A stretch of DNA of 64,000 nt from Haloprofundus salinisoli. GTDB taxonomy: Archaea > Halobacteriota > Halobacteria > Halobacteriales > Haloferacaceae. Every line of letters begins with the position of its first letter. Within the stretch, counting starts at the first letter, position 1. Shown here piece by piece: positions 1 to 64,000 of the stretch. The position numbers and the translations under genes were made by a program. The notes under the pieces are model-generated. The model saw only the letters and a program-made list of their open reading frames with translations. It did no database searches and was not told where the DNA came from. The stretch lies in NCBI RefSeq assembly GCF_020097815.1, contig NZ_CP083663.1, positions 2,480,001 to 2,544,000 of the forward strand, read 5' to 3'.

Positions 1-730
1 CGAGGAAGCAGTCGAACGGACTCGGCGTCGCGCCGACGCTGTTCTGGTAGAAGCCGAACTTCTCGTCAAGTTCCTCGTCGTCGGTGACGAGCGCACCGCC
101 GACCACGTCGGAGTGGCCGCCGAGATACTTCGTCAGCGAGTGGCTGACGACGTCCGCGCCGTGTTCGAGCGGGCGCTGGAGGTACGGCGTCGCGAACGTG
201 TTGTCGACGGCGCAGAGCGCGTCGTTGTCGTGGGCGATGTCGGCGAGCGCCGCGATGTCGTTGACGCGCATGAGCGGGTTCGTCGGCGTCTCGACCCACA
301 GCAAGGCCGTCTCCTCGCGCATCGCGTCGGCGACCGCGTCGTGGTCGGTCGTGTCGACGAAGTCGAACGCGACGTCGTACTGCTCGTACACCTGCGTGAA
401 GATGCGGTGGGTCCCGCCGTAGACGTCGTCGCCGGTGACGACGTGGTCACCGGATTCGAGCAGATTCAGCACGGTGTTTATCGAGCCCATCCCCGAGGAG
501 AAGCAGCGACCGTACGCGCCGCCTTCGAGGCTGGCGAGGTTCTCCTCTAAGGCCGTTCGCGTCGGGTTGCCCGTACGCGAGTACTCGTAGCCGCGGTGCT
601 CGCCCGGCGCGTCCTGCTCGTAGGTGGAGCTCGCGTAGATTGGCGTCATCAACGCCCCCGTCTCCGGGTCCGGTTCTTGGCCGTCGTGAATCGCGCGCGT
701 CTCGATTCGTGGCTCGGAGTTACCGTCCAT
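1..730 (-). CDS. metB: Cystathionine gamma-synthase/lyase family PLP enzyme (partial, C-terminus off the left edge)
   Basis: The minus-strand reading frame opens at ATG 728-730 and runs off the left edge, giving about 243 residues. The N-terminal part has the family landmarks: ETRAIHDGQEPD, the PIYASSTYEQ segment, YSRTGNPTR, and SSGMGSINTVL before the cofactor region. The PLP-binding lysine is visible in HSLTKYLGGHSDVVGG. The family performs trans-sulfuration or gamma-replacement on homoserine esters with cysteine. Whether this copy is a synthase (methionine direction) or a lyase (cysteine direction) cannot be decided from the sequence. The split methionine synthase 4 kb away makes a methionine role reasonable. 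The start is well supported by family length. Confidence 0.88.
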   Translation of the reverse strand, partial: MDGNSEPRIETRAIHDGQEPDPETGALMTPIYASSTYEQDAPGEHRGYEYSRTGNPTRTALEENLASLEGGAYGRCFSSGMGSINTVLNLLESGDHVVTGDDVYGGTHRIFTQVYEQYDVAFDFVDTTDHDAVADAMREETALLWVETPTNPLMRVNDIAALADIAHDNDALCAVDNTFATPYLQRPLEHGADVVSHSLTKYLGGHSDVVGGALVTDDEELDEKFGFYQNSVGATPSPFDCFL

Positions 731-786
731 ACGGAGAGGTGACCGCAGAGGCGTGTTACTCTTACTCTTCCGCGGCGCGGGAGCGT

Positions 787-799
787 GTCTTTTATAATC
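787..799 (+). promoter_or_regulatory. TATA box of the rpl21e-rpoF operon
   Basis: The segment TCTTTTATAATCC lies about 30 bases before the rpl21e ATG at 827. A haloarchaeal TATA box at this distance would start a transcript with a very short leader. Confidence 0.6.
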
Positions 800-826
800 C
801 GACCGTGAGTAACCCACTCCACAACC

Positions 827-1120
827 ATGCCGAGTTCGAACGGTCCACTTAAGGGCAGCACGAGAGGCAAACTGACGAACCACCCGCGAGAGCGCGGCAC
901 CTCCCCGCCGCAGCGCGCGATTCAGGAGTTCGAGGTCGGACAGAAAGTCCACCTCAACATCGACCCGAGCGTCCGCAAGGGGCGTTTCCACCCGCGTTTC
1001 AACGGCCACACCGGCGAGGTCCTGGGTAAACAGGGTCGCGCGTTCAAGGTCGAGATCAACGACGGCGGGAAGGCGAAGACGGTCATCACGCGCCCGGCGC
1101 ACCTCCGCGCGCAGAAGTAG
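827..1120 (+). CDS. rpl21e: 50S ribosomal protein L21e
   Basis: This 97-residue basic protein is typical of archaeal/eukaryotic L21e. It shows the N-terminal stretch [20 protein letters not shown], an SH3-like barrel core with the [20 protein letters not shown] segment, and the [18 protein letters not shown] repeat. It is a component of the large ribosomal subunit. The length is normal and ATG 827 follows a TATA box. It is followed with no gap by rpoF, whose start codon directly follows the stop. This coupling of a ribosomal protein with an RNA polymerase subunit is conserved in archaea. Confidence 0.97.
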
Positions 1121-1477
1121 ATGACGATATTCAAAGAGAAGCTCGACGAGGAGTACCTCACCATCTCGGAGGTAAAGCCGCTGCTGCAGGATGTCGAAGC
1201 GGAGCGGGCGGCCGACGAGGAGCGTGAGCTCCGCTACGAGTTGGCGCGCTCTATCGAGCACGTCAATCGCTTTGCGGTCCTCGACCCGGAAGAGTCGCGC
1301 GAACTCGTCGAAGAGCTGCTCGAACAGGAGAAAGTCGACGAACAGACCGCGTTCAAGATCGCCGACCTTCTTCCGCAGGACCGCAACGAACTCCGCGCCG
1401 TCTACGCGCAGCAGCGCTACGCGCTCTCCGGTGACGAGCTCGACGACATTCTCGACGTCGTCGCCAAGTACGCGTAG
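1121..1477 (+). CDS. rpoF: DNA-directed RNA polymerase subunit F (Rpb4 family)
   Basis: This 118-residue acidic, largely helical protein matches archaeal RpoF/Rpb4. It begins MTIFKEKLDEEYLTISEVK, and its C-terminal HRDC-like part carries ADLLPQDRNELRAVYAQQR. With RpoE (Rpb7) it forms the polymerase stalk that helps open promoters and binds nascent RNA. The start codon abuts the rpl21e stop, so translation is probably coupled. After the stop there is an AT-rich run (TATTTTTTAAATAG, about 1484-1497) that may terminate this unit or act as the promoter of the next gene. Confidence 0.95.
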   Translation: MTIFKEKLDEEYLTISEVKPLLQDVEAERAADEERELRYELARSIEHVNRFAVLDPEESRELVEELLEQEKVDEQTAFKIADLLPQDRNELRAVYAQQRYALSGDELDDILDVVAKYA

Positions 1478-1519
1478 CCGGCCTATTTTTTAAATAGCCC
1501 GTCGCCGTACACGTCCGTT

Positions 1520-2116
1520 ATGTCTGGTTCCGAGCGCGGTGACGGCGAGGCCGAGAGTCGACCGCAGTACGCAGTCGTCCTCGACTATCTCCCCTACGGG
1601 AAATCGGACGACGACCGCCCGCGGTACCAGAAACAGCCGATAGCGTACGCGCTCGGCGAAGAACGGTTTCGACTCGTCGAACTCACCTTCGACGACGACG
1701 CCGACGTGAGCATCGGCGACCGCATCGCTATCGAGCCGAACTCGGCGCGAGAGCACATCCAGCGTATCCGAACCGTCGAGTACGGCGACCTCTCGAACGG
1801 CGCGGTCAACGAACTGGAGTACGTCGTCGCCGACATCATCGACGCCGACGAGGAACGCTTCGTCACCTTCTACGACGACGCCCAACCGATCACGATTCGT
1901 CTCCACCAGTTGGACCTCCTCCCCGGCATCGGCAAGACGCTGCGAAACAACATCCTCGAACAGCGAAAACGACAGCCGTTCGAGAACTTCGACGACCTCC
2001 AGGAGCGCGTCTCAGGCCTCCATCGACCCAAGGAGGTGCTCGCGGAGCGAATCATCGAGGAGCTCCGAGACGAGGACCTGAAGTACAAGGCGTTCGTTCG
2101 TCGGTCGAACGACTGA
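1520..2116 (+). CDS. DUF655 family protein, predicted RNA/DNA-binding HhH protein
   Basis: This 198-residue protein belongs to the archaeal DUF655 family. It has an N-terminal OB-like region (QYAVVLDYLPYGK) and a C-terminal helix-hairpin-helix (LDLLPGIGKTLRNNILEQR, about residues 131-149). The gene is nearly always found between rpoF and ksgA in archaea, as here, which suggests a role in nucleic-acid metabolism, perhaps ribosomal RNA. The biochemical activity is not established. ATG 1520 lies about 25-30 bases after an AT-rich TATA-like element. Confidence 0.85.
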   Translation: MSGSERGDGEAESRPQYAVVLDYLPYGKSDDDRPRYQKQPIAYALGEERFRLVELTFDDDADVSIGDRIAIEPNSAREHIQRIRTVEYGDLSNGAVNELEYVVADIIDADEERFVTFYDDAQPITIRLHQLDLLPGIGKTLRNNILEQRKRQPFENFDDLQERVSGLHRPKEVLAERIIEELRDEDLKYKAFVRRSND

Positions 2117-2214
2117 CGGGGCGACTGCGGCCTCTCTCGCCGAGCGGTGCCACGAAGCGAGCGACCGCGAATCGGAACGGGAACTTTACCCACGTCCGGC
2201 GTGAACTCCGCTCA

Positions 2215-3087
2215 ATGACTGGGTCGGACGGACAGTCCCACAGCTCGGAGCGACGCAACCCGGACGCCCTGATTCGACGCGCCGGCGCTCGCGGCGACCC
2301 CGACCACGACCAACACTTTCTGGTCGACGACCGCGTGCTCGACCGCATCCCCGGCTACCTCCCCGACGGAGCCGACACGAGTCACGTCCTCGAAATCGGC
2401 GGTGGTCCGGGCGCGCTGACCGACCGCCTGTTGGCCGTCGCCGACCGCGTGACCGTCGTGGAACGCGACCCGACGTTCGCTGCGTTTCTCGAACGGGAGT
2501 TCCGCGGCGAAATCGAGGCGGGGACGCTGACAGTCGTCGAGGGAGACGCGCTCGACGTCGACCTCCCCGAGTTCACCGCCTGTGTGGCGAACCTCCCGTA
2601 CGGCGTCTCCAGCGAGATTACGTTCCGACTGCTGCCGAAGAAGCGTGCGATGGTACTGATGTTCCAGAGGGAGTTCGCCGACCGGATGGTCGCCGACCCC
2701 GGAACCGCCGAGTACGGCCGCCTCTCGGTGAGCACCCAGCACTACGCCGAGGCCGAACTCGTCGAACCCGTGCCGCCGACGGCGTTCTCGCCGCCGCCGG
2801 CCGTCGACAGCGCCATCGTCCGCCTGACCCCGCGCGACCCCGACTACGAGGTCGACGACGAGCAGTTCTTCTTAGACTTCGTGAAGGCCATCTTCACGCA
2901 GCGACGGAAGACGGTCCGAAACGGTATCCGAAACACGGCGCACATCTCGGGACTTTCGGACCCAGACGCCGTCGTCGACGCCGCGCCCGAGGAACTGCTG
3001 CGAAAGCGCGCCGGGAAGGTGACGCCGAAGGAGTTCGCCGAACTGGCCGCCATCGCGTCCGAGTTCCGCGGGGGTGGCGATGGATAG
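2215..3087 (+). CDS. ksgA: 16S rRNA (adenine-N6,N6)-dimethyltransferase KsgA/Dim1
   Basis: This 290-residue Rossmann methyltransferase dimethylates the two adjacent adenines of the 3'-terminal hairpin of 16S rRNA during small-subunit maturation. The SAM motif LEIGGGPGALT is at about residues 59-69 and the catalytic NLPYGVSSE at about 127-135. The N-terminal HDQHFLVDD segment fits the usual QNFLxD motif. The C-terminal domain has QRRKTVRN, which is diagnostic. Length is normal. The following mscS gene starts inside its 3' end, so the two are probably cotranscribed. Confidence 0.96.
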   Translation: MTGSDGQSHSSERRNPDALIRRAGARGDPDHDQHFLVDDRVLDRIPGYLPDGADTSHVLEIGGGPGALTDRLLAVADRVTVVERDPTFAAFLEREFRGEIEAGTLTVVEGDALDVDLPEFTACVANLPYGVSSEITFRLLPKKRAMVLMFQREFADRMVADPGTAEYGRLSVSTQHYAEAELVEPVPPTAFSPPPAVDSAIVRLTPRDPDYEVDDEQFFLDFVKAIFTQRRKTVRNGIRNTAHISGLSDPDAVVDAAPEELLRKRAGKVTPKEFAELAAIASEFRGGGDG

Positions 3088-4264
3088 CGTCTGGCTCCTA
3101 CAGGTCGAGAAACCCGGATGGCGCGGGCTGATTCCGTGGCTGGCGAACGCCGAACCGTACCCCGAGGCACAGGTTCTCGTCACCGTCGTCATCTCCGTCT
3201 CCCTGTTGGCGTTCAGACGCGGCGCACACGGGTGGGCCGACAATCACGGGTGGGACGTCTCGGAGCTTCTGGTCTCCGGAGTCATCGCGCTCGTCTCGAC
3301 ACTCGGCATCGTCATCCTCATCGGAACGTGGGGGCTGACGAACGAGTTGAACAACGCGTACGGCGATCTCGACCTCACCACCCAGATTCCGAAGGTCGCA
3401 CTCGCGTTCATCCTCATCGGCGCGGCGTACGCGCTCACCGGGTTCATCGGCCGCCTCATCCAACGGTTCGCGGGTTCGAGCGACATCACCGAACACCAGC
3501 GCGAACTCATCTACCGACTGACGCAGGTCAGCATCTACTCGCTCGTCGGTCTCGTCGTCATCGGCCTGCTTACCGAGAACGTCGGCAACCTGCTGGTCGG
3601 GGCCGGTTTTCTCGGTATCGTCGTCGGTATGGCCGCGCGACAGACGCTCGGGTCGGTGCTGGCGGGGTTCGTGTTGATGTTCTCGCGCCCGTTCGAGATC
3701 GGCGACTGGATCGAAATCGGCGACAACGAGGGGATCGTCACTCACGTCTCCATCGTGTCGACCCGACTCCAGACGTTCGACGGCGAGTACGTGATGATTC
3801 CGAACGACGACGTGAGCGCGAAAGCCATCGTCAATCGTACCCGAAAGGGCCGACTCCGCATCGAAGTCGACGTCGGCATCGACTACGACGCGGACGCCGA
3901 CTACGCCGCCGAGGTCGCGCTCGAAGCCGTAAAAGACCTCGACGACGTCCTGTCGGTCCCGTCGCCGCAGGTCGTGTTCAAGGAGTTCGGCGAGTCGGGG
4001 ATCATCCTCGGCGTCCGCGCCTGGATAGACAACCCCAGCGCTCGTCGGAAGTGGCGCACCCGAACGGCGGTCATCTCGGCGGTAAAATCCGGTTACGAGG
4101 AGGAGGACATCAACATCCCGTTCCCGGTGCGCGAACTGATGGGCCGGGGGCCGGCGGGCGGCTTCGAACTCGCCGGCGAGTCGCGTTCGGTGCGGGCGAA
4201 CGCCAGCACCGACGGCGGCGAGAGCGGTGGACAGCGAGAGAACAGCGAGGATGAGAGCCGATGA
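3080..4264 (+). CDS. mscS: Mechanosensitive ion channel of the MscS family
   Basis: The protein is about 394 residues, with an N-terminal membrane part (helices around residues 30-50, 65-90, 105-125, 145-170) and the MscS pore/upper-beta region (VGAGFLGIVVGMAARQTLGS, then FEIGDWIEIGDNEGIVTHVS). It would release solutes during osmotic downshift, a real hazard for a halophile. I chose ATG 3080, which overlaps the ksgA stop by 8 bases. A GTG at 3074 is the alternative. The acidic C-terminal tail (after about residue 355) is low complexity. Its stop overlaps the next ATG (ATGA). Confidence 0.92.
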   Translation: MDSVWLLQVEKPGWRGLIPWLANAEPYPEAQVLVTVVISVSLLAFRRGAHGWADNHGWDVSELLVSGVIALVSTLGIVILIGTWGLTNELNNAYGDLDLTTQIPKVALAFILIGAAYALTGFIGRLIQRFAGSSDITEHQRELIYRLTQVSIYSLVGLVVIGLLTENVGNLLVGAGFLGIVVGMAARQTLGSVLAGFVLMFSRPFEIGDWIEIGDNEGIVTHVSIVSTRLQTFDGEYVMIPNDDVSAKAIVNRTRKGRLRIEVDVGIDYDADADYAAEVALEAVKDLDDVLSVPSPQVVFKEFGESGIILGVRAWIDNPSARRKWRTRTAVISAVKSGYEEEDINIPFPVRELMGRGPAGGFELAGESRSVRANASTDGGESGGQRENSEDESR

Positions 4265-4899
4265 GCGGCGACGAGAAGGGTAAACCGGAGACGGCGACCC
4301 GCGACTCGCTGGCCGACCGCCGCGGCGTCGAAACGCGCGTCTACCAACCGGCCGAAGACTCCGGTCTGCTTGCGAAAGCCGCGGTCGAACACGCCCGCGG
4401 ACGAACGCTCGAAGTCGGCACCGGATCGGGGTGGATTGCCGCGAAAGTCGCCGCCGAAACCGACGCCGACGTCGTCGCCTCCGACCTCAACCCCCACGCC
4501 TGCCGGCAGGCGAAAGCGAGGTCGGAGGACCTGCGAGCGGCGGGCGGGGAGGGGTTCGACGTCGCCCGCGCGGACCTCTTCTCGCCGTTCGCCGACGGCG
4601 CGTTCGACACAGTGCTTTTCAATCCGCCGTATCTGCCGACCGACCCCGACAACGAGTGGGGCGACTGGATGGAAGTCGCGCTGTCAGGCGGCGAGTCCGG
4701 CCGAGAACTCATCGACCCGTTCGTCGACGGCGTCGGCCGCGTGCTCGCCGACGGTGGACAGGCGCTACTTCTCGTGAGCAGTCTCTCGGGCTACGACGAG
4801 GTGGTTCAGCGCGCCGAGAACCGCGGGTTCGAAGTCGAACCGGTCGTCGAGGAGTCGTACCCGTTCGAGACGCTGTCGATTCTTCGACTTACCGACTGA
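4261..4899 (+). CDS. HemK2/MTQ2-type class I methyltransferase (probable release-factor glutamine methyltransferase)
   Basis: This 212-residue SAM-dependent methyltransferase has motif I LEVGTGSGW (residues 50-58) and the NPPY signature (121-124) shared by N5-glutamine and N6-adenine methyltransferases. Archaeal members of this size correspond to HemK2/Mtq2, which methylates the GGQ glutamine of aRF1, usually with the zinc protein Trm112. No Trm112 gene is seen here. It overlaps mscS by 4 bases (ATGA), so it closes the ksgA-mscS-hemK2 unit. The substrate is inferred from the family. Confidence 0.88.
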   Translation: MSGDEKGKPETATRDSLADRRGVETRVYQPAEDSGLLAKAAVEHARGRTLEVGTGSGWIAAKVAAETDADVVASDLNPHACRQAKARSEDLRAAGGEGFDVARADLFSPFADGAFDTVLFNPPYLPTDPDNEWGDWMEVALSGGESGRELIDPFVDGVGRVLADGGQALLLVSSLSGYDEVVQRAENRGFEVEPVVEESYPFETLSILRLTD

Positions 4900-4983
4900 C
4901 TCGCGCTTGGAAGCCCAGATATAACTCATGAGCATTTTCCCCATTAGCAAATATTAAGCGTCGGCATTTCTTAGCCAGGAGTG

Positions 4984-6006
4984 ATGACCGAACTCGTAGC
5001 CACGACGCCGGGGCTGCATCCGTTGCCCGACTGGGCGAAGCAGCGGCTCTCGGAGTTGAAAGGCCACCAGAAAGGCGACCTCATAAGCGGCGACGAGGGG
5101 CCCGAAATCGTCGACGCGTACGAGCAGACGCGCGAAGAAGTCGTCGCCGACCAGCAGGGCGCGAACCTCGACCGGATCGTCGAGGGGCAACTTCGCTGGG
5201 ACGACAACCTCGCGCACCCGTTGACCGTCCACGACAACGTCGAGACGGGCGGCATCGTCCGCTACTACGACAACAACAACTTCTACCGCGACCCGCAGGT
5301 CGCCGGCGAGCTCGACTTCTCCGGCGACGTGGCGGCGGAACTGGAGTCGGCGAGCGAACTGCTCGGCGGCGACGACGCGCTGCAGGCCGTCCTCCCGGGG
5401 CCGTACTCGCTGGCCGACCTCGCTACCGACGAGCACTACGGCGACGACGCGGAGTTCCTGGACGCGGTCGGCGAGTTCCTCGCCGGTGAGGTCGAGGCGT
5501 TCCCCGAGCACGAGACGCTGTTTCTCCTCGAACCGTCGCTCGTCGAGAACGCGCCCGGTGACGACCTCGACGCGCGAGCGAGCGAGGCCATCGATACGGT
5601 GGCGGCGGCGACGGACGCCGACGTCGTCGTCCACAGCTACTGGGGCGCGCTGGAGGAGAAAGTCTATGCGCACCTGATGGACGCCGACGTCGACGCCATC
5701 GGCTTCGACGTGGTGGCGGGCGACCGCTCGCGGACGCTCTACAACGTCAACGAGTACGGCACGAAAGAGAGCGTGGCGCTCGGCCTCGTCGACGGCCAGA
5801 ACACGCTCGTCGAGTCGCCCGGGACCGTCCGCGACCGCATCGAGTGGGTGCAAGAGCAGATTCCCGCACAGGAGTTCGACACCGTCTACGCGACGAGCAA
5901 CACCGAACTGTTCTACCTGCCGGTGAACAAGTACCAAGAGAAACTCGCCGCCTTGGCCGAGGGCGTCGCTCTCGCTCGCGGCGAGGAGACGGAGGTGCGA
6001 GCATGA
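4984..6006 (+). CDS. MetE-like barrel protein lacking zinc cysteines (split methionine synthase partner)
   Basis: This protein of about 340 residues is a MetE/UROD-superfamily TIM barrel, preceding and overlapping (ATGA) the catalytic MetE homologue. In the region where the partner has the zinc ligands HVC, this protein has VHSYWG. Where the partner has SPDCGLK, it has SNTELFY, so two cysteine ligands are missing. It therefore resembles the non-catalytic N-terminal half of bacterial MetE, encoded as a separate gene. It may bind the methyl donor or stabilise the catalytic barrel. ATG 4984 is preferred over the adjoining GTG 4981. An AT-rich element (AAATATTAAG) lies about 25 bases upstream. 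Confidence 0.85.
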   Translation: MTELVATTPGLHPLPDWAKQRLSELKGHQKGDLISGDEGPEIVDAYEQTREEVVADQQGANLDRIVEGQLRWDDNLAHPLTVHDNVETGGIVRYYDNNNFYRDPQVAGELDFSGDVAAELESASELLGGDDALQAVLPGPYSLADLATDEHYGDDAEFLDAVGEFLAGEVEAFPEHETLFLLEPSLVENAPGDDLDARASEAIDTVAAATDADVVVHSYWGALEEKVYAHLMDADVDAIGFDVVAGDRSRTLYNVNEYGTKESVALGLVDGQNTLVESPGTVRDRIEWVQEQIPAQEFDTVYATSNTELFYLPVNKYQEKLAALAEGVALARGEETEVRA

Positions 6007-7076
6007 GCCGAGACGCCGACAACAGAGCCCAGTTCCGCCCGGAGAGTCACGAGAACGACCACTTCCTCCTGACGACGGTGGTCGGCAGCTATCCGAAGCC
6101 GAAGTGGCTCAACCGCGCAAAGGACCTCGCCGAGAACGAGGAGGCGCGCTTCGACGCCGACAACCTCGCGGAGGCGTACGACGACGCCTCGGAGGTCATC
6201 ACCCACGAACACGAACGCGCCGGCCTCGACACCGTCGTCGACGGCGAGATGCGCCGCAACGAGATGGTCGAGTTCTTCGCGCACCGCATCGACGGTTACG
6301 AGTTCAACGGCCCCGTCAAGGTGTGGGGTCACAACTACTTCGACAAGCCGAGCGTCGCCGACGAGGTCGAGTACGACGAACCGTGGTTGGTCGACGAGTT
6401 CGAGTTCACCCGCGACGTCGCCTCTCGACCGGTCAAAGTCCCCATCACGGGTCCGTACACGCTGGCGAACTGGTCGTTCAACGAGGCGTACGAAAACGAA
6501 GAAGAACTCGCCTACGACCTCGCGGACCTCGTCAACCTCGAAATCGAGAAACTCGTCGAAGCGGGCGCGCGCTACGTCCAGATAGACGAACCCGCGCTGG
6601 CGACGACGCCCGACGACCACGCCATCGTCGGCGAGTGCCTCGAACGCATCGCCGACGGCATCCCCGAGGAAGTCCGAATCGGCCTGCACGTCTGCTACGG
6701 CGACTACTCGCGCATCTACCCCGAACTCAACGACTACCCCATCGACGAGTTCGACGTCGAACTCTGCAACGGCGGCTACGAGCAGATCGACGTGTTCACC
6801 GAACCCGACTTCGAGCCGGACCTCGCGCTCGGCGTCGTCGACGCCCACACCGCCGAAGTCGAACCCATCGAGGAGATAAAGGAGAACATCAAGCAGGGGC
6901 TGAGGGTCGTCCCGCCGGAGAAGCTCACCATCTCGCCGGACTGCGGTCTCAAACTGCTGCCGCGCGAGATCGCCTACGGCAAGATGGAGAACATGGTCAC
7001 CGCCGCCCGCGAAGTCGAGAGGGAACTCGACGCGGGCGAAATCGATATCGACGCGCCCGTGCCGACGGCCGACTGA
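6003..7076 (+). CDS. metE: Methionine synthase, cobalamin-independent (MetE catalytic barrel)
   Basis: This 357-residue protein corresponds to the C-terminal catalytic half of MetE. It starts with the typical TTVVGSYPKPKWL (residues about 24-36). It has VDGEMRRNEMVEFF, the substrate segment YVQIDEPALATTP, and the zinc ligands in GLHVCYGDYS and ISPDCGLKLL. It transfers a methyl group to homocysteine. Because the folate-binding N-terminal half is a separate gene, the methyl donor may differ from that of bacterial MetE. The start at 6003 is chosen for the ATGA overlap with the upstream partner. Upstream extension is out of family. Confidence 0.92.
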   Translation: MSRDADNRAQFRPESHENDHFLLTTVVGSYPKPKWLNRAKDLAENEEARFDADNLAEAYDDASEVITHEHERAGLDTVVDGEMRRNEMVEFFAHRIDGYEFNGPVKVWGHNYFDKPSVADEVEYDEPWLVDEFEFTRDVASRPVKVPITGPYTLANWSFNEAYENEEELAYDLADLVNLEIEKLVEAGARYVQIDEPALATTPDDHAIVGECLERIADGIPEEVRIGLHVCYGDYSRIYPELNDYPIDEFDVELCNGGYEQIDVFTEPDFEPDLALGVVDAHTAEVEPIEEIKENIKQGLRVVPPEKLTISPDCGLKLLPREIAYGKMENMVTAAREVERELDAGEIDIDAPVPTAD

Positions 7077-7091
7077 GCCGTCGACGCGCGG

Positions 7092-7298
7092 TTAGGCGTC
7101 TATCATCACGTCGGTCGCTTTCACGACGGCGTCGACGGACTCGCCCTCCGTGAGGTCGAGGCGCTCGGCGGAGTTCGCAGTGATGACCGCCGCCACCGTC
7201 TGTCCGTCGTTCAGTTCGAGCTGTACTTCCGCGGTGCTCTCGCCGATTTCGAGGGACTCGATGGTCCCCGAGAGTCGGTTGCGCGCGCTGAGCGTCAT
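7092..7298 (-). CDS. TOBE (Mop-like) domain protein
   Basis: This 68-residue protein is a single TOBE/Mop domain: MTLSARNRLSGTIESLEIG, then a second half with AAVITANSAERLDLTEG and VDAVVKATDVMI. Stand-alone Mop domains bind molybdate or tungstate oxyanions and act in storage or sensing. No molybdate transport genes are in this window, so the ligand is inferred from the family. The start at 7298 (ATG) gives the canonical domain boundary. It is convergent with metE, 15 bases apart. Confidence 0.85.
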   Translation of the reverse strand: MTLSARNRLSGTIESLEIGESTAEVQLELNDGQTVAAVITANSAERLDLTEGESVDAVVKATDVMIDA

Positions 7299-7331
7299 GC
7301 GAGTTTGGTGCCACGAGCAGTGAGAAAAACG

Positions 7332-7372
7332 TTCGTCGCGAGCGTGCAACGGAGGAACGAACGCGCGACGAA
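7332..7372. repeat. Inverted repeat between the TOBE gene and the symporter operon
   Basis: TTCGTCGCG (7332-7340) and CGCGACGAA (7364-7372) are perfect 9-base inverted arms separated by 23 bases. They lie between two divergently transcribed genes, upstream of both starts. They could be an operator or an RNA hairpin. No function is shown. Confidence 0.45.
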
Positions 7373-7459
7373 GCGGCGAACGCGGCGGTTCGGGTCCGCT
7401 GCGCCGAGGAGGTGAACGACCACGTAAGCTTTTGTTCCTCGTCGAACAACACGCTCGGT

Positions 7460-7609
7460 ATGCTAGCAATGAGTACACTCGATTGGGTCGGCTTAGTCGG
7501 GCCGTTCGTCGTGTTCTTCGTGATGTTAGTGGGCTACTACGTCCTCGAAGGGCGGCGGGAGAAACGGCTCCGCGAACAGTACGAGTCGGAGGGCAACCGT
7601 GCGAGCTGA
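7460..7609 (+). CDS. Small membrane protein, putative symporter accessory subunit
   Basis: The protein is about 49 residues: a start MLAMSTLDW, one hydrophobic transmembrane segment (VGLVGPFVVFFVMLVGYYVL) and a charged tail rich in Arg/Glu. Its stop overlaps the GTG start of the following sodium:solute symporter, so the two are translationally coupled. Tiny single-helix proteins occur upstream of SSS-family symporters in many prokaryotes and are thought to be accessory subunits. That role is inferred from position. ATG 7469 is an alternative start. Confidence 0.75.
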   Translation: MLAMSTLDWVGLVGPFVVFFVMLVGYYVLEGRREKRLREQYESEGNRAS

Positions 7610-9365
7610 CGGCGCAGTCGGGGCGTTCTCGCCGGCAGGCGGCGTCGCGACCGTCCTGCAGGCGGACGGCATCGCGGGGACGGCGGGCACGTGGGTGCTC
7701 GTCACGTTCGCGGCGTATCTGCTGATACTGATCGGCATCGGTCTGTACTCCTCCCGGTTCATGGACACCGTCGGTGACTACGTCATCGGCGGTCGCCGCA
7801 TCGGCCCCGTCGTCACGGGCTTTTCGGAGCGCGCCTCCGAGATGAGCGGGTGGCTCACGCTGGGCGTTCCCGGCGACGCCTACTCGACCGGCATCATGGC
7901 CTTCTTTAACGGGCTGGGGATGATTCCGGCCGACCTGTTCGCGTGGGCCGGTATCGCGAAGCGACTCCGCAAGTACACCGAGATCGTCCGCGCGGTCACG
8001 CTACCGACGTTCTTCGAGTACCGCCTCGGCGACGACACCGGGATGGTCAAGGGCGTCTCCTCGGTCGTCCTCATGCTGTTCGAGGGCGGTTACGTCGGCG
8101 CGCAGATCGTCGCCGCCGGGACGCTGTTGGAGGTGCTCACCGGCGTCGACACCGTCGTCGGCATCCTCGTCGGCGGCGTCATCGTCATCGGCTACACGTT
8201 CCTCGGCGGCTACTTCGCCGTCGCGTGGTCCGACTACTTCCAGGGCGCTATCATCCTCATCGCGTTCATCATCCTCCCGGCCATCGCGTTCGTCAACTAC
8301 GGGCTCCCGTTCGAGGCGGTCGCCGAGACCGCGGGCTCGTCGTACACCAGCATCACCGCCGGGCTGACCGGCTGGGCGGCGCTGTTCGGCATCATCAGCT
8401 ATGCCGCCATCGGGCTGGGCGTCCCCGGCAACCCGCACATCATGGTGCGGTTCATGGGTATCGACCGCGTGAAGAACGTCCGGACCGCGGCACTCGTCGC
8501 GCAGCTGTTCATGTTCGTCGCCTACATCGGCGCGGCGCTGGTCGGCCTCTACGCGCTCGCCGTCTTCGGACAGGGCGGCGTCGCCGACATCGACAATGCG
8601 ATGCCGCGGCTCACGCTCGAACTCCTGCCCGGCGTCGTCGCCGGCATCGTCCTCGCGGCCGCGCTCGCGGCGATGATGTCGAGCGCCGACTCCCAGCTGC
8701 TCGTCGCGACCAGCGCCGTCGTCGAGGACGTCTACCACGGCTTCTTCAACGAGGACGCCACCGAGGAGCAGCTGGTTCGGTACTCCCGCGTCGTCACCTT
8801 CGTGCTCGGCGGCGCGAGCGTCGCGTTCGCGTTCGCCGCCTCCGGGACGCCCATCTACACGCTCGTACTCGACTACGCGTGGGGCGGGTTGGGCGCGGCC
8901 ATCGGGCCGACGGTCATCGCCGCGCTGTGGTGGAAGCGCGTCACCGCCGAGGGCTCCGTCGCCAGCATGGTCGTTGGGACGGTGACGATGGTCACCTGGA
9001 CACAGCTGTCGACCATCCTCGGGATGCTGAACGCGATGCCCTCGGAGTCCTCGGAGTTCCTCTACGGTCTCGTCGGCGTCTACGGGCTGTTCCCGGCGTT
9101 CGTCCTCTCGTCGCTCACGCTGGTCGTCGTCTCGCTTCTCACTCGACCGCCCGAGGGCGTCGAGGACGACTTCGACGTGTTCGAGAAACCGCTGTCGGCG
9201 GTCGTCTCCGAGCGCCAGCGCGGCGGGACGCCCGACTACGTGACCGACGGCGGCCGCGACCGGCCGAAAGCCGTCACCGAAGCCGACAACATCCGTGCGC
9301 ACGTCGCCGCGTCGGAGTACTGGCGCGACGGCGACGGTGCGGCCGACGAGAGTCGGGAGGCGTGA
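7599..9365 (+). CDS. putP: Sodium:solute symporter, PutP (proline) type
   Basis: This 588-residue protein of the SSS family has about 13 predicted membrane helices. PutP-like landmarks include GDYVIGGRRIGPVVTGFSER, ASEMSGWLTLGVPGDAY, the FEYRLGDDTGMVKG segment, and MMSSADSQLLVATSAVVEDVY, which carries the Na+-site serines. Proline is the best-guess substrate, taken up as nutrient or osmolyte. The GTG start overlaps the small upstream membrane protein gene. The first 30 residues are weakly constrained, so a slightly later start is possible. The C-terminal 60 residues are acidic and cytosolic. Confidence 0.9.
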   Translation: MRADGAVGAFSPAGGVATVLQADGIAGTAGTWVLVTFAAYLLILIGIGLYSSRFMDTVGDYVIGGRRIGPVVTGFSERASEMSGWLTLGVPGDAYSTGIMAFFNGLGMIPADLFAWAGIAKRLRKYTEIVRAVTLPTFFEYRLGDDTGMVKGVSSVVLMLFEGGYVGAQIVAAGTLLEVLTGVDTVVGILVGGVIVIGYTFLGGYFAVAWSDYFQGAIILIAFIILPAIAFVNYGLPFEAVAETAGSSYTSITAGLTGWAALFGIISYAAIGLGVPGNPHIMVRFMGIDRVKNVRTAALVAQLFMFVAYIGAALVGLYALAVFGQGGVADIDNAMPRLTLELLPGVVAGIVLAAALAAMMSSADSQLLVATSAVVEDVYHGFFNEDATEEQLVRYSRVVTFVLGGASVAFAFAASGTPIYTLVLDYAWGGLGAAIGPTVIAALWWKRVTAEGSVASMVVGTVTMVTWTQLSTILGMLNAMPSESSEFLYGLVGVYGLFPAFVLSSLTLVVVSLLTRPPEGVEDDFDVFEKPLSAVVSERQRGGTPDYVTDGGRDRPKAVTEADNIRAHVAASEYWRDGDGAADESREA

Positions 9366-9366
9366 G

Positions 9367-9915
9367 ATGGTCGACGTCGCGGCCGCGCCGGACGACCCCG
9401 TCGCCGGGGGAGGGGACGAAGGGACGGCGAAGCAGGACGGCCCTCTCGACGGGCGACGCGAGCGCGTCGACCTGCCGGTCGTCGCGCCGGCGATCTCCAG
9501 GACATCGGTCGAGTCGGACGGGCGGGTCGGTGCCGTCGCTTACCCGTACCGCGTCTACGAGGCGCGCGTCACGATGGCGCGACCCCTCCTCGGCGACCGA
9601 ATCGCGACGGTGACCGCGAGCGTCGACCGCTCGCGGCGGGTGGCGCTCCGCGCCGACGAGTTCCCCGAGGTGGAGACCCGGACGGTGGCCGACGTCCTCG
9701 TGCTCCCCTCGGAACTCGGCCCGTCCGACTGCGACGAGAAGGCGCGCGAGGCCGCGTTCAAGTGGACGCTCCGCAAGTTCTCGCTCACTCGCGCGCCCGA
9801 CATCGAGTTCGAACGCGCCGTCGACGCCTACAAACTGTTCTGGCTCGCCGAGCGCGACGGCGGCGACGTCCTCGTCGACAGCGTTCGCGGCACCGAGCGT
9901 CCGCTGGAGTCGTAA
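9367..9915 (+). CDS. Conserved haloarchaeal protein of unknown function
   Basis: This 182-residue soluble protein starts 1 base after the symporter stop and is likely part of its operon. There is a disordered N-terminus (about 40 residues), then a beta-rich middle (AYPYRVYEARVTMARPLLGDR) and a helical C-terminal part (DCDEKAREAAFKWTLRKFSL). I do not recognise a domain. Its position suggests a role linked to the symporter, but nothing in the sequence proves that. ATG 9367 is chosen because the upstream part of the frame lies inside the symporter gene. Confidence 0.7.
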   Translation: MVDVAAAPDDPVAGGGDEGTAKQDGPLDGRRERVDLPVVAPAISRTSVESDGRVGAVAYPYRVYEARVTMARPLLGDRIATVTASVDRSRRVALRADEFPEVETRTVADVLVLPSELGPSDCDEKAREAAFKWTLRKFSLTRAPDIEFERAVDAYKLFWLAERDGGDVLVDSVRGTERPLES

Positions 9916-9961
9916 CGTCGCGGCGGGCGAAACAGGTCGCCGACGGAGTGGTCGCGGACAC

Positions 9962-10558
9962 TCAGCGGTTCGATTCCCGGCGTCGCTCGTGGCGGGTGAC
10001 GACCCATCGGACGCCCTCGCGGACGAACGTCCGCGCGCCGAACTCCGGGGGCGTCGGCTCCCAGTCGACGACCCACTCGCCGCTCGCGCCTTTTCTCACG
10101 GGGACCTCGGTTCCCAGGAACGCCGAGAGGTCCCCCGGGGGGACGTCGTATCCCCGGAGGACCGCTTCGAGTCGCGAGCGTCCGTCGAGTCGTTCCGGAA
10201 GCGGGAACCACTCGCTGACGACGGGACAGCGGGGCGTCGGTATCGCTACGTCGATGCGGACGCCGTCGACGGGGTCTCTGGCGTACGCCGCCGGACCGCG
10301 TCCGGGCCGGCGTCGTTCCGGTTCGACGGCGCGGACGACGCCGGCGTCGACGTAGCGTTCGAGCGCGAGCGATTCGAGGTGACGCTCCACGTCGCCGAGC
10401 GTTCGTTCGTCGGGGACGACCGTGGCCGTTCTCGCGGTGAGTGCGCTCGCGACCCGCGCGAGCAGCAGCGCGCCGGTCAGGACCACGAAGAGGTAGCCGA
10501 CGATAACGACGAGCAGGAGTATCGCGAAGAGGACGAACAGTTGTGAGATATCGACCAT
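9962..10558 (-). CDS. Membrane-anchored haloarchaeal protein of unknown function
   Basis: This 198-residue protein has one long N-terminal hydrophobic stretch (LFVLFAILLLVVIVGYLFVV, residues about 7-26), possibly a hairpin with the next 15 residues. The rest is a soluble region with several Arg/Pro-rich loops. No catalytic motif is recognised. It is convergent with the preceding operon, 46 bases away. The ATG at 10558 puts the hydrophobic helix at the N-terminus, which supports that start. Confidence 0.68.
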   Translation of the reverse strand: MVDISQLFVLFAILLLVVIVGYLFVVLTGALLLARVASALTARTATVVPDERTLGDVERHLESLALERYVDAGVVRAVEPERRRPGRGPAAYARDPVDGVRIDVAIPTPRCPVVSEWFPLPERLDGRSRLEAVLRGYDVPPGDLSAFLGTEVPVRKGASGEWVVDWEPTPPEFGARTFVREGVRWVVTRHERRRESNR

Positions 10559-10754
10559 GGCTGACCTTCCGGCGGCGGTGAGGTGCCGCCGATTCAGGCT
10601 GAGAGAAGATGGCCGTGCGCATATCGCTTTGCGCGCCGCGATTGAAACCTCTCGTATGCTGGAGACTCAGGTGCCCGAGACGGACAGCATCGAATAGAAA
10701 CGAAGAGAGCGCGGCAGTCGCTCGCCGGTCGGAAAGCGAGAGAAAACGCGGAGA

Positions 10755-11234
10755 TTAGTGGTCTTCGTCTTCGTAGAGCCACTGCTCGTCGACGCGCTCG
10801 TAGTCGAGCAGTTCCTCGTCGTCGAAGAACAGGCTGATTTCGCGCTCGTTCGCGCCCTCGTCCTCGTGGTCGGAGCCGTGGATGACGTTCCGGCCGAGGT
10901 CGAGACCGAAGTCGCCCCGGATGGTGCCCGGCGCGGAGTCGGCGGGGTCGGTCTCGCCCATCATGCGGCGGACCTGACGGGTCGCGTCCGCGCCCTCCCA
11001 GACCATCGCGAAGACGGGTCCGGAGGTGATGAACTCGACGAGGCCGTCGAAGAACGGCTTGCCCTCGTGCTCGCCGTAGTGCTCGTGGGCGAGGTCCTCG
11101 TCGATCTGCATGAACTTCGCCGCGGCGAGTTTCAGACCGCGGTCTTCGAATCGGGAGACGATGTCGCCGATGAGGCCGCGCTGGACGCCGTCGGGCTTGA
11201 CCATCACGAACGTGCGCTCGTTGTGGTGGCTCAT
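10755..11234 (-). CDS. ndk: Nucleoside diphosphate kinase
   Basis: This 159-residue enzyme transfers the gamma-phosphate between nucleoside triphosphates and diphosphates. It shows [19 protein letters not shown] at the N-terminus and the catalytic histidine in [19 protein letters not shown]. Length is slightly above the usual 140-150 because of an acidic C-terminal tail ([15 protein letters not shown]), typical of haloarchaeal Ndk. The start ATG overlaps the rpl24e stop by one base. It is the last gene of the L7Ae-S28e-L24e-Ndk operon, a conserved archaeal arrangement. Confidence 0.96.
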
Positions 11235-11428
11235 TACTCGGAGCCTCCCGTCGGCGCACCGCCCGCTTCGGTCCACTCGAGGTCGCGAGATTCGCGGCCG
11301 AGGTCGGCGTTCTTCTCGCACTTCGAGGAGCAGTAGTGGATGACGGTTCCGTCGGTGCGGACGAACATCGTGCCCGTTCCGGGTTCGATGTTCGCGCCGC
11401 AGTAGTCGCAGTCTCGGTTCTGTGGCAT
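11234..11428 (-). CDS. rpl24e: 50S ribosomal protein L24e
   Basis: This 64-residue zinc-ribbon ribosomal protein has CDYCG near the N-terminus and CSSKC about 25 residues later, forming the four-cysteine zinc site. The middle has [16 protein letters not shown], characteristic of L24e. It is part of the large subunit. The gene lies 4 bases after S28e, and its stop shares a base with the ndk start codon. Confidence 0.95.
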
Positions 11429-11432
11429 TGGC

Positions 11433-11657
11433 TTACTGGCCTCCGATGGAGTCCGCGTCACGCTGGGTCTCGCGGAGCTGGAGCACGTCGCCCTCTCGGA
11501 CGGGACCCAACACGTTGCGCGTGATGATGCGGCCCTGGTTCGAGCCTTCGCGGATGCGGCATTTGACCTGCATGGCCTCGCCGTGCATCCCGGTCTTGCC
11601 AACGATCTCGATGACCTCAGCCGAGGTCGAGTCGTTGGTACTCTCTTCTGCGCTCAT
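11433..11657 (-). CDS. rps28e: 30S ribosomal protein S28e
   Basis: This 74-residue small-subunit protein has an OB-fold. It contains the family motif [20 protein letters not shown] and ends with [14 protein letters not shown], matching the invariant C-terminal LRETEREA region. It is the second gene of the operon, 6 bases after L7Ae. Length is normal and the N-terminal 12 residues are a flexible acidic extension. Confidence 0.96.
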
Positions 11658-11663
11658 GGTCGC

Positions 11664-12026
11664 TTACTGCAGGTCCTCGACCTTCGAGGCGATGTCTTCG
11701 ACGTCCTCGTCGGCCTCGCCGGCGTCGACGATGGCGGCAGCGGCGCTGCCGACTTCGAGACCGGCCGCGTGGCCGATGTCGTCCTGCGTCTCGACGAAGA
11801 TGTAGGCGATGCCCTTCTCCTCGGCGAGGTCGGGCAGGTGCATGACGATCTCCTCGGGGGAGACGTCTTCGGCGACGTACACGAGGTCGGCGTTACCGCG
11901 CTCGATTGCTTTGGTCGTCTCGTTGGTTCCCTTCTTTACCGTTCCGGTGTCTCGGGCGACCTCGAGCGCTTCGAGAGCGCGCTCGGCGAGGTCGGCCGGG
12001 ACTTCGTAATCGACGTAAACTGGCAT
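11664..12026 (-). CDS. rpl7ae: Ribosomal protein L7Ae, kink-turn RNA-binding protein
   Basis: This 120-residue protein belongs to the L7Ae/L30e family and binds kink-turns in 23S rRNA, C/D and H/ACA guide RNAs and RNase P RNA. It has [19 protein letters not shown] with the RNA-contacting NE pair, then [14 protein letters not shown]. The ATG at 12026 is set by a perfect Shine-Dalgarno sequence 7 bases upstream, which is unusual for haloarchaea. It is the promoter-proximal gene of the operon. The leader is structured and may allow autoregulation. Confidence 0.97.
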
Positions 12027-12033
12027 TGGTTGT

Positions 12034-12042
12034 TCACCTCCC
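12034..12042 (-). promoter_or_regulatory. Strong Shine-Dalgarno sequence of rpl7ae
   Basis: On the minus strand GGGAGGTGA stands 7 bases before the ATG and complements the 3' end of 16S rRNA. Most haloarchaeal genes nearby are leaderless or lack such a site. Confidence 0.8.
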
Positions 12043-12057
12043 TGTTCGTAGGCTCGC

Positions 12058-12117
12058 GCCCCACACCAGATGGTCGGTCCCTGATGGCGTGGGGCATCAT
12101 CAACCTCGAACAGGTTG
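12058..12117 (-). promoter_or_regulatory. Structured 5' leader of the L7Ae operon (two hairpins)
   Basis: Read on the minus strand, a first hairpin AACCT-GTTCG-AGGTT (12116-12102) is followed by TGATGATG. A second, longer hairpin has arms at 12085-12095 and 12058-12068 (11 bases with one mismatch). A TATA-like CTTTTATG at 12141-12148 places the transcript start near 12117, so both hairpins would be in the leader. L7Ae autoregulation through a kink-turn in its own leader is known in other archaea. A proper kink-turn is not proven here. Confidence 0.5.
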
Positions 12118-12304
12118 TACACATCTGTAACGGAGCGCCCCATAAAAGCGCTTTCAAAGCGTACAGGGCGTGGTACGCCGGCGCATGGCGATTTTCAGAA
12201 GCGAGAGAGCAATTGATTTGACAGAAACGGTGCGGTGACGAATCGGTCTAAACCACCGCCGCATAGACGAAATCACCATTACCCGGAAGCGACCAGTACG
12301 GACG

Positions 12305-14578
12305 ATGGACGTGGCCGCCCTCGCCGACCGCCTCCGCGACGAGGCCGAGCGTGCGAACGAACGCCGACTGCTCGTGCTCGCCGGCGACCGCGACGCCGGC
12401 ATCGACGCCGCCTACACCGCGCTCGACGCCGCCGGTATCCCCGACGACGACGTGACCATCGTCACCTCGCGCGAGGGCTTTCGCTTCGAGCGTTACGCGC
12501 CGACCCACGCGTCGAACCTCCTCGGCCGGACGCGGAAGGCGGTCGTGCTCGACGCTCACGAGAAGTTCTCGCCGAACGCGCTCGGGCAGGTCGTCGGCGC
12601 GGTCGACGGCGGCGGCCTGCTCGTGCTCCTGACGCCGCCGCTCGACGAGTGGCCCGACCGCCGCGAGTGGTTCGACGACCACCTCTCGGTGCCGCCGTTC
12701 GACGCCGACGACGTGGGAGTTCGGTTCAGGCGGCGACTCGTCGGGACGCTCTCGGAACATCCGGGCGTCGCGGTCGTCGACGTCGATTCCGGGACCGTAG
12801 AGCGCGACGGTCTCACGGACCCGTGGCCCGCTCGCCCCCACGACTCACCGGTCAGACCGGCGAACGCGACGTTTCCCGAGGCGGTGTACGACGCGTGTCT
12901 CACCGGCGACCAGGCGGAAACTGTCCGCGCGCTCGAGGTACTCCGCGACCCAGGCCACGCCGTCGTCGTCGAAGCCGACCGCGGACGCGGCAAGTCGAGT
13001 GCCGCGGGTATCGCCGCGGGTGCGCTCGCCGCAGCGGGTAAAGACGTACTCGTCACCGCGCCGGCGTTCCGGAGCGCCCGCGAGGTGTTCGTTCGTGCCG
13101 CCGCAGTCGTCGACGCGCTCGACTGCCGCGCCGACGACGGGGACCGGAGCGGGGAGAACCGCGTCGAGACCACGACCGGGGGCCGGGTTCGGTTCGCCGC
13201 CCCCGTCGACGCCGCCGAGGTACTCGGCGGAGGAGAGGACGCAGACAGCCCCGACGTGGTACTCGTCGACGAGGCGGCGGCGCTTCCGGTTCGCCTGCTC
13301 TCGAACTTTCTCGACGCGGCCGCGGTCGGCTTCTTTACGACCGTACGCGGCTACGAGGGCGCGGGTCGAGGGTTCTCCGTTCGGTTCCGCGACCGACTCG
13401 ACGAGAGCGAGTCCGAGGTTTCGAACGGGACGCTCGCGGAGCCGATTCGCTACGCGCCGGGCGACCCGCTCGAAATCTGGGCGTTTCGGGCGCTGTTGCT
13501 CGACGCGCGCCCGCCGGTCGACCAACTCGTCGAAGATGCGACGCCCGACTCGGTCGAGTACCGCGCGTTCGACGCCGACGACCTGCTCGCCGACGAGCAC
13601 CTCCTTCGAGAGCTGTTCGGCCTGCTCGTGCTCGCGCACTACCGCACCGAGCCGAACGACCTCGCCCGGATACTCGACGCGCCGAACCTCTCGGTCCGGG
13701 CGCTGCTGCACGACGGGCGCGTCGTCTCCGTCGCGCTGTTGGCGCGCGAGGGTGGGCTCTCCGACTCGACGCGGCGGCGGATGTACGAGGGTCAGCGCGT
13801 CGCGGGGAACATGATTCCCGACGTGCTGACGAGTCAACTCCGAGACGAGGGGGCGGCAGTGCCGGTCGGCTACCGCGTGCTCCGCATCGCGACCCACCAC
13901 GCCGCTCGGTCTCGCGGACTCGGCTCTCGGCTGCTCGCCGAGGTGCGAGACGAGTTCGGAGAACGGGTCGACTGGCTCGGCGTTGGCTACGGCGCGACGC
14001 CCGAGTTACTCTCCTTCTGGCGCGAAAACGGCTATCGGACGGTCCACCTCTCGACGACGCGAAACGACACCAGCGGCGAGTACTCGGCGGTCATGCTGAA
14101 CCCGCTGTCGGAGTCCGGCCGCGCGCTCGCCGAGCGACACTCGCGGTGGTTCCGCGAGCGCGCGATCGGCGTTCTCTCGGACCCGCTCGGAGACGCCGAC
14201 GCCGACGTCGTCCGGGCGACGCTGCGAGCGACCGACGCGGGACCCGACCCGACGTTCTCGGCGCACGAGTGGCGCGTCGTCGTCGGTGCGTCGTACGGCC
14301 CCGGTCTCTACGTCGCCGCCCCCGAGGCGTTCCGGCGGCTCGCGCTGGCACACCTCGTCGACGGGGGTGCGGACCTCTCGCCCCGCGAGGAACGCCTGCT
14401 CGTTCGGAAAGCGCTCCAGGCTCGGTCCTGGGGCACTGTCGCCGACGAACTCGACTACGTCTCGACGGGTCAGTGCATGCGGGCGCTCGGAGCGGCGTTT
14501 CGACCGCTCGTCGACCGCTACGGCGCGGGAGAGTCGGTCGTCGCCGAGGAGCGAGAACGGTTCTCCGACAGCTCCTGA
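12305..14578 (+). CDS. tmcA: tRNA(Met) cytidine acetyltransferase TmcA
   Basis: This 757-residue enzyme acetylates cytidine (ac4C) in RNA, classically at the elongator tRNA-Met wobble position and, in archaea, at many rRNA sites. Domain order: an N-terminal TmcA_N domain, an RNA-helicase core with Walker A ADRGRGKSS at about 223-231 and VLVDEAAALP as Walker B, a GNAT acetyltransferase domain with ATHHAARSRGLGSRLL near residue 528, and a C-terminal tRNA-binding region. Length is normal for archaeal TmcA. It begins about 280 bases from the L7Ae operon, on the opposite strand. Confidence 0.94.
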   Translation: MDVAALADRLRDEAERANERRLLVLAGDRDAGIDAAYTALDAAGIPDDDVTIVTSREGFRFERYAPTHASNLLGRTRKAVVLDAHEKFSPNALGQVVGAVDGGGLLVLLTPPLDEWPDRREWFDDHLSVPPFDADDVGVRFRRRLVGTLSEHPGVAVVDVDSGTVERDGLTDPWPARPHDSPVRPANATFPEAVYDACLTGDQAETVRALEVLRDPGHAVVVEADRGRGKSSAAGIAAGALAAAGKDVLVTAPAFRSAREVFVRAAAVVDALDCRADDGDRSGENRVETTTGGRVRFAAPVDAAEVLGGGEDADSPDVVLVDEAAALPVRLLSNFLDAAAVGFFTTVRGYEGAGRGFSVRFRDRLDESESEVSNGTLAEPIRYAPGDPLEIWAFRALLLDARPPVDQLVEDATPDSVEYRAFDADDLLADEHLLRELFGLLVLAHYRTEPNDLARILDAPNLSVRALLHDGRVVSVALLAREGGLSDSTRRRMYEGQRVAGNMIPDVLTSQLRDEGAAVPVGYRVLRIATHHAARSRGLGSRLLAEVRDEFGERVDWLGVGYGATPELLSFWRENGYRTVHLSTTRNDTSGEYSAVMLNPLSESGRALAERHSRWFRERAIGVLSDPLGDADADVVRATLRATDAGPDPTFSAHEWRVVVGASYGPGLYVAAPEAFRRLALAHLVDGGADLSPREERLLVRKALQARSWGTVADELDYVSTGQCMRALGAAFRPLVDRYGAGESVVAEERERFSDSS

Positions 14579-14615
14579 GCGGTACGCCGAAGAGGGACGC
14601 CCGCGTACGGTGACT

Positions 14616-15098
14616 ATGGTGGAACCTCTCGGCTGGATCGCGCTCGCGCTGTTGGTTCTCGGCGTCGTCGGCAGCGTCGCGCCGTTGCTCCCCGGCGCAC
14701 TCACGTCGCTCGCAGGTGTGTATCTCTACTGGTGGTCGACGGACTTCGGCGAACCCGGGGCGTTGGCCGTCGCCGGTCTCACGCTCGTCGGACTCACTGC
14801 CGTCGTACTCGACTACTTCGCCGGACCCATCGCCGCCAAATACGGCGGCGCGTCGACGGCGACGACGCTCGTCGCGGCCGCCGTCGGCTTTCTCGCGTTC
14901 TTCGTCGCCGGGCCGCCCGGAATCATCCTCGGCGTCGCCGGAACCGTCTTCGCGCTCGAATTCTACCGCAACCAGGACGCGAACGCGAGTTTCAAGACGG
15001 CGCTGTTTGCGACGGTCGGCGTGTTGGCCTCGGCGGCCATACAGGTCGTGTTGACGCTTTTGATGCTCGTCGCGTTCGTCCTCGTCGTGTTTCTCTGA
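14616..15098 (+). CDS. DUF456 family integral membrane protein
   Basis: This 160-residue protein is almost entirely hydrophobic, with four to five membrane segments. DUF456 features include LGVVGSVAPLLPGALTSLAG near the N-terminus, the LDYFAGPIAAKYGGAS loop and GPPGIILG. The family has glycine-zipper motifs and no assigned function. It lies 37 bases after tmcA, but cotranscription is not certain. The ATG at 14616 gives the complete first helix. Confidence 0.85.
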   Translation: MVEPLGWIALALLVLGVVGSVAPLLPGALTSLAGVYLYWWSTDFGEPGALAVAGLTLVGLTAVVLDYFAGPIAAKYGGASTATTLVAAAVGFLAFFVAGPPGIILGVAGTVFALEFYRNQDANASFKTALFATVGVLASAAIQVVLTLLMLVAFVLVVFL

Positions 15099-15272
15099 CG
15101 ACCGTTCCGGCCGAGCGTTCAAATACGAAAACGGGGCCACCGACTGGTGTGAGCTACCCATCGCCCCGGGCCGTTCCGCGGTTGTGCGACACAGCGTCCC
15201 GGAGTCGGCGAATCGAATCCGGTCGTGTCGCCTGCTCGCTCTCGTCTCTCTGTTTCGAGATCGGAGTGCTCC

Positions 15273-17030
15273 TCAGTCGTGGCTGAAGTACGCTACGGCC
15301 TCATCGTCGGCCTGTGAGTCGACGCGAGCGAAGCCGACGCGCTCGAACTGCACCACGTCGTCGACGGCCGCGTCGCCGAAGTCCGGTTCGGCGTGGCCCG
15401 TCACGTCGCCGTCCATCGTCCGCATCGTCACTGAGACGTTCTCCTCGGCCGGAGTCCAGTGAATCACGTCGACGCCCTCGTCGCGCACCACGTCGATGTC
15501 GTCGCCGACGTATTCGAGCGCGCTGCCCTCGGAGCGGACGCAACCGTAGCCTTTCAGCCAGACGCGCTCGCCGTCGTCGGGAAGGTCCGCTTCCTCGACG
15601 AGCACCGCGTCTCCGACCGGGACGGTGCGTCTGCCGCGGTCCTCGTGGTCGGGGTGAAGCGGCGGGTGACCCGCGTCGGGACCGCCCGAGAGCGGGAGTT
15701 CGACGGCGGGACCGACCTCGGGCGCATTGTCGGTCGTCGGCTCGACCCCGTCGCGGACCAAGAAATATCTGGGAGCTTCGTCGTCGACGAGCGCCCGGTT
15801 GTTCGCGTAGACGGTGCTCATGGCGAGGTCGACGTTGCTCGTGGAGGTACCGAGACCGACCATCGACTCGACGATGGCCTCGCCGCGGATACCGCGTCGA
15901 CGGAGGCTCTTGATGGTGGGTGCGCGCGGGTCGTCCCACCCGTCGAGTTCGCCCTCCTCGATGAGGCGTTTGATGGTCGAGGTGGACATCTTCACGCCGT
16001 ACTCGTCTATCTGGACGTGGCCCCAGTGGACGACTTCGGGGTACTCCCAGCCGAAGTAGTCGTAGACGAACCGCTGGCGCTTCGCGGAGTCCTGCAGGTC
16101 GATGCCGCGGATGATGTGGGTGACGCCCGTCAGGTGGTCGTCGATGCCGGACTGGAAGTCGAGCATCGGCCAGAGGCGGTACTCCTCGGCCTCCTCGCGG
16201 GGGTGCGGCGTGTCGATGACGCGGAAGGCGACGAAGTCGCGCAGCGCGGGGTTCTTGTGTTCGATGTCGGTCTTCACGCGGAGCACCATCTCCCCGGAGT
16301 TGTACTCGCCGTCGACGAGCGCCTCGAACTCCCGGAGCGTCGTCTCGGGGTCTTTCCCGCGGTGCGGGCACGGTTCACCCGAGTTCTTCAGTTCGGAGAA
16401 CGCCTCGCCCGAGCAGGAACAGGTGTACGCACCACCCTTCTCGATGAGTTCGCGGGCGTGGTCGTAGTAGATGTCGAGGCGGTCCGACGCCCGGAGCACG
16501 TCGTCCGGTTCGAAGCCGAGGTAGTCGACGTCGTCCAAGATGGCGTCGTAGGCGTCGAGCTCCGGTCGCTTCGTCTCGGGGTCGGTGTCGTCGAAGCGGA
16601 CGATGAAGGAGCCGTCGTACAGCGCTTTGTACGTCCCGATGACCGCGGGCATCCGGGCGTGGCCGATGTGCCACGGGCCGTTCGGATTCGGCGCGGCGCG
16701 CATCCGCACCTCGTCGTACGCGTCGACGTTCGGGAGGTCCGGGAGCACCTGCTCGTCTTCCTCGTCTTCGCTGTCGAGGTCTTCGAGCAGGTCGGGCGCG
16801 AGTTCGCCGAGTCGCTCGCGGCGCGTCTCGTGGTCCATCGCGTTAACGTCGGCGACGACACCGCCGACGACGCCCGGGATCTCGCCGCCGTGCGGGCGGA
16901 ACTCGGGGTTCTCACCCATGAGCGGCCCCATCACCGCGCCGACGTCGGCGTCGCTCTCGTACTTCACGGCGTTGAACAGCGCGTGCTTCTCGGCTTCCGC
17001 CTCGACGCGCGCTCGAAGGTCGTCGTCCAT
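15273..17030 (-). CDS. gltX: Glutamate--tRNA ligase (archaeal type)
   Basis: This 585-residue class I aminoacyl-tRNA synthetase has the HIGH-like motif in NPNGPWHIGHAR, the KMSKS-like motif YGVKMSTSTIK, and a cysteine cluster (CSCSGEAF and CPHRG). The C-terminal anticodon-binding part is beta-rich as in GlnRS/archaeal GluRS. In archaea this enzyme is usually non-discriminating and charges tRNA-Gln with Glu for later amidation. The ATG at 17030 fits family length. A TATA-like GTTTTTACC (minus strand, about 17053-17061) sits 25-30 bases upstream. Confidence 0.95.
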   Translation of the reverse strand: MDDDLRARVEAEAEKHALFNAVKYESDADVGAVMGPLMGENPEFRPHGGEIPGVVGGVVADVNAMDHETRRERLGELAPDLLEDLDSEDEEDEQVLPDLPNVDAYDEVRMRAAPNPNGPWHIGHARMPAVIGTYKALYDGSFIVRFDDTDPETKRPELDAYDAILDDVDYLGFEPDDVLRASDRLDIYYDHARELIEKGGAYTCSCSGEAFSELKNSGEPCPHRGKDPETTLREFEALVDGEYNSGEMVLRVKTDIEHKNPALRDFVAFRVIDTPHPREEAEEYRLWPMLDFQSGIDDHLTGVTHIIRGIDLQDSAKRQRFVYDYFGWEYPEVVHWGHVQIDEYGVKMSTSTIKRLIEEGELDGWDDPRAPTIKSLRRRGIRGEAIVESMVGLGTSTSNVDLAMSTVYANNRALVDDEAPRYFLVRDGVEPTTDNAPEVGPAVELPLSGGPDAGHPPLHPDHEDRGRRTVPVGDAVLVEEADLPDDGERVWLKGYGCVRSEGSALEYVGDDIDVVRDEGVDVIHWTPAEENVSVTMRTMDGDVTGHAEPDFGDAAVDDVVQFERVGFARVDSQADDEAVAYFSHD

Positions 17031-17128
17031 TACCGGCGGGTTTCGTCCGGCCGGTAAAAACAGCGGTGGATTGCCCGTCGTCGCGGAGCCGTTCTCGTCG
17101 AGTAGCCGCGACTCGCAGAGACGAACAA

Positions 17129-17140
17129 GCATATATCTCA
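17129..17140 (+). promoter_or_regulatory. TATA box for the membrane protein at 17151
   Basis: AGCATATATCTC lies about 15-20 bases before ATG 17151, suggesting a transcript with a start codon near its 5' end or a slightly later true start. Confidence 0.4.
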
Positions 17141-17150
17141 GCGGTTGAGA

Positions 17151-17522
17151 ATGTCCGGCGTGAACGTTCGGACGTGGCTCTCACTCGACGGGACGCCGGT
17201 CACCGAGCGACGCTTCTACTGGGCGTGGATCGCGGCGACGGCGGGCTACGGCGTCGGCGACGTGGTGACGACCGTCGCCATCGTCGTCTTCGCTTCGGGC
17301 GTCACGGAGGGAAACCCCGCGATGCTGGCGGCGCTCGATTCGTTCGGTCTCGCCGGCCTCGTCGCCCTCAAACTCACCGTATTCGGTCTCTGTCTCGCAA
17401 TCAGCCAGTACTCGGCGCGGATGGGGTATCCGGTGTTTCCGTACGTCCTTCCGGGACTGTTGGCACTCGTCGGCGTCGGATTGACCGGCTACAACATCTG
17501 GCTGATGTGGCTGTTCGCGTAA
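17151..17522 (+). CDS. Small integral membrane protein, DUF5658-like
   Basis: This 123-residue protein has about four membrane helices (for example FYWAWIAATAGYGVGDVVTT, VALKLTVFGLCLAI, VLPGLLALVGVGLTGYNIW). The arrangement resembles DUF5658 proteins that are widespread in haloarchaea. That assignment is by resemblance only and no function is known. ATG 17151 is used rather than the in-frame TTG at 17145. It is convergent with the prenyl synthase gene. Confidence 0.72.
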   Translation: MSGVNVRTWLSLDGTPVTERRFYWAWIAATAGYGVGDVVTTVAIVVFASGVTEGNPAMLAALDSFGLAGLVALKLTVFGLCLAISQYSARMGYPVFPYVLPGLLALVGVGLTGYNIWLMWLFA

Positions 17523-17554
17523 CCGACGCGACCTCAAAAACCGAGGGTCGACGC

Positions 17555-18655
17555 TCAGTAGCCGCGTGTGATGAGGTAGTCGGCGATGTCTTCGAGGAGG
17601 CCGCGCGCCTCGTTGTCCGGCAACACCGTCAGTCGCTCTTTGCTCTGTTCGACAAGGTCTTCGGCCATCTCGCGGGCGTACTCGATGCTGCCGACGGTTT
17701 CGAGCTCCGCCACGGCCGCGTCGATGTCGGTCTCGGTCACCTCGTCGATCGACTCCGTGTCGACGAGTCCGGCGATGTCCACGTCGTGTTGACGCGCGTG
17801 AAGCGTGATGAGCGTCTCCTTCTCCTCGACGAGGTCCGACCCTCGCTGCTTGCCGAGTTCCTCCGAGGGGACGGTGAGGTCCAACACGTCGTCTTGAATC
17901 TGGAACGCACAGCCGGCGTCGATGCCGTACTGGTAGAGCGCGTCGACGACTTCTCTGTCCGCACCCATCAGGACTGCGGGCGTCGACGCCGCCGCTCCGT
18001 ACAACACCGCCGTCTTGTACTCTATCATCTCGAGGTACTCGTCCGGGAGGATGTCGTCGCGGTGCTCGAAGGAGACGTCGAGCGCCTGTCCTTCGCAGAT
18101 GCGCGTACAGGTCGTCGCGAGCAGTCTGGTCGCTTCGAGACCCCGCTCGGGTTTGGCACCCGTATCCGTCATGAGTTCGAACGCTTTCGAGTAGAGCGTG
18201 TCCCCGGCGAGGATAGCCGTCTCCGTGTCGTACGCCTCGTGGACGGCGGGCACGCCGCGGCGCAGGTCGTCGTCGTCCATGATGTCGTCGTGGATGAGCG
18301 TGAACGACTGGATGACTTCGAGACCGACGGCGGCGCGCATCACGTCGACGGTTCCCTCGTCATCAGAAGCCGACCCTTCTGATTGGCTCGCAGGAGCGTC
18401 GCTCCTGCGACCGTCGAGCGCCGGGAACTCGCGGTAGTCCGTCGACAGCGGGGCGACGTCCGCGAGCGCTTCGGCGGCCAGAAGCGCGACGGCGGGACGG
18501 AGGCGCTTGCCACCCGCCTCCAGGAGGTAGCGCGTGGCTTCGTAGAGGCGCTGTGGCTCGGCCATGGGCACCTCCTCGTCGATGGCCTCGTTGACGAGCT
18601 CGCGTCGCTCGCCGACGGCGGCCAGTACCCGCTCTTCTGTCGCGTTCGATGACAT
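17555..18655 (-). CDS. idsA: Polyprenyl synthetase, probable geranylgeranyl diphosphate synthase
   Basis: This 366-residue enzyme condenses isopentenyl diphosphate with allylic diphosphates to make the C20 precursor of archaeal lipids and carotenoids. The first Asp-rich motif is in LIHDDIMDDDDLRRG and the second in FQIQDDVLDL. A Ser/Asp-rich stretch of roughly 20 residues (RRSDAPASQSEGSAS and flanks, about residues 84-105) sits before the first motif, exactly where the DNA carries two perfect palindromes. It looks like an in-frame insertion. The ATG overlaps the RNase J stop, so the pair is cotranscribed. Confidence 0.92.
   Translation of the reverse strand: MSSNATEERVLAAVGERRELVNEAIDEEVPMAEPQRLYEATRYLLEAGGKRLRPAVALLAAEALADVAPLSTDYREFPALDGRRSDAPASQSEGSASDDEGTVDVMRAAVGLEVIQSFTLIHDDIMDDDDLRRGVPAVHEAYDTETAILAGDTLYSKAFELMTDTGAKPERGLEATRLLATTCTRICEGQALDVSFEHRDDILPDEYLEMIEYKTAVLYGAAASTPAVLMGADREVVDALYQYGIDAGCAFQIQDDVLDLTVPSEELGKQRGSDLVEEKETLITLHARQHDVDIAGLVDTESIDEVTETDIDAAVAELETVGSIEYAREMAEDLVEQSKERLTVLPDNEARGLLEDIADYLITRGY
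18362..18408. repeat. Two perfect palindromes inside the idsA coding sequence
   Basis: ATCAGAAG (18362-18369) pairs with CTTCTGAT (18376-18383) around a 6-base loop. GCAGGAGCG (18390-18398) pairs with CGCTCCTGC (18400-18408) around a single base. They are 6 bases apart and encode the low-complexity loop of the prenyl synthase. Such tandem hairpins are unexpected in coding DNA and suggest a small palindromic element that kept the reading frame. Confidence 0.8.
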
Positions 18656-20007
18656 CACTGGACCAGCTGGATCATGTTCCCGTTGCTCGTCACGTGCACG
18701 TCCCGGCCGAGCGTGTAACCCTGCGACTCGCAGAGGCTGACGTACGGCGCGAGCCCTTTGAGGTTCTGGTGAGCCGGGATGACGTGCTGGGGCTGCAGCG
18801 CGTCGAGCATCGTGTAGTGACCCTCCTCGCGGAGGTGGCCGGAGACGTGGATGTCGTCGTAGATGCGCGCGCCCTGCATCTTCAGGAGCTTCTCGGACTG
18901 GTAGCGCTGGCCCTCGTTGGTCGGCTCCGGGATGACTCGCGCCGAGAAGATGACCTTGTCGCCGTCGTCGAGTTCGTACGGCGTCTCGCCGCGGCCCATC
19001 CGGGTGAGCATCGCGCGCGGTTCGCCCTGGTGACCCGTGACGATGGGCAGGAAGTTCTCCTTGCCCTCCTTCATGATGCGCTTGAACGTGCGGTCGACCG
19101 ACTTGCGGTGACCGTACATGCCGAGGTCGTCCGGGAAGTCGACGAAGTTCAGCCGTTCGGCGGTGCCGGAGTACTTCTCCATCGAGCGACCGAGGAGCAC
19201 GGGTTGTCGACCGATGTCCTTGGCGAACTCGACGAGACTCGTGACGCGGGCGATGTGACTGGAGAACGTCGTGGCGACGATACCGCCGTCGTAGTCCTCG
19301 ACGGAGGTCATCACGTCCTTGAGGTGGCGTCGAGCGACGGACTCGGAGGGCGTGCGGCCCTTCCGACCGGCGTTCGTGCAGTCCTCGATGTACGCGAGGA
19401 CGCCGTTGCCCTCGCGGCCGATCTCGCGGAAGCGCTTCATGTCGATGGGGTCGCCGATGACCGGCGTGTGGTCCATCCGCTTGTCGAGGCCGTAGACGAT
19501 GGCACCCTCCGGCGTGTGGACGACGGGGTTGATGGCGTCGATGATGGAGTGAGTGACGTTGACGAACTCGAGTTCGACCTTGCCGGAGTCGCCGATGGAC
19601 ATCGTCTCACCGGCTTCCATCTTCACGAGGTCGTTGTTGACGTTGAACTTGTTCTCGCCCTGGACCTGCTGTTTCACCAGTTCGATGGTGAACGGACTGG
19701 CGACGATGGGCGCGTCGTAGCGGTGCGCCAGTTTCGAGATAGCGCCGATGTGGTCGAGGTGGCCGTGCGTCGGGACGATGGCCTTCACGTCGCCTTCGAG
19801 GTCGGACATGACGCGGTCGTCCGGGATGGCCCCCATGTCGATGAGGTCCAAGCTGTGCATCTTCTCGGTCTCGACGTTGTCGTGGATGAGAACCTGCGAG
19901 AGGTTCAGACCCATGTCGAAGACGACGACGTCGTTACCGGCGCGGACGGCAGTCATCTGCCGACCGACTTCTTCGTAGCCGCCAATGGTTGCGATTTCGA
20001 TTTCCAT
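18655..20007 (-). CDS. rnj: Archaeal ribonuclease J
   Basis: This 450-residue metallo-beta-lactamase/beta-CASP RNase acts as a 5'-3' exoribonuclease in RNA turnover. The metal motif is [12 protein letters not shown], with [12 protein letters not shown] following, then the beta-CASP motifs [11 protein letters not shown] and [15 protein letters not shown], and a C-terminal [15 protein letters not shown] with another metal-ligand histidine. It lacks the C-terminal domain of bacterial RNase J, as archaeal members do. The gene sits immediately before idsA (overlapping stop/start), a pairing common in haloarchaea. Confidence 0.95.
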
Positions 20008-20385
20008 GGTTTATCAGAGCATTGAAATGCCACGTCGCGTGGCTGCGGTTGCTCACGTAAATCCGAGGGCGTCAGGGGGCCACCGGCCCCGGCGTCTTGC
20101 AGCGCGTCGGTCGCTGGTCCCCGCGTGTGGTCGCTTCCGACTCGGTGTCGTGCGCGGCACTGCCGCACGTCGCGTCCACACTTACCCGCGGGCTGTTGGT
20201 ACTGACGCCTACACGCCCGGGTATTAAAAACTACGTGGGTTAGTCGGCGACGAGAAAAACGGTTCGAATCGCGCGGGACGGCCGCCGAGGGCGGAGATCG
20301 GCCGTCGTCACTCACTCGCCGACGACACTCGTCTCGGCCACAACGACAACGCCTTTATCGCCCCCCTCGCAACGATGGTGACGCA
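20008..20385. promoter_or_regulatory. Divergent intergenic region rnj/priS with a long rnj leader
   Basis: No gene is recognised in these 378 bases. For rnj (minus strand), a TATA-like TTTTTAATACC (about 20222-20232) predicts a leader of roughly 190 bases. The leader contains a GC-rich hairpin GGGGCC-ACC-GGCCCC (20076-20090) and a GGCA/TGCC-centred stem near 20150-20170. For priS (plus strand), GCCTTTATCG (about 20350-20359) is a TATA-like element about 30 bases before the ATG. A small RNA or a leader-based control of RNase J is possible but not shown. Confidence 0.5.
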
Positions 20386-21543
20386 ATGAACCGTCGGACA
20401 CGAGAGTATCTCCGGGGCCGCTTCGGCGACTACTACCGGAGCGCGGACCTCACGCTGCCGCCCGCGGCCGACCGGCGCGAGTGGGGCCACATCCCCTGGA
20501 CCGCCGGCGGCACGACGATGGTTCGCCACCAGTCGCTGCTCGACGTCGGCGACCTCGGGGGCTTCCTCGCCCGCGAGTCGCCGCGCCACGTCTACTTCTC
20601 GGCGGCGCGCTACGCCGACCCCGGAGCCAACGAGATGGACGACAAGGGGTGGCAGGGTGCGGACCTCGTGTTCGACCTCGACGCGGACCACCTCCCCGGC
20701 GTCGACCCCGATGCCGCGGGTTACGCCGAGATGCTCGCGGAGTGTAAAGAGGCTCTCCTGCGCCTGCTGACGTTTCTGGAAGACGACTTCGCCTTCTCGG
20801 AACTGGAGATCGTCTTCTCCGGCGGCCGGGGCTACCACGTCCACGTCCGCGACGAGTCGGTGCGAGAACTCGACAGCGAGGCCCGCCGCGAAATCGTCGA
20901 CTACGTCCGCGCCATCGACCTCGACTTCAACGGCCTCGTCGCGACGCGTAGCGAGCGCGGGACGACCCGCCGCGTCCTCCGGAACGAAGGCGGGTGGGGG
21001 AAGCGAACCCACGAGGCGCTGCTGTCGTTCGTCGAGGAACTCGAAGCGATGGACGACGAGGACGCCGGCGAACGCCTCCAGGAGTTCGACGGCATCGGCG
21101 AGGGGCGCGCGAAGACGATTCTCGGGGCGCTTCGGCGCAACCCCGACGCGATTCGAGCGGGCAACGTCGAGGCCGGCGGCCCCGGCCTCCGACTGCTCGC
21201 CGAGACCATCGCCGGGCGCGTCGTCGCCGACCAGACCGCGCCCATCGACGAACCCGTCACGACCGACGTTCGCCGGCTCATCCGCCTACCGGGGAGTCTC
21301 CACGGCGGGTCTTCGCTCGTCGTGACGCGGCTCGACCGCGACGAGGTCGAGCGCTTCGAACCCCTCCGGGACGCGGTTCCCGAGCGGTTCACGCGCCGCG
21401 ACATCGCGGTGGAACTGGCCGAACCGGCCACCGTCGAGGTCGGCGGGGAAACGACTAAGCTATCAGCGGGAGAGAATACAGTGACAGAGAGCGTCGGCGT
21501 CTTCCTGATGACGCGCGGGGCGGCGGAGAAAGCCAGAGAATGA
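20386..21543 (+). CDS. priS: DNA primase small (catalytic) subunit PriS
   Basis: This 385-residue archaeo-eukaryotic primase makes RNA/DNA primers at replication forks. It shows [12 protein letters not shown], the catalytic acidic motif LVFDLDAD (about residues 92-99) and the [12 protein letters not shown] nucleotide-binding motif. The [18 protein letters not shown] segment near the C-terminus is also typical. Length is normal for euryarchaeal PriS. The stop overlaps the GINS start (ATGA), a conserved replication gene pair. Confidence 0.95.
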
Positions 21544-22484
21544 ACTTAGACGAACTCAGAACGGTCCAGTCGAAAGAGCGCCGAAAGGACGGCCTCCAGC
21601 AGCTCCGCGACAGTTTCTACGCCGACGTCGCCGAGTACATCGCCGACCTGAAAGCCGAGCGAAAGCGCGCCGCCGACGCGGCCGACGACCCCTTCTCCTC
21701 CCCCGAAGTCGGCCAACTCACCGACGAGATAGAGACGGCCGAAGAGGTCGTCGAAGCGGTGTACGAACGCCGCGTCGGCAAGGTGGTCAAACTCGCCAGT
21801 TTCGCCGCCGCCGACATGCCCGTCGACGAAGACGGCTTCACGAACGAGGAGCGGGCGCTGTTCGAGGACCTCGTCGTGCGTATCGACCGGAACAAATCGA
21901 CCGTCCTCGACATCCTCTCAGGCAGACGAGCCCCGAGCACCGACTCCGACCCGGGGCACGCGGAGACGCCGGAGACCGGGCCGTCGAACGCCGACATCGG
22001 GCCCGTCGCGGACGCGACGCCGGACGTCGTCTCCGACGCGCGCGACTCGCGGTCGGAGTCGTCCGAAAGTGGCGATACCGATGTTCTCGCCGATGCGATG
22101 GGTGGTAGCGGCGAGTCGGCGGACGACGCAGACACCGGCGCGTCGCCGTCCTCGCCCGGTCCATCGACGGCCGACGCGGAGGCGACGCCCGCCCGGGCCG
22201 AGTCCGCGGAGACGACGGACGACTCCTCACAGCCGGTTCCGCCGGACACGCCGGACCCCTCGGTTGCGAGTGATTCCGCTACGGAGAGAGCGATCGACGC
22301 CGATACCGAGACGGACGCGGACGCGGAGATCGAACGCACGACGGTCCGCATCACGCAGGACGTCGGCTCCATCTTCGGCGTCGACGAGCGCGAGTACGAT
22401 CTCGCCGCCGAGGACGTGGTGACGCTGCCGACGACGAACGCCGAACCGCTCTTGGCCCGCGACGCCGCCGAGCGGTTGGACTGA
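21540..22484 (+). CDS. GINS complex subunit (Gins51/Gins15)
   Basis: This 314-residue protein has an N-terminal GINS A-domain ([20 protein letters not shown] through the [20 protein letters not shown] helix, about residues 1-125) and a short C-terminal B-domain ([20 protein letters not shown], then [18 protein letters not shown]). A Ser/Asp/Thr/Pro-rich acidic linker of about 130 residues joins them. GINS binds the MCM helicase and primase. Coupling to priS by a 4-base overlap supports the assignment. The long linker is a haloarchaeal trait and likely disordered. Confidence 0.9.
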
Positions 22485-22536
22485 GTCGAGCGACCGAAGC
22501 CACAAACGGTTTTTACGCAGGCTGCGAGAATCGACC

Positions 22537-22995
22537 ATGCTCTCAGTCGGCGACGACGCCCCCGACTTCGAACTGTCCGACCAGCACGGCGAGACGGTTT
22601 CGCTCTCCGAGTTCTCGGGCGACCGAGTGGTGCTCTACTTCTACCCGCGGGCGGACACCCCCGGGTGCACGACGGAGGCCTGCGGCTTCCGCGACAGCAT
22701 CGAGGCGTTCGAAGAGCGGGGCGTCCACGTCCTCGGCGTCAGCGACGACCCGGTGAGCGACCTCGAATCCTTCGCGGACGAGTACGACCTTCCTTTCAAA
22801 CTGCTCTCCGACGAGTCCGGAGAGGTCGCCGCCGCCTACGACTCCTACGGCGAGAAGAACATGTTCGGCAACACCTTCGACGGCGTGTTCCGGAACACGT
22901 ACGTCATCGGCCCGGAGGGGACCATAGAACGCGCCTACGAAGGTGTCTCGCCGGAAGGCCACGCCGAGGCCATCCTCGACGACATCGACGCGTAG
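22537..22995 (+). CDS. bcp: Peroxiredoxin (BCP/PrxQ type)
   Basis: This 152-residue thiol peroxidase reduces hydrogen peroxide and organic peroxides. The peroxidatic cysteine lies in YPRADTPGCTTEACGFRD, with the nearby second Cys of that motif as a candidate resolving residue. The N-terminal VGDDAPDFELSDQHGETVSL is typical. It stands alone between priS-GINS and the transporter, preceded by a TATA-like ACGGTTTTTAC segment about 25-30 bases upstream. Confidence 0.94.
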   Translation: MLSVGDDAPDFELSDQHGETVSLSEFSGDRVVLYFYPRADTPGCTTEACGFRDSIEAFEERGVHVLGVSDDPVSDLESFADEYDLPFKLLSDESGEVAAAYDSYGEKNMFGNTFDGVFRNTYVIGPEGTIERAYEGVSPEGHAEAILDDIDA

Positions 22996-23017
22996 CGCTC
23001 ACGCCGACTTCGCGACG

Positions 23018-23962
23018 TCAGCGGAACAGGCCGACGACAGACCGGACACCCGCGCGTAGCTTCGGCAGTTCCGCGGTCAGCGTGTCGTACTTCACCAGCG
23101 CGAACCCGACGAACACGAGCAAAAAGCCGCCGACGGTCATCGCCGTGATCTGCTCGTTCAACAGCGACCAGCCCAGAAGCGTCGCCACGACGGGGACGAC
23201 GTAGGCGACGAGGTTCGCCTGAAACGGCCCCTGGCGGTCGAGCAGGTCGAAGTAGATGGAGTACGCGAGCGCACTGGCGAACACGCCGAGAAACAGCAGC
23301 GCGAGAGCGGTCCGCGGCCCGAACGACACCGAGGGAACGCCCTCGGCGGCGAGACTGCTGGCGTGGATGACGGCCGCACCGAGCGCCATCGACCACGCGG
23401 TGAGCGCGACGCTCGACGTCTGCGCGTCCGCCCGGCGGACGAGGACGCTCCCGAGCGAGACGGCGACGGCCGCGCTGAAGACGATGGCGACCCCGAGCGC
23501 GTCGCCGGAGAGGTCACCGGAGAGCAGCGACGGCTTCGGGCCGGCGACGATGACGACGCCGACGAGACCGATGAGGACGCCGACGTACCCCCGCGAGTTG
23601 AGACCGACGCCGCCGACCAACAGCGCCGCGAACGCCGTCGTCAGAATCGGGTTGAGACTGTAGACGATCGAGGCGATGCTCCCGGTGGTCTGCGTCTGCC
23701 CGACGAACAGCAGCGCGTTGTTGGCGGCGACGATGAACAACGCGCTGGCGGCGATAGCCCCGAAATCGCCGCGGGTTCGCGGTATCGGGTCGTCGATACG
23801 AAGCGCGGCGTACCCGAGCAGCAACACCGCCGCGACGTCGAACCGAAACGCCGCGAACAACACCGGCGGGAGTTCCGCCAATCCGACTTCGATGGCGACG
23901 AACGACCCGCCCCACAGCGACGACAGGAGAAAGAACAGCCCAACGTCTCGGTATCGGGACAC
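23018..23962 (-). CDS. EamA/DMT-superfamily transporter
   Basis: The protein is about 314 residues with ten predicted membrane helices forming two EamA repeats: LFFLLSSLWGGSFVAIEVGL and NPILTTAFAALLVGG in the first half, FLGVFASALAYSIYFDLLDR and GWSLLNEQITAMTVGGFLLV in the second. Such proteins export amino acids or other metabolites. The substrate is unknown. The start is uncertain: no ATG is well placed, and GTG 23962 puts the first helix near the N-terminus. A TATA-like GTATTAAAC on the minus strand near 24046-24054 is about 85 bases further upstream. Confidence 0.82.
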   Translation of the reverse strand: MSRYRDVGLFFLLSSLWGGSFVAIEVGLAELPPVLFAAFRFDVAAVLLLGYAALRIDDPIPRTRGDFGAIAASALFIVAANNALLFVGQTQTTGSIASIVYSLNPILTTAFAALLVGGVGLNSRGYVGVLIGLVGVVIVAGPKPSLLSGDLSGDALGVAIVFSAAVAVSLGSVLVRRADAQTSSVALTAWSMALGAAVIHASSLAAEGVPSVSFGPRTALALLFLGVFASALAYSIYFDLLDRQGPFQANLVAYVVPVVATLLGWSLLNEQITAMTVGGFLLVFVGFALVKYDTLTAELPKLRAGVRSVVGLFR

Positions 23963-24336
23963 ACCGACTCGTCGGTGACGGACGGAAAAGAGGCTGTCCG
24001 TCCGGGCGGGGGTCGCCGGTTTCGAGACGGTCCGCGAAGAGAAACTGTTTAATACGACGACCGGTTCCGTTCGGGTCGGACACGTCGTCGCTCGCCGCGC
24101 CGTGGTTGCGACCAGTCGGCCCCGAGGCCGAAGTCGCGTCGGCGCGGAGCAGTCTCCACGAGGGCGACCCACGAAATCGGGAGTGGCATCGCTCTCGGAA
24201 CACACCTCGTTTCCGGTGAAATAAACATTATTTACGTTTGTCGTTTACTCTCCGAGAGCGGCCGCTAACGGAGCAACGAACGAGAGAAGGAAAGAAGACG
24301 GTCGCGCGTCGGACGCACCGTCGATTGGGGGGTCGA
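23963..24336. other. Intergenic gap between the DMT transporter and cdc48
   Basis: These 374 bases hold no credible gene. They contain the likely transporter promoter (near 24046-24054 on the minus strand) and an AT-rich palindrome AAATAA-ACA-TTATTT (24219-24233) in otherwise GC-rich DNA. The palindrome lies about 105 bases past the cdc48 stop, so it could be a terminator region or an operator. I see no RNA gene signature. Confidence 0.4.
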
Positions 24337-26598
24337 TTACTGGAACGTGCGGCTCATCTCGTCGGCGTCGCGCTCGATGTCGGTGGTGCCGAAGCGCTGT
24401 TCGATCTCGTCGTAGCGCTGGCGCGTCTCGTCGGTGACGCTCGGACCGACCTGTTCGAGGGCGTCCTCGAAGTGGTCCATCGTGATGCGGACGTTGCCGA
24501 CGGAGTCGTCGACCTCTTCGCGTTTGACCGAGCGGATGAACTCGCGGCTGGCGGCCATCGCCGCCTCGCGGGCGAGCGCTTCGAGGTCGGCACCGACGTA
24601 GCCGTCGGTGCGGCGCGCGATACTGTCGAGGTCCACGTCGTCGGCCAGCGGCTTGTGCTGGGTGTGGACCTCCAGGATCTTCAGGCGCGCCTCCTCGTCT
24701 GGAACGGGCACGTGGACGTGGCGGTCGAGTCGACCCGGTCGCAAAAGCGCCGAGTCGATGAGGTCCGGTCGGTTCGTCGTGGCGATGACGACGACGTCTT
24801 CGAGCGCTTCGAGGCCGTCCAACTCGGTCAGGAGCTGGGAGACGACGCGCTCGGAGACGCCCGAGTCGCCGCTGTTGCGGCCGCGCTCGGTCGCGATGGC
24901 GTCGATCTCGTCGAAGAACACCACCGTCGGGGCGTTCTCTCTGGCCTTGCTGAACACTTCGCGGACGCCCTTCTCGGACTCGCCGACGAACTTGTTCAGC
25001 AGTTCGGGGCCCTTCACCGAGATGAAGTTCGACTCGGACTCGTTGGCGACGGCTTTCGCCAGCAGCGTCTTCCCCGTCCCGGGCGGGCCGTACAGCAGCA
25101 CGCCCTTCGCGGCGGCCATGTCCATCGTCTGGAACACCTCGGGGTACTCCAGCGGCCACTGGATGGTCTCGCGGAGTCGTTCCTTGGTGTCTTCGAGACC
25201 GCCGACGTCCTCCCAGGTCACGTCGGGCACTTCGACGAACACCTCGCGGAGCGCCGAGGGTTCGATCCCCTTCAGCGCCTCGCGGAAGTCGTTTTCCGTC
25301 ACTTGCAGCGACTGGAGCACGTCGGCGTCGATCTCCTCGGCGTCGAGGTCCAACTGCGGGCGGATGCGCCGCAGCGCGGTCATCGCCGACTCCTTGGCGA
25401 GCGATTCGAGGTCCGCGCCGACGAAGCCGTGCGTGTTGTCGGCGTAGACGTCAAGTTCGACGTTGTCGGTCAACGGCATGTTCCGCGTGTGGACCTGGAG
25501 AATCTCCTTGCGACCGTCGCGGTCCGGGACGCCGATTTCGATCTCACGGTCGAAGCGCCCGCCGCGGCGAAGCGCCGGGTCGATGGCGTCGACGCGGTTG
25601 GTCGCGCCGATGACGACGACCTGTCCGCGCTCTTCGAGGCCGTCCATCAACGAGAGCAGCTGCGCCACCACGCGTCGCTCGACGTCGCCGCCCGCCTCCT
25701 CGCGCTTGGCGGCGATGGAGTCGAGTTCGTCCATGAAGATGATTGCGGGCGCGTTCTCGGTGGCCTCCTCGAACACGTCGCGCAGTTGCTCTTCGGACTC
25801 GCCGTAGTACTTCGACATGATCTCCGGGCCGGAGATGGTGTGGAACTCGGCGTCGATCTCGTTGGCGACGGCCTTGGCGATGAGCGTCTTCCCCGTTCCG
25901 GGCGGGCCGTGCAGGAGGACGCCCTTCGGCGGTTCGATGCCGAGGCGTTTGAACAGCTCCGGGTGTCGCATCGGCAGTTCGATCATCTCGCGGACCTGTT
26001 CGAGTTCGCTCTCGAGGCCGCCGATGTCCTCGTAGGCCACGTCCGGACCGGAGCCGGAGCCGCCGCTCGCGCCCTCGCGTATCTGTTCGGCGGGCTTCTC
26101 GCTTATCTCGACGGTCGTCGAGTCGTTGATGACGACCGTGCCAGACGGCTGCGTCGACGCGATTTTCAGCGGCACCGCCTGGCTCTGGTTCGACATGAAG
26201 CCGAAGCCGAGCGGGAGGCGCACCGTCTGGCCCGTGGTGACGGGCTGGCCGCCGAGTTCGCGGCGAATGAGCGCGTCGATGTTCCCGCGGATGCCGAGGC
26301 GCTGCGGGAGCGCGACGGTGACCCGCTTTGCGGGGTGGACGTCCGCCTTCTCGACGGTTACGCGGTCGTCGATGCCGACGTTCGCCTGCTGGCGGAGCCG
26401 GCCGTCGATGCGGATGACGCCCGACCCGCGGTCCTCCGGGTAACCCGGCCAGACGCGGGCGATGGCCGCGCTCTCGCGGCCCTCGATGCGGATGAAGTCG
26501 CCGCCTTCGAGACCCATCTCCTCGGCGACCTGCTTGTCGATTGCCGCCAGTCCGCGACCGGCGTCTTTCTGTTTCAGGGGTTTGACTGTGAGTTTCAT
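24337..26598 (-). CDS. cdc48: Cdc48/VCP-type AAA+ ATPase (VAT family)
   Basis: This 753-residue unfoldase has an N-domain (residues 1-185, double-psi barrel plus four-stranded lobe), D1 AAA domain with Walker A GPPGTGKT at 231-238, and D2 with the same Walker A at 504-511. Walker B motifs are IIFMDELD (287-294) and VVFFDEID. It unfolds proteins, probably for the proteasome. No intein is present. Its ATG overlaps the stop of the small Hsp20-like gene (ATGA), so translation is coupled to it. Confidence 0.96.
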
Positions 26599-26846
26599 TT
26601 GGACACCGTGATGGTCAGTACACCGTTGTTGGTCTCAACTGTTGCGTCGGTTCCGGGTAACTCGAACTCGAATTCGGTTTCGGACACCCGGTCGCCGTGG
26701 TCGACGACCACGATGGCCGTCGTCCCCACGACGTCTACGTCGATGGCGTCATCGGCGACACCGAGCTCCGCAGCGATGACCCAACTGTCGTCGTACTCGT
26801 ATCGGCGGATGAACCGCTCGCCGCCGGATGATTGTTGAACACTCAT
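26595..26846 (-). CDS. Mini Hsp20/alpha-crystallin-like protein encoded ahead of Cdc48
   Basis: This 83-residue acidic protein has a beta-rich pattern ending in [12 protein letters not shown], which resembles the conserved C-terminal NGVLTI strand of small heat-shock proteins. The middle ([19 protein letters not shown], then [11 protein letters not shown]) also fits an alpha-crystallin-like beta sandwich, although the domain is short and lacks the usual flanking arms. It overlaps cdc48 by 4 bases. A role as substrate adaptor or holdase for Cdc48 is my inference. The haloarchaeal DUF7127 family may be this group. Confidence 0.75.
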
Positions 26847-26855
26847 TGGGTGATT

Positions 26856-26872
26856 CCTAACCCCAAGTTAGG
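26856..26872. promoter_or_regulatory. Palindromic operator candidate at the Cdc48 operon start
   Basis: CCTAACCCCAAGTTAGG has perfect 6-base arms (CCTAAC/GTTAGG) around 5 bases. It lies between the TATA box TTTAAATA (minus strand, 26881-26888) and the start codon at 26846, right over the expected transcription start. A DNA-binding regulator sitting there would block initiation. Confidence 0.6.
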
Positions 26873-26880
26873 CATGCAGC

Positions 26881-26890
26881 TATTTAAATC
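26881..26890 (-). promoter_or_regulatory. TATA box of the Hsp20-like/cdc48 operon
   Basis: On the minus strand this reads GATTTAAATA, about 35-40 bases before the ATG, giving an expected start site near 26857 and a very short leader. Confidence 0.65.
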
Positions 26891-26902
26891 TTTCTTGGGC
26901 CA

Positions 26903-26937
26903 ATCGCAGTACACCGGCCGGTTTGGCCAACTGCGAT
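26903..26937. repeat. Inverted repeat upstream of the Cdc48 operon promoter
   Basis: ATCGCAGT (26903-26910) and ACTGCGAT (26930-26937) are perfect arms 19 bases apart. Each is next to a TTGGCCAA-like box. The pair lies 15-50 bases upstream of the TATA box, where archaeal activators bind. Confidence 0.5.
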
Positions 26938-27051
26938 GGAATTGCGGTCCACAAGATTGTAGCCACCGCGAGTCACTTCCGGCGGCGTAGAGATATCGAG
27001 GTGACTCGACGCACGGATGCGTTTATCACGAGTGCCACGAAAACATATCGC

Positions 27052-27837
27052 ATGAACACGTGTATACACCACGGACGCGAGACCGCGTATCGCGTCTCCG
27101 GCGGTGACACCGGCGACGTCGAGAACGCGGGACTGCTCTGTATCCACGGCAGTGGCGGCTCTCACGGCGTCTGGAAGTCGCAGTCCCGACTCGCCGACGA
27201 GCGACCGGTCGCGGCGTTGGACTTGAGCGGGCACGGCGAGAGCGACGACGTCGACGCCGACGCCGGATACGAGGCGCTGTCGGCGTACGTCGCTGACGTC
27301 GCCGCCGTCGTCGAGGAGACCGACTGCCGCGTGCTCGTCGGTAACTCCCTCGGCGGCGCGGTGGCGATGTTAGCCACTCTCGGCGGGGCGGTCGACCCGG
27401 ACGCGCTCGTGTTGACCGGAACCGGAGCGAAACTCGCCGTCCTCAACGACCTGCTCGTGTGGCTGGAGGAGGATTTCGATCGCGCCGTCGAGTTTCTGCA
27501 CGGCGACGACCGCCTGTTCCACGACTCCGACGAGCGCTATCTCGACCTCTCTCGAGAGGCGATGCGCGAGGCCGGACAGGGAGTCACCCACCGCGACTTC
27601 CTCAGCTGCCATCGCTTCGACGTGCGCGACCGCGTCTCCGAGATCGACGTGCCGACGCTGGCCGTCGTCGGCGAGTACGACAAACTGACGCCGCCGCGGT
27701 ACCACGAGTTCCTCGCCGACGAGATTGCCGACGCCGAGATGGTCACCGTCGACGACGCCGCGCACCTGGCGATGTTAGAGCAACCGACGGCATTCAACAG
27801 CGCGGTGGCAGAGTTCTTGAGCGAGCGGGGGTTGTAA
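27052..27837 (+). CDS. Alpha/beta hydrolase
   Basis: This 261-residue alpha/beta-fold enzyme has the oxyanion region LLCIHGSGGSHGVW, the nucleophile elbow VGNSLGGAVAM (Ser in GNSLGG) and the catalytic His in VDDAAHLAMLEQP. The acid is probably the Asp in VVGEYDKLTPP. Substrate is unknown. The ATG at 27052 gives the standard length. Upstream codons in the same frame run into the Cdc48 promoter region and are not conserved-looking. Confidence 0.88.
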   Translation: MNTCIHHGRETAYRVSGGDTGDVENAGLLCIHGSGGSHGVWKSQSRLADERPVAALDLSGHGESDDVDADAGYEALSAYVADVAAVVEETDCRVLVGNSLGGAVAMLATLGGAVDPDALVLTGTGAKLAVLNDLLVWLEEDFDRAVEFLHGDDRLFHDSDERYLDLSREAMREAGQGVTHRDFLSCHRFDVRDRVSEIDVPTLAVVGEYDKLTPPRYHEFLADEIADAEMVTVDDAAHLAMLEQPTAFNSAVAEFLSERGL

Positions 27838-27997
27838 CGGAACTGAGCGGCAACCGACGGACTGCTCTTCGCCGAAAATATCGGACGCGGTGCTACGTCT
27901 CCTCGTAAATACGTTGTATCCGCGGTGATGCTGCCTCGCCCGAGAATGTTTCCGTGGGTGCCGACGATCACAGCCTTCCCCTCCCATCGTTCGAGCG

Positions 27998-28070
27998 TTC
28001 GTTCACTGCGTTCACGACCACGAATTTTTGCGCCGAGCGGTCGCGCAGAGCGCGACCCGAGGCCGAAAAA
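27998..28070. repeat. Palindromic element and T-run in the panB 3' flank
   Basis: A near-repeat CGTTCACTGCGTTCACGA (28001-28018) is followed by the perfect hairpin GGTCGCGC-AGA-GCGCGACC (28039-28057). On the panB (minus) strand, a TTTTT run lies directly after the panB stop (about 28066-28070), before the hairpin. The T-run may end panB transcription. The palindromic part resembles inserts in the tRNA-Leu pseudogene near 42.27 kb. No gene is seen in 27838-28077. Confidence 0.5.
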
Positions 28071-28077
28071 GACGGGT

Positions 28078-28887
28078 CTAGTAGAGTTCGTCTAACTCTT
28101 CTTCCACGTGACTGTGCTCCTCGGCCGGGAACTCGCCGTTCTGCACCGCCTCGCGGTACGACGAGATCGCCGACTCCATCTCGCTGCGAACGTCGCCGAA
28201 CTGCGTGGCGAACGGCGGCGTGTAATCGCTCATCCCGAGCACGTCGTCGACGACGAGCACCTGCCCGTCGCAGTCGGGGCCCGCGCCGATGCCGATGGTC
28301 GGTATCTCTAGCTCCTCGGTGACGCGGGTGGCGAGGTTCGCCGGAACGTGTTCGAGGACGAGCGAGAACGCACCCGCTTCCTCGTGGGCGTGGGCGAGTT
28401 CGAGAATCTCCTTGGCCGCTTCGGGGTCGGTTCCCTGCCGGGCGTAGCCGACGGATTTGACCTGCTGCGGCGTTAGACCGAGGTGCGCCATCACCGGGAT
28501 GCCTAACTGCGCGAGTCGCTCGGTGAGGTCGACGGTGTGCGGGCCGCTCTCCAGTTTCACCGCGTCGGCGTCGGCCTCCTTCAGCATCCGGCCGCAGTTC
28601 TCGATTCCCGACGCTTCGTCGACGCCGAAGGAGAGAAACGGCATGTCGGCGACGACCAGCGCGTCGTCGGCGGCGCGGGCGACCGCGCCCGTCCGACTCG
28701 CCACTTCCTCGACGGTCACGGGCAGCGTCGACTCGTAGCCCAGCGCCGTGTTCCCCATGCTGTCGCCCACCAGGAGGATATCGATACCGACCTCGTCGGC
28801 GACTGCGGCCGTCGGCGCGTCGTACGCCGTCAGCATCGTAATCGTCTCCTCGCCCGCCATCGCGCGGATGTCCCGAACCGTTGGCAT
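28078..28887 (-). CDS. panB: 3-methyl-2-oxobutanoate hydroxymethyltransferase (ketopantoate hydroxymethyltransferase)
   Basis: This 269-residue TIM-barrel enzyme catalyses the first step of pantoate/coenzyme A synthesis from 3-methyl-2-oxobutanoate and methylene-tetrahydrofolate or an analogue. It shows MLTAYDAPTAAVADEVGIDI, the metal/substrate segment LLVGDSMGNTALGY, VVADMPFLSF and the catalytic region LVLEHVPANLA. The ATG at 28887 fits the family. It is divergent from the siderophore operon, with 164 bases between the two starts. Confidence 0.95.
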   Translation of the reverse strand: MPTVRDIRAMAGEETITMLTAYDAPTAAVADEVGIDILLVGDSMGNTALGYESTLPVTVEEVASRTGAVARAADDALVVADMPFLSFGVDEASGIENCGRMLKEADADAVKLESGPHTVDLTERLAQLGIPVMAHLGLTPQQVKSVGYARQGTDPEAAKEILELAHAHEEAGAFSLVLEHVPANLATRVTEELEIPTIGIGAGPDCDGQVLVVDDVLGMSDYTPPFATQFGDVRSEMESAISSYREAVQNGEFPAEEHSHVEEELDELY

Positions 28888-28988
28888 ACGTTACCACTCC
28901 CACGCTGGAGGTTAAGCGTCACGTCTCGCCGCCGACACCTCGCCCGTTGTGTGCGTTTGCGCGCGCCGCGCGAACGACCCCTGCGCAC

Positions 28989-29011
28989 ATATTTTTAGGC
29001 ATGCCAAAAAA
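28989..29011 (+). promoter_or_regulatory. DtxR/IdeR-type operator 1 of the siderophore operon
   Basis: The core TTTTTAGGCATGCCAAAAAA (28992-29011) is a palindrome with one mismatch around GGCATGCC. It overlaps the AT-rich TATATTTTTA-like candidate TATA box (from 28989). It matches the TTAGG..CCTAA style recognised by iron-dependent DtxR-family repressors, so binding would exclude TBP. Confidence 0.72.
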
Positions 29012-29027
29012 TCGAACCGCTTTTGTA

Positions 29028-29046
29028 GTTTTAGGCGAGCCTTAAC
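29028..29046 (+). promoter_or_regulatory. DtxR/IdeR-type operator 2 of the siderophore operon
   Basis: GTTTTAGGCGAGCCTTAAC has TTTAGGC and GCCTTAA arms around GA and ends 5 bases before the first ATG of the operon. Its centre lies 36 bases (about three and a half helical turns) from that of operator 1. Confidence 0.72.
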
Positions 29047-29051
29047 TCCGG

Positions 29052-30461
29052 ATGACGAGTGAAAGAAGTAAACTCGCCGACGAGTCCGCGCCTCACGGGC
29101 GGAGGGCGAAAGTCGACTACGAGAACGACTCTAACGCCGATCTGCTCGCCCAGCAGGCGGCTCGCGAGTCCGGTGCGCGGAGTTACCCGCGCCGACTTCC
29201 GTTCGCCATCGAACGGGCCGCCGGGGTCGAGATCGAGGACGTGGACGGGAACGTCTACTACGACTGCCTCGCGGGCGCTGGGACGCTCGCGCTGGGGCAC
29301 AACCACCCCGACGTGGTCGCAGAGATGGAGCGCCTCCTCCGCGAGGACCGGCCGCTGCACACCCTCGACGTGACGACGCCGGAGAAGGAGGCGTTCGTCG
29401 ACGCGCTGTTCGACAGCCTCCCGGACGCGTTCGCCGAGTCGGCGCGGGTGCAGTTCTGCAGCCCCGCCGGAACCGACGCGGTGGAGGCGGCGGTGAAACT
29501 GACGAAGACGGCCACGGGCAACCGAAGCGTGCTGGCGTTTCAGGGTGCGTACCACGGGATGACCAACGGCGCGCTCGGACTGACCGGCGACGTCGAAGTG
29601 AAGGCGGACGTGCCGGGACTGATGACCGACGTCCACCACCTGCCGTATCCGTACGCGTATCGTCCGCCGTTCGGCGAGGACTGCGACCATCGGGCTGTCA
29701 GCCGCTACGTCGAGCACCTGCTCGACGACCCGAAGAGCGGAGTCGTCGACCCGGCGGCGATGGTCGTCGAACCGGTACAGGGAGAGGGCGGGTCGATTCC
29801 CGCGCCCGACGAGTGGCTCCGCGAGATTCGGCGCATCACGCGCGAGCGGGACGTACCGCTCGTGGTCGACGAGATACAGACGGGACTGGGGCGAACGGGG
29901 GCGACGTACGCCTTCGAACACGCCGACGTAGTCCCCGACGTCGTAACGCTCTCGAAGGCCGTCGGCGGCGGTCTCCCGCTGTCCGTGGTCGTCTACCGCG
30001 ACGAACTGGACGCGTGGGAACCGGGCGCTCACGCGGGGACGTTCCGCGGTAACCAGCTGGCGATGGCCACCGGGCGGGCGACGATTCGACACGTCCTCGA
30101 GAACGACCTCGACGAACACGCCGCGGAGATGGGCGAACGACTACAGGGACACCTCGACCGAACCGACGAGCGCTTCGCGGCCGTCGGCGACGTCCGCGGG
30201 CGGGGGCTGATGCTCGGCGTCGAGTTCGTCGACCCGGAGGCCGAACCGGACGCCGTCGGCGCGCAACCCGCCGACGGAGAGCTCGCGGGCGCGGTCCAGC
30301 GCGAGTGCTTCGAGCGGGGACTCGTCGTCGAAACGGGCGGTCGCCACAGCGCCACCGTCCGCTTCCTCCCGCCGCTCGTCGTCACCGGCGAACAGGTCGA
30401 CGACATCGGCCGTATCTTCGAGGAAGCCGTCAGCGCCGCGGTTTCGGAGGTGGCGGCGTGA
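29052..30461 (+). CDS. dat: Diaminobutyrate--2-oxoglutarate aminotransferase (siderophore)
   Basis: This 469-residue class III aminotransferase makes L-2,4-diaminobutyrate from aspartate semialdehyde and glutamate. It has YDCLAGAGTLALGHNHPDV, the PLP-binding region VVDEIQTGLGRTG and the Schiff-base lysine in VVTLSKAVGGGLP at about residue 303. It is first of six genes in rhbABCDEF order and corresponds to RhbA. The next gene starts with GTG overlapping its stop. Iron-regulated transcription is predicted from the two operators upstream. Similar dat genes are known in other haloarchaeal siderophore clusters. Confidence 0.93.
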   Translation: MTSERSKLADESAPHGRRAKVDYENDSNADLLAQQAARESGARSYPRRLPFAIERAAGVEIEDVDGNVYYDCLAGAGTLALGHNHPDVVAEMERLLREDRPLHTLDVTTPEKEAFVDALFDSLPDAFAESARVQFCSPAGTDAVEAAVKLTKTATGNRSVLAFQGAYHGMTNGALGLTGDVEVKADVPGLMTDVHHLPYPYAYRPPFGEDCDHRAVSRYVEHLLDDPKSGVVDPAAMVVEPVQGEGGSIPAPDEWLREIRRITRERDVPLVVDEIQTGLGRTGATYAFEHADVVPDVVTLSKAVGGGLPLSVVVYRDELDAWEPGAHAGTFRGNQLAMATGRATIRHVLENDLDEHAAEMGERLQGHLDRTDERFAAVGDVRGRGLMLGVEFVDPEAEPDAVGAQPADGELAGAVQRECFERGLVVETGGRHSATVRFLPPLVVTGEQVDDIGRIFEEAVSAAVSEVAA

Positions 30462-32035
30462 GCGAATCCGACTTCGACCGCCGGAGCCCCGACGGACGCG
30501 CTCGGTTCCTCGGGAGTGACGCGGGCGCGGCCCGGTACGAACGCGCGATGAACCGCGCGGCCGCGGCGGTGCGCGCCGCCGTCTCCGAGGCCGAGAGTCC
30601 GTACGCGGGTAGCGAGTACGACGACCTCGCCGCGGCGTTTGACGACTTCGACCCGGTGCCCGAGCGAGGGGACGGTCTCGACGCGGCCGTCGAGTGGGCC
30701 GCGGACGCGGTGCTGGCAAACTCGGCGCTCGTCTCCCATCCGAAGTGCGTCGCGCACCTCCAGTGCCCGCCGCTGGTCTCCGGACTCGTCGCGGAGGCGC
30801 TTCTCACCGCGGTGAACCAGTCGATGGACTCCTGGGACCAGAGCCCGGCGGCGACCGTGTTGGAGGAGGCGATGATCGAGGAGCTGTGCGCTCTGTTCGG
30901 GTACGACACGACCGACGACGACACCTCCGCCGGCGGCGATGCGGTCGCGGGCGACGACGCGACCGCCGACGGTGTGTTCACGAGCGGCGGAACCCAGTCG
31001 AACTTCCTCGGACTGCTCCTCGCCCGCGACCGGTACGTCCACGAGGCGTGGGGTCGTCGGGCGCAGACCGAGGGGTTACCCCCCGAGGCCGACTCGCTGC
31101 GAATCCTCTGTTCGGAGGTCGGCCACTTCACCGCCGAACAGGCGGCGGCGCACCTCGGACTCGGCGAGAACGCGGTCGTGCCGGTGTCGACCGACGACGA
31201 GTTCCGCGTCGACCCCGGGGCGCTCTCGGCGACGCTCGACGGACTCGAAGCCGACGGAAAGCGACCGTTCGCGCTCGTCGGCACCGCCGGAACAACCGAC
31301 TTCGGGAGCATCGACCCGCTCGACGCGCTCGCCGACTGCGCCGACGAACACGACCTCTGGTTCCACGTCGACGCCGCCTTCGGTGGAGCGCTCGCGCTGA
31401 GCGACCGCCACCGCGACAAACTGGCGGGGATCGAGCGCGCCGACTCGCTCGCGGTCGACTTCCACAAGCTGTTCTACCAGCCCATCAGCTGCGGCGCGTT
31501 TCTCCTGCGCGACGGTGCGAACTACCGGTACATCGCCCGCAACGAGGCGTACCTGAACCCAGAGCGCGACGACAAGGCGGGCGTGCCCAACCTCGTCTCC
31601 AAATCGGTCCAGACGACCCGCCGCTTCGACGCGCTCAAACCGCTCGTGACCTTCCGCGCGCTCGGTCGGGAGGGCGTCGCCGAACTCGTGGAGTACACCC
31701 TCGATTTGGCCGACGAGGTGGCCGCCCGCATCGCCGCGGACCCGGCGTTCGAGCTCGTGACCGAGCCGACGCTCAACGCCGTCGTCTTCCGCTACGTCCC
31801 ATTCCGGGACCATCCGACGCTCGACGACGGGGCGTGGTCCGACCGCGTCAACCGACAGGTTCGCCGGACGCTGTTACACCGGGGGAGAGGCGTCGTCGCC
31901 CGAACCGAGGTCGACGGACGCGTCCACCTGAAGTTCACCCTGCTCAACCCGAACACCACCCCCGCCGACGTCGACGACCTCCTCGTGAACGTCAAACAGT
32001 ACGGTGCGGCCGCCGAGTCGGAGGCGGTCGAATGA
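30458..32035 (+). CDS. ddc: L-2,4-diaminobutyrate decarboxylase
   Basis: This 525-residue group II PLP decarboxylase makes 1,3-diaminopropane from diaminobutyrate. It has FTSGGTQSNFLGLLLARDR, HVDAAFGGALALSDRH and the PLP lysine in VDFHKLFYQPISCGAF at about residue 337. It corresponds to RhbB. The GTG start at 30458 (overlap GTGA with dat) is chosen because the upstream in-frame part lies inside dat. Its stop overlaps the next ATG. The pairing dat-ddc commits aspartate semialdehyde to diaminopropane. Confidence 0.93.
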   Translation: MSESDFDRRSPDGRARFLGSDAGAARYERAMNRAAAAVRAAVSEAESPYAGSEYDDLAAAFDDFDPVPERGDGLDAAVEWAADAVLANSALVSHPKCVAHLQCPPLVSGLVAEALLTAVNQSMDSWDQSPAATVLEEAMIEELCALFGYDTTDDDTSAGGDAVAGDDATADGVFTSGGTQSNFLGLLLARDRYVHEAWGRRAQTEGLPPEADSLRILCSEVGHFTAEQAAAHLGLGENAVVPVSTDDEFRVDPGALSATLDGLEADGKRPFALVGTAGTTDFGSIDPLDALADCADEHDLWFHVDAAFGGALALSDRHRDKLAGIERADSLAVDFHKLFYQPISCGAFLLRDGANYRYIARNEAYLNPERDDKAGVPNLVSKSVQTTRRFDALKPLVTFRALGREGVAELVEYTLDLADEVAARIAADPAFELVTEPTLNAVVFRYVPFRDHPTLDDGAWSDRVNRQVRRTLLHRGRGVVARTEVDGRVHLKFTLLNPNTTPADVDDLLVNVKQYGAAAESEAVE

Positions 32036-33858
32036 CCTCCGTCGGCACCGACTGCGGGACGCCCGCAGAGCACGCGGAGTCGGCGACGGTTCACTCGCTT
32101 TTGAACTGCTACCTCAGAGAGACCCACGCCCACAAGGTCGTCCCGGCCGACCGAGCGCCGGCCGAGACCGACGCCGGACGGGTCGTCGTCGTCCCCCTTC
32201 CGAAGCAGGGGCTCGACCTGTTCGCCCCGCTCCGCTACGAGTCGCTGACGGGCCGACACCTGTTCGCGCTCCCGGTGTCGATGCGCTCCGGCGGACGCGA
32301 GACGGTTCCGCTCGACGCCGCGACGCTCGCCGCGCTGTTGACTCGCGAACTCGCGCTCGAAACCGAGGATGGCGAGGACGCCGCTACCGGCGACGACTTG
32401 CTGTCGCGCGTCCTCTCCAGCAAGGCGAACATCGAACGGTTCGTCGCCGCGCGCGCCGAGAGCACCGACTCGCTGTACGGCTTCGAGACGACGTTCCGAG
32501 AGGCCGAGCAGTCGCTTCTGTACGGCCATCTGCTCCACCCGACGCCGAAGAGCCGCCGGGGCATCCGGCGGCGGGAGGCCTCGACGTACGCGCCCGAACT
32601 CGAGGGGTCGTTCCCGTTGTACTACTTCCGCGTCGACCCGTCGCTCATCGACCAGGGCTCGGCGCTCGACCGGTCGGCCGCCGAGTGGGTCCGCGAGGAA
32701 CTGCGCGACGACGACGCGGTCAGCGACTCGTTCGTCGCCGAGCACGTCGAGTCGGCGGACGCACTCCTGCCGGTACATCCGTGGCAGGCGGACTACCTAC
32801 TCGACGACGACCGCCTCCGCGCCGCCGTCGACGACGGCGTCGTCGAGCCGCTGGGCCGAGTCGGGCGGGCGTACTACCCGACCACGTCGGTCCGGACCGT
32901 CTACCACCCGGAGTCGTCGTTCATGCACAAAGGGTCGCTGGCGGTCAACATCACCAACTCCGAGCGCACCCACAAACGGCCCGAACTCGACCGGGGCGTG
33001 GCCGTCGCCGAGCTCCTCGACACGGAACTGGGCGACGAACTCCGCGAGCGCTTCCCGACGTTCCACGTCGTCCGCGACCCAGCGTACCTGACGGTCGACC
33101 TCGGCGACTACGGCGTGACCGGCGACGAGTCCGGGTTCGAGGTCGTCCTCCGCGAGAACCCGTTCCGCGACGAAACCGCGAACGCGACGCCCGTCGTCGC
33201 GCTCTGTCAGGACGGCGTCGACGGCCCCTCGCGGCTCGCTCGAATCGTCCGCACGCTCGCCGAGCGAGAGGGACGTTCGACGGACGCCGTCGCCCGCGAG
33301 TGGTTCGAGCGGTATCTCGGCTGTTCGCTGCGCCCGGCGCTGTGGCTCTATCTGCGCTACGGCGTCGGCGTCGAGGCCCACCAGCAGAACAGCGTTCTCA
33401 GGCTGTTGGAGGGCTACCCCGAGGCGTTCTACTACCGCGACAACCAGGGCTACTACTTCTGCGAGTCGACCTACGACGAGGTCGACGCGCTCTGTCCGGG
33501 CGTCGGCGAGCGCGCCGACACCCTCTGTCCCGACAGCGTCGCCGACGAGCGCGTTCGGTACTACCTCGTCCTGAACAACGTCTTCGGCGTCGTCAACGCC
33601 CTCGGTACCGGCGGCGTCGCCGACGAGCGCGAGCTGCTCGACGCGCTCCGCGAGGAACTGCGCGACCTCCGGGCGTTCGACCGCGAGAGTTCGACGCTGC
33701 TCGCGAGTCTCCTGTCGGACCGCCGACTGCCCTGCAAGGCGAACCTCCGGACGCGCTTCCGCGAGATGGACGAACTCGTCGGGTCGCTCGACGAACAGTC
33801 GGTGTACACCGAGATTCCGAATCCGCTCGTCGCTGAGCGGGGGGCGAGCGCGCGATGA
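32032..33858 (+). CDS. iucA: IucA/IucC family NRPS-independent siderophore synthetase (RhbC-like)
   Basis: This 608-residue NIS synthetase condenses citrate with an N-acyl-N-hydroxy diamine using ATP. It has the KSRRGI segment, ADALLPVHPWQADYL, STSVRTVYHPESSFMHKGSL-like ATP-binding region (with VNITNSERTHKRPE), and the C-terminal FhuF-like part with VGVEAHQQNSVLRL. It overlaps ddc and the acetyltransferase by 4 bases each. By position it matches RhbC of the rhizobactin cluster. Which of the two synthetases acts first cannot be told from sequence. Confidence 0.93.
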   Translation: MTSVGTDCGTPAEHAESATVHSLLNCYLRETHAHKVVPADRAPAETDAGRVVVVPLPKQGLDLFAPLRYESLTGRHLFALPVSMRSGGRETVPLDAATLAALLTRELALETEDGEDAATGDDLLSRVLSSKANIERFVAARAESTDSLYGFETTFREAEQSLLYGHLLHPTPKSRRGIRRREASTYAPELEGSFPLYYFRVDPSLIDQGSALDRSAAEWVREELRDDDAVSDSFVAEHVESADALLPVHPWQADYLLDDDRLRAAVDDGVVEPLGRVGRAYYPTTSVRTVYHPESSFMHKGSLAVNITNSERTHKRPELDRGVAVAELLDTELGDELRERFPTFHVVRDPAYLTVDLGDYGVTGDESGFEVVLRENPFRDETANATPVVALCQDGVDGPSRLARIVRTLAEREGRSTDAVAREWFERYLGCSLRPALWLYLRYGVGVEAHQQNSVLRLLEGYPEAFYYRDNQGYYFCESTYDEVDALCPGVGERADTLCPDSVADERVRYYLVLNNVFGVVNALGTGGVADERELLDALREELRDLRAFDRESSTLLASLLSDRRLPCKANLRTRFREMDELVGSLDEQSVYTEIPNPLVAERGASAR

Positions 33859-34526
33859 CCGAACGCGGACACGGCCACGGCCGCGGACGGACGCTCGACC
33901 CCGCTGCGACCGTCTCCGCGCCCTACGACTACCAGCGGTACGACCCCAGCATCGACCGGATGGTGTCGTTTCGCCCGGCGACGATGGTGGCGGACCTCGG
34001 GCGACTGCACCGCTGGCTCAACTCCGAGCACGTGCTGCCGTACTGGCGGTTGAACCACTCGCTTCCCCGCTTCCGAGCGGCCCTCGACGAGAAGCTCGCC
34101 GACGACCACCTGACGCCGTACGTCGGGTCGCTCGACCACGTGCCGATGAGCTACTTCGAGCGGTACTGGGCCGCGGACGACCCGCTGGCTGCGCACTACG
34201 ACGCCGAGCCTGCGGACCAAGGGATTCACCTCCTCATCGGCCCGCCGGAGTACCTCGGTCACGGCTACGCCCCGGCGCTGCTCCGCGCGATGACCGCGCT
34301 CGCGTTCCGCCACCCCGAAACCGACCGCGTCGTCGCCGAACCCGACGCGCGAAACGAGCGCGCAATACGCGTCTTCGAGCGCTGCGGCTACGAACCGGTT
34401 CGGGAGTTCGAGTTCCCCGAAGAGGAGAAGACGGCGCTGCTCGTCGTCTGCGAGCGCGACCGCTTCGAGTCGACGGTCGAGTCGGCGGACGAACCCGAGG
34501 TCGACGCGGAGGTGGACCCGCGATGA
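33855..34526 (+). CDS. iucB: N6-hydroxy-diamine acetyltransferase, IucB/AlcB/RhbD family
   Basis: This 223-residue GNAT-fold acyltransferase would acylate the hydroxylated diaminopropane to form the hydroxamate. It has LHRWLNSEHVLPYWRL, the AcB-family motif MSYFERYWAADDPLAAHYDA, and the acetyl-CoA binding GHGYAPALLRAMTA with ARNERAIRVFERCGYEPVRE. It is fourth in the operon and overlaps both neighbours (ATGA). The N-terminal His/Gly-rich tail is short. Acetyl-CoA is the likely acyl donor, though another acyl group cannot be excluded. Confidence 0.9.
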   Translation: MTERGHGHGRGRTLDPAATVSAPYDYQRYDPSIDRMVSFRPATMVADLGRLHRWLNSEHVLPYWRLNHSLPRFRAALDEKLADDHLTPYVGSLDHVPMSYFERYWAADDPLAAHYDAEPADQGIHLLIGPPEYLGHGYAPALLRAMTALAFRHPETDRVVAEPDARNERAIRVFERCGYEPVREFEFPEEEKTALLVVCERDRFESTVESADEPEVDAEVDPR

Positions 34527-35959
34527 GCGGCGCTGCCGACGACGCCGAGGCCGACGACGACGCCGAGACCGTCGAGGCCGACACGTACGACCTCCTCGGC
34601 GTCGGCCTCGGGCCGTTCAACCTCGGCCTCGCGGCGCTCGCCGACGGGGCCGACGACGGCGGTAACGGCACCGGCGGCGTCGACTTGGACGCCGTCTTCC
34701 TCGAACAGAAACCCGAGTTCGCGTGGCACGAGGGGATGCTCGTCGAGGGGGCGACGCTCGAAGTGCCGTTCGTGGCCGACCTCGTGACGCTCGCGGACCC
34801 CTCGAACCCTCACAGCTACCTCAACTTCCTCCGGGAGACGGGGCGGATCTACGAGTTCTACTTCTACGAGCGGTTCCACATCCCGCGCCGGGAGTACAAC
34901 GAGTACTGCAAGTGGGTCGCCGAGCGCGTCGACGCCTGTGAGTTCTCCCGTCGGGTCGTCGAGGTGAGCGGCGGCGAGGACGGCCCGTTCGTCGTCCGCG
35001 CCGAGGACCCAGAGAGCGGCGAGCACCGCGTCTACCGCGCGCGCGACCTCGTCGTCGGCGTGGGAAGCGTCCCATACGTTCCCGAGGCGTTCGGGTCGCT
35101 TCCCGATTCGGACGTGTTCCACACAGCGTCGTACCTGTACAACCGAGAGCGGGTGCTCGACGCCGAGGGGATCACTGTCGTCGGGTCGGGACAGAGCGCC
35201 GCGGAGGTGTTCCAGGACCTCCTCGAACGGCAGGCCGACCGCGGGTACCGTCTGGACTGGCTGACCCGGTCGGACGGCTTCTTCCCGATGGAGTACTCGA
35301 AACTCGGCCTCCAGCACTTCACGCCGGAGTACGCGCGGTACTTCTACGACCTGCCCCAGTCGGTGAGCGACGACCTCCTCGACCAGCAGGACCTGCTGTA
35401 CAAGGGCATCGACCCTGACACCAGCGACGAGATATACGAGACGCTGTACGAGCGCAGCATCGGCGACGCCGACCCCGACGTCGGCCTGCTCGCCGCGACC
35501 GAGGTGACGGATATCGACCCGGCGGGTGACGGTCGGTATCGACTCCGATGTCGCCACCGCGAGAAAGGAACGCGCTTCGCCCACGAGACCGAGGTGGTGG
35601 TGCTCGGCACCGGCTACCGGCGGCCGACGCCCGCGTTCCTCGCGCCGCTCGAACCGCACGTCGACCGCGACGACCGCGGGCGGTTCCGCGTTCAGCGAGG
35701 ATACGCTCTAAAGACCGACGGGCTGACGGGCCGCATCTTCGTCCAGAACGCCGAGTTGCACACCCACGGCGTCGGCGCGCCCGACCTCGGACTCGGCTGC
35801 TACCGCAACGCGGTCATCCTCGACCAACTCGTCGACGACTCACCGTACCCCGTCGACCGCGACACCGTCTACCAGGCGTTCAGCCCCGAGCGGTTCGTCT
35901 CGAACTCGCCCGTGAGCGAACTCCTCCGACCGGAGCAGCACGCACCGTCCGACGACTGA
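34523..35959 (+). CDS. iucD: Diamine N-monooxygenase (IucD/RhbE family)
   Basis: This 478-residue FAD- and NADPH-dependent enzyme hydroxylates the terminal amine (here probably 1,3-diaminopropane). The FAD motif GVGLGPFN is at residues 26-33. The substrate-recognition region FVADLVTLADPSNPHSYLNF follows. The NADPH motif is GSGQSAAEVFQDLL, and VVLGTGYRRPTP is the family C-terminal ATGY-type motif. It starts inside the acetyltransferase stop. The first 22 residues are an acidic, low-complexity extension. Confidence 0.93.
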   Translation: MSGAADDAEADDDAETVEADTYDLLGVGLGPFNLGLAALADGADDGGNGTGGVDLDAVFLEQKPEFAWHEGMLVEGATLEVPFVADLVTLADPSNPHSYLNFLRETGRIYEFYFYERFHIPRREYNEYCKWVAERVDACEFSRRVVEVSGGEDGPFVVRAEDPESGEHRVYRARDLVVGVGSVPYVPEAFGSLPDSDVFHTASYLYNRERVLDAEGITVVGSGQSAAEVFQDLLERQADRGYRLDWLTRSDGFFPMEYSKLGLQHFTPEYARYFYDLPQSVSDDLLDQQDLLYKGIDPDTSDEIYETLYERSIGDADPDVGLLAATEVTDIDPAGDGRYRLRCRHREKGTRFAHETEVVVLGTGYRRPTPAFLAPLEPHVDRDDRGRFRVQRGYALKTDGLTGRIFVQNAELHTHGVGAPDLGLGCYRNAVILDQLVDDSPYPVDRDTVYQAFSPERFVSNSPVSELLRPEQHAPSDD

Positions 35960-35986
35960 AACAGCGCAAAAGAGACCTCAGAGACA

Positions 35987-37867
35987 ATGATGAACGACAC
36001 GCTACGGAATGCAGTTAGCACCGACAACTGGGAGGCAGCCGAGCGCGACCTCCTCGAGAAGATGCTCGCCGAGTTCATGTACGAGGACCTCGTCGACGTC
36101 GAGGTCGCGGAGACCGTCGACGGCGCGACTCGATACGAACTCGACCTCGGCGAGGCGACGTACCGCTTCGTCGCCGAGCAGCGACTGCTGGACAGCTACC
36201 GAGTGCGCGAGGGGTCGGTCGAGCGGCGCGAAAAGGACGAACGCGGCGATGGCGGCGGTGACGACGCCGTCGACGAGTGGCGACCGGCGACCGATCCCGT
36301 CGGATTCCTCCTCGACGCCCGCGAGCACATCGGCACCGACGAGATGACCGCCGGCCACCTCGTCCGCGAGTACCGGAACACGCTGCTCGCCGACGCGCAC
36401 ATCCGAGCACGGGACGAAGCCCGCGAAGAAGTCGTCGGCGACCGACCCGGTGACGGCGAACCCGTCGCACGCGACCCGGCGTCGATGCCGTACGCCGAAC
36501 TCGAAGGCGAGATGACGGGACACCCCTGGATAACGTACAACAAGGGCCGCATCGGGTTCAGCTACAGCGACTACGCGGCGTACGCGCCGGAGATGAAACG
36601 GCCCGTCGAACTTCGCTGGCTGGCGGTTCGACGCGACCGCGCGACGTTCAGCACCGTCGACGGGCTCTCGCCCGAACGACTGCTCCGCGACGAACTCGGC
36701 GGGCGCTACGACGAGTTCCGCGCGGTGCTCGACGAGCGGGGAGTGGACCCCGACGCCTACCACTTCCTGCCAGTCCACGAGTGGCAGTGGGAGAACACGG
36801 TCGTCCACCTGTTCTCGAAGGAACTCGCGACCGACGCCATCGTCCCGCTCGGGGCGGGCGACGACGAGTATCTGCCCGCGCAGTCGGTCCGGACCTTCCT
36901 CAACGTGAGCGACCCGGCGAAGCACAACGTCAAACTCCCGCTTCGAATCCTCAACACGCTCGTCTGGCGCGGACTGCCGGGCGAGCGGACGGAGGCGGCC
37001 CCGCTCGTGACCGAGTACGTAAAGCGGATTCGCGACGAGGACCCGTTCCTCCGCGACGACTGCGAACTCGTCCTGCCGGGCGAGATCGCCGGACTCAACT
37101 ACGACCACCCCGAGTTCGCCCGACTCGACGACAACGCCTACCAGTACGACGAACTGCTCGGGGCGGTCTGGCGCGAGAGCGTCACCGACCTCGTCCGCGA
37201 CGACGAGCGGCCCGTCACGCTGTCGGCGCTGATGCACGTCGACGGCGAGGGGACGCCCGTCGTCTCTCGCCTCGTCGAGCGGTCGCCGTTGGAACTCGAC
37301 GCGTGGCTCGACGAACTGTTTGCTACCCTCTTGCCGCCGCTTCTGCACTACCTCTACCGCTACGGCACCGTCTTCTCGCCGCACGGCGAGAACACTATCC
37401 TCGTGCTCGACGACGAGAACGTTCCGACCCGTCTGGCCGTCAAAGACTTCGTCGACGACGTGAACGTCAGCGACCGGCCGCTGCCCGAACTGGAGCGGCT
37501 CCCCGGCGAGTTGCGCGACGTGCTCCGGACCGAACCGCCGGAGGGGCTCTGCCAGTTCATCTTCGCCGGCTTGTTCGTCTGCGTTCTCCGCTACGTCTCG
37601 GAGGTGCTCACGGTCCACCACGACTACCCCGAAGAGCGGTTCTGGTCGCAGGTCCGCGACGCGGTGCTCGACTATCAGGCGCGGTTCCCCGAACTCGAAT
37701 CGCGGTTCGAGCTGTTCGACATGCTCCGCCCCGAGTTCACGAAGCTCTGTCTCAACCGCAACCGGATGGTCGACAACGGGTACGGCGACGCGGCGGGGCG
37801 GCCCCACGCCTCCGAGCACGGGACGGTTCGGAACCCGCTGTACGAGGTCGCCGCCGGAGGCGAGTAG
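35987..37867 (+). CDS. iucC: IucA/IucC family siderophore synthetase, second copy (RhbF-like)
   Basis: This 626-residue NIS synthetase closes the operon. It has MPYAELEGEMTGHPWITYNKGR near the N-terminus, FLPVHEWQWENTVV (W-Q motif), NVSDPAKHNVKLPLRILNTL, and HGENTILVLDDENVPTRLAV in the ATP/ferric-reductase-like domain. Together with the first synthetase it allows attachment of two acyl-hydroxamate arms to citrate. The gap to the monooxygenase is 27 bases, the only non-overlapping junction in the cluster. Either of the two adjacent ATGs (35987, 35990) could be the start. Confidence 0.93.
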   Translation: MMNDTLRNAVSTDNWEAAERDLLEKMLAEFMYEDLVDVEVAETVDGATRYELDLGEATYRFVAEQRLLDSYRVREGSVERREKDERGDGGGDDAVDEWRPATDPVGFLLDAREHIGTDEMTAGHLVREYRNTLLADAHIRARDEAREEVVGDRPGDGEPVARDPASMPYAELEGEMTGHPWITYNKGRIGFSYSDYAAYAPEMKRPVELRWLAVRRDRATFSTVDGLSPERLLRDELGGRYDEFRAVLDERGVDPDAYHFLPVHEWQWENTVVHLFSKELATDAIVPLGAGDDEYLPAQSVRTFLNVSDPAKHNVKLPLRILNTLVWRGLPGERTEAAPLVTEYVKRIRDEDPFLRDDCELVLPGEIAGLNYDHPEFARLDDNAYQYDELLGAVWRESVTDLVRDDERPVTLSALMHVDGEGTPVVSRLVERSPLELDAWLDELFATLLPPLLHYLYRYGTVFSPHGENTILVLDDENVPTRLAVKDFVDDVNVSDRPLPELERLPGELRDVLRTEPPEGLCQFIFAGLFVCVLRYVSEVLTVHHDYPEERFWSQVRDAVLDYQARFPELESRFELFDMLRPEFTKLCLNRNRMVDNGYGDAAGRPHASEHGTVRNPLYEVAAGGE

Positions 37868-37992
37868 TCGGCGGTTGGCGAAGCCGACGACTGAGTCGAC
37901 GACCGACGCAGATGCCGAACGAAACTCGGCGAAACCGCCGCGGAACCCGGCGGAATCGGTACGCATTAGCCGGTCGGGTCGAAGCATCGACC

Positions 37993-38286
37993 GTGCCACA
38001 GCCAGTCGAGCGGTCCGACCCCGAAGGCGTCGACTTCGGGTGGGTGATGCAGGTGACGTTCGTCACGACGATTCTCGTCGGCGCACCCGTCGTCGCCGCG
38101 TTGTCGACGACGGTCGCGCTGCCGACCTGGGAGTCGCGCGTCTCCTTCGCCGTCCGCATCGGCGCGATAATCTGGATTCTCGTCGCGCTCGCCGCCTACG
38201 CGTACGCGCGGCGGACCGAGGCGGGCGACGGCGGGTCGGGAAAAACGAGGGCCGAAGACGATGAGTCTATCGACGCCCCCGAGTGA
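37993..38286 (+). CDS. Small two-helix membrane protein, DUF5822-like
   Basis: This protein of about 97 residues has two hydrophobic segments (VMQVTFVTTILVGAPVVAAL and RIGAIIWILVALAAYAYA) and an acidic tail. It resembles DUF5822 proteins of haloarchaea, whose function is unknown. It starts about 125 bases after the siderophore operon. A link with siderophore export is possible by position only. The GTG start at 37993 is preferred because the upstream in-frame ATG (37912) would add a very Arg-rich segment. Confidence 0.7.
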   Translation: MPQPVERSDPEGVDFGWVMQVTFVTTILVGAPVVAALSTTVALPTWESRVSFAVRIGAIIWILVALAAYAYARRTEAGDGGSGKTRAEDDESIDAPE

Positions 38287-38311
38287 CCGAGGCGGAGTCA
38301 GACGCCGAAAG

Positions 38312-38899
38312 TCAGACGCCTGACGGGCCGCCGTCGACGTACTGAAACGCGACGCCCGCGCGCTCGGCAGTCCGCTCGTCGCGGGCGGAATCGCCGACGA
38401 ACAGCGCGTTCTCGGGAGCGACGTCCAATCCGCGGAGCGTCGCCAACAGCGGTTCCGGGTCCGGTTTCCGCGTCGCCACCGAGTCGCGGCCGACGACGCT
38501 GTCGACGTAGTCGGCGAGTTCGTGCACGTCGAGCGCGATTCGGCAGGCGTCCTCGCAGTTGAGCGAGCAGACGCCGACGGGGACGGCGTGGTCGGCGACG
38601 CCGTCGGCCAGCGCCAGCCGCGTCGAGTTGCGCGCGCCCTCGCGCTCGTGGCCGGCGATGACGGCCTCGATCTCGGCGCGGAGGCCGTGCTCGTCGGCCA
38701 CGTCGAGCATCGTCCAGAGATCCATGCCCGCGGCGTCGACGTCGGCGTCTTCGAAGACGGCTTCGGCGTCCGTGGCGACTTGGTTCCAGTCGACGAGCAG
38801 GTCGACGAGCGTGCCGTCGAGGTCGTAGACGACGGCGTCGTATCCGTCGAACGCTACCGACTCGTCCGCCGTCAGTCGGTCGAGGGAGTCTGCGGTCAC
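38312..38899 (-). CDS. HAD-superfamily hydrolase, phosphoglycolate-phosphatase-like
   Basis: This 195-residue phosphatase has the motif I nucleophile DLDGTLVD (residues 26-33), the motif II region VGVCSLN, and motif III/IV TRKPDPEP with LFVGDSARDERTAERAGV. It probably dephosphorylates a small phosphate ester. The substrate is not determined. The ATG at 38899 is supported by domain length. Its 3' end is close (25 bases) to the small membrane protein gene on the other strand. A repeated GTCAGACGCC word occurs in the gap. Confidence 0.87.
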   Translation of the reverse strand: MTADSLDRLTADESVAFDGYDAVVYDLDGTLVDLLVDWNQVATDAEAVFEDADVDAAGMDLWTMLDVADEHGLRAEIEAVIAGHEREGARNSTRLALADGVADHAVPVGVCSLNCEDACRIALDVHELADYVDSVVGRDSVATRKPDPEPLLATLRGLDVAPENALFVGDSARDERTAERAGVAFQYVDGGPSGV

Positions 38900-38968
38900 T
38901 ACTCACGACTGTGCTCGCCACCGAAAAGACGGCTTCGGTCGGTCGAACTGGTTTCGGTCGGATTTCGC

Positions 38969-40117
38969 TCAGCCGTCGAGCACGCCGCGGGCGATGATCT
39001 CCTTCTGTATCTCGCTCGTCCCCTCGTAGATGGTCGTGATCTTCGAATCGCGGTAGAGGCGCTCGACGTCGAACTCGGTGACGTAGCCGTAGCCGCCGTG
39101 AATCTGGACCGCCTCGTTGGTCACGTCGACGGCCGCCTCGCTGGCGTGGTACTTCGCCATCGCCGCCGAGACGCGGTTGTCTTCTCCGGCGTCCTCCTGT
39201 CTCGCGGCCTCGCGGACCATCAGCCGCGACGCGTGGACCTGCGTCGCCATGTCGGCGAACTTGTGCCGGATAGACTGGATGGAGGCGATGGGTCTGTCGA
39301 ACTGCTCGCGCTCGTGGGCGTACTCGCGGGCCTCGTCGAGCGCCGATTGGGCGAGTCCGACCGCCTGCGCGGCGATGCCGACGCGGCCGCCGGTGAGGAT
39401 GTGGAACGCCGCCGAGAGGCCCTTTCCCTCCTCGGTGAGGCGGTTCTCGGCCGGGATGCGAACGCCGTCGAATTTGAGGCCGGTCGTGTCGCTGGCGCGG
39501 AGGCCGAGTTTCTTCTCCTTCCGACCGACCTCGATTCCCGCATCTTTGGGGACGAGAAACTGCGTCACGGACGAGGGGTCGTCGGGGTCGGTCTTGGCGA
39601 AGAGAATGCACACCTCGCCGCGCTCGCCGTTCGTGATCCACTGCTTGTCGCCGTTGATGACGTACTCGTCGCCATCGCGGATGGCCGTCGTCTCCATCTG
39701 CGCGGGGTTCGACCCCGCCTGCGGTTCCGAGAGAGCGAACATCCCCACCGGACGGCCCTGGGCCATGTCGGGGAGCCAGCGCTCTTTCTGGTCCTCGTTG
39801 CCGAAGGCGGCGAGACACTCGGTGGCGAGACAGTGCACCGACAGCGCCGTCGCCACGGCGAGTTGGCCGTAGGCGACCTCCTCGTTGACGATGCTGTAGG
39901 TGGTGCGGTCGGCGTCGAACCCGCCGTACTCCTCGGGGACGGTGAGGCCCGTCAGGTCCAGGTCGGCCAGGCCGTCCCACACTTCCTCGGGGAACGTCTC
40001 GGTCTCGTCGGCCGACCGCGCGGTAGGTCGAATCTCCTCGACGGCGAACTCCCGAACGACGTCGCGGATGGCTCGCTGCTCGCCGGTGAGCGACGAGTCC
40101 GCCCGTGTGGTTGCCAT
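38969..40117 (-). CDS. Acyl-CoA dehydrogenase
   Basis: This 382-residue FAD enzyme oxidises acyl-CoA esters at the alpha-beta position. It has YGQLAVATALSVHCLATECL, the FAD-binding loops FALSEPQAGSNP and YVINGDKQWITNG, QIHGGYGYVTEFDVERLYRD and the catalytic glutamate in IYEGTSEIQKEII. Chain-length preference cannot be read. It is monocistronic in appearance, with the AlaX gene 80 bases upstream on the same strand. Confidence 0.94.
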   Translation of the reverse strand: MATTRADSSLTGEQRAIRDVVREFAVEEIRPTARSADETETFPEEVWDGLADLDLTGLTVPEEYGGFDADRTTYSIVNEEVAYGQLAVATALSVHCLATECLAAFGNEDQKERWLPDMAQGRPVGMFALSEPQAGSNPAQMETTAIRDGDEYVINGDKQWITNGERGEVCILFAKTDPDDPSSVTQFLVPKDAGIEVGRKEKKLGLRASDTTGLKFDGVRIPAENRLTEEGKGLSAAFHILTGGRVGIAAQAVGLAQSALDEAREYAHEREQFDRPIASIQSIRHKFADMATQVHASRLMVREAARQEDAGEDNRVSAAMAKYHASEAAVDVTNEAVQIHGGYGYVTEFDVERLYRDSKITTIYEGTSEIQKEIIARGVLDG

Positions 40118-40200
40118 ACGATTGGCTTCGGTCCCGAATGGAAAAAGATGACTGACTCGCGGTTCGGTCGGGTTCGGTTCGACCTCGGGCAGCCCCGGTG

Positions 40201-41421
40201 TTACGGCTCCCGAAGCGACTCGACGATCGCGGCGGGCGACGCCGATAGCCCACCCCCCTGCGCGAACGTCGGACCGCCGCCTCCGCCGCCGCCGAACTCG
40301 TCGGTGACCTCGCTCACGACGTCGCCGGCGTCCACCTCGCCGTCGCTGGCGACGACGACGAACGTCGACCCCTGTTCGCCCGCGACCGCGATTGCGTCGG
40401 TCCCGTCGCCGACGCGCGACTGCAGTTCGTCGCCGACCTCGTTCGGCCCGACGCCGGAGACGACGCCGACCCGCCACGTCGCGCCGTTGCGCTCGACGGT
40501 CGGCAACGAGTCGAGGTCGGCTGAGAGCATCGCCGTCTTCGCCTCGGTCAGCTCGGCGGCCAGCTCCTCTTTATCCCGCTGGAGTTTGGCGACGAACTCG
40601 GAGAGATCCGCCACGCTCGTGCCGAGCGTCCGGGAAGCGTCGAGCGCAGCGCGCTTCACCGCCGCGCGGCGTTCGACGGCGTCGGGGCCGACGGCGAACT
40701 CGACGCGGGTCATCCCCTCGCCGGGGTTCGAGCGGCCGAGCACCTCGACGGGACCGATTTCGCGCGTGTTCGAGACGTGCGTCCCGCCGCAGGCGGCCAC
40801 GTCCCACGGGTCGTCGCCGCCCTCGCGCGTCGCCGCGCCGACGGTGACGACGCGAATCGAGTCGGCGTCGGCCATGACCCCTTCTTCGGTCTTCGTGTTG
40901 AACGCGACGTTCGGGTCGTCGAGCGCGTCCTCCAGCGATTGCTGCTCCCACGTCACCGGCCGCGACTCCCAGACGACGCGGTTGACCCGCCGTTCGAGTT
41001 CGACGAGCGTCTCGTCGTCGATATCGGTCGTCGTGGTGAAGTCGACGCGCACCTTCTCGGAGCCGATATCGAAGCCGCCGTAGCCGAGGTCAGACAGGAG
41101 GCCGCGTCCCGCGCCGTAGAGAACGTGACTCGCCGTGTGCGCTCGCATGCAGTACGTCCGAAACTCGTCGTCGATTCGGCCCGCCACGGTGTCGCCGGCG
41201 TCGAACACGGGCGGTTCGTCGAGGAGGTGGACGACCTCGCCGTCTCGACTCTGCACGTCTGTGACGGTGATGCCGTCGAGCGTTCCGCGGTCGGCGGGTT
41301 GGCCGCCGCTCTCAGCGTAGAAGTACGTCTCCGTGAGCGTCACCTCACGGCCGTCGACGGCCTCGACGGTCGTCTCGAACGTCCGGACGTCGGGGTGGGC
41401 GGGTGCTATCGTGGTAGACAT
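40201..41421 (-). CDS. alaX: Alanyl-tRNA editing protein AlaX (long form)
   Basis: This 406-residue trans-editing enzyme hydrolyses Ser-tRNA(Ala) or Gly-tRNA(Ala). The editing-domain zinc motifs are visible: HTASH in MRAHTASHVLYG and CGGTH in VAACGGTHVSN. A glycine-rich TETYFYAESGGQPADRG N-terminal segment matches the family. The C-terminal half has a coiled coil and a DHHA1-like GGGGGGPTFAQGGG. The ATG at 41421 gives the standard beginning; an extra 9 codons upstream are not needed. Confidence 0.93.
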   Translation of the reverse strand: MSTTIAPAHPDVRTFETTVEAVDGREVTLTETYFYAESGGQPADRGTLDGITVTDVQSRDGEVVHLLDEPPVFDAGDTVAGRIDDEFRTYCMRAHTASHVLYGAGRGLLSDLGYGGFDIGSEKVRVDFTTTTDIDDETLVELERRVNRVVWESRPVTWEQQSLEDALDDPNVAFNTKTEEGVMADADSIRVVTVGAATREGGDDPWDVAACGGTHVSNTREIGPVEVLGRSNPGEGMTRVEFAVGPDAVERRAAVKRAALDASRTLGTSVADLSEFVAKLQRDKEELAAELTEAKTAMLSADLDSLPTVERNGATWRVGVVSGVGPNEVGDELQSRVGDGTDAIAVAGEQGSTFVVVASDGEVDAGDVVSEVTDEFGGGGGGGPTFAQGGGLSASPAAIVESLREP

Positions 41422-41465
41422 AGACGTGCCAAGACGGTACGCAGACAAAAATCTACAGTTAGGGG

Positions 41466-41987
41466 CTACTCGTCGACCAGGTCGATGCCGAGTCGGTCTT
41501 CGAGTTTGCGGATGACGGAGCCGCCGACGCCCGCGCGGGTCGCCCGTCCCTCCTCGACGGCGACGAGGTCACGCTCGCTGACGTCGAGTTCGGCCGCGAG
41601 GTCGCCCGTCGTCAACTCGCTCTCCTCGCGGGCCTCGGCGACTCGGTCGCCGTAGTTGCGGACGAGGTACGGGAGACGGTCGCGCTCGTAGTTGGTCCCC
41701 TCTTGCTCCCAGTGCTTCGAGTCGCCCGTGCCGGCGTCGTACATCTTCGCCGTGCGCTGGGCGGCGCGCTTCTTGCGACTCGGTTCGCTCTCGTCGCGTC
41801 CCCGCGACTGCTCGCGGCGTTTTCGCTCTCTGCTCTTGTTCTCGCCGTGGCTGGCGCAGTCGGGACACACCATCAGCGTCGCGCCGGCGACGTTCTCCTG
41901 GCGGAGTTTCGAACTCTCCGTGCCGCAGAGTTCGCAACTGCCGCCGTCGCCGCCGCCACCGCCGCTTCCGGTGGAGTACTTGGGCAT
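41466..41987 (-). CDS. Multiprotein bridging factor aMBF1
   Basis: This 173-residue protein has an N-terminal zinc ribbon (CELCG and CPDC), a basic linker (ERKRREQSRGRDE), and a C-terminal Cro/C1-type helix-turn-helix (REESELTTGDLAAELDVSER) that matches archaeal MBF1. aMBF1 binds the small ribosomal subunit and links to translation in archaea rather than being a classical transcription coactivator. The N-terminal Gly-rich run is typical of haloarchaeal copies. It is 45 bases upstream of alaX. Confidence 0.93.
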   Translation of the reverse strand: MPKYSTGSGGGGGDGGSCELCGTESSKLRQENVAGATLMVCPDCASHGENKSRERKRREQSRGRDESEPSRKKRAAQRTAKMYDAGTGDSKHWEQEGTNYERDRLPYLVRNYGDRVAEAREESELTTGDLAAELDVSERDLVAVEEGRATRAGVGGSVIRKLEDRLGIDLVDE

Positions 41988-42137
41988 ACCCGCCTTACTT
42001 GCTCTGCTGATTTAAACCCGTGCCTGAGCGGGACTCGGCGGCCGCGTAGGACCGCACGCAGTCGGTCTCTGCGTCGCCAGATCGCTCTGTGACTCTGATT
42101 CGGCGCGACGAGAGCCACCGCTTTTCGGTGTAGTTTC

Positions 42138-42188
42138 GGTAGAATTGTGCGTGGGTGCTTGTCCCTTTGAGGGGTTAGCACCTGCATC
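42138..42188. repeat. 51-base direct repeat, copy A
   Basis: This segment is identical to 42396-42446 and contains a stem GGTGCT...AGCACC enclosing CCC-TTTGA-GGG. It also contains the octamer TGCGTGGG, the same as the tRNA-Leu 3' end. It is followed by a 49-base hairpin-rich insert (42189-42237) that is missing in copy B. Confidence 0.85.
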
Positions 42189-42237
42189 GTTCTCGGCGGC
42201 GGTGCCGCCTCGATTGTGGCGGAACGAAGTTCCGCCC
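42189..42237. repeat. Hairpin-rich insert X
   Basis: It holds two perfect palindromes: GGCGGC-GGT-GCCGCC (42195-42209) and GGCGGAAC-GAA-GTTCCGCC (42218-42236). It interrupts the junction between repeat A and the decayed tRNA copy, a junction which is uninterrupted in copy B. Confidence 0.7.
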
Positions 42238-42243
42238 TTGCGA

Positions 42244-42353
42244 TGCGTGGGACCGGATTTGAACTTCCGTCGTTCCACTGCGCTTCACGACGGCGTTCGG
42301 AGTCGGTTATACCGACTCCTCACCGGCGGACCTCTACGGATTGCACCCTCAAC
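42244..42353 (-). pseudogene. Decayed duplicate of tRNA-Leu split by a palindromic insert
   Basis: Compared with the intact tRNA-Leu, the 3' end through the T-loop is preserved (27 identical bases, 42238-42264), followed by a 57-base insert Y (42265-42321), then 16 identical bases of the T-stem/variable region (42322-42337). A weaker match to the anticodon loop (GCACCCTCAAC, 42343-42353) ends the similarity. Insert Y has arms CCGTCGT/ACGACGG (42267-42293) and the perfect hairpin GGAGTCGGT-TAT-ACCGACTCC (42299-42319). The D-arm and 5' acceptor strand are absent, so it cannot form a functional tRNA. Confidence 0.72.
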
Positions 42354-42395
42354 TCAGTACCTCGAGATAGAGACGCCGCTTCTCGGTGTGGTTGT

Positions 42396-42446
42396 GGTAG
42401 AATTGTGCGTGGGTGCTTGTCCCTTTGAGGGGTTAGCACCTGCATC
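42396..42446. repeat. 51-base direct repeat, copy B (tRNA-Leu 3' flank)
   Basis: It is identical to 42138-42188 and lies 6 bases beyond the 3' end of the intact tRNA-Leu. On the tRNA strand it would form a stem-loop just downstream of the tRNA, so it may serve in termination or 3'-end processing. Confidence 0.8.
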
Positions 42447-42452
42447 TTGCGA

Positions 42453-42537
42453 TGCGTGGGACCGGATTTGAACCGGCGGACCTCTACAGGACAGCGCCCT
42501 CAACGCTGCGCCGTTGGCCTGGCTTGGCTACCCACGC
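42453..42537 (-). tRNA. tRNA-Leu (anticodon GAG)
   Basis: This 85-base class II tRNA has acceptor arms GCGTGGG (5') and CCCACGC followed by discriminator A, and a D-arm GCCAAGCC...GGC. The anticodon stem CAGCG/CGCTG encloses the loop TTGAGGG with anticodon GAG. A long variable arm follows, then a T-arm with TTCAAAT between CCGG stems. It reads CUC and CUU. CCA is not encoded and no intron is seen. A TATA-like CTTTTAACG (minus strand, 42579-42587) lies about 42 bases upstream. Confidence 0.93.
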
Positions 42538-42728
42538 TCGCGCGTGTCTTGCTGCACTCCTTCGTTTCGCACGGTTCGTTAAAAGCCCTTCCTTTCGACG
42601 GCAGCGTGTCGCCCGTTCGCAGTGTGGTGATTTTTCTGCCGACGCGTCGCCGAGTTGGCGGGGGGAGCGGTCCGACGACGGAGCGTCGACAGAGCAACCG
42701 TTTTGATGCCCGAACACACAGTTCGAGC

Positions 42729-43289
42729 ATGGAACTTCGTGTCAGAGACCACGTCCCGGCGACGACGGCCATCCTGACGCTCGTGTCGCTCGGGTTGGTC
42801 TTCGGCGCGGCGCTCGGTGCGATACCCGACGTGTTGCTTCCGACGGCCCCGAAACCGCTGTACGATGCGATTCCGCACGTCAACGCCGTCATCAGCACCG
42901 TCGCCATCGGGACGATACTCCTCGGCGTCCGCTCTATCCGTCGCGGCGACGTCGAGAGACACCGGACGCTGATGCTCACCACCGTCGTGCTGTTCGGTAC
43001 GTTTCTCGTCCTCTACCTCTACAAGGTCATCTCACAGGGAACCCAGGAGTTCCCCGGCCCCGCCGTAATAGATCAGTGGGTCTACCTGCCGACGCTCGCG
43101 ATTCACGTCGTTCTCGCCATCGTCTGCATCCCGCTTCTGTACTACGTACTGCTGTTGGCGCTGACACGTCCCGTCTCGCAGATCTACGGCACCCGTCACA
43201 AGCAGATCGGACGCGTCGCGGCGGCGCTGTGGCTCGTCTCGTTCGTCCTCGGCAACGTCGTCTACGTGCTTCTCTACGTCGTGTACTGA
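42729..43289 (+). CDS. DUF420 family membrane protein
   Basis: This 186-residue protein has five predicted membrane helices and the DUF420 features IPHVNAVISTVAIGTILLG, HRTLMLTTVVLFGTFLVLYL and YLPTLAIHVVLAIVCIPLLY, with conserved histidines in the helices. DUF420 proteins are often encoded with haem-copper oxidase genes and are thought to help in their assembly. No oxidase genes are here, so the role is open. ATG 42729 begins just before the first helix. Confidence 0.88.
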   Translation: MELRVRDHVPATTAILTLVSLGLVFGAALGAIPDVLLPTAPKPLYDAIPHVNAVISTVAIGTILLGVRSIRRGDVERHRTLMLTTVVLFGTFLVLYLYKVISQGTQEFPGPAVIDQWVYLPTLAIHVVLAIVCIPLLYYVLLLALTRPVSQIYGTRHKQIGRVAAALWLVSFVLGNVVYVLLYVVY

Positions 43290-43357
43290 GCGGACGGCGG
43301 TTCGGCCGTACCCTTCTGCTCGCTGACGTTATCCCCGCAAGCGACGTAGAGTCGTCT

Positions 43358-44227
43358 ATGCCGACGGTGCGGACGAACGACATCGAAACGTACTACGAAC
43401 GACGCGGGTCGGGCCCGCCGCTCGTGTTCACCCACGGCGCGATTCTCGACCACAGCCAGTGGACTCCGCAGATGGACGCTCTCAGCGACGAGTATACGAC
43501 CTACGCGTACGACGTTCGCGGCCACGGTCGGACCGGCGGGTCGAAACGAGCGCGGTACTCGATAGAGCTGTTCGCCGACGACCTGGACGCGTTCGTCACC
43601 GCGCTGGAGCTCGACCGACCTGTCCTCTGCGGACTGTCGATGGGCGGGTGTATCGCGCAGGTGTACGCGACCCGTCACGCCGACCGAATATCGGGCCTCG
43701 TGCTCGCCGACACGTTCACCCCCGAACTGCTCAGTCGAAGCGAGTGGCTACAGCGCTCGGTGCTGCTTCGCGCGACCGTTCCGCCGGTCCGACTGATCGG
43801 CTACGAACGCGTCGAGAAAGCGATGGTGTGGTTCCAAAAGCGACTGTCTGGAGAGGGCGTCAGCGGCAACTACGGGAACATCGAACGAATCCGGGAGACC
43901 GGACCGAAGATGGAGACCGACGAGTTCGCCAAAGCGATTCGGGCGCTCGCGGCGTTCCACGAGACCGCTGTCGACCTCTCGGCGATTACCGCCCCGACGC
44001 TCGTGCTGTACGGCGAGCACGAACCGCCGTTCCTCCGCCGCCACGTCCCGAAACTCCGGTCGGAGATACCGCACGCGACCGTCGAGATGGTTCCGGGTGC
44101 GGGACACGCCTCCAACCTCGATGACCCCGCGTTCTTCACGGCGGCGATACGGGAGTTTCTGTCCCGAGAAGTCGCTTTGAGTGCCCAAGAGAGCGCCGCC
44201 AGTGACGCACACAGTGACCGAGCGTAG
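43358..44227 (+). CDS. Alpha/beta hydrolase
   Basis: This 289-residue enzyme has PPLVFTHGAILDHSQW (oxyanion hole), YDVRGHGRTGGS, the nucleophile elbow CGLSMGGCIAQVYA and the catalytic His region PGAGHASNLDDP. The family includes esterases, lactonases and haloperoxidase-like enzymes, and the substrate is unknown. ATG 43358 is the natural start, since the frame upstream overlaps the DUF420 gene. The gap to the DUF420 stop is 68 bases, and it is convergent with purF. Confidence 0.88.
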   Translation: MPTVRTNDIETYYERRGSGPPLVFTHGAILDHSQWTPQMDALSDEYTTYAYDVRGHGRTGGSKRARYSIELFADDLDAFVTALELDRPVLCGLSMGGCIAQVYATRHADRISGLVLADTFTPELLSRSEWLQRSVLLRATVPPVRLIGYERVEKAMVWFQKRLSGEGVSGNYGNIERIRETGPKMETDEFAKAIRALAAFHETAVDLSAITAPTLVLYGEHEPPFLRRHVPKLRSEIPHATVEMVPGAGHASNLDDPAFFTAAIREFLSREVALSAQESAASDAHSDRA

Positions 44228-44235
44228 GAGAGCCG

Positions 44236-45744
44236 TCAGTCGTCGGCGGGCGCTTCCGCGCCGATGGCTGGCCGGGTGACGTCGCGGTCGGTCGTCTCGC
44301 CGTCGATGTCGTACGGATACTCGCCGGTGACACAGCCGAGACAGAGGTCGGCGCGCGACTGTTCGAGACACGCCGCGATGGAGTCGATAGAGAGGTATTC
44401 GAGGCTGTCGGCACCGATCTCGTCGCGGACCTCCGCGACGGAGCGGTTCGCGGCGATGAGTTCCTCGCGCGTGTGCATGTCGATGCCCATGTAACAGGGC
44501 GCGATGATGGGCGGCGCGCCGATGCGCATGTGGACCTCCTCGGCTCCGGCGTCGCGCAGCAGCTGCACCAACTGCGTCGACGTGGTGCCGCGGACGATGC
44601 TGTCGTCGATGAGCGTCACCGTCTTTCCTTCCACCGTGCTGCGAATCGGGTTCAGTTTCAGCCGAACCGCGCGCTCGCGTTCGTCCTGTGTCGGCATGAT
44701 GAACGTCCGTCCGACGTACCGATTCTTCATCAGCCCCTCCGCGAACTCGACGCCGTCGTCGTCTTCCGCGCGAGGTTCGCCGTCGGCGGTCGTCTCGCCC
44801 GCCGCCTCGGCGTAGCCGGTGGCGAAGGCACGTCCCGAGTCCGGAACCGGCATCACGACGTCCGTCTCGACGCCGCTCTCCTCCCAGAGCGCGCGGCCGA
44901 GGTTCCGTCGAACCTCGTAGACCAGCGTCCCGTCGATGACCGAGTCGGGTCGCGAGAAGTAGACGTGCTCGAAGAAGCAGTGCGCGGAGTTCTCCTTCTC
45001 CACCAGCTGGTAGGAGTCGAAGCCGCTACCGTCGTTTTCGAGGACGACGAGTTCGCCCGGTCGCACGTCGCGGACGAGTTCGCCGTCGAGCGTGTCGATG
45101 GCGGCGGACTCGGAGGCGATGACGTAGCCGTCGTCGAGTTTACCGATGCAGAGCGGGCGGTTCCCCTCGGGGTCCCGAACTCCCAAGACGGTGTCGTCGT
45201 GGCTGATGGTGAGCGCGTAGGACCCGTGGATTCGCTCCATCGTGCGTTTGACCGCGCGGACGAGGTCGGCTTCGAGCAGATTCCGGGCGAGGTCGTGGGC
45301 GATGACCTCGGTGTCGCCGTTCGAGGTGAACGCGTGGCCGAGGTCTTCGAGTTCCGAGCGGAGTTCGTCGGCGTTGACGAGGTTGCCGTTGTGCGCGAGC
45401 CCGAGCGACCCCGACTTGAACGAGACGGCGAACGGTTGCGCACAGCAACTGTTGACGCCGCCGGCCGTCGGGTAACGGGCGTGGCCGATGCCGGCGGTGC
45501 CGCCCAGCGTAGAGAGCGACTCCTCGTCGAACACGTCGCCGACGAGACCCATCTCCACGTGGCTGTGCTGTTGGAAGCCGTCGTGGGTGACGATGCCCGC
45601 CGACTCCTGTCCGCGGTGTTGGAGCGCGTACAGCGAGTAGTACAACGGCCGCGCGGCCTGGCGTTCGTCGAGCGACACGCCGACGACACCGCACTTTTCG
45701 TTGAGACCGTCTCCGACCCGACGGATATCCCGCCCCTGGTGCAT
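44236..45744 (-). CDS. purF: Amidophosphoribosyltransferase (glutamine PRPP amidotransferase)
   Basis: This 502-residue enzyme starts de novo purine synthesis by making phosphoribosylamine from PRPP and glutamine. The Ntn nucleophile is Cys18 after a short propeptide (EKCGVVGVSL). The PRPP motif is TVTLIDDSIVRGTTS. Cysteines in HCFFEHVYFSRP, PIIAPCYMG and DLCLGC match the four iron-sulfur cluster ligands of the B. subtilis type. The acidic insert at about residues 310-325 is haloarchaeal. Its leader contains tandem dyads that may regulate it. Confidence 0.95.
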   Translation of the reverse strand: MHQGRDIRRVGDGLNEKCGVVGVSLDERQAARPLYYSLYALQHRGQESAGIVTHDGFQQHSHVEMGLVGDVFDEESLSTLGGTAGIGHARYPTAGGVNSCCAQPFAVSFKSGSLGLAHNGNLVNADELRSELEDLGHAFTSNGDTEVIAHDLARNLLEADLVRAVKRTMERIHGSYALTISHDDTVLGVRDPEGNRPLCIGKLDDGYVIASESAAIDTLDGELVRDVRPGELVVLENDGSGFDSYQLVEKENSAHCFFEHVYFSRPDSVIDGTLVYEVRRNLGRALWEESGVETDVVMPVPDSGRAFATGYAEAAGETTADGEPRAEDDDGVEFAEGLMKNRYVGRTFIMPTQDERERAVRLKLNPIRSTVEGKTVTLIDDSIVRGTTSTQLVQLLRDAGAEEVHMRIGAPPIIAPCYMGIDMHTREELIAANRSVAEVRDEIGADSLEYLSIDSIAACLEQSRADLCLGCVTGEYPYDIDGETTDRDVTRPAIGAEAPADD

Positions 45745-45761
45745 AGGTGGGTGTCAGATGT

Positions 45762-45835
45762 CCACGGGTAAAAACACCCGTGGTTGTGCTGTATTCCGAC
45801 TTTTGTCGGATACAGATATGCACAATTATGTATAT
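45762..45835. promoter_or_regulatory. purF promoter/leader with three consecutive dyads
   Basis: From the gene outward: CCACGGGT-loop-ACCCGTGG (45762-45783, perfect 8-base arms); a bulged hairpin CTGTATTCCGAC-TTTT-GTCGGATACAG (45789-45815); and a 20-base imperfect palindrome centred on AATT (45816-45835) that overlaps the TATA-like ATATACATAA on the minus strand. The first two would be transcribed into the leader. They could be operators or RNA attenuator hairpins. Confidence 0.6.
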
Positions 45836-46133
45836 TTCCGCGGTGGCGACGATGGTCGAAAGAGGCGGATCTGCTTCCGTCGTCGGATTCGAGGACTCGT
45901 CGTCGGGTTCGGGGAGCCGTCGTCGGGCCCGGTCGGCCGACTCACCGACTCGTCGAGTCTCCTCGTTCGCTCGGGTCCGTGGCGACGCTCGAACCGGGTG
46001 AGTCGGGAGGCCAGGTGAGTCGGGAGGCCGGGTAGGTCAAACGGCTCCGTCGCTCTGTGCGGACGGTCTGAGACGCGGAGCGCCGCCGCTGGGGACGTTG
46101 CTGAGAGAGAAAGATCGTCGCAGGAAGCGGGGC
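45836..46133. other. Non-coding gap between purF promoter and rpl37e
   Basis: About 300 bases without a credible gene on either strand. The only structure noticed is a tandem pair of 16-base repeats GGTGAGTCGGGAGGCC (45998-46013 and 46015-46030). No RNase P, SRP or other RNA signature was recognised. Confidence 0.4.
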
Positions 46134-46307
46134 TTACTCGCCCGCTTTCGACTGCCACGCGTACTCGCGACGTTTCGCCGACTTGCCGAAGCCGCAGGAC
46201 GAGCAGACCTTCTTCTTCACGTGATAAGATTTCTCGCCGCAGCGACGACATTTGACGTGCGTCGTCTTGTTCTTCTTGCCCTGACTCGGGGTTCCTGCTC
46301 CCGTCAT
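46134..46307 (-). CDS. rpl37e: 50S ribosomal protein L37e
   Basis: This 57-residue zinc-ribbon protein has CRRCG and CSSCG motifs (in [19 protein letters not shown] and [17 protein letters not shown]) and a basic composition, matching L37e of the large subunit. It starts with [20 protein letters not shown]. The ATG (46307) overlaps the stop of the Lsm gene (ATGA). The lsm-rpl37e pair is conserved in archaea, which supports this short gene. Confidence 0.95.
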
Positions 46308-46531
46308 GCTGTTATCGTGACCACGTTATCGCCGCGTATAATCGTTGTGTCTTCGACTTCCTCCACGTCGAGGCCGCCGGAGACGTCGCCGTCGAGACTC
46401 GCTTCGAGTACGACGTTCATGTGCTGGTCGTAGCCCGCCAACGTGCCGAAGTACGAGGTGCCGTCCTTCAACTGCACGGTGACCGACTCGTTCAGAGATG
46501 CCTCGAGGACGTCGAGGGGTCGTCCGCTCAT
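46304..46531 (-). CDS. lsm: Lsm/Sm-like archaeal protein
   Basis: This 75-residue Sm-fold protein has the Sm1 motif [26 protein letters not shown] (shown here by its segments [14 protein letters not shown] and HMNVVLEA) and the Sm2 motif [12 protein letters not shown]. It forms heptameric rings that bind U-rich and small RNAs, as characterised for haloarchaeal Lsm. The TATA-like TATTTTTAATAG (minus strand, about 46549-46560) lies about 20-28 bases upstream, so the transcript is nearly leaderless. It is coupled to rpl37e. Confidence 0.95.
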
Positions 46532-46743
46532 AACCTGTACGCCACCGGTTCGACTATTAAAAATACCGGATACAACGTCGAAATCACAGCTCCGTGTCGC
46601 GGTTCGTCGCGGCTCACAGCAGTTTCGGAGGCCTAGACTACCGGCCGCGAGCGCCGAATACAGACCGAAATCGGGGTCGAGAGCGTCGAACTGGCCGTCG
46701 AGCGGTGCTAGCTCCCTCCGCCGGGAGGCCGACGACGGCCGCG

Positions 46744-47220
46744 TTACCGACGGACGAACTCCGAGAATTTCTCGCGTAGCCCGCCGTCTTCACCGAGTCG
46801 GAGATAGTAGGCGTTGCCGCCGTCCTCGTAGTAGTCGTCGATGCGGCGGGTTATCTCGAAGCCGATGTGTTCGTAGAAGTCGAGCGCCGCCCTGTTCGTC
46901 GTCCGCGCGTGACAGGTGACCGTCCGGTGTTCGTCGGCGACGGTGGCGACCAGCCGTTGACCGTAGCCCTCGCCGCGAATCTCGGGGGCGACGGCCAGAA
47001 AGAGGATGTAACCGTCGCGCCGCGTCGAGATGAAGCCGACGAGTCGTTCGTCTTCGTATAACAGATGCGTCTGCGAACGTCGATACGCGTCCATGAAGAA
47101 GCCGCGTCGCTGCTTCAACACACCCTCCCGCTCGCGGATGCGCTCTTTCAGCGCCCAGGCGTCCTCTCCGTGCGTGGACTGCCCCGGCTTGTCGACGCGC
47201 AGTTCGACGTTGACGCTCAC
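46744..47220 (-). CDS. GNAT family N-acetyltransferase
   Basis: This protein of about 158 residues has the acetyl-CoA binding motif PEIRGEGYGQRLV and the following TTNRAALDFYEHIGFEITRR, typical of RimI-like GNATs. The GTG start at 47220 is chosen since a TATA box (CTTATATC, minus strand, 47244-47251) lies 25 bases upstream, so the transcript would begin at the start codon. Longer versions of the frame extend into the promoter. The substrate is unknown, and protein N-terminal acetylation is possible. Confidence 0.85.
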   Translation of the reverse strand: MSVNVELRVDKPGQSTHGEDAWALKERIREREGVLKQRRGFFMDAYRRSQTHLLYEDERLVGFISTRRDGYILFLAVAPEIRGEGYGQRLVATVADEHRTVTCHARTTNRAALDFYEHIGFEITRRIDDYYEDGGNAYYLRLGEDGGLREKFSEFVRR

Positions 47221-47243
47221 TACCACTCCGTAGCATTGAGGTA

Positions 47244-47251
47244 GATATAAG
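47244..47251 (-). promoter_or_regulatory. TATA box of the GNAT gene (leaderless transcript)
   Basis: CTTATATC on the minus strand is centred about 27 bases before GTG 47220, the expected distance to the transcription start. It decides the start codon choice. Confidence 0.6.
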
Positions 47252-47351
47252 TCCACCGTCCCCGACCGACCTTCGTCACCCGGGGACAGTACCATCAGAG
47301 AGTAATTTACCTGCAGAAGCAATTTAATGGCTCAAACGCGTTAGAGGACGT

Positions 47352-48236
47352 ATGGACGAGTCGCGGCGGCGTGTCGACCAACGGGTCCGAAAGACGGTGC
47401 GAGACCGCCTGACAGACGCCGTCGTCTCCGGCGTCGCGGTCGTCATTCCGCTCGTCATCACTCTCTTCGTGTTCATGGTGGCGCTCGACGCCATCTCACA
47501 GTATCTCGACATACTCTCGGACTACCTCGTGCAGTTGCCGTGGATATCGGAGGTTCCGACGGCCAGATACGTAAACCGGGAGTTGGCTATCGAACTGCTC
47601 ACGCCGGTCGTTCTCGCCGGAATTATCCTCTTCGTCGGGTTCGTCGTCGAGGGCTCGAAGTACGGCGAACGCGCCGTCGATTACTTCGACGCCGTTCTCG
47701 GCGCGGTTCCCGGCGTCGGGGCTGTGTACGAGAGTTTCCGGCAGATGAGCGACGTGGTCCTCGAAAGCGACGTCCGGAACTTCCGCGACGTGAAGCTGGT
47801 CGAGTTCCCCGCCGACGGCGTCTACACGCTCGGCTTCGTCACCACCGAGACGCCGCCGCGACTCACCGACGCCACCGACCACGACGAGATGCTGACGATG
47901 TTTCTCCCGCTGGCACCGAACCCGGTGGTGGGCGGCCATCTCGTTCACCTCCCGACGTCGAAGGTCCACGATGTCGAGATGACCGTCGAGGAGGGCATTC
48001 GCGCCATCGTGACCAGCGGCGTCGCCATCGGACCGGCCTCCGAGGGGGACGTCGGACTCTCCGAGAGCCAACTGCGGAGTCTCTCCGCCATAGAGGCGAG
48101 CGCCGAACCGAAGCGTCGGACCAACGGCGAGGACGAGACCGACAGCCTCAACGACGGTCTCGGCTCCGACGCCGACGGGGACGCGACTGACCGTGACGGA
48201 GACGCGATTATGGCCCCGAGCGACGATAGCGAGTAG
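47352..48236 (+). CDS. DUF502 family membrane protein
   Basis: This 294-residue protein has two N-terminal membrane helices (AVVIPLVITLFVFMVALDAI and LLTPVVLAGIILFVGFVVEG) followed by the DUF502 soluble domain with GVGAVYESFRQMSDVVLES, VEFPADGVYTLGFVT and MFLPLAPNPVVGGHLVHLP. The C-terminal 50 residues are acidic and disordered. The function of DUF502 is not known. It is followed within 25 bases by archease, perhaps as an operon. Confidence 0.88.
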   Translation: MDESRRRVDQRVRKTVRDRLTDAVVSGVAVVIPLVITLFVFMVALDAISQYLDILSDYLVQLPWISEVPTARYVNRELAIELLTPVVLAGIILFVGFVVEGSKYGERAVDYFDAVLGAVPGVGAVYESFRQMSDVVLESDVRNFRDVKLVEFPADGVYTLGFVTTETPPRLTDATDHDEMLTMFLPLAPNPVVGGHLVHLPTSKVHDVEMTVEEGIRAIVTSGVAIGPASEGDVGLSESQLRSLSAIEASAEPKRRTNGEDETDSLNDGLGSDADGDATDRDGDAIMAPSDDSE

Positions 48237-48260
48237 TACGTCGGCGGTGGAGTTCGACAC

Positions 48261-48671
48261 ATGAGCTACGAACTGCGTTCGCACACCGCCGACGTCGCCG
48301 TCGCCGCGGAGGGGCCAACGCTCGATGCCGTCTTCGCCGCCGTCGCCGACGGTCTCGCGGCGGCGATGGCCGAATCGGTTCCCGACACCGGAAACCGCTT
48401 TTCGCTCCGGGTTCGCGCCGAGAGTCGGGACGCGACGCTGTTCGACTACCTGGACGAACTCATCTACGAACGCGACGTCCGGGAGGTGCTCCCCGTCGAA
48501 AACCGCGCGACGGTCCACCGCGACGGCGACGAGTGGGTCGTCGACGCCGACGCTCGCGGCGTCCCGCTGGCGGGTCTCGGCGCGCGCGAGGTGAAAGCCG
48601 TCACCTACTCGGAGATGAGACTGGAAGAGACCGCAGACGGCTGGCGCGCGTACGTCGTCTTCGACGTGTGA
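48261..48671 (+). CDS. Archease
   Basis: This 136-residue protein is a cofactor of the RNA ligase RtcB, enabling multiple turnovers. It shows the start MSYELRSHTADVAVAAEGPT with the metal-binding Asp, FDYLDELIYERDVREVLP and LAGLGAREVKAVTYSEMRL. Length is usual. rtcB itself lies 1.3 kb downstream, with one membrane protein gene between them, so the functional pair is preserved locally. Confidence 0.95.
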   Translation: MSYELRSHTADVAVAAEGPTLDAVFAAVADGLAAAMAESVPDTGNRFSLRVRAESRDATLFDYLDELIYERDVREVLPVENRATVHRDGDEWVVDADARGVPLAGLGAREVKAVTYSEMRLEETADGWRAYVVFDV

Positions 48672-48814
48672 CCCCGATTCGCGTCGGCGCTTCGACGCGA
48701 AAACCACATCGTCCGGGGTCCGAGTCGCGTAACTGTCACGGACGTTCGTCTCGTTTTCCGGCGAGAGCGGGTGCGTGCGTAGGCTTTAGAAGCGTCGGGT
48801 TCGGATCGTCACGT

Positions 48815-49882
48815 ATGAGACGCCGCGCAGTTCAGGCGGTGTTTGCGACTGTCGTGTTGCTCGTTTCGCCCGCTGTTGCGAGTGCACACGTGAAATACGT
48901 CGTCGAGGGTGGCGGCGCGGGCAACGTCGTCCGTCTGCTGGCGACCGTCGCGTCCGACCCGGTGAGTCTCGCGCTCGTTCTCGGGACCGGTGTCGGGGTG
49001 GTCGTCGCCGCCGCGGGGTATCTCCGCTACCGACCCGCCGGCGACGACGTCCGCGCGTTCCGTACGGTGATGGACGACTACCGCGACCTGCTGCCGTGGT
49101 TGCTCCGGTTGAGCGTCGGCCTTCCGCTGGTCGGTGCGGGCTTCGCGGGGTATTTCTTCACGCCGCTGGTCCCCGCGCCGACCCGTCTGTTCGGCGTCGC
49201 CGTCGGCTTTCTGCTGCTCTTCGGGTTGGCGACCCGTCTCGCCGCTACCGTCGGCCTCGTCGGGTATCTCGTGGGCCTGATGTTCCGACCCGAACTCCTC
49301 TTGGCCTTCGAGTACGTCCCGGCGTTTCTCGCCATCGTCCTCGTGGGGGGCGGCCGCCCGAGCGCCGACCAGCTCATCGCGCGGATGGCCGACGACGACC
49401 GGACGCTCTACTCGCGCGTCGACCCCTTCTACCGGCGCGTCGCCGTCCCCTTCGAGCGCCGCATCGCCCCGTACCGTCCCTTCGTCCCGACGATTCTGCG
49501 CGTCGGCATGGGGCTGTCGTTCGTCTATCTCGGGGTGGCACAGAAACTGATGAACCCCGTCGAGGCGCTCGCCGTCGTGGAGAAGTACAATCTCACCGCC
49601 GTCGTTCCCGTCATCCCCGAACTGTGGGTCGTCGGTGCGGGGCTGGCCGAAGCCGTCGTCGGTCTCGCATTGCTGTTCGGTGCGTTCACCCGCGCCTCGT
49701 CGCTCGTCGCGTTCGGCCTCTTCACGACGACGCTGTTCGGACTGCCCGACGACCCCGTGCTGGCGCACATCTCGCTATTCGGTCTCGTCTCGGCGCTGCT
49801 GGTCACCGGGGGCGGACCGTTCTCGTTCGACGCCTGGGTGGCGCCAGAGACTCGTTCGGAACGGAGCGTCGCCGCTGACTGA
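48815..49882 (+). CDS. DoxX family membrane protein with signal peptide
   Basis: This 355-residue protein has an N-terminal signal-like sequence (VQAVFATVVLLVSPAVASAH), then about nine membrane helices. The C-terminal half resembles DoxX (ILRVGMGLSFVYLGVAQKL, then ELWVVGAGLAEAVVGLALLF). A luminal/extracytoplasmic HVKYV start suggests cleavage after ASA. DoxX domains occur in respiratory and oxidative-stress proteins. The role of this fused form is unknown. It separates archease from rtcB. Confidence 0.82.
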   Translation: MRRRAVQAVFATVVLLVSPAVASAHVKYVVEGGGAGNVVRLLATVASDPVSLALVLGTGVGVVVAAAGYLRYRPAGDDVRAFRTVMDDYRDLLPWLLRLSVGLPLVGAGFAGYFFTPLVPAPTRLFGVAVGFLLLFGLATRLAATVGLVGYLVGLMFRPELLLAFEYVPAFLAIVLVGGGRPSADQLIARMADDDRTLYSRVDPFYRRVAVPFERRIAPYRPFVPTILRVGMGLSFVYLGVAQKLMNPVEALAVVEKYNLTAVVPVIPELWVVGAGLAEAVVGLALLFGAFTRASSLVAFGLFTTTLFGLPDDPVLAHISLFGLVSALLVTGGGPFSFDAWVAPETRSERSVAAD

Positions 49883-49991
49883 GACCGACCGGCGACTGAG
49901 GCCGACCGCCGGCCGGACATTCACGGCCGGTGAACGGTCGGCGGATTCGACTTGGGACAACGTATTACCGACTCTCGTGCTACGGGGGCAC

Positions 49992-51452
49992 ATGACGACG
50001 CGCGAGTTCGACGGCATCCGTCTCGAACAGGTTCGAGAGAACGTCTGGGAAATCCCGCGGGAGGGAGAGATGCGCGTCCCCGCCCGCGTCCTCGCCAGCG
50101 AACAGTTGCTCGAACAGATCGGCGACGACAAGACGCTTCAGCAGTTGAAGAACGCGACGCATCTGCCGGGGATGACCGAACACGCGCTCTGCATGCCCGA
50201 CGGACACCAGGGCTACGGCTTCCCCGTCGGCGGCGTCGGGGCGACGGACGCCGAAAACGGGTGTATCTCGCCGGGGGCGGTCGGCTACGACATCAACTGC
50301 GGCGTCAGAATGATGCGAACGAACCTCTCCTACGACGACCTGCAGGGGCGCGAGGAGGAGCTCGTCGACGAACTGTTCCGGGCGATCCCCTCCGGACTCG
50401 GCGGCGGCGGCGTCGTCGAATCCGATATCGACACGGTGGACGCCGTCTTGGAGCGCGGGGTCGACTGGGCGCTCGAAGCGGGGTACGCCGTCGAAGACGA
50501 CCTCTTGCACTGCGAGGACGAGGGGCGGCGACCGGACGCCGACCCCGACGCCGTGTCGGAGAAGGCCAAGAACAGGGGGCGAAAGCAGCTCGGGAGTCTC
50601 GGGTCTGGAAACCACTTTCTCGAAGTCCAGCGCGTCACCGACGTGTTCCGCGAGGGCGTCGCCGACGCCTACGGACTCTCCGAGGACCAGATCGTCGTGC
50701 TCATCCACTGCGGGAGTCGCGGCCTCGGCCACCAACTGTGCAACGACTATCTCCGGAAGATAGAGAAGCGCCACGGCGACCTGCTCGCGGAGTTACCCGA
50801 CCGCGAACTGGCTGCCGCGCCCGCGGGCAGCGAACTGGCCGAGGCGTACTACGGCGCGATGTGCGCCGCCATCAACTTCGCGTGGACGAACCGACAGTTG
50901 GTGATGCACCGTACCCGGGAGGTGTTCGAGCGCGTCTTCGACCGCGACTGGGAGGCGATGGAGATGGAGCTGCTGTACGACGTCGCGCACAACATCGCCA
51001 AGAAGGAGCACCACGACGTCGACGGCGAGGAGCGAGAGCTGTACGTCCACCGGAAAGGCGCGACGCGGGCGTTCCCGGCGGACCACCCGGAGGTACCGAG
51101 CGCGTACCGCGGCGTCGGCCAACCCGTCATCATCCCCGGGAGCATGGGTGCAGGCAGTTACGTGCTGTGCGGGGGAGAACAGTCGCTGTCGCTGTCGTTC
51201 GGGTCGACGGCCCACGGCGCGGGGCGGGTGATGAGTCGGACTCGCGCCAAGCAGGAGTACTGGGGAGAGACGGTTCAGTCGGAACTCCGCGACCAGAACA
51301 GAATCTACGTGAAGGCTCAAAGCGGCGCGACCGTCGCCGAGGAGGCCCCGGGCGTCTACAAGGACGTCGACGAGGTCGTCCGTGTCTCCGACGCGCTGGA
51401 CATCGGCGACAAAGTCGCGCGAACCTATCCGGTCTGTAACATCAAAGGCTAA
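49992..51452 (+). CDS. rtcB: tRNA-splicing ligase RtcB
   Basis: This 486-residue ligase joins 2',3'-cyclic phosphate and 5'-OH RNA ends during tRNA intron removal. The metal-binding DINCGVRMM has Cys103. HCGSRGLGHQLCNDY gives histidine ligands, GNHFLEVQ is conserved, and the GMP-accepting region is FGSTAHGAGR. No intein is present, although inteins are common in haloarchaeal rtcB. ATG 49992 starts just after a TATA-like region. It is convergent with a small unknown gene, and an A-run follows the stop. Confidence 0.95.
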   Translation: MTTREFDGIRLEQVRENVWEIPREGEMRVPARVLASEQLLEQIGDDKTLQQLKNATHLPGMTEHALCMPDGHQGYGFPVGGVGATDAENGCISPGAVGYDINCGVRMMRTNLSYDDLQGREEELVDELFRAIPSGLGGGGVVESDIDTVDAVLERGVDWALEAGYAVEDDLLHCEDEGRRPDADPDAVSEKAKNRGRKQLGSLGSGNHFLEVQRVTDVFREGVADAYGLSEDQIVVLIHCGSRGLGHQLCNDYLRKIEKRHGDLLAELPDRELAAAPAGSELAEAYYGAMCAAINFAWTNRQLVMHRTREVFERVFDRDWEAMEMELLYDVAHNIAKKEHHDVDGEERELYVHRKGATRAFPADHPEVPSAYRGVGQPVIIPGSMGAGSYVLCGGEQSLSLSFGSTAHGAGRVMSRTRAKQEYWGETVQSELRDQNRIYVKAQSGATVAEEAPGVYKDVDEVVRVSDALDIGDKVARTYPVCNIKG

Positions 51453-51607
51453 AAAATCGTTCGTCGGAGCGAAACGACCGCCGCTCAGTCGTACCGAGCG
51501 GGCTCGGGCGCGTGTTCGCGCGACGGGATGCGAACGCGCGAGTTCAGTTGCTCGAGGTTCGAACAGATACAGCTGTAATTTCGTGAGTGGGTTTCAGACA
51601 TCGAAAA

Positions 51608-51829
51608 TCACCGCCAAGCGTCGACCGAGACGCATTCGGACGCGCTCATCGAGATCCACGCGTCGTCGCAACCGATGTCTGCAACGACGAGTGCTTCTTC
51701 TCCGTCTACCTCGTCGAACGCACACGTCACTTCCGCGTCGCTCGACTCGGCGGCGTGCTCGTTCGCAAACCCACGCTCGATGCGCGGAGGGCGTCGGGTA
51801 ACCCGACGTTTCGGGGTTCGGGAATCCAT
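51608..51829 (-). CDS. Small haloarchaeal protein of unknown function
   Basis: This protein of about 73 residues has an Arg-rich start (MDSRTPKRRVTRRPPRIER) and a C-terminal beta-rich part (VTCAFDEVDGEEALVVADIG, then CDDAWISM). It resembles short haloarchaeal proteins that carry a VIADI..DDAW motif (perhaps the DUF7556 group), with no known role. The ATG at 51829 is preferred to 51859 because the TATA-like AATATATT (minus strand, 51873-51880) puts transcription start near 51850. Confidence 0.6.
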   Translation of the reverse strand: MDSRTPKRRVTRRPPRIERGFANEHAAESSDAEVTCAFDEVDGEEALVVADIGCDDAWISMSASECVSVDAWR

Positions 51830-51905
51830 CGTGTTCTGAAAGAGAACGTCCGATGCCATACGACCATTGCCCAATATATTAGGTACGTCGTCAGACGTCT
51901 CGGAG

Positions 51906-52346
51906 CTAAAAACCGCCCGGACCGGGCGGTCCAGCGGGTCCACGCGGTCCCGTTCGGCCGTCTCCGGCTATGTCGACGAACTCCGACCGTCGGCGCGGGT
52001 CGAGCTCCTCTCCGTCGGCGTATTTGACGTAGCTGAGGTAGAACGTGCGGCCACAGCCGATTCGGCCGTCGCCTCCCGATTCCTCCGGCCCTTCGGTGTC
52101 TTCGTCGCCGTCGTCGCTGCCGTCACCCGGAATCCATCCTTTCGGCCTGAACGTCACCGAGGGGGCGTCGCTCTCCCCGCAGACGAGTTTCACCCCGTCT
52201 GCATTCTCGTAGGCGTCGTCGGGGGTCGCGTACTCCCAGCCTTCCAACGGATACGGCGTGACCGTCTTGTCCGCGAGATACTCGTCGCGTTCGAGTTCGA
52301 TGAGCGTCTCACAGTGCGGACAGTAGTAGGTGACGGTGAAACTCAT
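51906..52346 (-). CDS. Zinc-ribbon-like haloarchaeal protein with collagen-like tail
   Basis: This 146-residue protein begins MSFTVTYYCPHCETLIELER with a CxxC pair and has further cysteines in LVCGESD and GRIGCGRTFYLSY. Together they could form a zinc ribbon. After an acidic linker the C-terminus is GPRGPAGPPGPGGF, an odd Gly-Pro-rich collagen-like tail. No known family is recognised with confidence. It is divergent from the ribose-1,5-bisphosphate isomerase gene. Confidence 0.68.
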   Translation of the reverse strand: MSFTVTYYCPHCETLIELERDEYLADKTVTPYPLEGWEYATPDDAYENADGVKLVCGESDAPSVTFRPKGWIPGDGSDDGDEDTEGPEESGGDGRIGCGRTFYLSYVKYADGEELDPRRRSEFVDIAGDGRTGPRGPAGPPGPGGF

Positions 52347-52440
52347 CGGGTCCCGTAGGGCCTCCGGACACTTGTGTCTCGCGGCGGAACCGCGCTCTGC
52401 CTCCCGGAAACTCTTTGCATTGAGGGGCAGACGTTCCGGT

Positions 52441-53289
52441 ATGATAGACGAGACGGTCGAGGAAATCCGGGAGATGCAGACCCACAGTTCCTCCGTCGTC
52501 GCCGTCAAGGCAACGCGGGCGCTCTCGGAGCTACTCGACAGGGAGTTTGCGACGCTCGAAGAGTACGAGCGTGACCTCGAACGGAACGCCGGGGCGCTCC
52601 GTCGGGCGAACCCCTCGCACGCTTCGCTGTACAACGCGATGCGAGAGGTCACAGAGAGCGTCACCGGCGAGACCGACACGGTCGACGAGGCGAAAACGCG
52701 GACGCGAGAGACGATCGAGCGCGTCGTCGAAGACATCGAACGCGGCAAACGCCGCGCCGCCGAGACCGCCGCCAAGACGTTCGAGGACGGCGAGACGTTC
52801 CTCACGCACGATTACTCCTCGACCGTCCTCGAAGCCCTCGAAACGGCCGTCAGAGGAGGAATCGAGTTGACGGCGTACACGACGGAGGCGCGGCCGCGGT
52901 ACCTCGGGCGCAAGACCGCGCGCACCCTCGGGGCGATGGACCGCGTCGACGCCCACCTCATCGTCGACGGCGCGTCCGGCTACGTGTTAGACGAGTGCGA
53001 CCGCGTCATCATCGGGATGGACTGCATCGTCGACGACGTGCTGTACAACCGCGTCGGCACGTTCCCGATGGTCGCGGCGGCCAACGAAGTCGGCGTTCCC
53101 GTCACCATCATCGGCTCCGGCGCGAAAATCATCGAGGACGGCTTCCGCTTCGAGAACGAGTTCCGCTCGCCCGCCGAGGTGATGCTCGAACCCGCCGAGG
53201 GCTTCACCATCGACAACCCCGCCTACGACGCGACGCCGATGTCGCTCATCGACGAGGTCATCACCGACGAGCAGACGCGGCACTACTGA
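52441..53289 (+). CDS. Ribose 1,5-bisphosphate isomerase (eIF2B-like)
   Basis: This 282-residue protein of the eIF2B-alpha/methylthioribose-1-phosphate isomerase family converts ribose-1,5-bisphosphate to ribulose-1,5-bisphosphate in archaeal nucleoside degradation. It has ANPSHASLYNAM, FLTHDYSSTVLEAL, TEARPRYLGRKTA, and the catalytic Cys and Asp region IIGMDCIVDDVLYNRVGT. The partner genes (AMP phosphorylase, archaeal RuBisCO) are not in this window. An alternative reading as a regulatory eIF2B-like subunit is less likely given the catalytic Cys. Confidence 0.87.
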   Translation: MIDETVEEIREMQTHSSSVVAVKATRALSELLDREFATLEEYERDLERNAGALRRANPSHASLYNAMREVTESVTGETDTVDEAKTRTRETIERVVEDIERGKRRAAETAAKTFEDGETFLTHDYSSTVLEALETAVRGGIELTAYTTEARPRYLGRKTARTLGAMDRVDAHLIVDGASGYVLDECDRVIIGMDCIVDDVLYNRVGTFPMVAAANEVGVPVTIIGSGAKIIEDGFRFENEFRSPAEVMLEPAEGFTIDNPAYDATPMSLIDEVITDEQTRHY

Positions 53290-53305
53290 AAGAGAGCACG
53301 ACAGA

Positions 53306-53333
53306 TTAGTCGAGCGGAACCCGCTCGCCGTTC
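53306..53333 (-). pseudogene. Remnant of a second Gfo/Idh/MocA C-terminus
   Basis: Read on the minus strand, this encodes NGERVPLD and a stop, nearly repeating the real gene's C-terminal SGERVSLD just upstream on that strand. An in-frame stop precedes it, so only eight codons remain. It looks like the tail of a lost tandem copy. Confidence 0.5.
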
Positions 53334-53362
53334 TAAAACGTCTCGCGTCAGCGCTCCACCCT

Positions 53363-54475
53363 TCAGTCGAGCGAAACCCGTTCTCCGCTCTCGTCGCTCC
53401 GCTCGATGGCGTCGAGTACCTGCTGAACCTCGTAGGCGTCATCGAACGACGGATGGAACTCCTCGCCCGCGTCGGCCGCACTGAGGAACTCGTAGTTCTC
53501 GTGGACGAACGTGTGCTCCCAGCCGAGGACGTGGCCCGGCGGCCACCAGTGGTCGACGTAGGGGTCTGACTCGTCGGTGACGAGGATGGTCTCGTAGCCG
53601 CGGTTACCTTCCTTGAGGAGTTCGAGCTCGTTGATGCGTTCGAGCGAGAACTTCAGGCTCCCTTTCGACCCGTGGACGCGAATCGTGTGGTCGTTCTTGT
53701 GGCCGGTGGCGACGCGGGACGCCTCGAACGTCCCCATCGCGCCGTTTTCGAACTCGGCCTCGGCGGTGTAGGCGTCGTCGACGGTGACCGGTCGAGTCTC
53801 GTCTTCCCCGGGGACCGGACGCTCGTCGACGAACGTTCGGAGGTGACCGCTCACGCTGTCGATGTCGCCGGCCTGCTCGCCGACGAGAAAGCGCGCGAGG
53901 TCGACCGTGTGCGCGCCGAGGTCGCCGAGCGCGCCGCTGCCGGCGAGCTCTTTGTCCATCCGCCACGCCCACGGCGCGTCGGGGTCGGCGAGCCAGTCCT
54001 GCATGTAGCGCCCGTCGACGTGGCGAATCTCGCCGATCTCGCCGTCGTCGATGAGCCGTTTCGCGTACTGGATGGCGGGGATGAACCGGTAGTTGAACGC
54101 ACAGCCGGCGACGCCCTCCGCGTCGGCGGCGGCGTCGCGCATCCGCTCGGCCTCATCCAGCGTCGGCGCGAGCGGTTTCTCGCAGAAGACGTGCGTACCC
54201 GCTTCCAGCGCCGCGATGGAGGGGTCGGCGTGGAGGTGGTTCGGCCCGAGATTGTAGAACACGTCCACCTCGCCGACGACGTCCTCCCAGTCGGTGGCGG
54301 TGTGCTCGAAGCCGAAGCGGTCGGCGGCGTCCGAAAGCGCCTCCTCGTCGCGGCCGACGAGCGTGTGACGGACCACCTCGGGCGCGTCAGGGAAGAACAT
54401 CGGGAGGCGCGCCAGCGCGTTCGAGTGTGCCTGTCCCATGAACCGATAGCCGAGCATACCGACTGTCAGAGCCAT
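53363..54475 (-). CDS. Gfo/Idh/MocA family dehydrogenase (sugar region, first copy)
   Basis: This 370-residue NAD(P)-dependent oxidoreductase has the Rossmann start VGMLGYRFMGQAHSNALAR, the conserved VFCEKPLAPTLDEAERM (EKP) and the active-site GSGALGDLGAHTVDLARF with catalytic Asp/His. The family oxidises sugar hydroxyls, often at C3. It belongs to the sugar region with a second dehydrogenase, a sugar isomerase and an ABC importer. It is separated from them only by a NUDIX gene on the other strand. Confidence 0.92.
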   Translation of the reverse strand: MALTVGMLGYRFMGQAHSNALARLPMFFPDAPEVVRHTLVGRDEEALSDAADRFGFEHTATDWEDVVGEVDVFYNLGPNHLHADPSIAALEAGTHVFCEKPLAPTLDEAERMRDAAADAEGVAGCAFNYRFIPAIQYAKRLIDDGEIGEIRHVDGRYMQDWLADPDAPWAWRMDKELAGSGALGDLGAHTVDLARFLVGEQAGDIDSVSGHLRTFVDERPVPGEDETRPVTVDDAYTAEAEFENGAMGTFEASRVATGHKNDHTIRVHGSKGSLKFSLERINELELLKEGNRGYETILVTDESDPYVDHWWPPGHVLGWEHTFVHENYEFLSAADAGEEFHPSFDDAYEVQQVLDAIERSDESGERVSLD

Positions 54476-54550
54476 GTGCCCCCTTCACGCGGCGGTGGCT
54501 TAGGGTTTCATATCCGCCAGTTTCTTGCGGGGGTGGCACTTTCTCCGTGC

Positions 54551-55024
54551 ATGAGCGACCGGCCCTCCGTCGAGACGCCGCGAGACGCCGAATCACCCGG
54601 AGACGGGCGTATCCGCGTCGTCGCCCTCGGCGTCGTCCGCCGCGACGACGAACTGCTCGTCTTCGAGGGTGAGTCCGCGGAGACCGGTACCTACTACCGC
54701 CCGCTCGGCGGCGGCGTCGAGTACGGCGAGCACAGCGTCGATGCGCTTCGCCGCGAGTTTCGCGAGGAACTGGAAGTCGAACTGACGAGAGTTCACGAAC
54801 TCGGCACGTTCGAGGACGTGTTCACGCTCGACGGCGAGGAGTGTCACGAGATTCAGCGCGTCTACGGCGCGGAGTTCGTCCACCAGTGGCCCTACCAGAT
54901 GGACTCCTTTACGGCCCACGAACCCGACACCGGCGAGGAGCTCGACTGCCATTGGAAGTCGCTGTCGGAGTTCACCGAGAACGGAGCGACGCTGTTTCCC
55001 GAAAAGCTGCCGAGCGTACTCTGA
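54551..55024 (+). CDS. NUDIX hydrolase
   Basis: This 157-residue pyrophosphohydrolase has the NUDIX box GGGVEYGEHSVDALRREFRE followed by ELEVE, matching the GX5EX7REUXEEXGU pattern closely. It would hydrolyse a nucleotide-linked diphosphate or a damaged nucleotide. The substrate is unknown. It stands alone on the plus strand within a minus-strand sugar gene region. ATG 54551 is used. The first 20 residues look disordered. Confidence 0.9.
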   Translation: MSDRPSVETPRDAESPGDGRIRVVALGVVRRDDELLVFEGESAETGTYYRPLGGGVEYGEHSVDALRREFREELEVELTRVHELGTFEDVFTLDGEECHEIQRVYGAEFVHQWPYQMDSFTAHEPDTGEELDCHWKSLSEFTENGATLFPEKLPSVL

Positions 55025-55050
55025 GGGTTTTCCTCGCTCCGGTCTGATTC

Positions 55051-56016
55051 CTACACCCAGTGGGCTTCGCCGGGCGTCGTCTCGAACACCGACCGCTGGA
55101 GCAGTTCGACCGCTTTCTCCAGTCCCTCCTGCGACGAGGTGAGCGAGTCCTCGTGTTCGATGGAGAGCGCGCCGTCGTAGCCGACCATCCGGAGCGTCGA
55201 GACGATATCCTTCCAGTGCTCCTCGCCGTGGCCGTAGCCGACGGTCCGGAACAGCCACGAGCGGTCGGGTTCCTCGGTGTACGGCGTGGTGTCGAGGACG
55301 CCTTTGATGCGCGAGCGGTCGTCGTAGACGCGGGTGTCCTTCGCGTGGACGTGGTGGATGGCCCCCGCCTCGCCGAGGTAGCGGATGGCGGCGAGCACGT
55401 CGATTCCCTGCCAGTACAGGTGCGAGGGGTCGAAGTTCGCGCCGACGTACTGGTTGGTCGCTTCGCGCAGACGCAGCATCCCCGAGGGTTCGTAGACGAG
55501 CATGTTCGGATGCATCTCGATGGCGATCTGGACCCCGTGGTCGGCGGCGTGGTTCGCGAGCCCCGACCAGTAGTCGGTGGCGACGTCCCACTGGTACTCG
55601 TGGGCGTCGGCGTGTTCGGTCGGCCACGGCGCGGTGATCCAGTTCGGCACGTCGTCGTCGGGACCGCCGGCGGGAAGCCCCGAGAAACAGGTGACTGCGT
55701 CGACGTCGAGTTCGTCGGCGAGCTCGATGGCCTCGCGGAGTTCGGTATCGGCTTCGTCGGCCGTCTCCTCGTCGGGGTGCAGCGGGTTGTTGTGCGTCGC
55801 CAGCGCGCTGATGTACATCCCGTGGTCGTCGAGCAGGTCGAGCAGGTCGGCCCGCGCATCCTGGTCGTCGAGCAGTTCGCGTCGGCCGACGTGCGCCTCT
55901 CCGGGGTGACCGCCGACGCCGAGTTCGACCGCGGAGACGCCGATGCCGTCGAGGTAGTCGAGCGCTTCTTCGAGCGACTGTCCGCCGAGGGGGACGGTGA
56001 GTACTCCGATGTCCAT
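55051..56016 (-). CDS. Sugar phosphate isomerase/epimerase (TIM barrel)
   Basis: This 321-residue AP-endonuclease-2-type TIM barrel has a metal site: Glu in IAIEMHPNML, Asp in GANFDPSHLYW, His in AIHHVHAKD and Glu in ALSIEHEDS. Family members isomerise or epimerise sugars and keto-sugars. Together with the two Gfo/Idh/MocA dehydrogenases it fits a keto-sugar pathway. The ATG at 56016 is supported by the usual MDIGVLTVPL start. It lies 160 bases after the second dehydrogenase gene. Confidence 0.9.
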   Translation of the reverse strand: MDIGVLTVPLGGQSLEEALDYLDGIGVSAVELGVGGHPGEAHVGRRELLDDQDARADLLDLLDDHGMYISALATHNNPLHPDEETADEADTELREAIELADELDVDAVTCFSGLPAGGPDDDVPNWITAPWPTEHADAHEYQWDVATDYWSGLANHAADHGVQIAIEMHPNMLVYEPSGMLRLREATNQYVGANFDPSHLYWQGIDVLAAIRYLGEAGAIHHVHAKDTRVYDDRSRIKGVLDTTPYTEEPDRSWLFRTVGYGHGEEHWKDIVSTLRMVGYDGALSIEHEDSLTSSQEGLEKAVELLQRSVFETTPGEAHWV

Positions 56017-56176
56017 GCCTGTTGTTACATTCAGGGCGTCGATAAAACTTCAGGAGGACGCAGCCGACGGTGGATGCAGTGGCCGCTATCGGAAGTTGTC
56101 CGGCGTGCGATGTCACCGAAGGGAGAGAGCGCGAAGACGGAGTGTACACGCACGTCTGAGAGAGTCGGCGGTCGAC

Positions 56177-57271
56177 TCAGTCGAGTTCGGGTGCCGCTTC
56201 GGACTCGGTGTCGAGACGAATCGCTTTCCCCTCCGCCGAGGAGCGGTAGATGGCGTCGATGACGCGCTGGACCGCGAGGCCCTGTTCGACGGTGTTCCGC
56301 TCGGGGTGGTTCCCGGAGGCGACGGCTTCGAGGAATAGGCGCTGTTCGGATTTGTGGGTGTCGTTCGCCTGCGTCTGAATGTCGGTGTCGCGCAGGTGGT
56401 CGGTGCCGTTCTTGCCCGTCTCGTACAGCGTCAGTTCGTGACTCGCGCGGTCGAAGCGCGCGCCGGCTTCCGAGCCGCGGAGGACGAACTCGTCGTTCGT
56501 CGGTCGGTTCGTCGCCCACGCGACTTCCAAGGAGATGGTCTGACCGTCCACCGAGCGGATGAAGGCGCTCGCGGAGTCGTCGACGTCAAACCCTTCTGGA
56601 CCGATATCCTCGCCCCACATCTCGACGAAGGCGTAGTCGTCCTGGTTGCCGAACTGCGAGCGGGTGACGCCCGACACTTCGACGATTTCGGGGAAGTCGA
56701 GGAAGTAGAGCGCGAGGTCGATAGCGTGGACGCCGATGTCGATGAGCGCGCCGCCGCCGGCGATGTCCTTGGAGGTGAACCACGACCCGCGGCCGGGGAT
56801 GCCGCGACGACGGACGTAGTTGGCCTCGACGTGTTGCATCTCGCCGAACTCGCCGTCGCGCTGGTAGCTCTTGATGACCTCGACGGGGTTGGCGAAGCGG
56901 TTGTTGAACCCGACCATACAGAGCGCGTCCGACGCCTCGGCGGCCTCGGCGATGCGCTCGGCGCTCTCTAAGTTGTGCGCGAGCGGCTTCTCCAGCAGCA
57001 CGTCGATGCCGGCGTCTAGCGCCGCGACGGCGTACTCCTCGTGGAAGCGATTCGGTGTCGTTACGATGACGGCGTCGACGTCGTCGAACAGCTCGTACTT
57101 GTCGTCGTACGCCTCGACGCCGTACTTCTCGGCGAAGCGTCGTCGAGCGTCGGCTTGGATGTCCATGCCGCCGACGAGCGTCGCGCCTAAATCCGTCAAC
57201 CGGTCGGCGTGGTAGTGACCGATGTTACCGAGGCCGACCACCCCGACCCGTACTGGCGTGTCCGAAGTCAT
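56177..57271 (-). CDS. Gfo/Idh/MocA family dehydrogenase (sugar region, second copy)
   Basis: This 364-residue enzyme has VGVVGLGNIGHYHADRL, the EKP motif in VLLEKPLAHNLESAERI and the active-site GGGALIDIGVHAIDLALYFL. It differs widely from the copy at 53.4 kb, so the two probably act on different intermediates. Myo-inositol or glucoside 3-dehydrogenation are typical family reactions. It follows the small membrane protein gene by 53 bases and may be cotranscribed with the ABC importer. Confidence 0.92.
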   Translation of the reverse strand: MTSDTPVRVGVVGLGNIGHYHADRLTDLGATLVGGMDIQADARRRFAEKYGVEAYDDKYELFDDVDAVIVTTPNRFHEEYAVAALDAGIDVLLEKPLAHNLESAERIAEAAEASDALCMVGFNNRFANPVEVIKSYQRDGEFGEMQHVEANYVRRRGIPGRGSWFTSKDIAGGGALIDIGVHAIDLALYFLDFPEIVEVSGVTRSQFGNQDDYAFVEMWGEDIGPEGFDVDDSASAFIRSVDGQTISLEVAWATNRPTNDEFVLRGSEAGARFDRASHELTLYETGKNGTDHLRDTDIQTQANDTHKSEQRLFLEAVASGNHPERNTVEQGLAVQRVIDAIYRSSAEGKAIRLDTESEAAPELD

Positions 57272-57324
57272 TCTCTACAACCCGTTTACTACAGCAGGTG
57301 TTAAGCGTCACGTTCCGCGTGTTG

Positions 57325-57528
57325 TCAGTACAACTGACGCTCGCGTTCCTCGCGCTCTTCCTCTTGCTGTTTCCGCTCTTTGATGCGTCGTCTTCCGCGT
57401 AGGAACTGCCGCCCTTTGGGGATGATGATGTTCTTCAGGTCCAAAACGAACGACACGATGCCGTACGCCCAGAAGAAGAACAACAGGGTCACCATCCCGA
57501 TGTACAGCAGTCCGAGTTCGGTGACCAT
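57325..57528 (-). CDS. Small single-helix membrane protein in the sugar ABC operon
   Basis: This 67-residue protein has one hydrophobic helix (LLYIGMVTLLFFFWAYGIVS), then VLDLKNIIIPKGRQFL and a highly charged tail (KERKQQEEEREERERQLY) that may form a helix. It sits 15 bases after the ATPase gene, so it is almost certainly cotranscribed with the importer. No family is recognised. It could be an accessory subunit of the transporter. Confidence 0.72.
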   Translation of the reverse strand: MVTELGLLYIGMVTLLFFFWAYGIVSFVLDLKNIIIPKGRQFLRGRRRIKERKQQEEEREERERQLY

Positions 57529-57543
57529 CTGTGGGTGTGGTGT

Positions 57544-58728
57544 TCAGTCGTCGGTTTCTGCGCCGGTCTCGGTGACGTTCTCCGCGCTGGTCAACTTGAC
57601 AAGGCCGTGCTGGAGCGCCCGCCCCGACCTGGTGTCGAAGAGGTGAATCCGGCTCCGGTCGAGCACGACGTCGAACTCCTGGTCCTCGACGATGTCGCTG
57701 TCGGGGTCGACGCTCATAAGCAGCTGGTTCTGCTGTGCCGCCTCCATGTCCATGCTCGACCCGTCGTCGTCCAACAACAGGTAGACGAAGATCTCGTCAC
57801 CCATCGGTTCGAGCACGTCCGTCGTCGTGTCGATACTCATCGAGGGGTGCGAGAGCGACTCCGACTGGTTGATCGGGTAGACGTCCTCCGGGCGGACGCC
57901 GAGAGTCACCTCTTGGCCGACTTCGACGCCCATCTGCGCGGGGTCGAACTCGATGGTGACGCCGGTGTCGTGTTCGAAGCCTTGCTGGGTGACGGTTCCG
58001 TCGAGGAAGTTCATCGCCGGCGAGCCGATGAAGCCCGCGACGAACAGGTTCTCCGGTTCGTTGTAGCAGGTCAGCGGCGGATCGATCTGCTGGAGTTGGC
58101 CGCTGTCGATGACGGCGATGCGGTCGGACATCGTCATCGCCTCCGCCTGGTCGTGGGTGACGTAGATGATGGTCGTGTCCAGCTCCTTGTGCAGGCGCTG
58201 CAGTTCCGTCCGCATGTGGACGCGCAGTTTCGCGTCGAGGTTCGCCAGCGGCTCGTCCATCAGGAACACGTCGGGGTTCCGGACGATGGCGCGGGCGATG
58301 GCGACGCGCTGACGCTGGCCGCCGGACATCTCGTCGGGCATGCGGTCGAGCATCCCCTCCAACTGGACGATGTCGGAGGCGCGCTCGACGCGGCGGTCTA
58401 TCTCCTCCTTCTCGTAGTCGCGGAGTCGGAGGCCGAAGCTGATGTTGTCGTAGACATCCATGTGCGGGAACAGCGCGATGTTCTGGAACACCATCGCCAC
58501 TCCGCGGTCCTTCGGCGGGAGGTTCGTCACCTCGCGGCCGCCGATATGGATGGTCCCCTCCGTCGGGATGGTGAGGCCGGCGATCATCTCCATGGTTGTC
58601 GACTTCCCACACCCCGAGGGGCCGACGAGGCAGACGAACTCCCCGTCTTGGACTTGCATGTTCATGTCGTCGACTGCCGTTACGTCGTCGTACCGTTTCG
58701 TTACGTGTTCGAGTTTTACGTCTCCCAT
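57544..58728 (-). CDS. Sugar ABC transporter ATP-binding protein (MalK/UgpC type)
   Basis: This 394-residue ATPase has Walker A GPSGCGKST (36-44), Q-loop MVFQNIALFPHM, the signature MSGGQRQRVAIARA (136-149) and Walker B VFLMDEPLANLDAKLR. The C-terminal TOBE/regulatory domain begins near residue 235, a MalK-like architecture. It energises uptake through the two permeases encoded just upstream. The gap to the permease gene is 4 bases. Confidence 0.95.
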   Translation of the reverse strand: MGDVKLEHVTKRYDDVTAVDDMNMQVQDGEFVCLVGPSGCGKSTTMEMIAGLTIPTEGTIHIGGREVTNLPPKDRGVAMVFQNIALFPHMDVYDNISFGLRLRDYEKEEIDRRVERASDIVQLEGMLDRMPDEMSGGQRQRVAIARAIVRNPDVFLMDEPLANLDAKLRVHMRTELQRLHKELDTTIIYVTHDQAEAMTMSDRIAVIDSGQLQQIDPPLTCYNEPENLFVAGFIGSPAMNFLDGTVTQQGFEHDTGVTIEFDPAQMGVEVGQEVTLGVRPEDVYPINQSESLSHPSMSIDTTTDVLEPMGDEIFVYLLLDDDGSSMDMEAAQQNQLLMSVDPDSDIVEDQEFDVVLDRSRIHLFDTRSGRALQHGLVKLTSAENVTETGAETDD

Positions 58729-58732
58729 TGTC

Positions 58733-59719
58733 TTACTCCTTGAGTGCGCCGGCCGTGAGGCCGCTGACGATTTTCTCCTGTGCGACGATGACCAGGATGG
58801 CCACCGGCAGCACGCCGATGATGCTCGCCGCCGCCATCAGGTGGTACGGCGTGTCGTACTGTCCCTGCAAGCCGATGATACCCGCGACGAGCGGGGCCCA
58901 GCTGCCGGGTTCGCCGTTGTTCATCAGGAACGAGAAGAAGAACTCGTTGTAGACGCTGATGAACGTGAGCACGCCCGCCGTCGCCACCCCGGGTGCTGAC
59001 AGCGGGATGATGACGCGGAACAGCGCGCCGAGTCGCGTCGTCCCTTCGACGCGGGCGGCGTCCTCCAACCCGTCGGGAATCTGTCCGTAGAAGGTCGTGA
59101 GGATGAAGATGGACAGCGGCATGAACAGCGCGCTGAACGGCAGCACCATCGCGCCCGGCGTGTTGTACAGCTCCGGGAAGCCGACGGCGAGGCCGGTGAA
59201 GGGGATGGGAATCGCTACGTTCCCCGTGAAGAGGTCGTACAGCGGCAGCAGGAACGCCGCCGGCGGGAAGTACGAGATGGCGAGGATGGCGAGCATCAGC
59301 GGTCCGCGTCCGGGGAACCGGAGGCGGCCGAAGACGTAGCCCGCGAGACTCGCCAACAGCAGGACGATGACCGTCGTCAGGATACCCAACACGAAGCTGT
59401 TGAACATGAAGATGTGGAACGGCACGCGCTGGAACACGACGGCGAACGACTCGACGTTCAGCGTTCCGCCCGGCGGGTAGAGACCCACGTTCTGCAGCGC
59501 CCGCGGCGGTGTCAGCGCCAGCACGAGCAGCCAGTAGAACGGGAACAGCGTCGTAAGCAGGAAGAACGCCGTCACGACGTAGAACATCGCGCGGTACGTC
59601 CGTTCGGGGTTCTTAATCGAACTGCTCACCCAGCGGCTGAACGGCCCGCGTTTCAGTTCGCGGTCGCCGCTGGTGCCGATGGTCGTCGTCGAATCGCCGG
59701 ACTGTGGTTCGCTTCCCAT
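58733..59719 (-). CDS. Carbohydrate ABC transporter permease (MalG type)
   Basis: This 328-residue protein has six predicted helices and the EAA-loop motif DGLEDAARVEGTTRLGALFR typical of CUT1 importers. A N-terminal cytosolic extension of about 45 residues precedes the first helix (MFYVVTAFFLLTTLFPFYWL). It overlaps the upstream permease stop by one base (TAATG). It pairs with the next gene to make the membrane channel. Confidence 0.93.
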   Translation of the reverse strand: MGSEPQSGDSTTTIGTSGDRELKRGPFSRWVSSSIKNPERTYRAMFYVVTAFFLLTTLFPFYWLLVLALTPPRALQNVGLYPPGGTLNVESFAVVFQRVPFHIFMFNSFVLGILTTVIVLLLASLAGYVFGRLRFPGRGPLMLAILAISYFPPAAFLLPLYDLFTGNVAIPIPFTGLAVGFPELYNTPGAMVLPFSALFMPLSIFILTTFYGQIPDGLEDAARVEGTTRLGALFRVIIPLSAPGVATAGVLTFISVYNEFFFSFLMNNGEPGSWAPLVAGIIGLQGQYDTPYHLMAAASIIGVLPVAILVIVAQEKIVSGLTAGALKE

Positions 59720-60741
59720 TAGAATCCACCTCCTTCAGCGTCGGCGAACTTCACGATGTAGACGGACACCGCGACGCCGATGATGGCGGCTGTGATGAAC
59801 GCGACGGACGCCGCAGTCCCGTACGCGCGTTGATTGAAGCTCGTGACGACCAGACACGACAGCGACGGCACCGTCGTGCAGGCGGACGTCGTCTCGATGA
59901 TACCGTAGACGCGCATCGCCGCGATGGTGCGGAACAGCATCGCGACCAGCACCGTCGGCATGATGAGCGGCATCGTGATCATCTTGAACTGCTGCCACTG
60001 CGACGCGCCGGCGACCTTCGCCACGTCGTACAGCGAGCGGTCGATGCTCTGCAGTCCGGCGAGGATGAGAAGCGCCATGAACGCCGACGTCTTCCAGATG
60101 TCGGCGACGATGATGATGCTCGTCGCGTCCACCGTGTTCGCCAGCGGCGTCGTCCCGATCCACGTGAGCTGATTCAGTAGCGACGGGTCCTGGCTGGTTC
60201 CGATGAGGAAGCCGATGCCGGGCTGGAACAGCAGGTAGAAGATCATCCCCTGGATGACGATCGGCACCGCCCACGGGATGATGATGGCAACCCGCACCCA
60301 GCGTCGGCCTCGGAAATCCTGGTCGAGGACGAGCGCCTGTCCGAACCCGATGATGGTCTCGAAGAAGACGCTCACGAGCGTGAAGACGAGCGTCACGCCG
60401 AGCGCACTGGCGAAGATGCCGTTCGGCGTCAGCGACGTCGGCATGAACGCCGAGGGGAGCGCGTAGCTCCGTTGGTTCGTCAGGAGCTCGACGTAGTTGG
60501 TGATACCCACGAACTGGCCGAGGTTAGCCGAACCCGACAGCGCGTCGGCGAACAGCGACATCCAGAACGTCGTGACGAGCGGGTACACCGCGATCACCAG
60601 CAGCAGTATCAGCGCCGGCACGAGCAGCAAATACGCGTACGCCGTCTCGCTTAAGTTCTCCATCCAGCGGACTGCGGCGACGTACGGACCGGACCGTGAG
60701 CTGTCGCGGACACCCCCCTGTGATTCCTGTTCTGTTGCCAT
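59719..60741 (-). CDS. Carbohydrate ABC transporter permease (MalF type)
   Basis: This 340-residue permease has six to seven helices, beginning with AYLLLVPALILLLVIAVYPL, and the EAA loop near SLYDVAKVAGASQWQQFKMI. The ATG at 60741 is chosen as the first natural start; a codon 9 bases further upstream is less likely. It begins 34 bases after the solute-binding protein gene. The central loop has an unusual cysteine pair in TSACTTVPSLSCLVV. Confidence 0.93.
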   Translation of the reverse strand: MATEQESQGGVRDSSRSGPYVAAVRWMENLSETAYAYLLLVPALILLLVIAVYPLVTTFWMSLFADALSGSANLGQFVGITNYVELLTNQRSYALPSAFMPTSLTPNGIFASALGVTLVFTLVSVFFETIIGFGQALVLDQDFRGRRWVRVAIIIPWAVPIVIQGMIFYLLFQPGIGFLIGTSQDPSLLNQLTWIGTTPLANTVDATSIIIVADIWKTSAFMALLILAGLQSIDRSLYDVAKVAGASQWQQFKMITMPLIMPTVLVAMLFRTIAAMRVYGIIETTSACTTVPSLSCLVVTSFNQRAYGTAASVAFITAAIIGVAVSVYIVKFADAEGGGF

Positions 60742-60774
60742 TGGTAACAAATAATAATGTTGGTAAGCGAGCGC

Positions 60775-62313
60775 TTAGGCGTTCTGTTCGATCTGCTCCA
60801 GCGTGGACTGCAGACTCGACATCGCGTCTTCGGGCGATTTGCCCTGCGAGTAGGTCGCGTTGACCTCTTGGGCGATCTGGTCGGACTGCTGGGACCAGAC
60901 GGCCGTGACCGGACGCGGCACCGCGTTCTCGCCGGCCACCTTCAGCGAGTCGAGGTAGCGGCCGATGACCGGCACGTTCGACGCGCGGTCCGAGTTGAGC
61001 AGCTCCGGCTTCGGCGGGATCCACCCGAGAATCTCGAACATGGCGAGGTTGAAGTCGTCGGTCATCATCGCCTGGATGACGGCCGCGGCGGCGTTCTTCT
61101 TCTCGGTGCTCGAGTTGGGGTTCATCGAGATGTGCCAGCCGCCGAGCGCGGCGGACGGGCCGCCGGCACCCTCGTACTCGGCTTCGTCCGGCGTCACCGC
61201 GTACGGAATCGGCATCACGCCGAGGTCCTCGCCGTAGTTCTCCTCCGCGCCGTTCTCGACGATGGAGTACGGCCAGTTGCGCAGCGCGACGGCGTTGCCG
61301 TTGTCGAACGGCGCCTTCGAGGGGTCTTCCTGCCACTGGAGGACGGCCTCGGGCGAGATCCGCTGGTAGCCGTCGAGCGAGTGCTCGTCGTTCTGCCCGT
61401 GGATGAACGTCCGAATCATCCGAATGGACTGCAGGACCGGCTCCTCGTTGACCGTGATGGGACGGTCGCCGACCGGACCGAACAGGTTGCTGTGGTCGCC
61501 GAAGTACGCGCCGCCCCAACCGGTGATGAACTCGTTGAAGTCACAGCACGACAGGCCCTCGTAGGACGCCGCCTGGAAGTTAAAGCCCATCTGGACGTCG
61601 TCGTTCTGTTGGACGACGTCGGCGATCATGCTGTTGAAGTCCTTCCACGTCATCGACTCCGTCGCCCAGTTGTTGCCTTCGGGGTCGTAGCCGGCCTGCG
61701 TGACGAGGTCCTTCCGGTACTGAACCGTCGGGAAGTCCGGGAACAGCGGAATCGCGTAGAGGTCGCCCGAGTCGGGATGTTTCGCGGTTTCGACGCTGGC
61801 TTGGAAGTAGTTATTGTTGACCGTCGAAACCATATCGCTCGGCAACGACTGGCCGAGGTTCTGTAGCTGGTCGCGGACGATGAACGGAATCGTCCACCCG
61901 CTGTCGGTCATCAGGAGCGTCGGCTCCTCCTGACCGGAGTTGAGCCACGTCTGATACTGGTTCTCCCGGTCGTCGGTCACCTGCGAGCCACCGAGGATGT
62001 CGATGGAGATGTTATCCGGCATGCCGGCGCTCCGGAGCGCTTCGATGATACGGTCTGAGTTGTCCGCGACGCGCGAGTCCGCCGCCCACTGGATGGTGAC
62101 GTCGTTGTTTACCGACCCGGGATCTAACTGTTCGCTGTTGCCGCCGCCCCCGCTGCCGTTTCCGTTGCCGTTACCGTTGCCACCGTCGTCCTGGCTCTGG
62201 ATACATCCGGCGAGACCCATTGCGACGCCGGAAGCGCCGGCAGCCTGTACGAATCGTCGTCGGGATACACTACTTCGCCGCTTCGACTTATCATGTGAGT
62301 CAGCATCGACCAT
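60775..62313 (-). CDS. Extracellular sugar-binding lipoprotein (Tat-exported)
   Basis: This 512-residue solute-binding protein of the CUT1 type has a twin-arginine signal (SVSRRRFVQAAGASG) and a lipobox LAGC, so it is exported folded and lipid-anchored, typical of haloarchaea. A Gly/Asn-rich spacer follows. The mature part has the usual ABC-binding fold with KDFNSMIADVV and WPYSIVENGAE. It provides substrate specificity to the importer. The sugar is not known. A TATA box (GTATAAATAAG, minus strand, about 62340-62350) gives a nearly leaderless transcript. Confidence 0.93.
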   Translation of the reverse strand: MVDADSHDKSKRRSSVSRRRFVQAAGASGVAMGLAGCIQSQDDGGNGNGNGNGSGGGGNSEQLDPGSVNNDVTIQWAADSRVADNSDRIIEALRSAGMPDNISIDILGGSQVTDDRENQYQTWLNSGQEEPTLLMTDSGWTIPFIVRDQLQNLGQSLPSDMVSTVNNNYFQASVETAKHPDSGDLYAIPLFPDFPTVQYRKDLVTQAGYDPEGNNWATESMTWKDFNSMIADVVQQNDDVQMGFNFQAASYEGLSCCDFNEFITGWGGAYFGDHSNLFGPVGDRPITVNEEPVLQSIRMIRTFIHGQNDEHSLDGYQRISPEAVLQWQEDPSKAPFDNGNAVALRNWPYSIVENGAEENYGEDLGVMPIPYAVTPDEAEYEGAGGPSAALGGWHISMNPNSSTEKKNAAAAVIQAMMTDDFNLAMFEILGWIPPKPELLNSDRASNVPVIGRYLDSLKVAGENAVPRPVTAVWSQQSDQIAQEVNATYSQGKSPEDAMSSLQSTLEQIEQNA

Positions 62314-62493
62314 TACAGTTTGACTTCTTGGTATAGGACTTATTTATACTTTCGGCACAGTTACTACGTCTGTTGTTGTGGATTAACTGTCACGTGTGAT
62401 TCGGGCCATACAAGCCTTCTATCGCCGTTTTCTCACATAGTTAATGGGACCCACATCGAATCAATCTCGGTATTCTGCGTGTTATGTAGTGGT
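62314..62493. promoter_or_regulatory. Promoter region of the sugar ABC operon
   Basis: This 180-base gap is AT-richer than its surroundings. It has the TATA box at about 62340-62350 for the binding-protein gene. It also has a spaced inverted repeat: TTAACT (62384-62389) with TGTGA (62395-62399), answered by TCACA (62433-62437) and AGTTAA (62439-62444). This lies upstream of the TATA box, where a sugar-responsive regulator might bind. Confidence 0.45.
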
Positions 62494-63480
62494 TCAGTTT
62501 TTATGTGCCACCGGCCAGTGAGGCGTCTTCGGCGATTCGATTTGGTCCATTTCCGCGTCCGTGAGACTCACGTCGAGAGCTTCGACGTTCTCTTCGAGGT
62601 GGTCGATGCTCCGCGGGCCGATGATGGGCGCGGTGACGACGGGTTTGTGTAGCAACCACGCCAGCGACACCTGCACCGGCGAGACGTCTTTCTCGTCGGC
62701 GATACGCCGAATCTCGTCGAGAACGGTCCAGTTTTCGTCGGTGAATCGGTCCTGCGTGTACTCGTCGATATCCGCGCGCAATCCCTCTTCGATGTCACCG
62801 TCACGCTCGTACTTCCCGGTCAAAAAGCCGCCTGCCAACGGTGACCACGGGATGACGCCGACGCCCTCGCCCTCACAGACCGGTAGCAGATTGGCCTCCT
62901 CGTGGCGGTCCACCGCGTTGTACTCCGGTTGCATGCAGGTGAAGCGCTCGTACTCCTCGATGTCGCTTTTGTACAGCGCCTTCGTGAACTGGTAGCTCGT
63001 CATCGTGCTCGCGCCGATGTACCGCACCTTACCGGTCTCGACGAGGTGGTCGAGCGCCGACAGCGTCTCCTCGATGGGCGTCTCCTCGTCCCAGCGGTGA
63101 ATCTGATAGAGGTCGATGTAGTCGGTGCCTAACCGCTCCAAACTCGCCTCCGCCTGGTCGAGGATGTGCTTGCGCGACAACCCCTGCCCGTTCGGGTAGT
63201 CGCCCATTTCGCCGAACACCTTGGTGGCGATTACGAGTTCGTCGCGGTTGCGGCCCTCGATGGCTCTGCCGACGATCTCCTCGCTCTCGCCGCGCGAGTA
63301 GACGTTCGCCGTGTCCAGGAAGTTGATGCCGAGATCGAGCGCGCGGTGGATGAGTTCGATGCTCGCCTCCTCGTCGTTCATCATCCACTCCTCGCCCGAC
63401 CCGAAGTTCATGCAGCCGAGGCAGAGTCGAGAGACCTCCAGCCCCGTGGTTCCGAGCTTCGTGTACTCCATCTCCGTCAT
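62494..63480 (-). CDS. Aldo/keto reductase
   Basis: This 328-residue NADPH-dependent oxidoreductase has the catalytic tetrad: Asp and Tyr in [18 protein letters not shown], Lys in VIATKVFG and His in [11 protein letters not shown]. The cofactor segment [17 protein letters not shown] is near the C-terminus. It may reduce or oxidise sugars and so belong to the neighbouring pathway, but such enzymes are generic. The ATG at 63480 ([17 protein letters not shown]) is the family start. It lies upstream of the binding-protein gene, on the same strand. Confidence 0.93.
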
Positions 63481-63591
63481 ACCGTGACGTTCGATGACGA
63501 ACGACAAAAGTGTGGAGGCGACGGCGAACCGCGAATCGAGCGACGGCCGCGCGGCAGAACCCTCAAGTCACCCCGGCGACCACTCACCGGT

Positions 63592-64000
63592 ATGTCACCG
63601 TTCGACACCGTTCGGCGGCCCGAGTACACGGGCGAACGACGCTGCTGGCCGTGTACCGGGGTCAACGCAGCCATCATCGCGGTCGTCTGTCTGCTTCTCG
63701 CCCCGTTCTCGTACGGGCTCTCGCTTCTGGTCGGCGCGGTCGGCGTCGGCCTCGTCTACCTCCGCGGCTACGCGGTGCCGTACACGCCGACGTTCGCGCC
63801 GAAATTCGTCGCGCGCCTCCCGGTCGAGTTCGGTCCGAAGTACGACCTCGGCGACAGTAGCGGCAGTCTCGGCGACGTCGGCGGAAGCGCCGGGGCGGAT
63901 GCGGAGACGGACACCGGCGGCGGTGACGGCGTCGAAACCGGTAGCGACGACATTGACGACACCAACGACACCGATGGTGACGAGGACGACGAGAACGGTG
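63592..64000 (+). CDS. Haloarchaeal membrane protein with acidic tail (partial, runs off the right edge)
   Basis: About 136 codons are visible. The N-terminus has a Cys pair (RRCWPCTGVN), two hydrophobic helices (AAIIAVVCLLLAPFSYGLSL and VGAVGVGLVYLRGYAVPY), then an extremely Asp/Gly-rich tail (from about residue 85) that is disordered. I do not recognise the family. It is divergent from the aldo/keto reductase. The start at ATG 63592 precedes the first helix. Confidence 0.65.
   Translation, partial: MSPFDTVRRPEYTGERRCWPCTGVNAAIIAVVCLLLAPFSYGLSLLVGAVGVGLVYLRGYAVPYTPTFAPKFVARLPVEFGPKYDLGDSSGSLGDVGGSAGADAETDTGGGDGVETGSDDIDDTNDTDGDEDDENG

Follow-up and report, generated by a model that had tools for sequence, protein, structure and literature searches.

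The window, by which we mean the whole stretch of 64,000 nucleotides of Haloprofundus salinisoli analysed here (G000:C1:2480001-2544000), contains one intact tRNA-Leu(GAG) beside a duplicated tRNA 3' end, as the initial annotation had described, and ARAGORN and Rfam agree on the gene. We refer to the last ~21 nt of this tRNA as its tail (T1). The features of the locus, all on the minus strand, are listed below from the tRNA outwards.

42453..42537, minus: intact tRNA-Leu(GAG) (ARAGORN; Rfam RF00005, 44 bits)
42442..42455, minus: proximal P1 hairpin GCATC-GCAA-GATGC at the tRNA 3' end, without X (sequence reading)
42396..42446, minus: proximal conserved trailer element (match of model R1, G000:C1:2522396-2522446)
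42352..42395, minus: spacer between the two units (direct repeat D1)
42322..42351, minus: incomplete tRNA of the distal copy, spanning anticodon loop to 5' strand of the T-stem (left boundary identical in relatives)
42265..42321, minus: Y, 57 nt, a module of two hairpins within the distal T-loop (position common to other genera; compensatory changes)
42299..42319, minus: Y hairpin 1, GGAGTCGGT/ACCGACTCC (119/119 pairs in 17 distinct sequences)
42261..42298, minus: Y hairpin 2, CCGTCGT/ACGACGG (102/102 pairs in 17 distinct sequences)
42238..42264, minus: distal tail copy T2, from the T-loop to the 3' end plus ATCGCAA (100% repeat D2)
42189..42237, minus: X, 49 nt, a pair of hairpins in the loop of the distal P1 (fold z -5.1; also L003, L005, L007, L020, L027)
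42137..42188, minus: distal copy of the conserved trailer element (match of model R1, G000:C1:2522137-2522188)

The repeats were confirmed at the coordinates first given: a direct pair of 78 nt with 92% identity (42111-42188 and 42369-42446), the final 51 bases of which are identical, an identical 28-nt pair (42237-42264 and 42446-42473) and an identical 16-nt pair (42322-42337 and 42472-42487). X and Y were likewise recovered with two hairpins each, and they fold beyond dinucleotide shuffles, with z values of -5.1 for X, -4.3 for Y and -5.1 for the whole distal copy, and only 0-1 of 200 shuffles as low in energy. X sits in the loop of a GCATC/GATGC stem, while hairpin 2 of Y is prolonged into the tail by GAAC/GTTC. 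An archaeal intron in the T-loop was considered for Y and rejected, as by inspection only no bulge-helix-bulge could be drawn and each hairpin is self-closing. The proximal trailer is also structured, having the GCATC-GCAA-GATGC hairpin and, in its 51-nt element, a hairpin of its own (P2), whose terminal part is a copy of the acceptor 3' strand CCCACGCA. The same proximal P1 without X is found at L002, L004, L006, L008 and L010-L018. The spacer contains a short hairpin and recurs partly behind the distal trailer; ~100 nt of trailer and spacer are all that parts the tRNA from the distal half in the window. The next gene past the distal trailer (MPKYSTGSG..., 41987-41466) probably encodes an MBF1-like factor. 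An Rfam 15 search of the locus gave nothing above the gathering score except RF00005, the tRNA itself.

The initial annotation took the distal copy for a decayed one, broken by the later insertion of X and Y. We searched 148 genomes of the family and read 30 loci, all of which have the trailer behind tRNA-Leu(GAG). The same split copy, with Y at this T-loop position, is present in at least 10 haloarchaeal genera besides that of the window; in four Haloferax genomes that have it, the stem sequences of Y are different. In a scan of named genomes, the split junction was found in Haloferax larsenii, profundi, marinum and gibbonsii, in Haloglomus, Haloarchaeobius, Halorientalis, Halorhabdus and Halovivax, and in Halorarius, Natronosalvus, Halovenus and unclassified MAGs. 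Both Y hairpins are paired throughout the 17 distinct inserts (221/221 base pairs). For hairpin 1, all 119 cells are paired, where shuffles reach at most 90%, and there are 18 double changes against no more than 9 in shuffles; for hairpin 2, all 102 cells are paired, with 20 double changes against no more than 13. The split copy thus has the same anatomy across the class, and its hairpins are kept by compensatory changes; since such changes contradict decay, the reading as a decaying relic fails.

X is not an insert but a part of the ancestral trailer, found also in relatives with a single copy, where it behaves as a variable domain of zero, one, two or more hairpins. It is present in the single-copy genomes G010, G055, G070, G101 and G129, and absent from G036 and most Haloferax. 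In tandem genomes, X is mostly absent in the first copy and present in the second (G000, G084, G126 and G123), while G090 has it in both. Single-copy states with or without X are what deletion between the direct repeats, upstream or downstream of X, would leave, and repeat-mediated deletion is documented in Haloquadratum (PMC3119063). In the mbf1 tree, where several forks are weakly supported, each of the four Haloferax tandem genomes lies beside a single-copy genome. Repeated loss from an ancestral tandem fits best, better than repeated gain, and the alignment of relatives largely bears out the split copy as the ancestral state, an outcome that the initial annotation had named as refuting its view.

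A search of the window's own genome for X and Y, as the initial annotation had proposed, matched only the tails of tRNA-Leu(UAG) and an orphan hairpin. Near-identical copies of the inserts are therefore absent, but structural homologues of Y lie behind many tRNA genes. A survey of the 51 tRNA matches of this genome (~50 tRNA genes) and the DNA downstream of them revealed a second tail, with at least 16 of 20 identical bases, behind 16 of the ~50 genes; in the control with the tails of other tRNAs, this level is reached in 1.2% of comparisons. The second tail is identical (20/20) for eight tRNA genes (Gly CCC, Phe, Ser GGA, Glu CUC, Arg GCG, Leu UAG, His and Leu GAG), and 16-19 bases agree for eight further ones. 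The Leu(GAG) locus is thus one of about 16 such places in the genome.

Three further observations were made in this genome. Outside the window, tRNA-Leu(UAG) (G000:C1:2765194-2765379; L198, L199, L246) is followed at a distance of 102 nt by an identical second tail, and the hairpin module there (CCAGAGGAC..GTCCTCG) is of a different type. At G000:C1:2337170-2337202 (L200) there is an orphan hairpin unit, GTTTGAAC..GTTCAAATC, in a 3-kb stretch where ARAGORN finds no tRNA; either a tRNA gene may have been lost here or the unit may have moved. The spacer hairpins at L239, L243, L223 and L253, which belong to tRNA-Ser CGA, tRNA-Glu CUC and a Gly/unassigned tRNA pair, share a frame of the kind CTCCGAGCGG-stem-TTTCAT-stem-CCGCGAGGCTCGG. 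As this frame is common to the spacers of different tRNAs, spacer modules also recur between tRNAs.

Tracing Y-like hairpins outside Leu(GAG) to other tRNA genes led to a family of which the window locus is one array: class-wide tRNA-tail hairpin units that lie behind tRNA genes of Halobacteria. A unit consists, in order, of the tRNA tail (T), a spacer hairpin (S), an inverted copy of the tail (T'), a hairpin module (M) and a direct copy of the tail (T). The window version is built on the tail of tRNA-Leu(GAG), with X as S and Y in place of M, and is fused to the near-universal trailer. The module was followed with the 19-mer GAACCCTGGAAGTCGCAGC (at most 2 mismatches), which is present in 109 of 184 Halobacteria genomes, in up to 9 copies, the reversed control pattern being rare. 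Elsewhere in the phylum it was found in 1 of 124 genomes, the level of the reversed control. We inspected 65 module loci, a sample that leans to the best match of each genome; in 63 an intact tRNA gene of the same strand precedes the module by 36-344 nt, and in 48 the host tRNA's own tail then follows the module. The hosts cover more than 20 isoacceptor types, among them Ser, Arg, Gly, Leu, Phe, Asp, Ala, Thr, Gln, Pro, Met, Val and Glu. Units are 100-125 nt long and gene-less, and tandem units with a period of ~120 nt were found in G209 (three units), G217 and G278, with longer ones in G219 and G193.

Short palindromes are common in a G+C-rich background, so the argument is built not on palindromes alone but on location, on tRNA specificity and on compensatory changes. 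In the module helix GGAAG/CTTCC the pairs vary (GC, CG, TA and others); 395 of 413 are intact (95.6%), where shuffles reach at most 87.9%, and 32 cells show double changes, where shuffles give no more than 15, although the shuffle controls leave the shared ancestry among the sequences in place. Irregularities are conserved too: of 59 modules, 55 keep a T-T mismatch and 54 keep the CT side of an internal loop. For the inverted arm, complementarity averages ~8.7 of 11 positions with own tails and ~7.7 with the tails of other tRNAs; it is largely generic, as T-loops are alike, and the tRNA-specific part therefore rests on the covarying positions. At T-loop position 4 the arm gives T-A 44 times and C-G 22 times, with 7 exceptions (T-G 1, C-A 6), and at position 6 the pairs are T-A 60, A-T 7, G-C 2 and C-G 1. 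Stems change in compensated pairs, and the folded single strand is therefore what is preserved.

Tails of this kind are used by integrases. A second tail lies behind tRNA-Leu(UAG) in all five genomes of the genus, with differing spacer and module types. In G036, a 2.35-kb element with a tyrosine integrase (PF00589) lies between the first Leu(UAG) tail and a regenerated tail, and is followed by two hairpin units and a reading frame resembling the N-terminus of that integrase. G070 has the left end of a related element, placed after the second and not the first Leu(UAG) tail (L273, G070:C1:1031600-1037500); its truncated reading frame is like the integrase N-terminus, with no Pfam match. As the G070 end lies at the second tail, tail copies may be alternative landing sites. 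In G279, an element of ~15.6 kb with an integrase and an MCM gene lies between tRNA-Phe and its unit. Integrase elements are thus found at first and at second tails, so both serve as attachment sites, and in G036 and G279 the hairpin units are on the host side, outside the integrated elements. The initial annotation had suggested an element using the tRNA-Leu 3' end: integrase-bearing elements do occur at tRNA-Leu(UAG) tails in two congeneric species, but none lies between the window copies. Its view of the duplicated tRNA 3' end as a leftover of integration holds insofar as tails are integration sites in relatives, and not in its reading of the copy as decaying.

Traces of insertion and of viruses were also found at Leu(GAG). 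In G228, two Leu(GAG) trailers are separated by an insertion of ~3 kb that has a reading frame of 836 aa (L096, G228:C1:1373300-1378300); the arms at its edges, CTTGATTAG/CTAATCAAG, are still complementary, though their match to the tRNA is lost. Two IMG/VR viral contigs (68.5 and 52.5 kb; L119, L120) contain the 3' half of tRNA-Leu(GAG), beginning at the anticodon loop and complete to the 3' end; an attachment site would be expected to look like this. Two module types were searched in 2.9 million viral contigs and were absent from them, so the module was rejected as an attP arm of viruses.

The reading that we tentatively put first, at somewhat less than even confidence, is that the units are candidate folded, non-autonomous elements built on tRNA-tail attachment sites. 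The tails would be the attachment sites of tRNA-targeting tyrosine recombinases, through which gene-less hairpin elements would be inserted, duplicated, shuffled and deleted, as folded attC sites are in integrons. Recombination between direct tail repeats would delete units on either side of X and leave single-copy relatives with or without it. In favour of this reading are the place of the modules behind tRNA genes, the second tails in the window's own genome, the arms that follow the tRNA, the compensated stems and kept T-T mismatch, the tandem arrays, the integrase elements at tails, the G228 insertion, the two viral contigs and the distribution of X. Several points speak against such elements: the large integrated elements examined lack the module at their own ends, the module types are missing from the viral contigs and the units have no genes, and the Leu(GAG) trailer is near-universal, single-copy and strongly conserved. 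A more specific version, which we consider speculative and rather unlikely, is that these are integron-attC-like, tRNA-specific, gene-less folded units that grow in tandem and re-copy the tail both ways, and so would offer extra landing or decoy sites to viruses and plasmids.

The Leu(GAG) trailer deserves separate consideration. Its covariance model R1, built from 25 sequences, has 97.8% of cells paired and 13 double-change cells against 5 by shuffling, and finds a match, usually a single one, in 132 of 155 Halobacteria genomes and in 49 of 59 genera. In the 30 loci checked the trailer always lies 6-104 nt behind tRNA-Leu(GAG), any second copy being behind the first, and its 3' strand repeats the tRNA acceptor end. 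The triplet after its hairpin is ACA in many species and ATA, AAA or ATC in others, and the TGA/GA stem flanks also vary among species. The ACA triplet prompted a comparison with H/ACA guide RNAs (e.g., sR-h45), which have a pseudouridylation pocket, a kink-turn and an ACA box; in the trailer the triplet is inconstant, Rfam gives no match and the literature search gave nothing. A like-built trailer was seen behind tRNA-Leu(CAA) in G325 and G182 (L126, L127), where the tail CCCTCGCA recurs at the end of an element formed of GCATCGC..GATGC and a hairpin. Near-universal, single-copy and strongly conserved, the Leu(GAG) trailer resembles a functional RNA rather more than it does a mobile element.

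This trailer, which is next to its tRNA in every locus checked and has covarying pairs, is the strongest case for units that are structured RNAs. On this reading, the units would be transcribed as pre-tRNA trailers and act as a folding switch or as a processing decoy for tRNA 3' maturation, the inverted tail pairing with the tRNA's own tail or with the downstream copy. We regard this as possible but less probable than the folded elements. All units checked lie downstream on the tRNA strand, though the direct tail copy shares this strand by construction. The arms overall give 42 G-T against 25 A-C, as expected of RNA pairing, but this excess is not strong evidence because the arms of type-1 modules give ~26 against ~28. 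Most units are, moreover, patchy between close relatives, as expected of dispensable elements, and several tRNAs are immediately followed by TTTT-like runs, which are possible transcription ends.

Template switching during replication at tRNA hairpins would have written the tail copies and would keep palindromes perfect from arm to arm without selection. That hairpins can arise and persist in this way, with compensatory changes, is known (PMC8794818), and the order of tail, inverted tail and tail is what two fold-back switches would produce. We nevertheless judge it improbable as the full account, since it leaves unexplained why one module sequence recurs in many genera behind tRNAs that are unrelated, and should correct the very imperfections, the T-T mismatch and the CT loop side, that are kept in nearly all modules. 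It may well contribute to the tRNA-specific arms even if it is not the origin of the modules.

The units might also be PATE-like palindromes derived from IS200/IS605, moved as single-stranded hairpins by a Y1 transposase and targeted by base pairing to the tail. The ends of such elements are irregular hairpins, and short palindromic PATEs, some of 52 bp, are abundant in haloarchaea (PMC3119063). However, PATEs show no target duplication and are not linked to tRNAs, whereas the present units duplicate the tail and almost all of them follow a tRNA, which makes this origin very unlikely. A decaying relic of one past integration with chance palindromic inserts is hardly credible: attachment duplicates left by integrases do typically consist of a tRNA 3' half that begins at the anticodon loop (PMC8371274), and partial tRNAs are noted beside full copies in Haloferax gibbonsii (PMC7921747), but the position and pairing of the inserts are conserved across genera, X is found in single-copy relatives and the genome has 16 similar cases.

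tRNA tails are the commonest integration sites of prokaryotes, and the DNA behind them is usually dismissed as scar tissue. The tRNA tails described here for haloarchaea are an active, structured part of the genome, not debris. Their use as integration sites has been reviewed (PMC8371274), the integrative elements of Haloferax have been treated (PMC7921747), and in Haloferax gibbonsii LR2-5 a count was made of partial tRNAs that stand next to full copies, which were taken for remnants (PMC7921747). We found no published hairpin units that copy the host tRNA tail in both orientations in the literature searched, which was mostly open-access. The family is apparently undescribed and may explain many of the 'partial tRNA' annotations in haloarchaeal genomes. 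A class-wide family of hairpins that copy tRNA tails and change in compensated pairs would be a genome element of a new kind. The multiplication of tRNA attachment sites, the choice of integrases between original and copy, and possible folding switches in haloarchaeal pre-tRNAs thereby become accessible to test.

Several known systems resemble the units in part. Like a tRNA integration scar (attL/attR), the locus repeats the 3' part of a tRNA directly next to the intact gene, and the same tails are used by integrase elements in relatives. However, no integrase or cargo lies between the window copies, such elements being at other tRNAs in G036 and G279. A scar is expected to have no conserved structure beyond the core, while the units have covarying hairpins and an inverted tail, and share their architecture behind many tRNA types and in tandem. 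The attC sites of integrons have a core site GTTRRRY, with gene cassettes between sites and an integrase that acts on the folded strand. The units are like them in being folded, irregular hairpins conserved in structure rather than sequence, arranged in tandem, with complementary arms that match the primary site, but their arms read GTTCRAAT, not GTTRRRY, and there are no gene cassettes.

REP/BIME sequences are dispersed paired palindromes associated with RAYT transposases. As in these, the units are paired short hairpins with conserved bubbles, and dispersed; unlike them, they have host-tRNA-specific arms and are located only at tRNAs. PATE and SMR-A of Haloquadratum (PMC3119063) are also short, gene-less, palindromic and numerous in haloarchaea, with core deletion via repeats. 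PATEs, however, have near-terminal palindromes without target duplication and hit transposons, whereas the units duplicate the tail (48/65), and SMR-A, of ~110 bp, has inverted ends and no target duplication and lies in PATE/IS605, whereas the units lie behind tRNA genes. The element thus apparently fits none of the known kinds considered here, although the process that underlies it may prove to be a known one.
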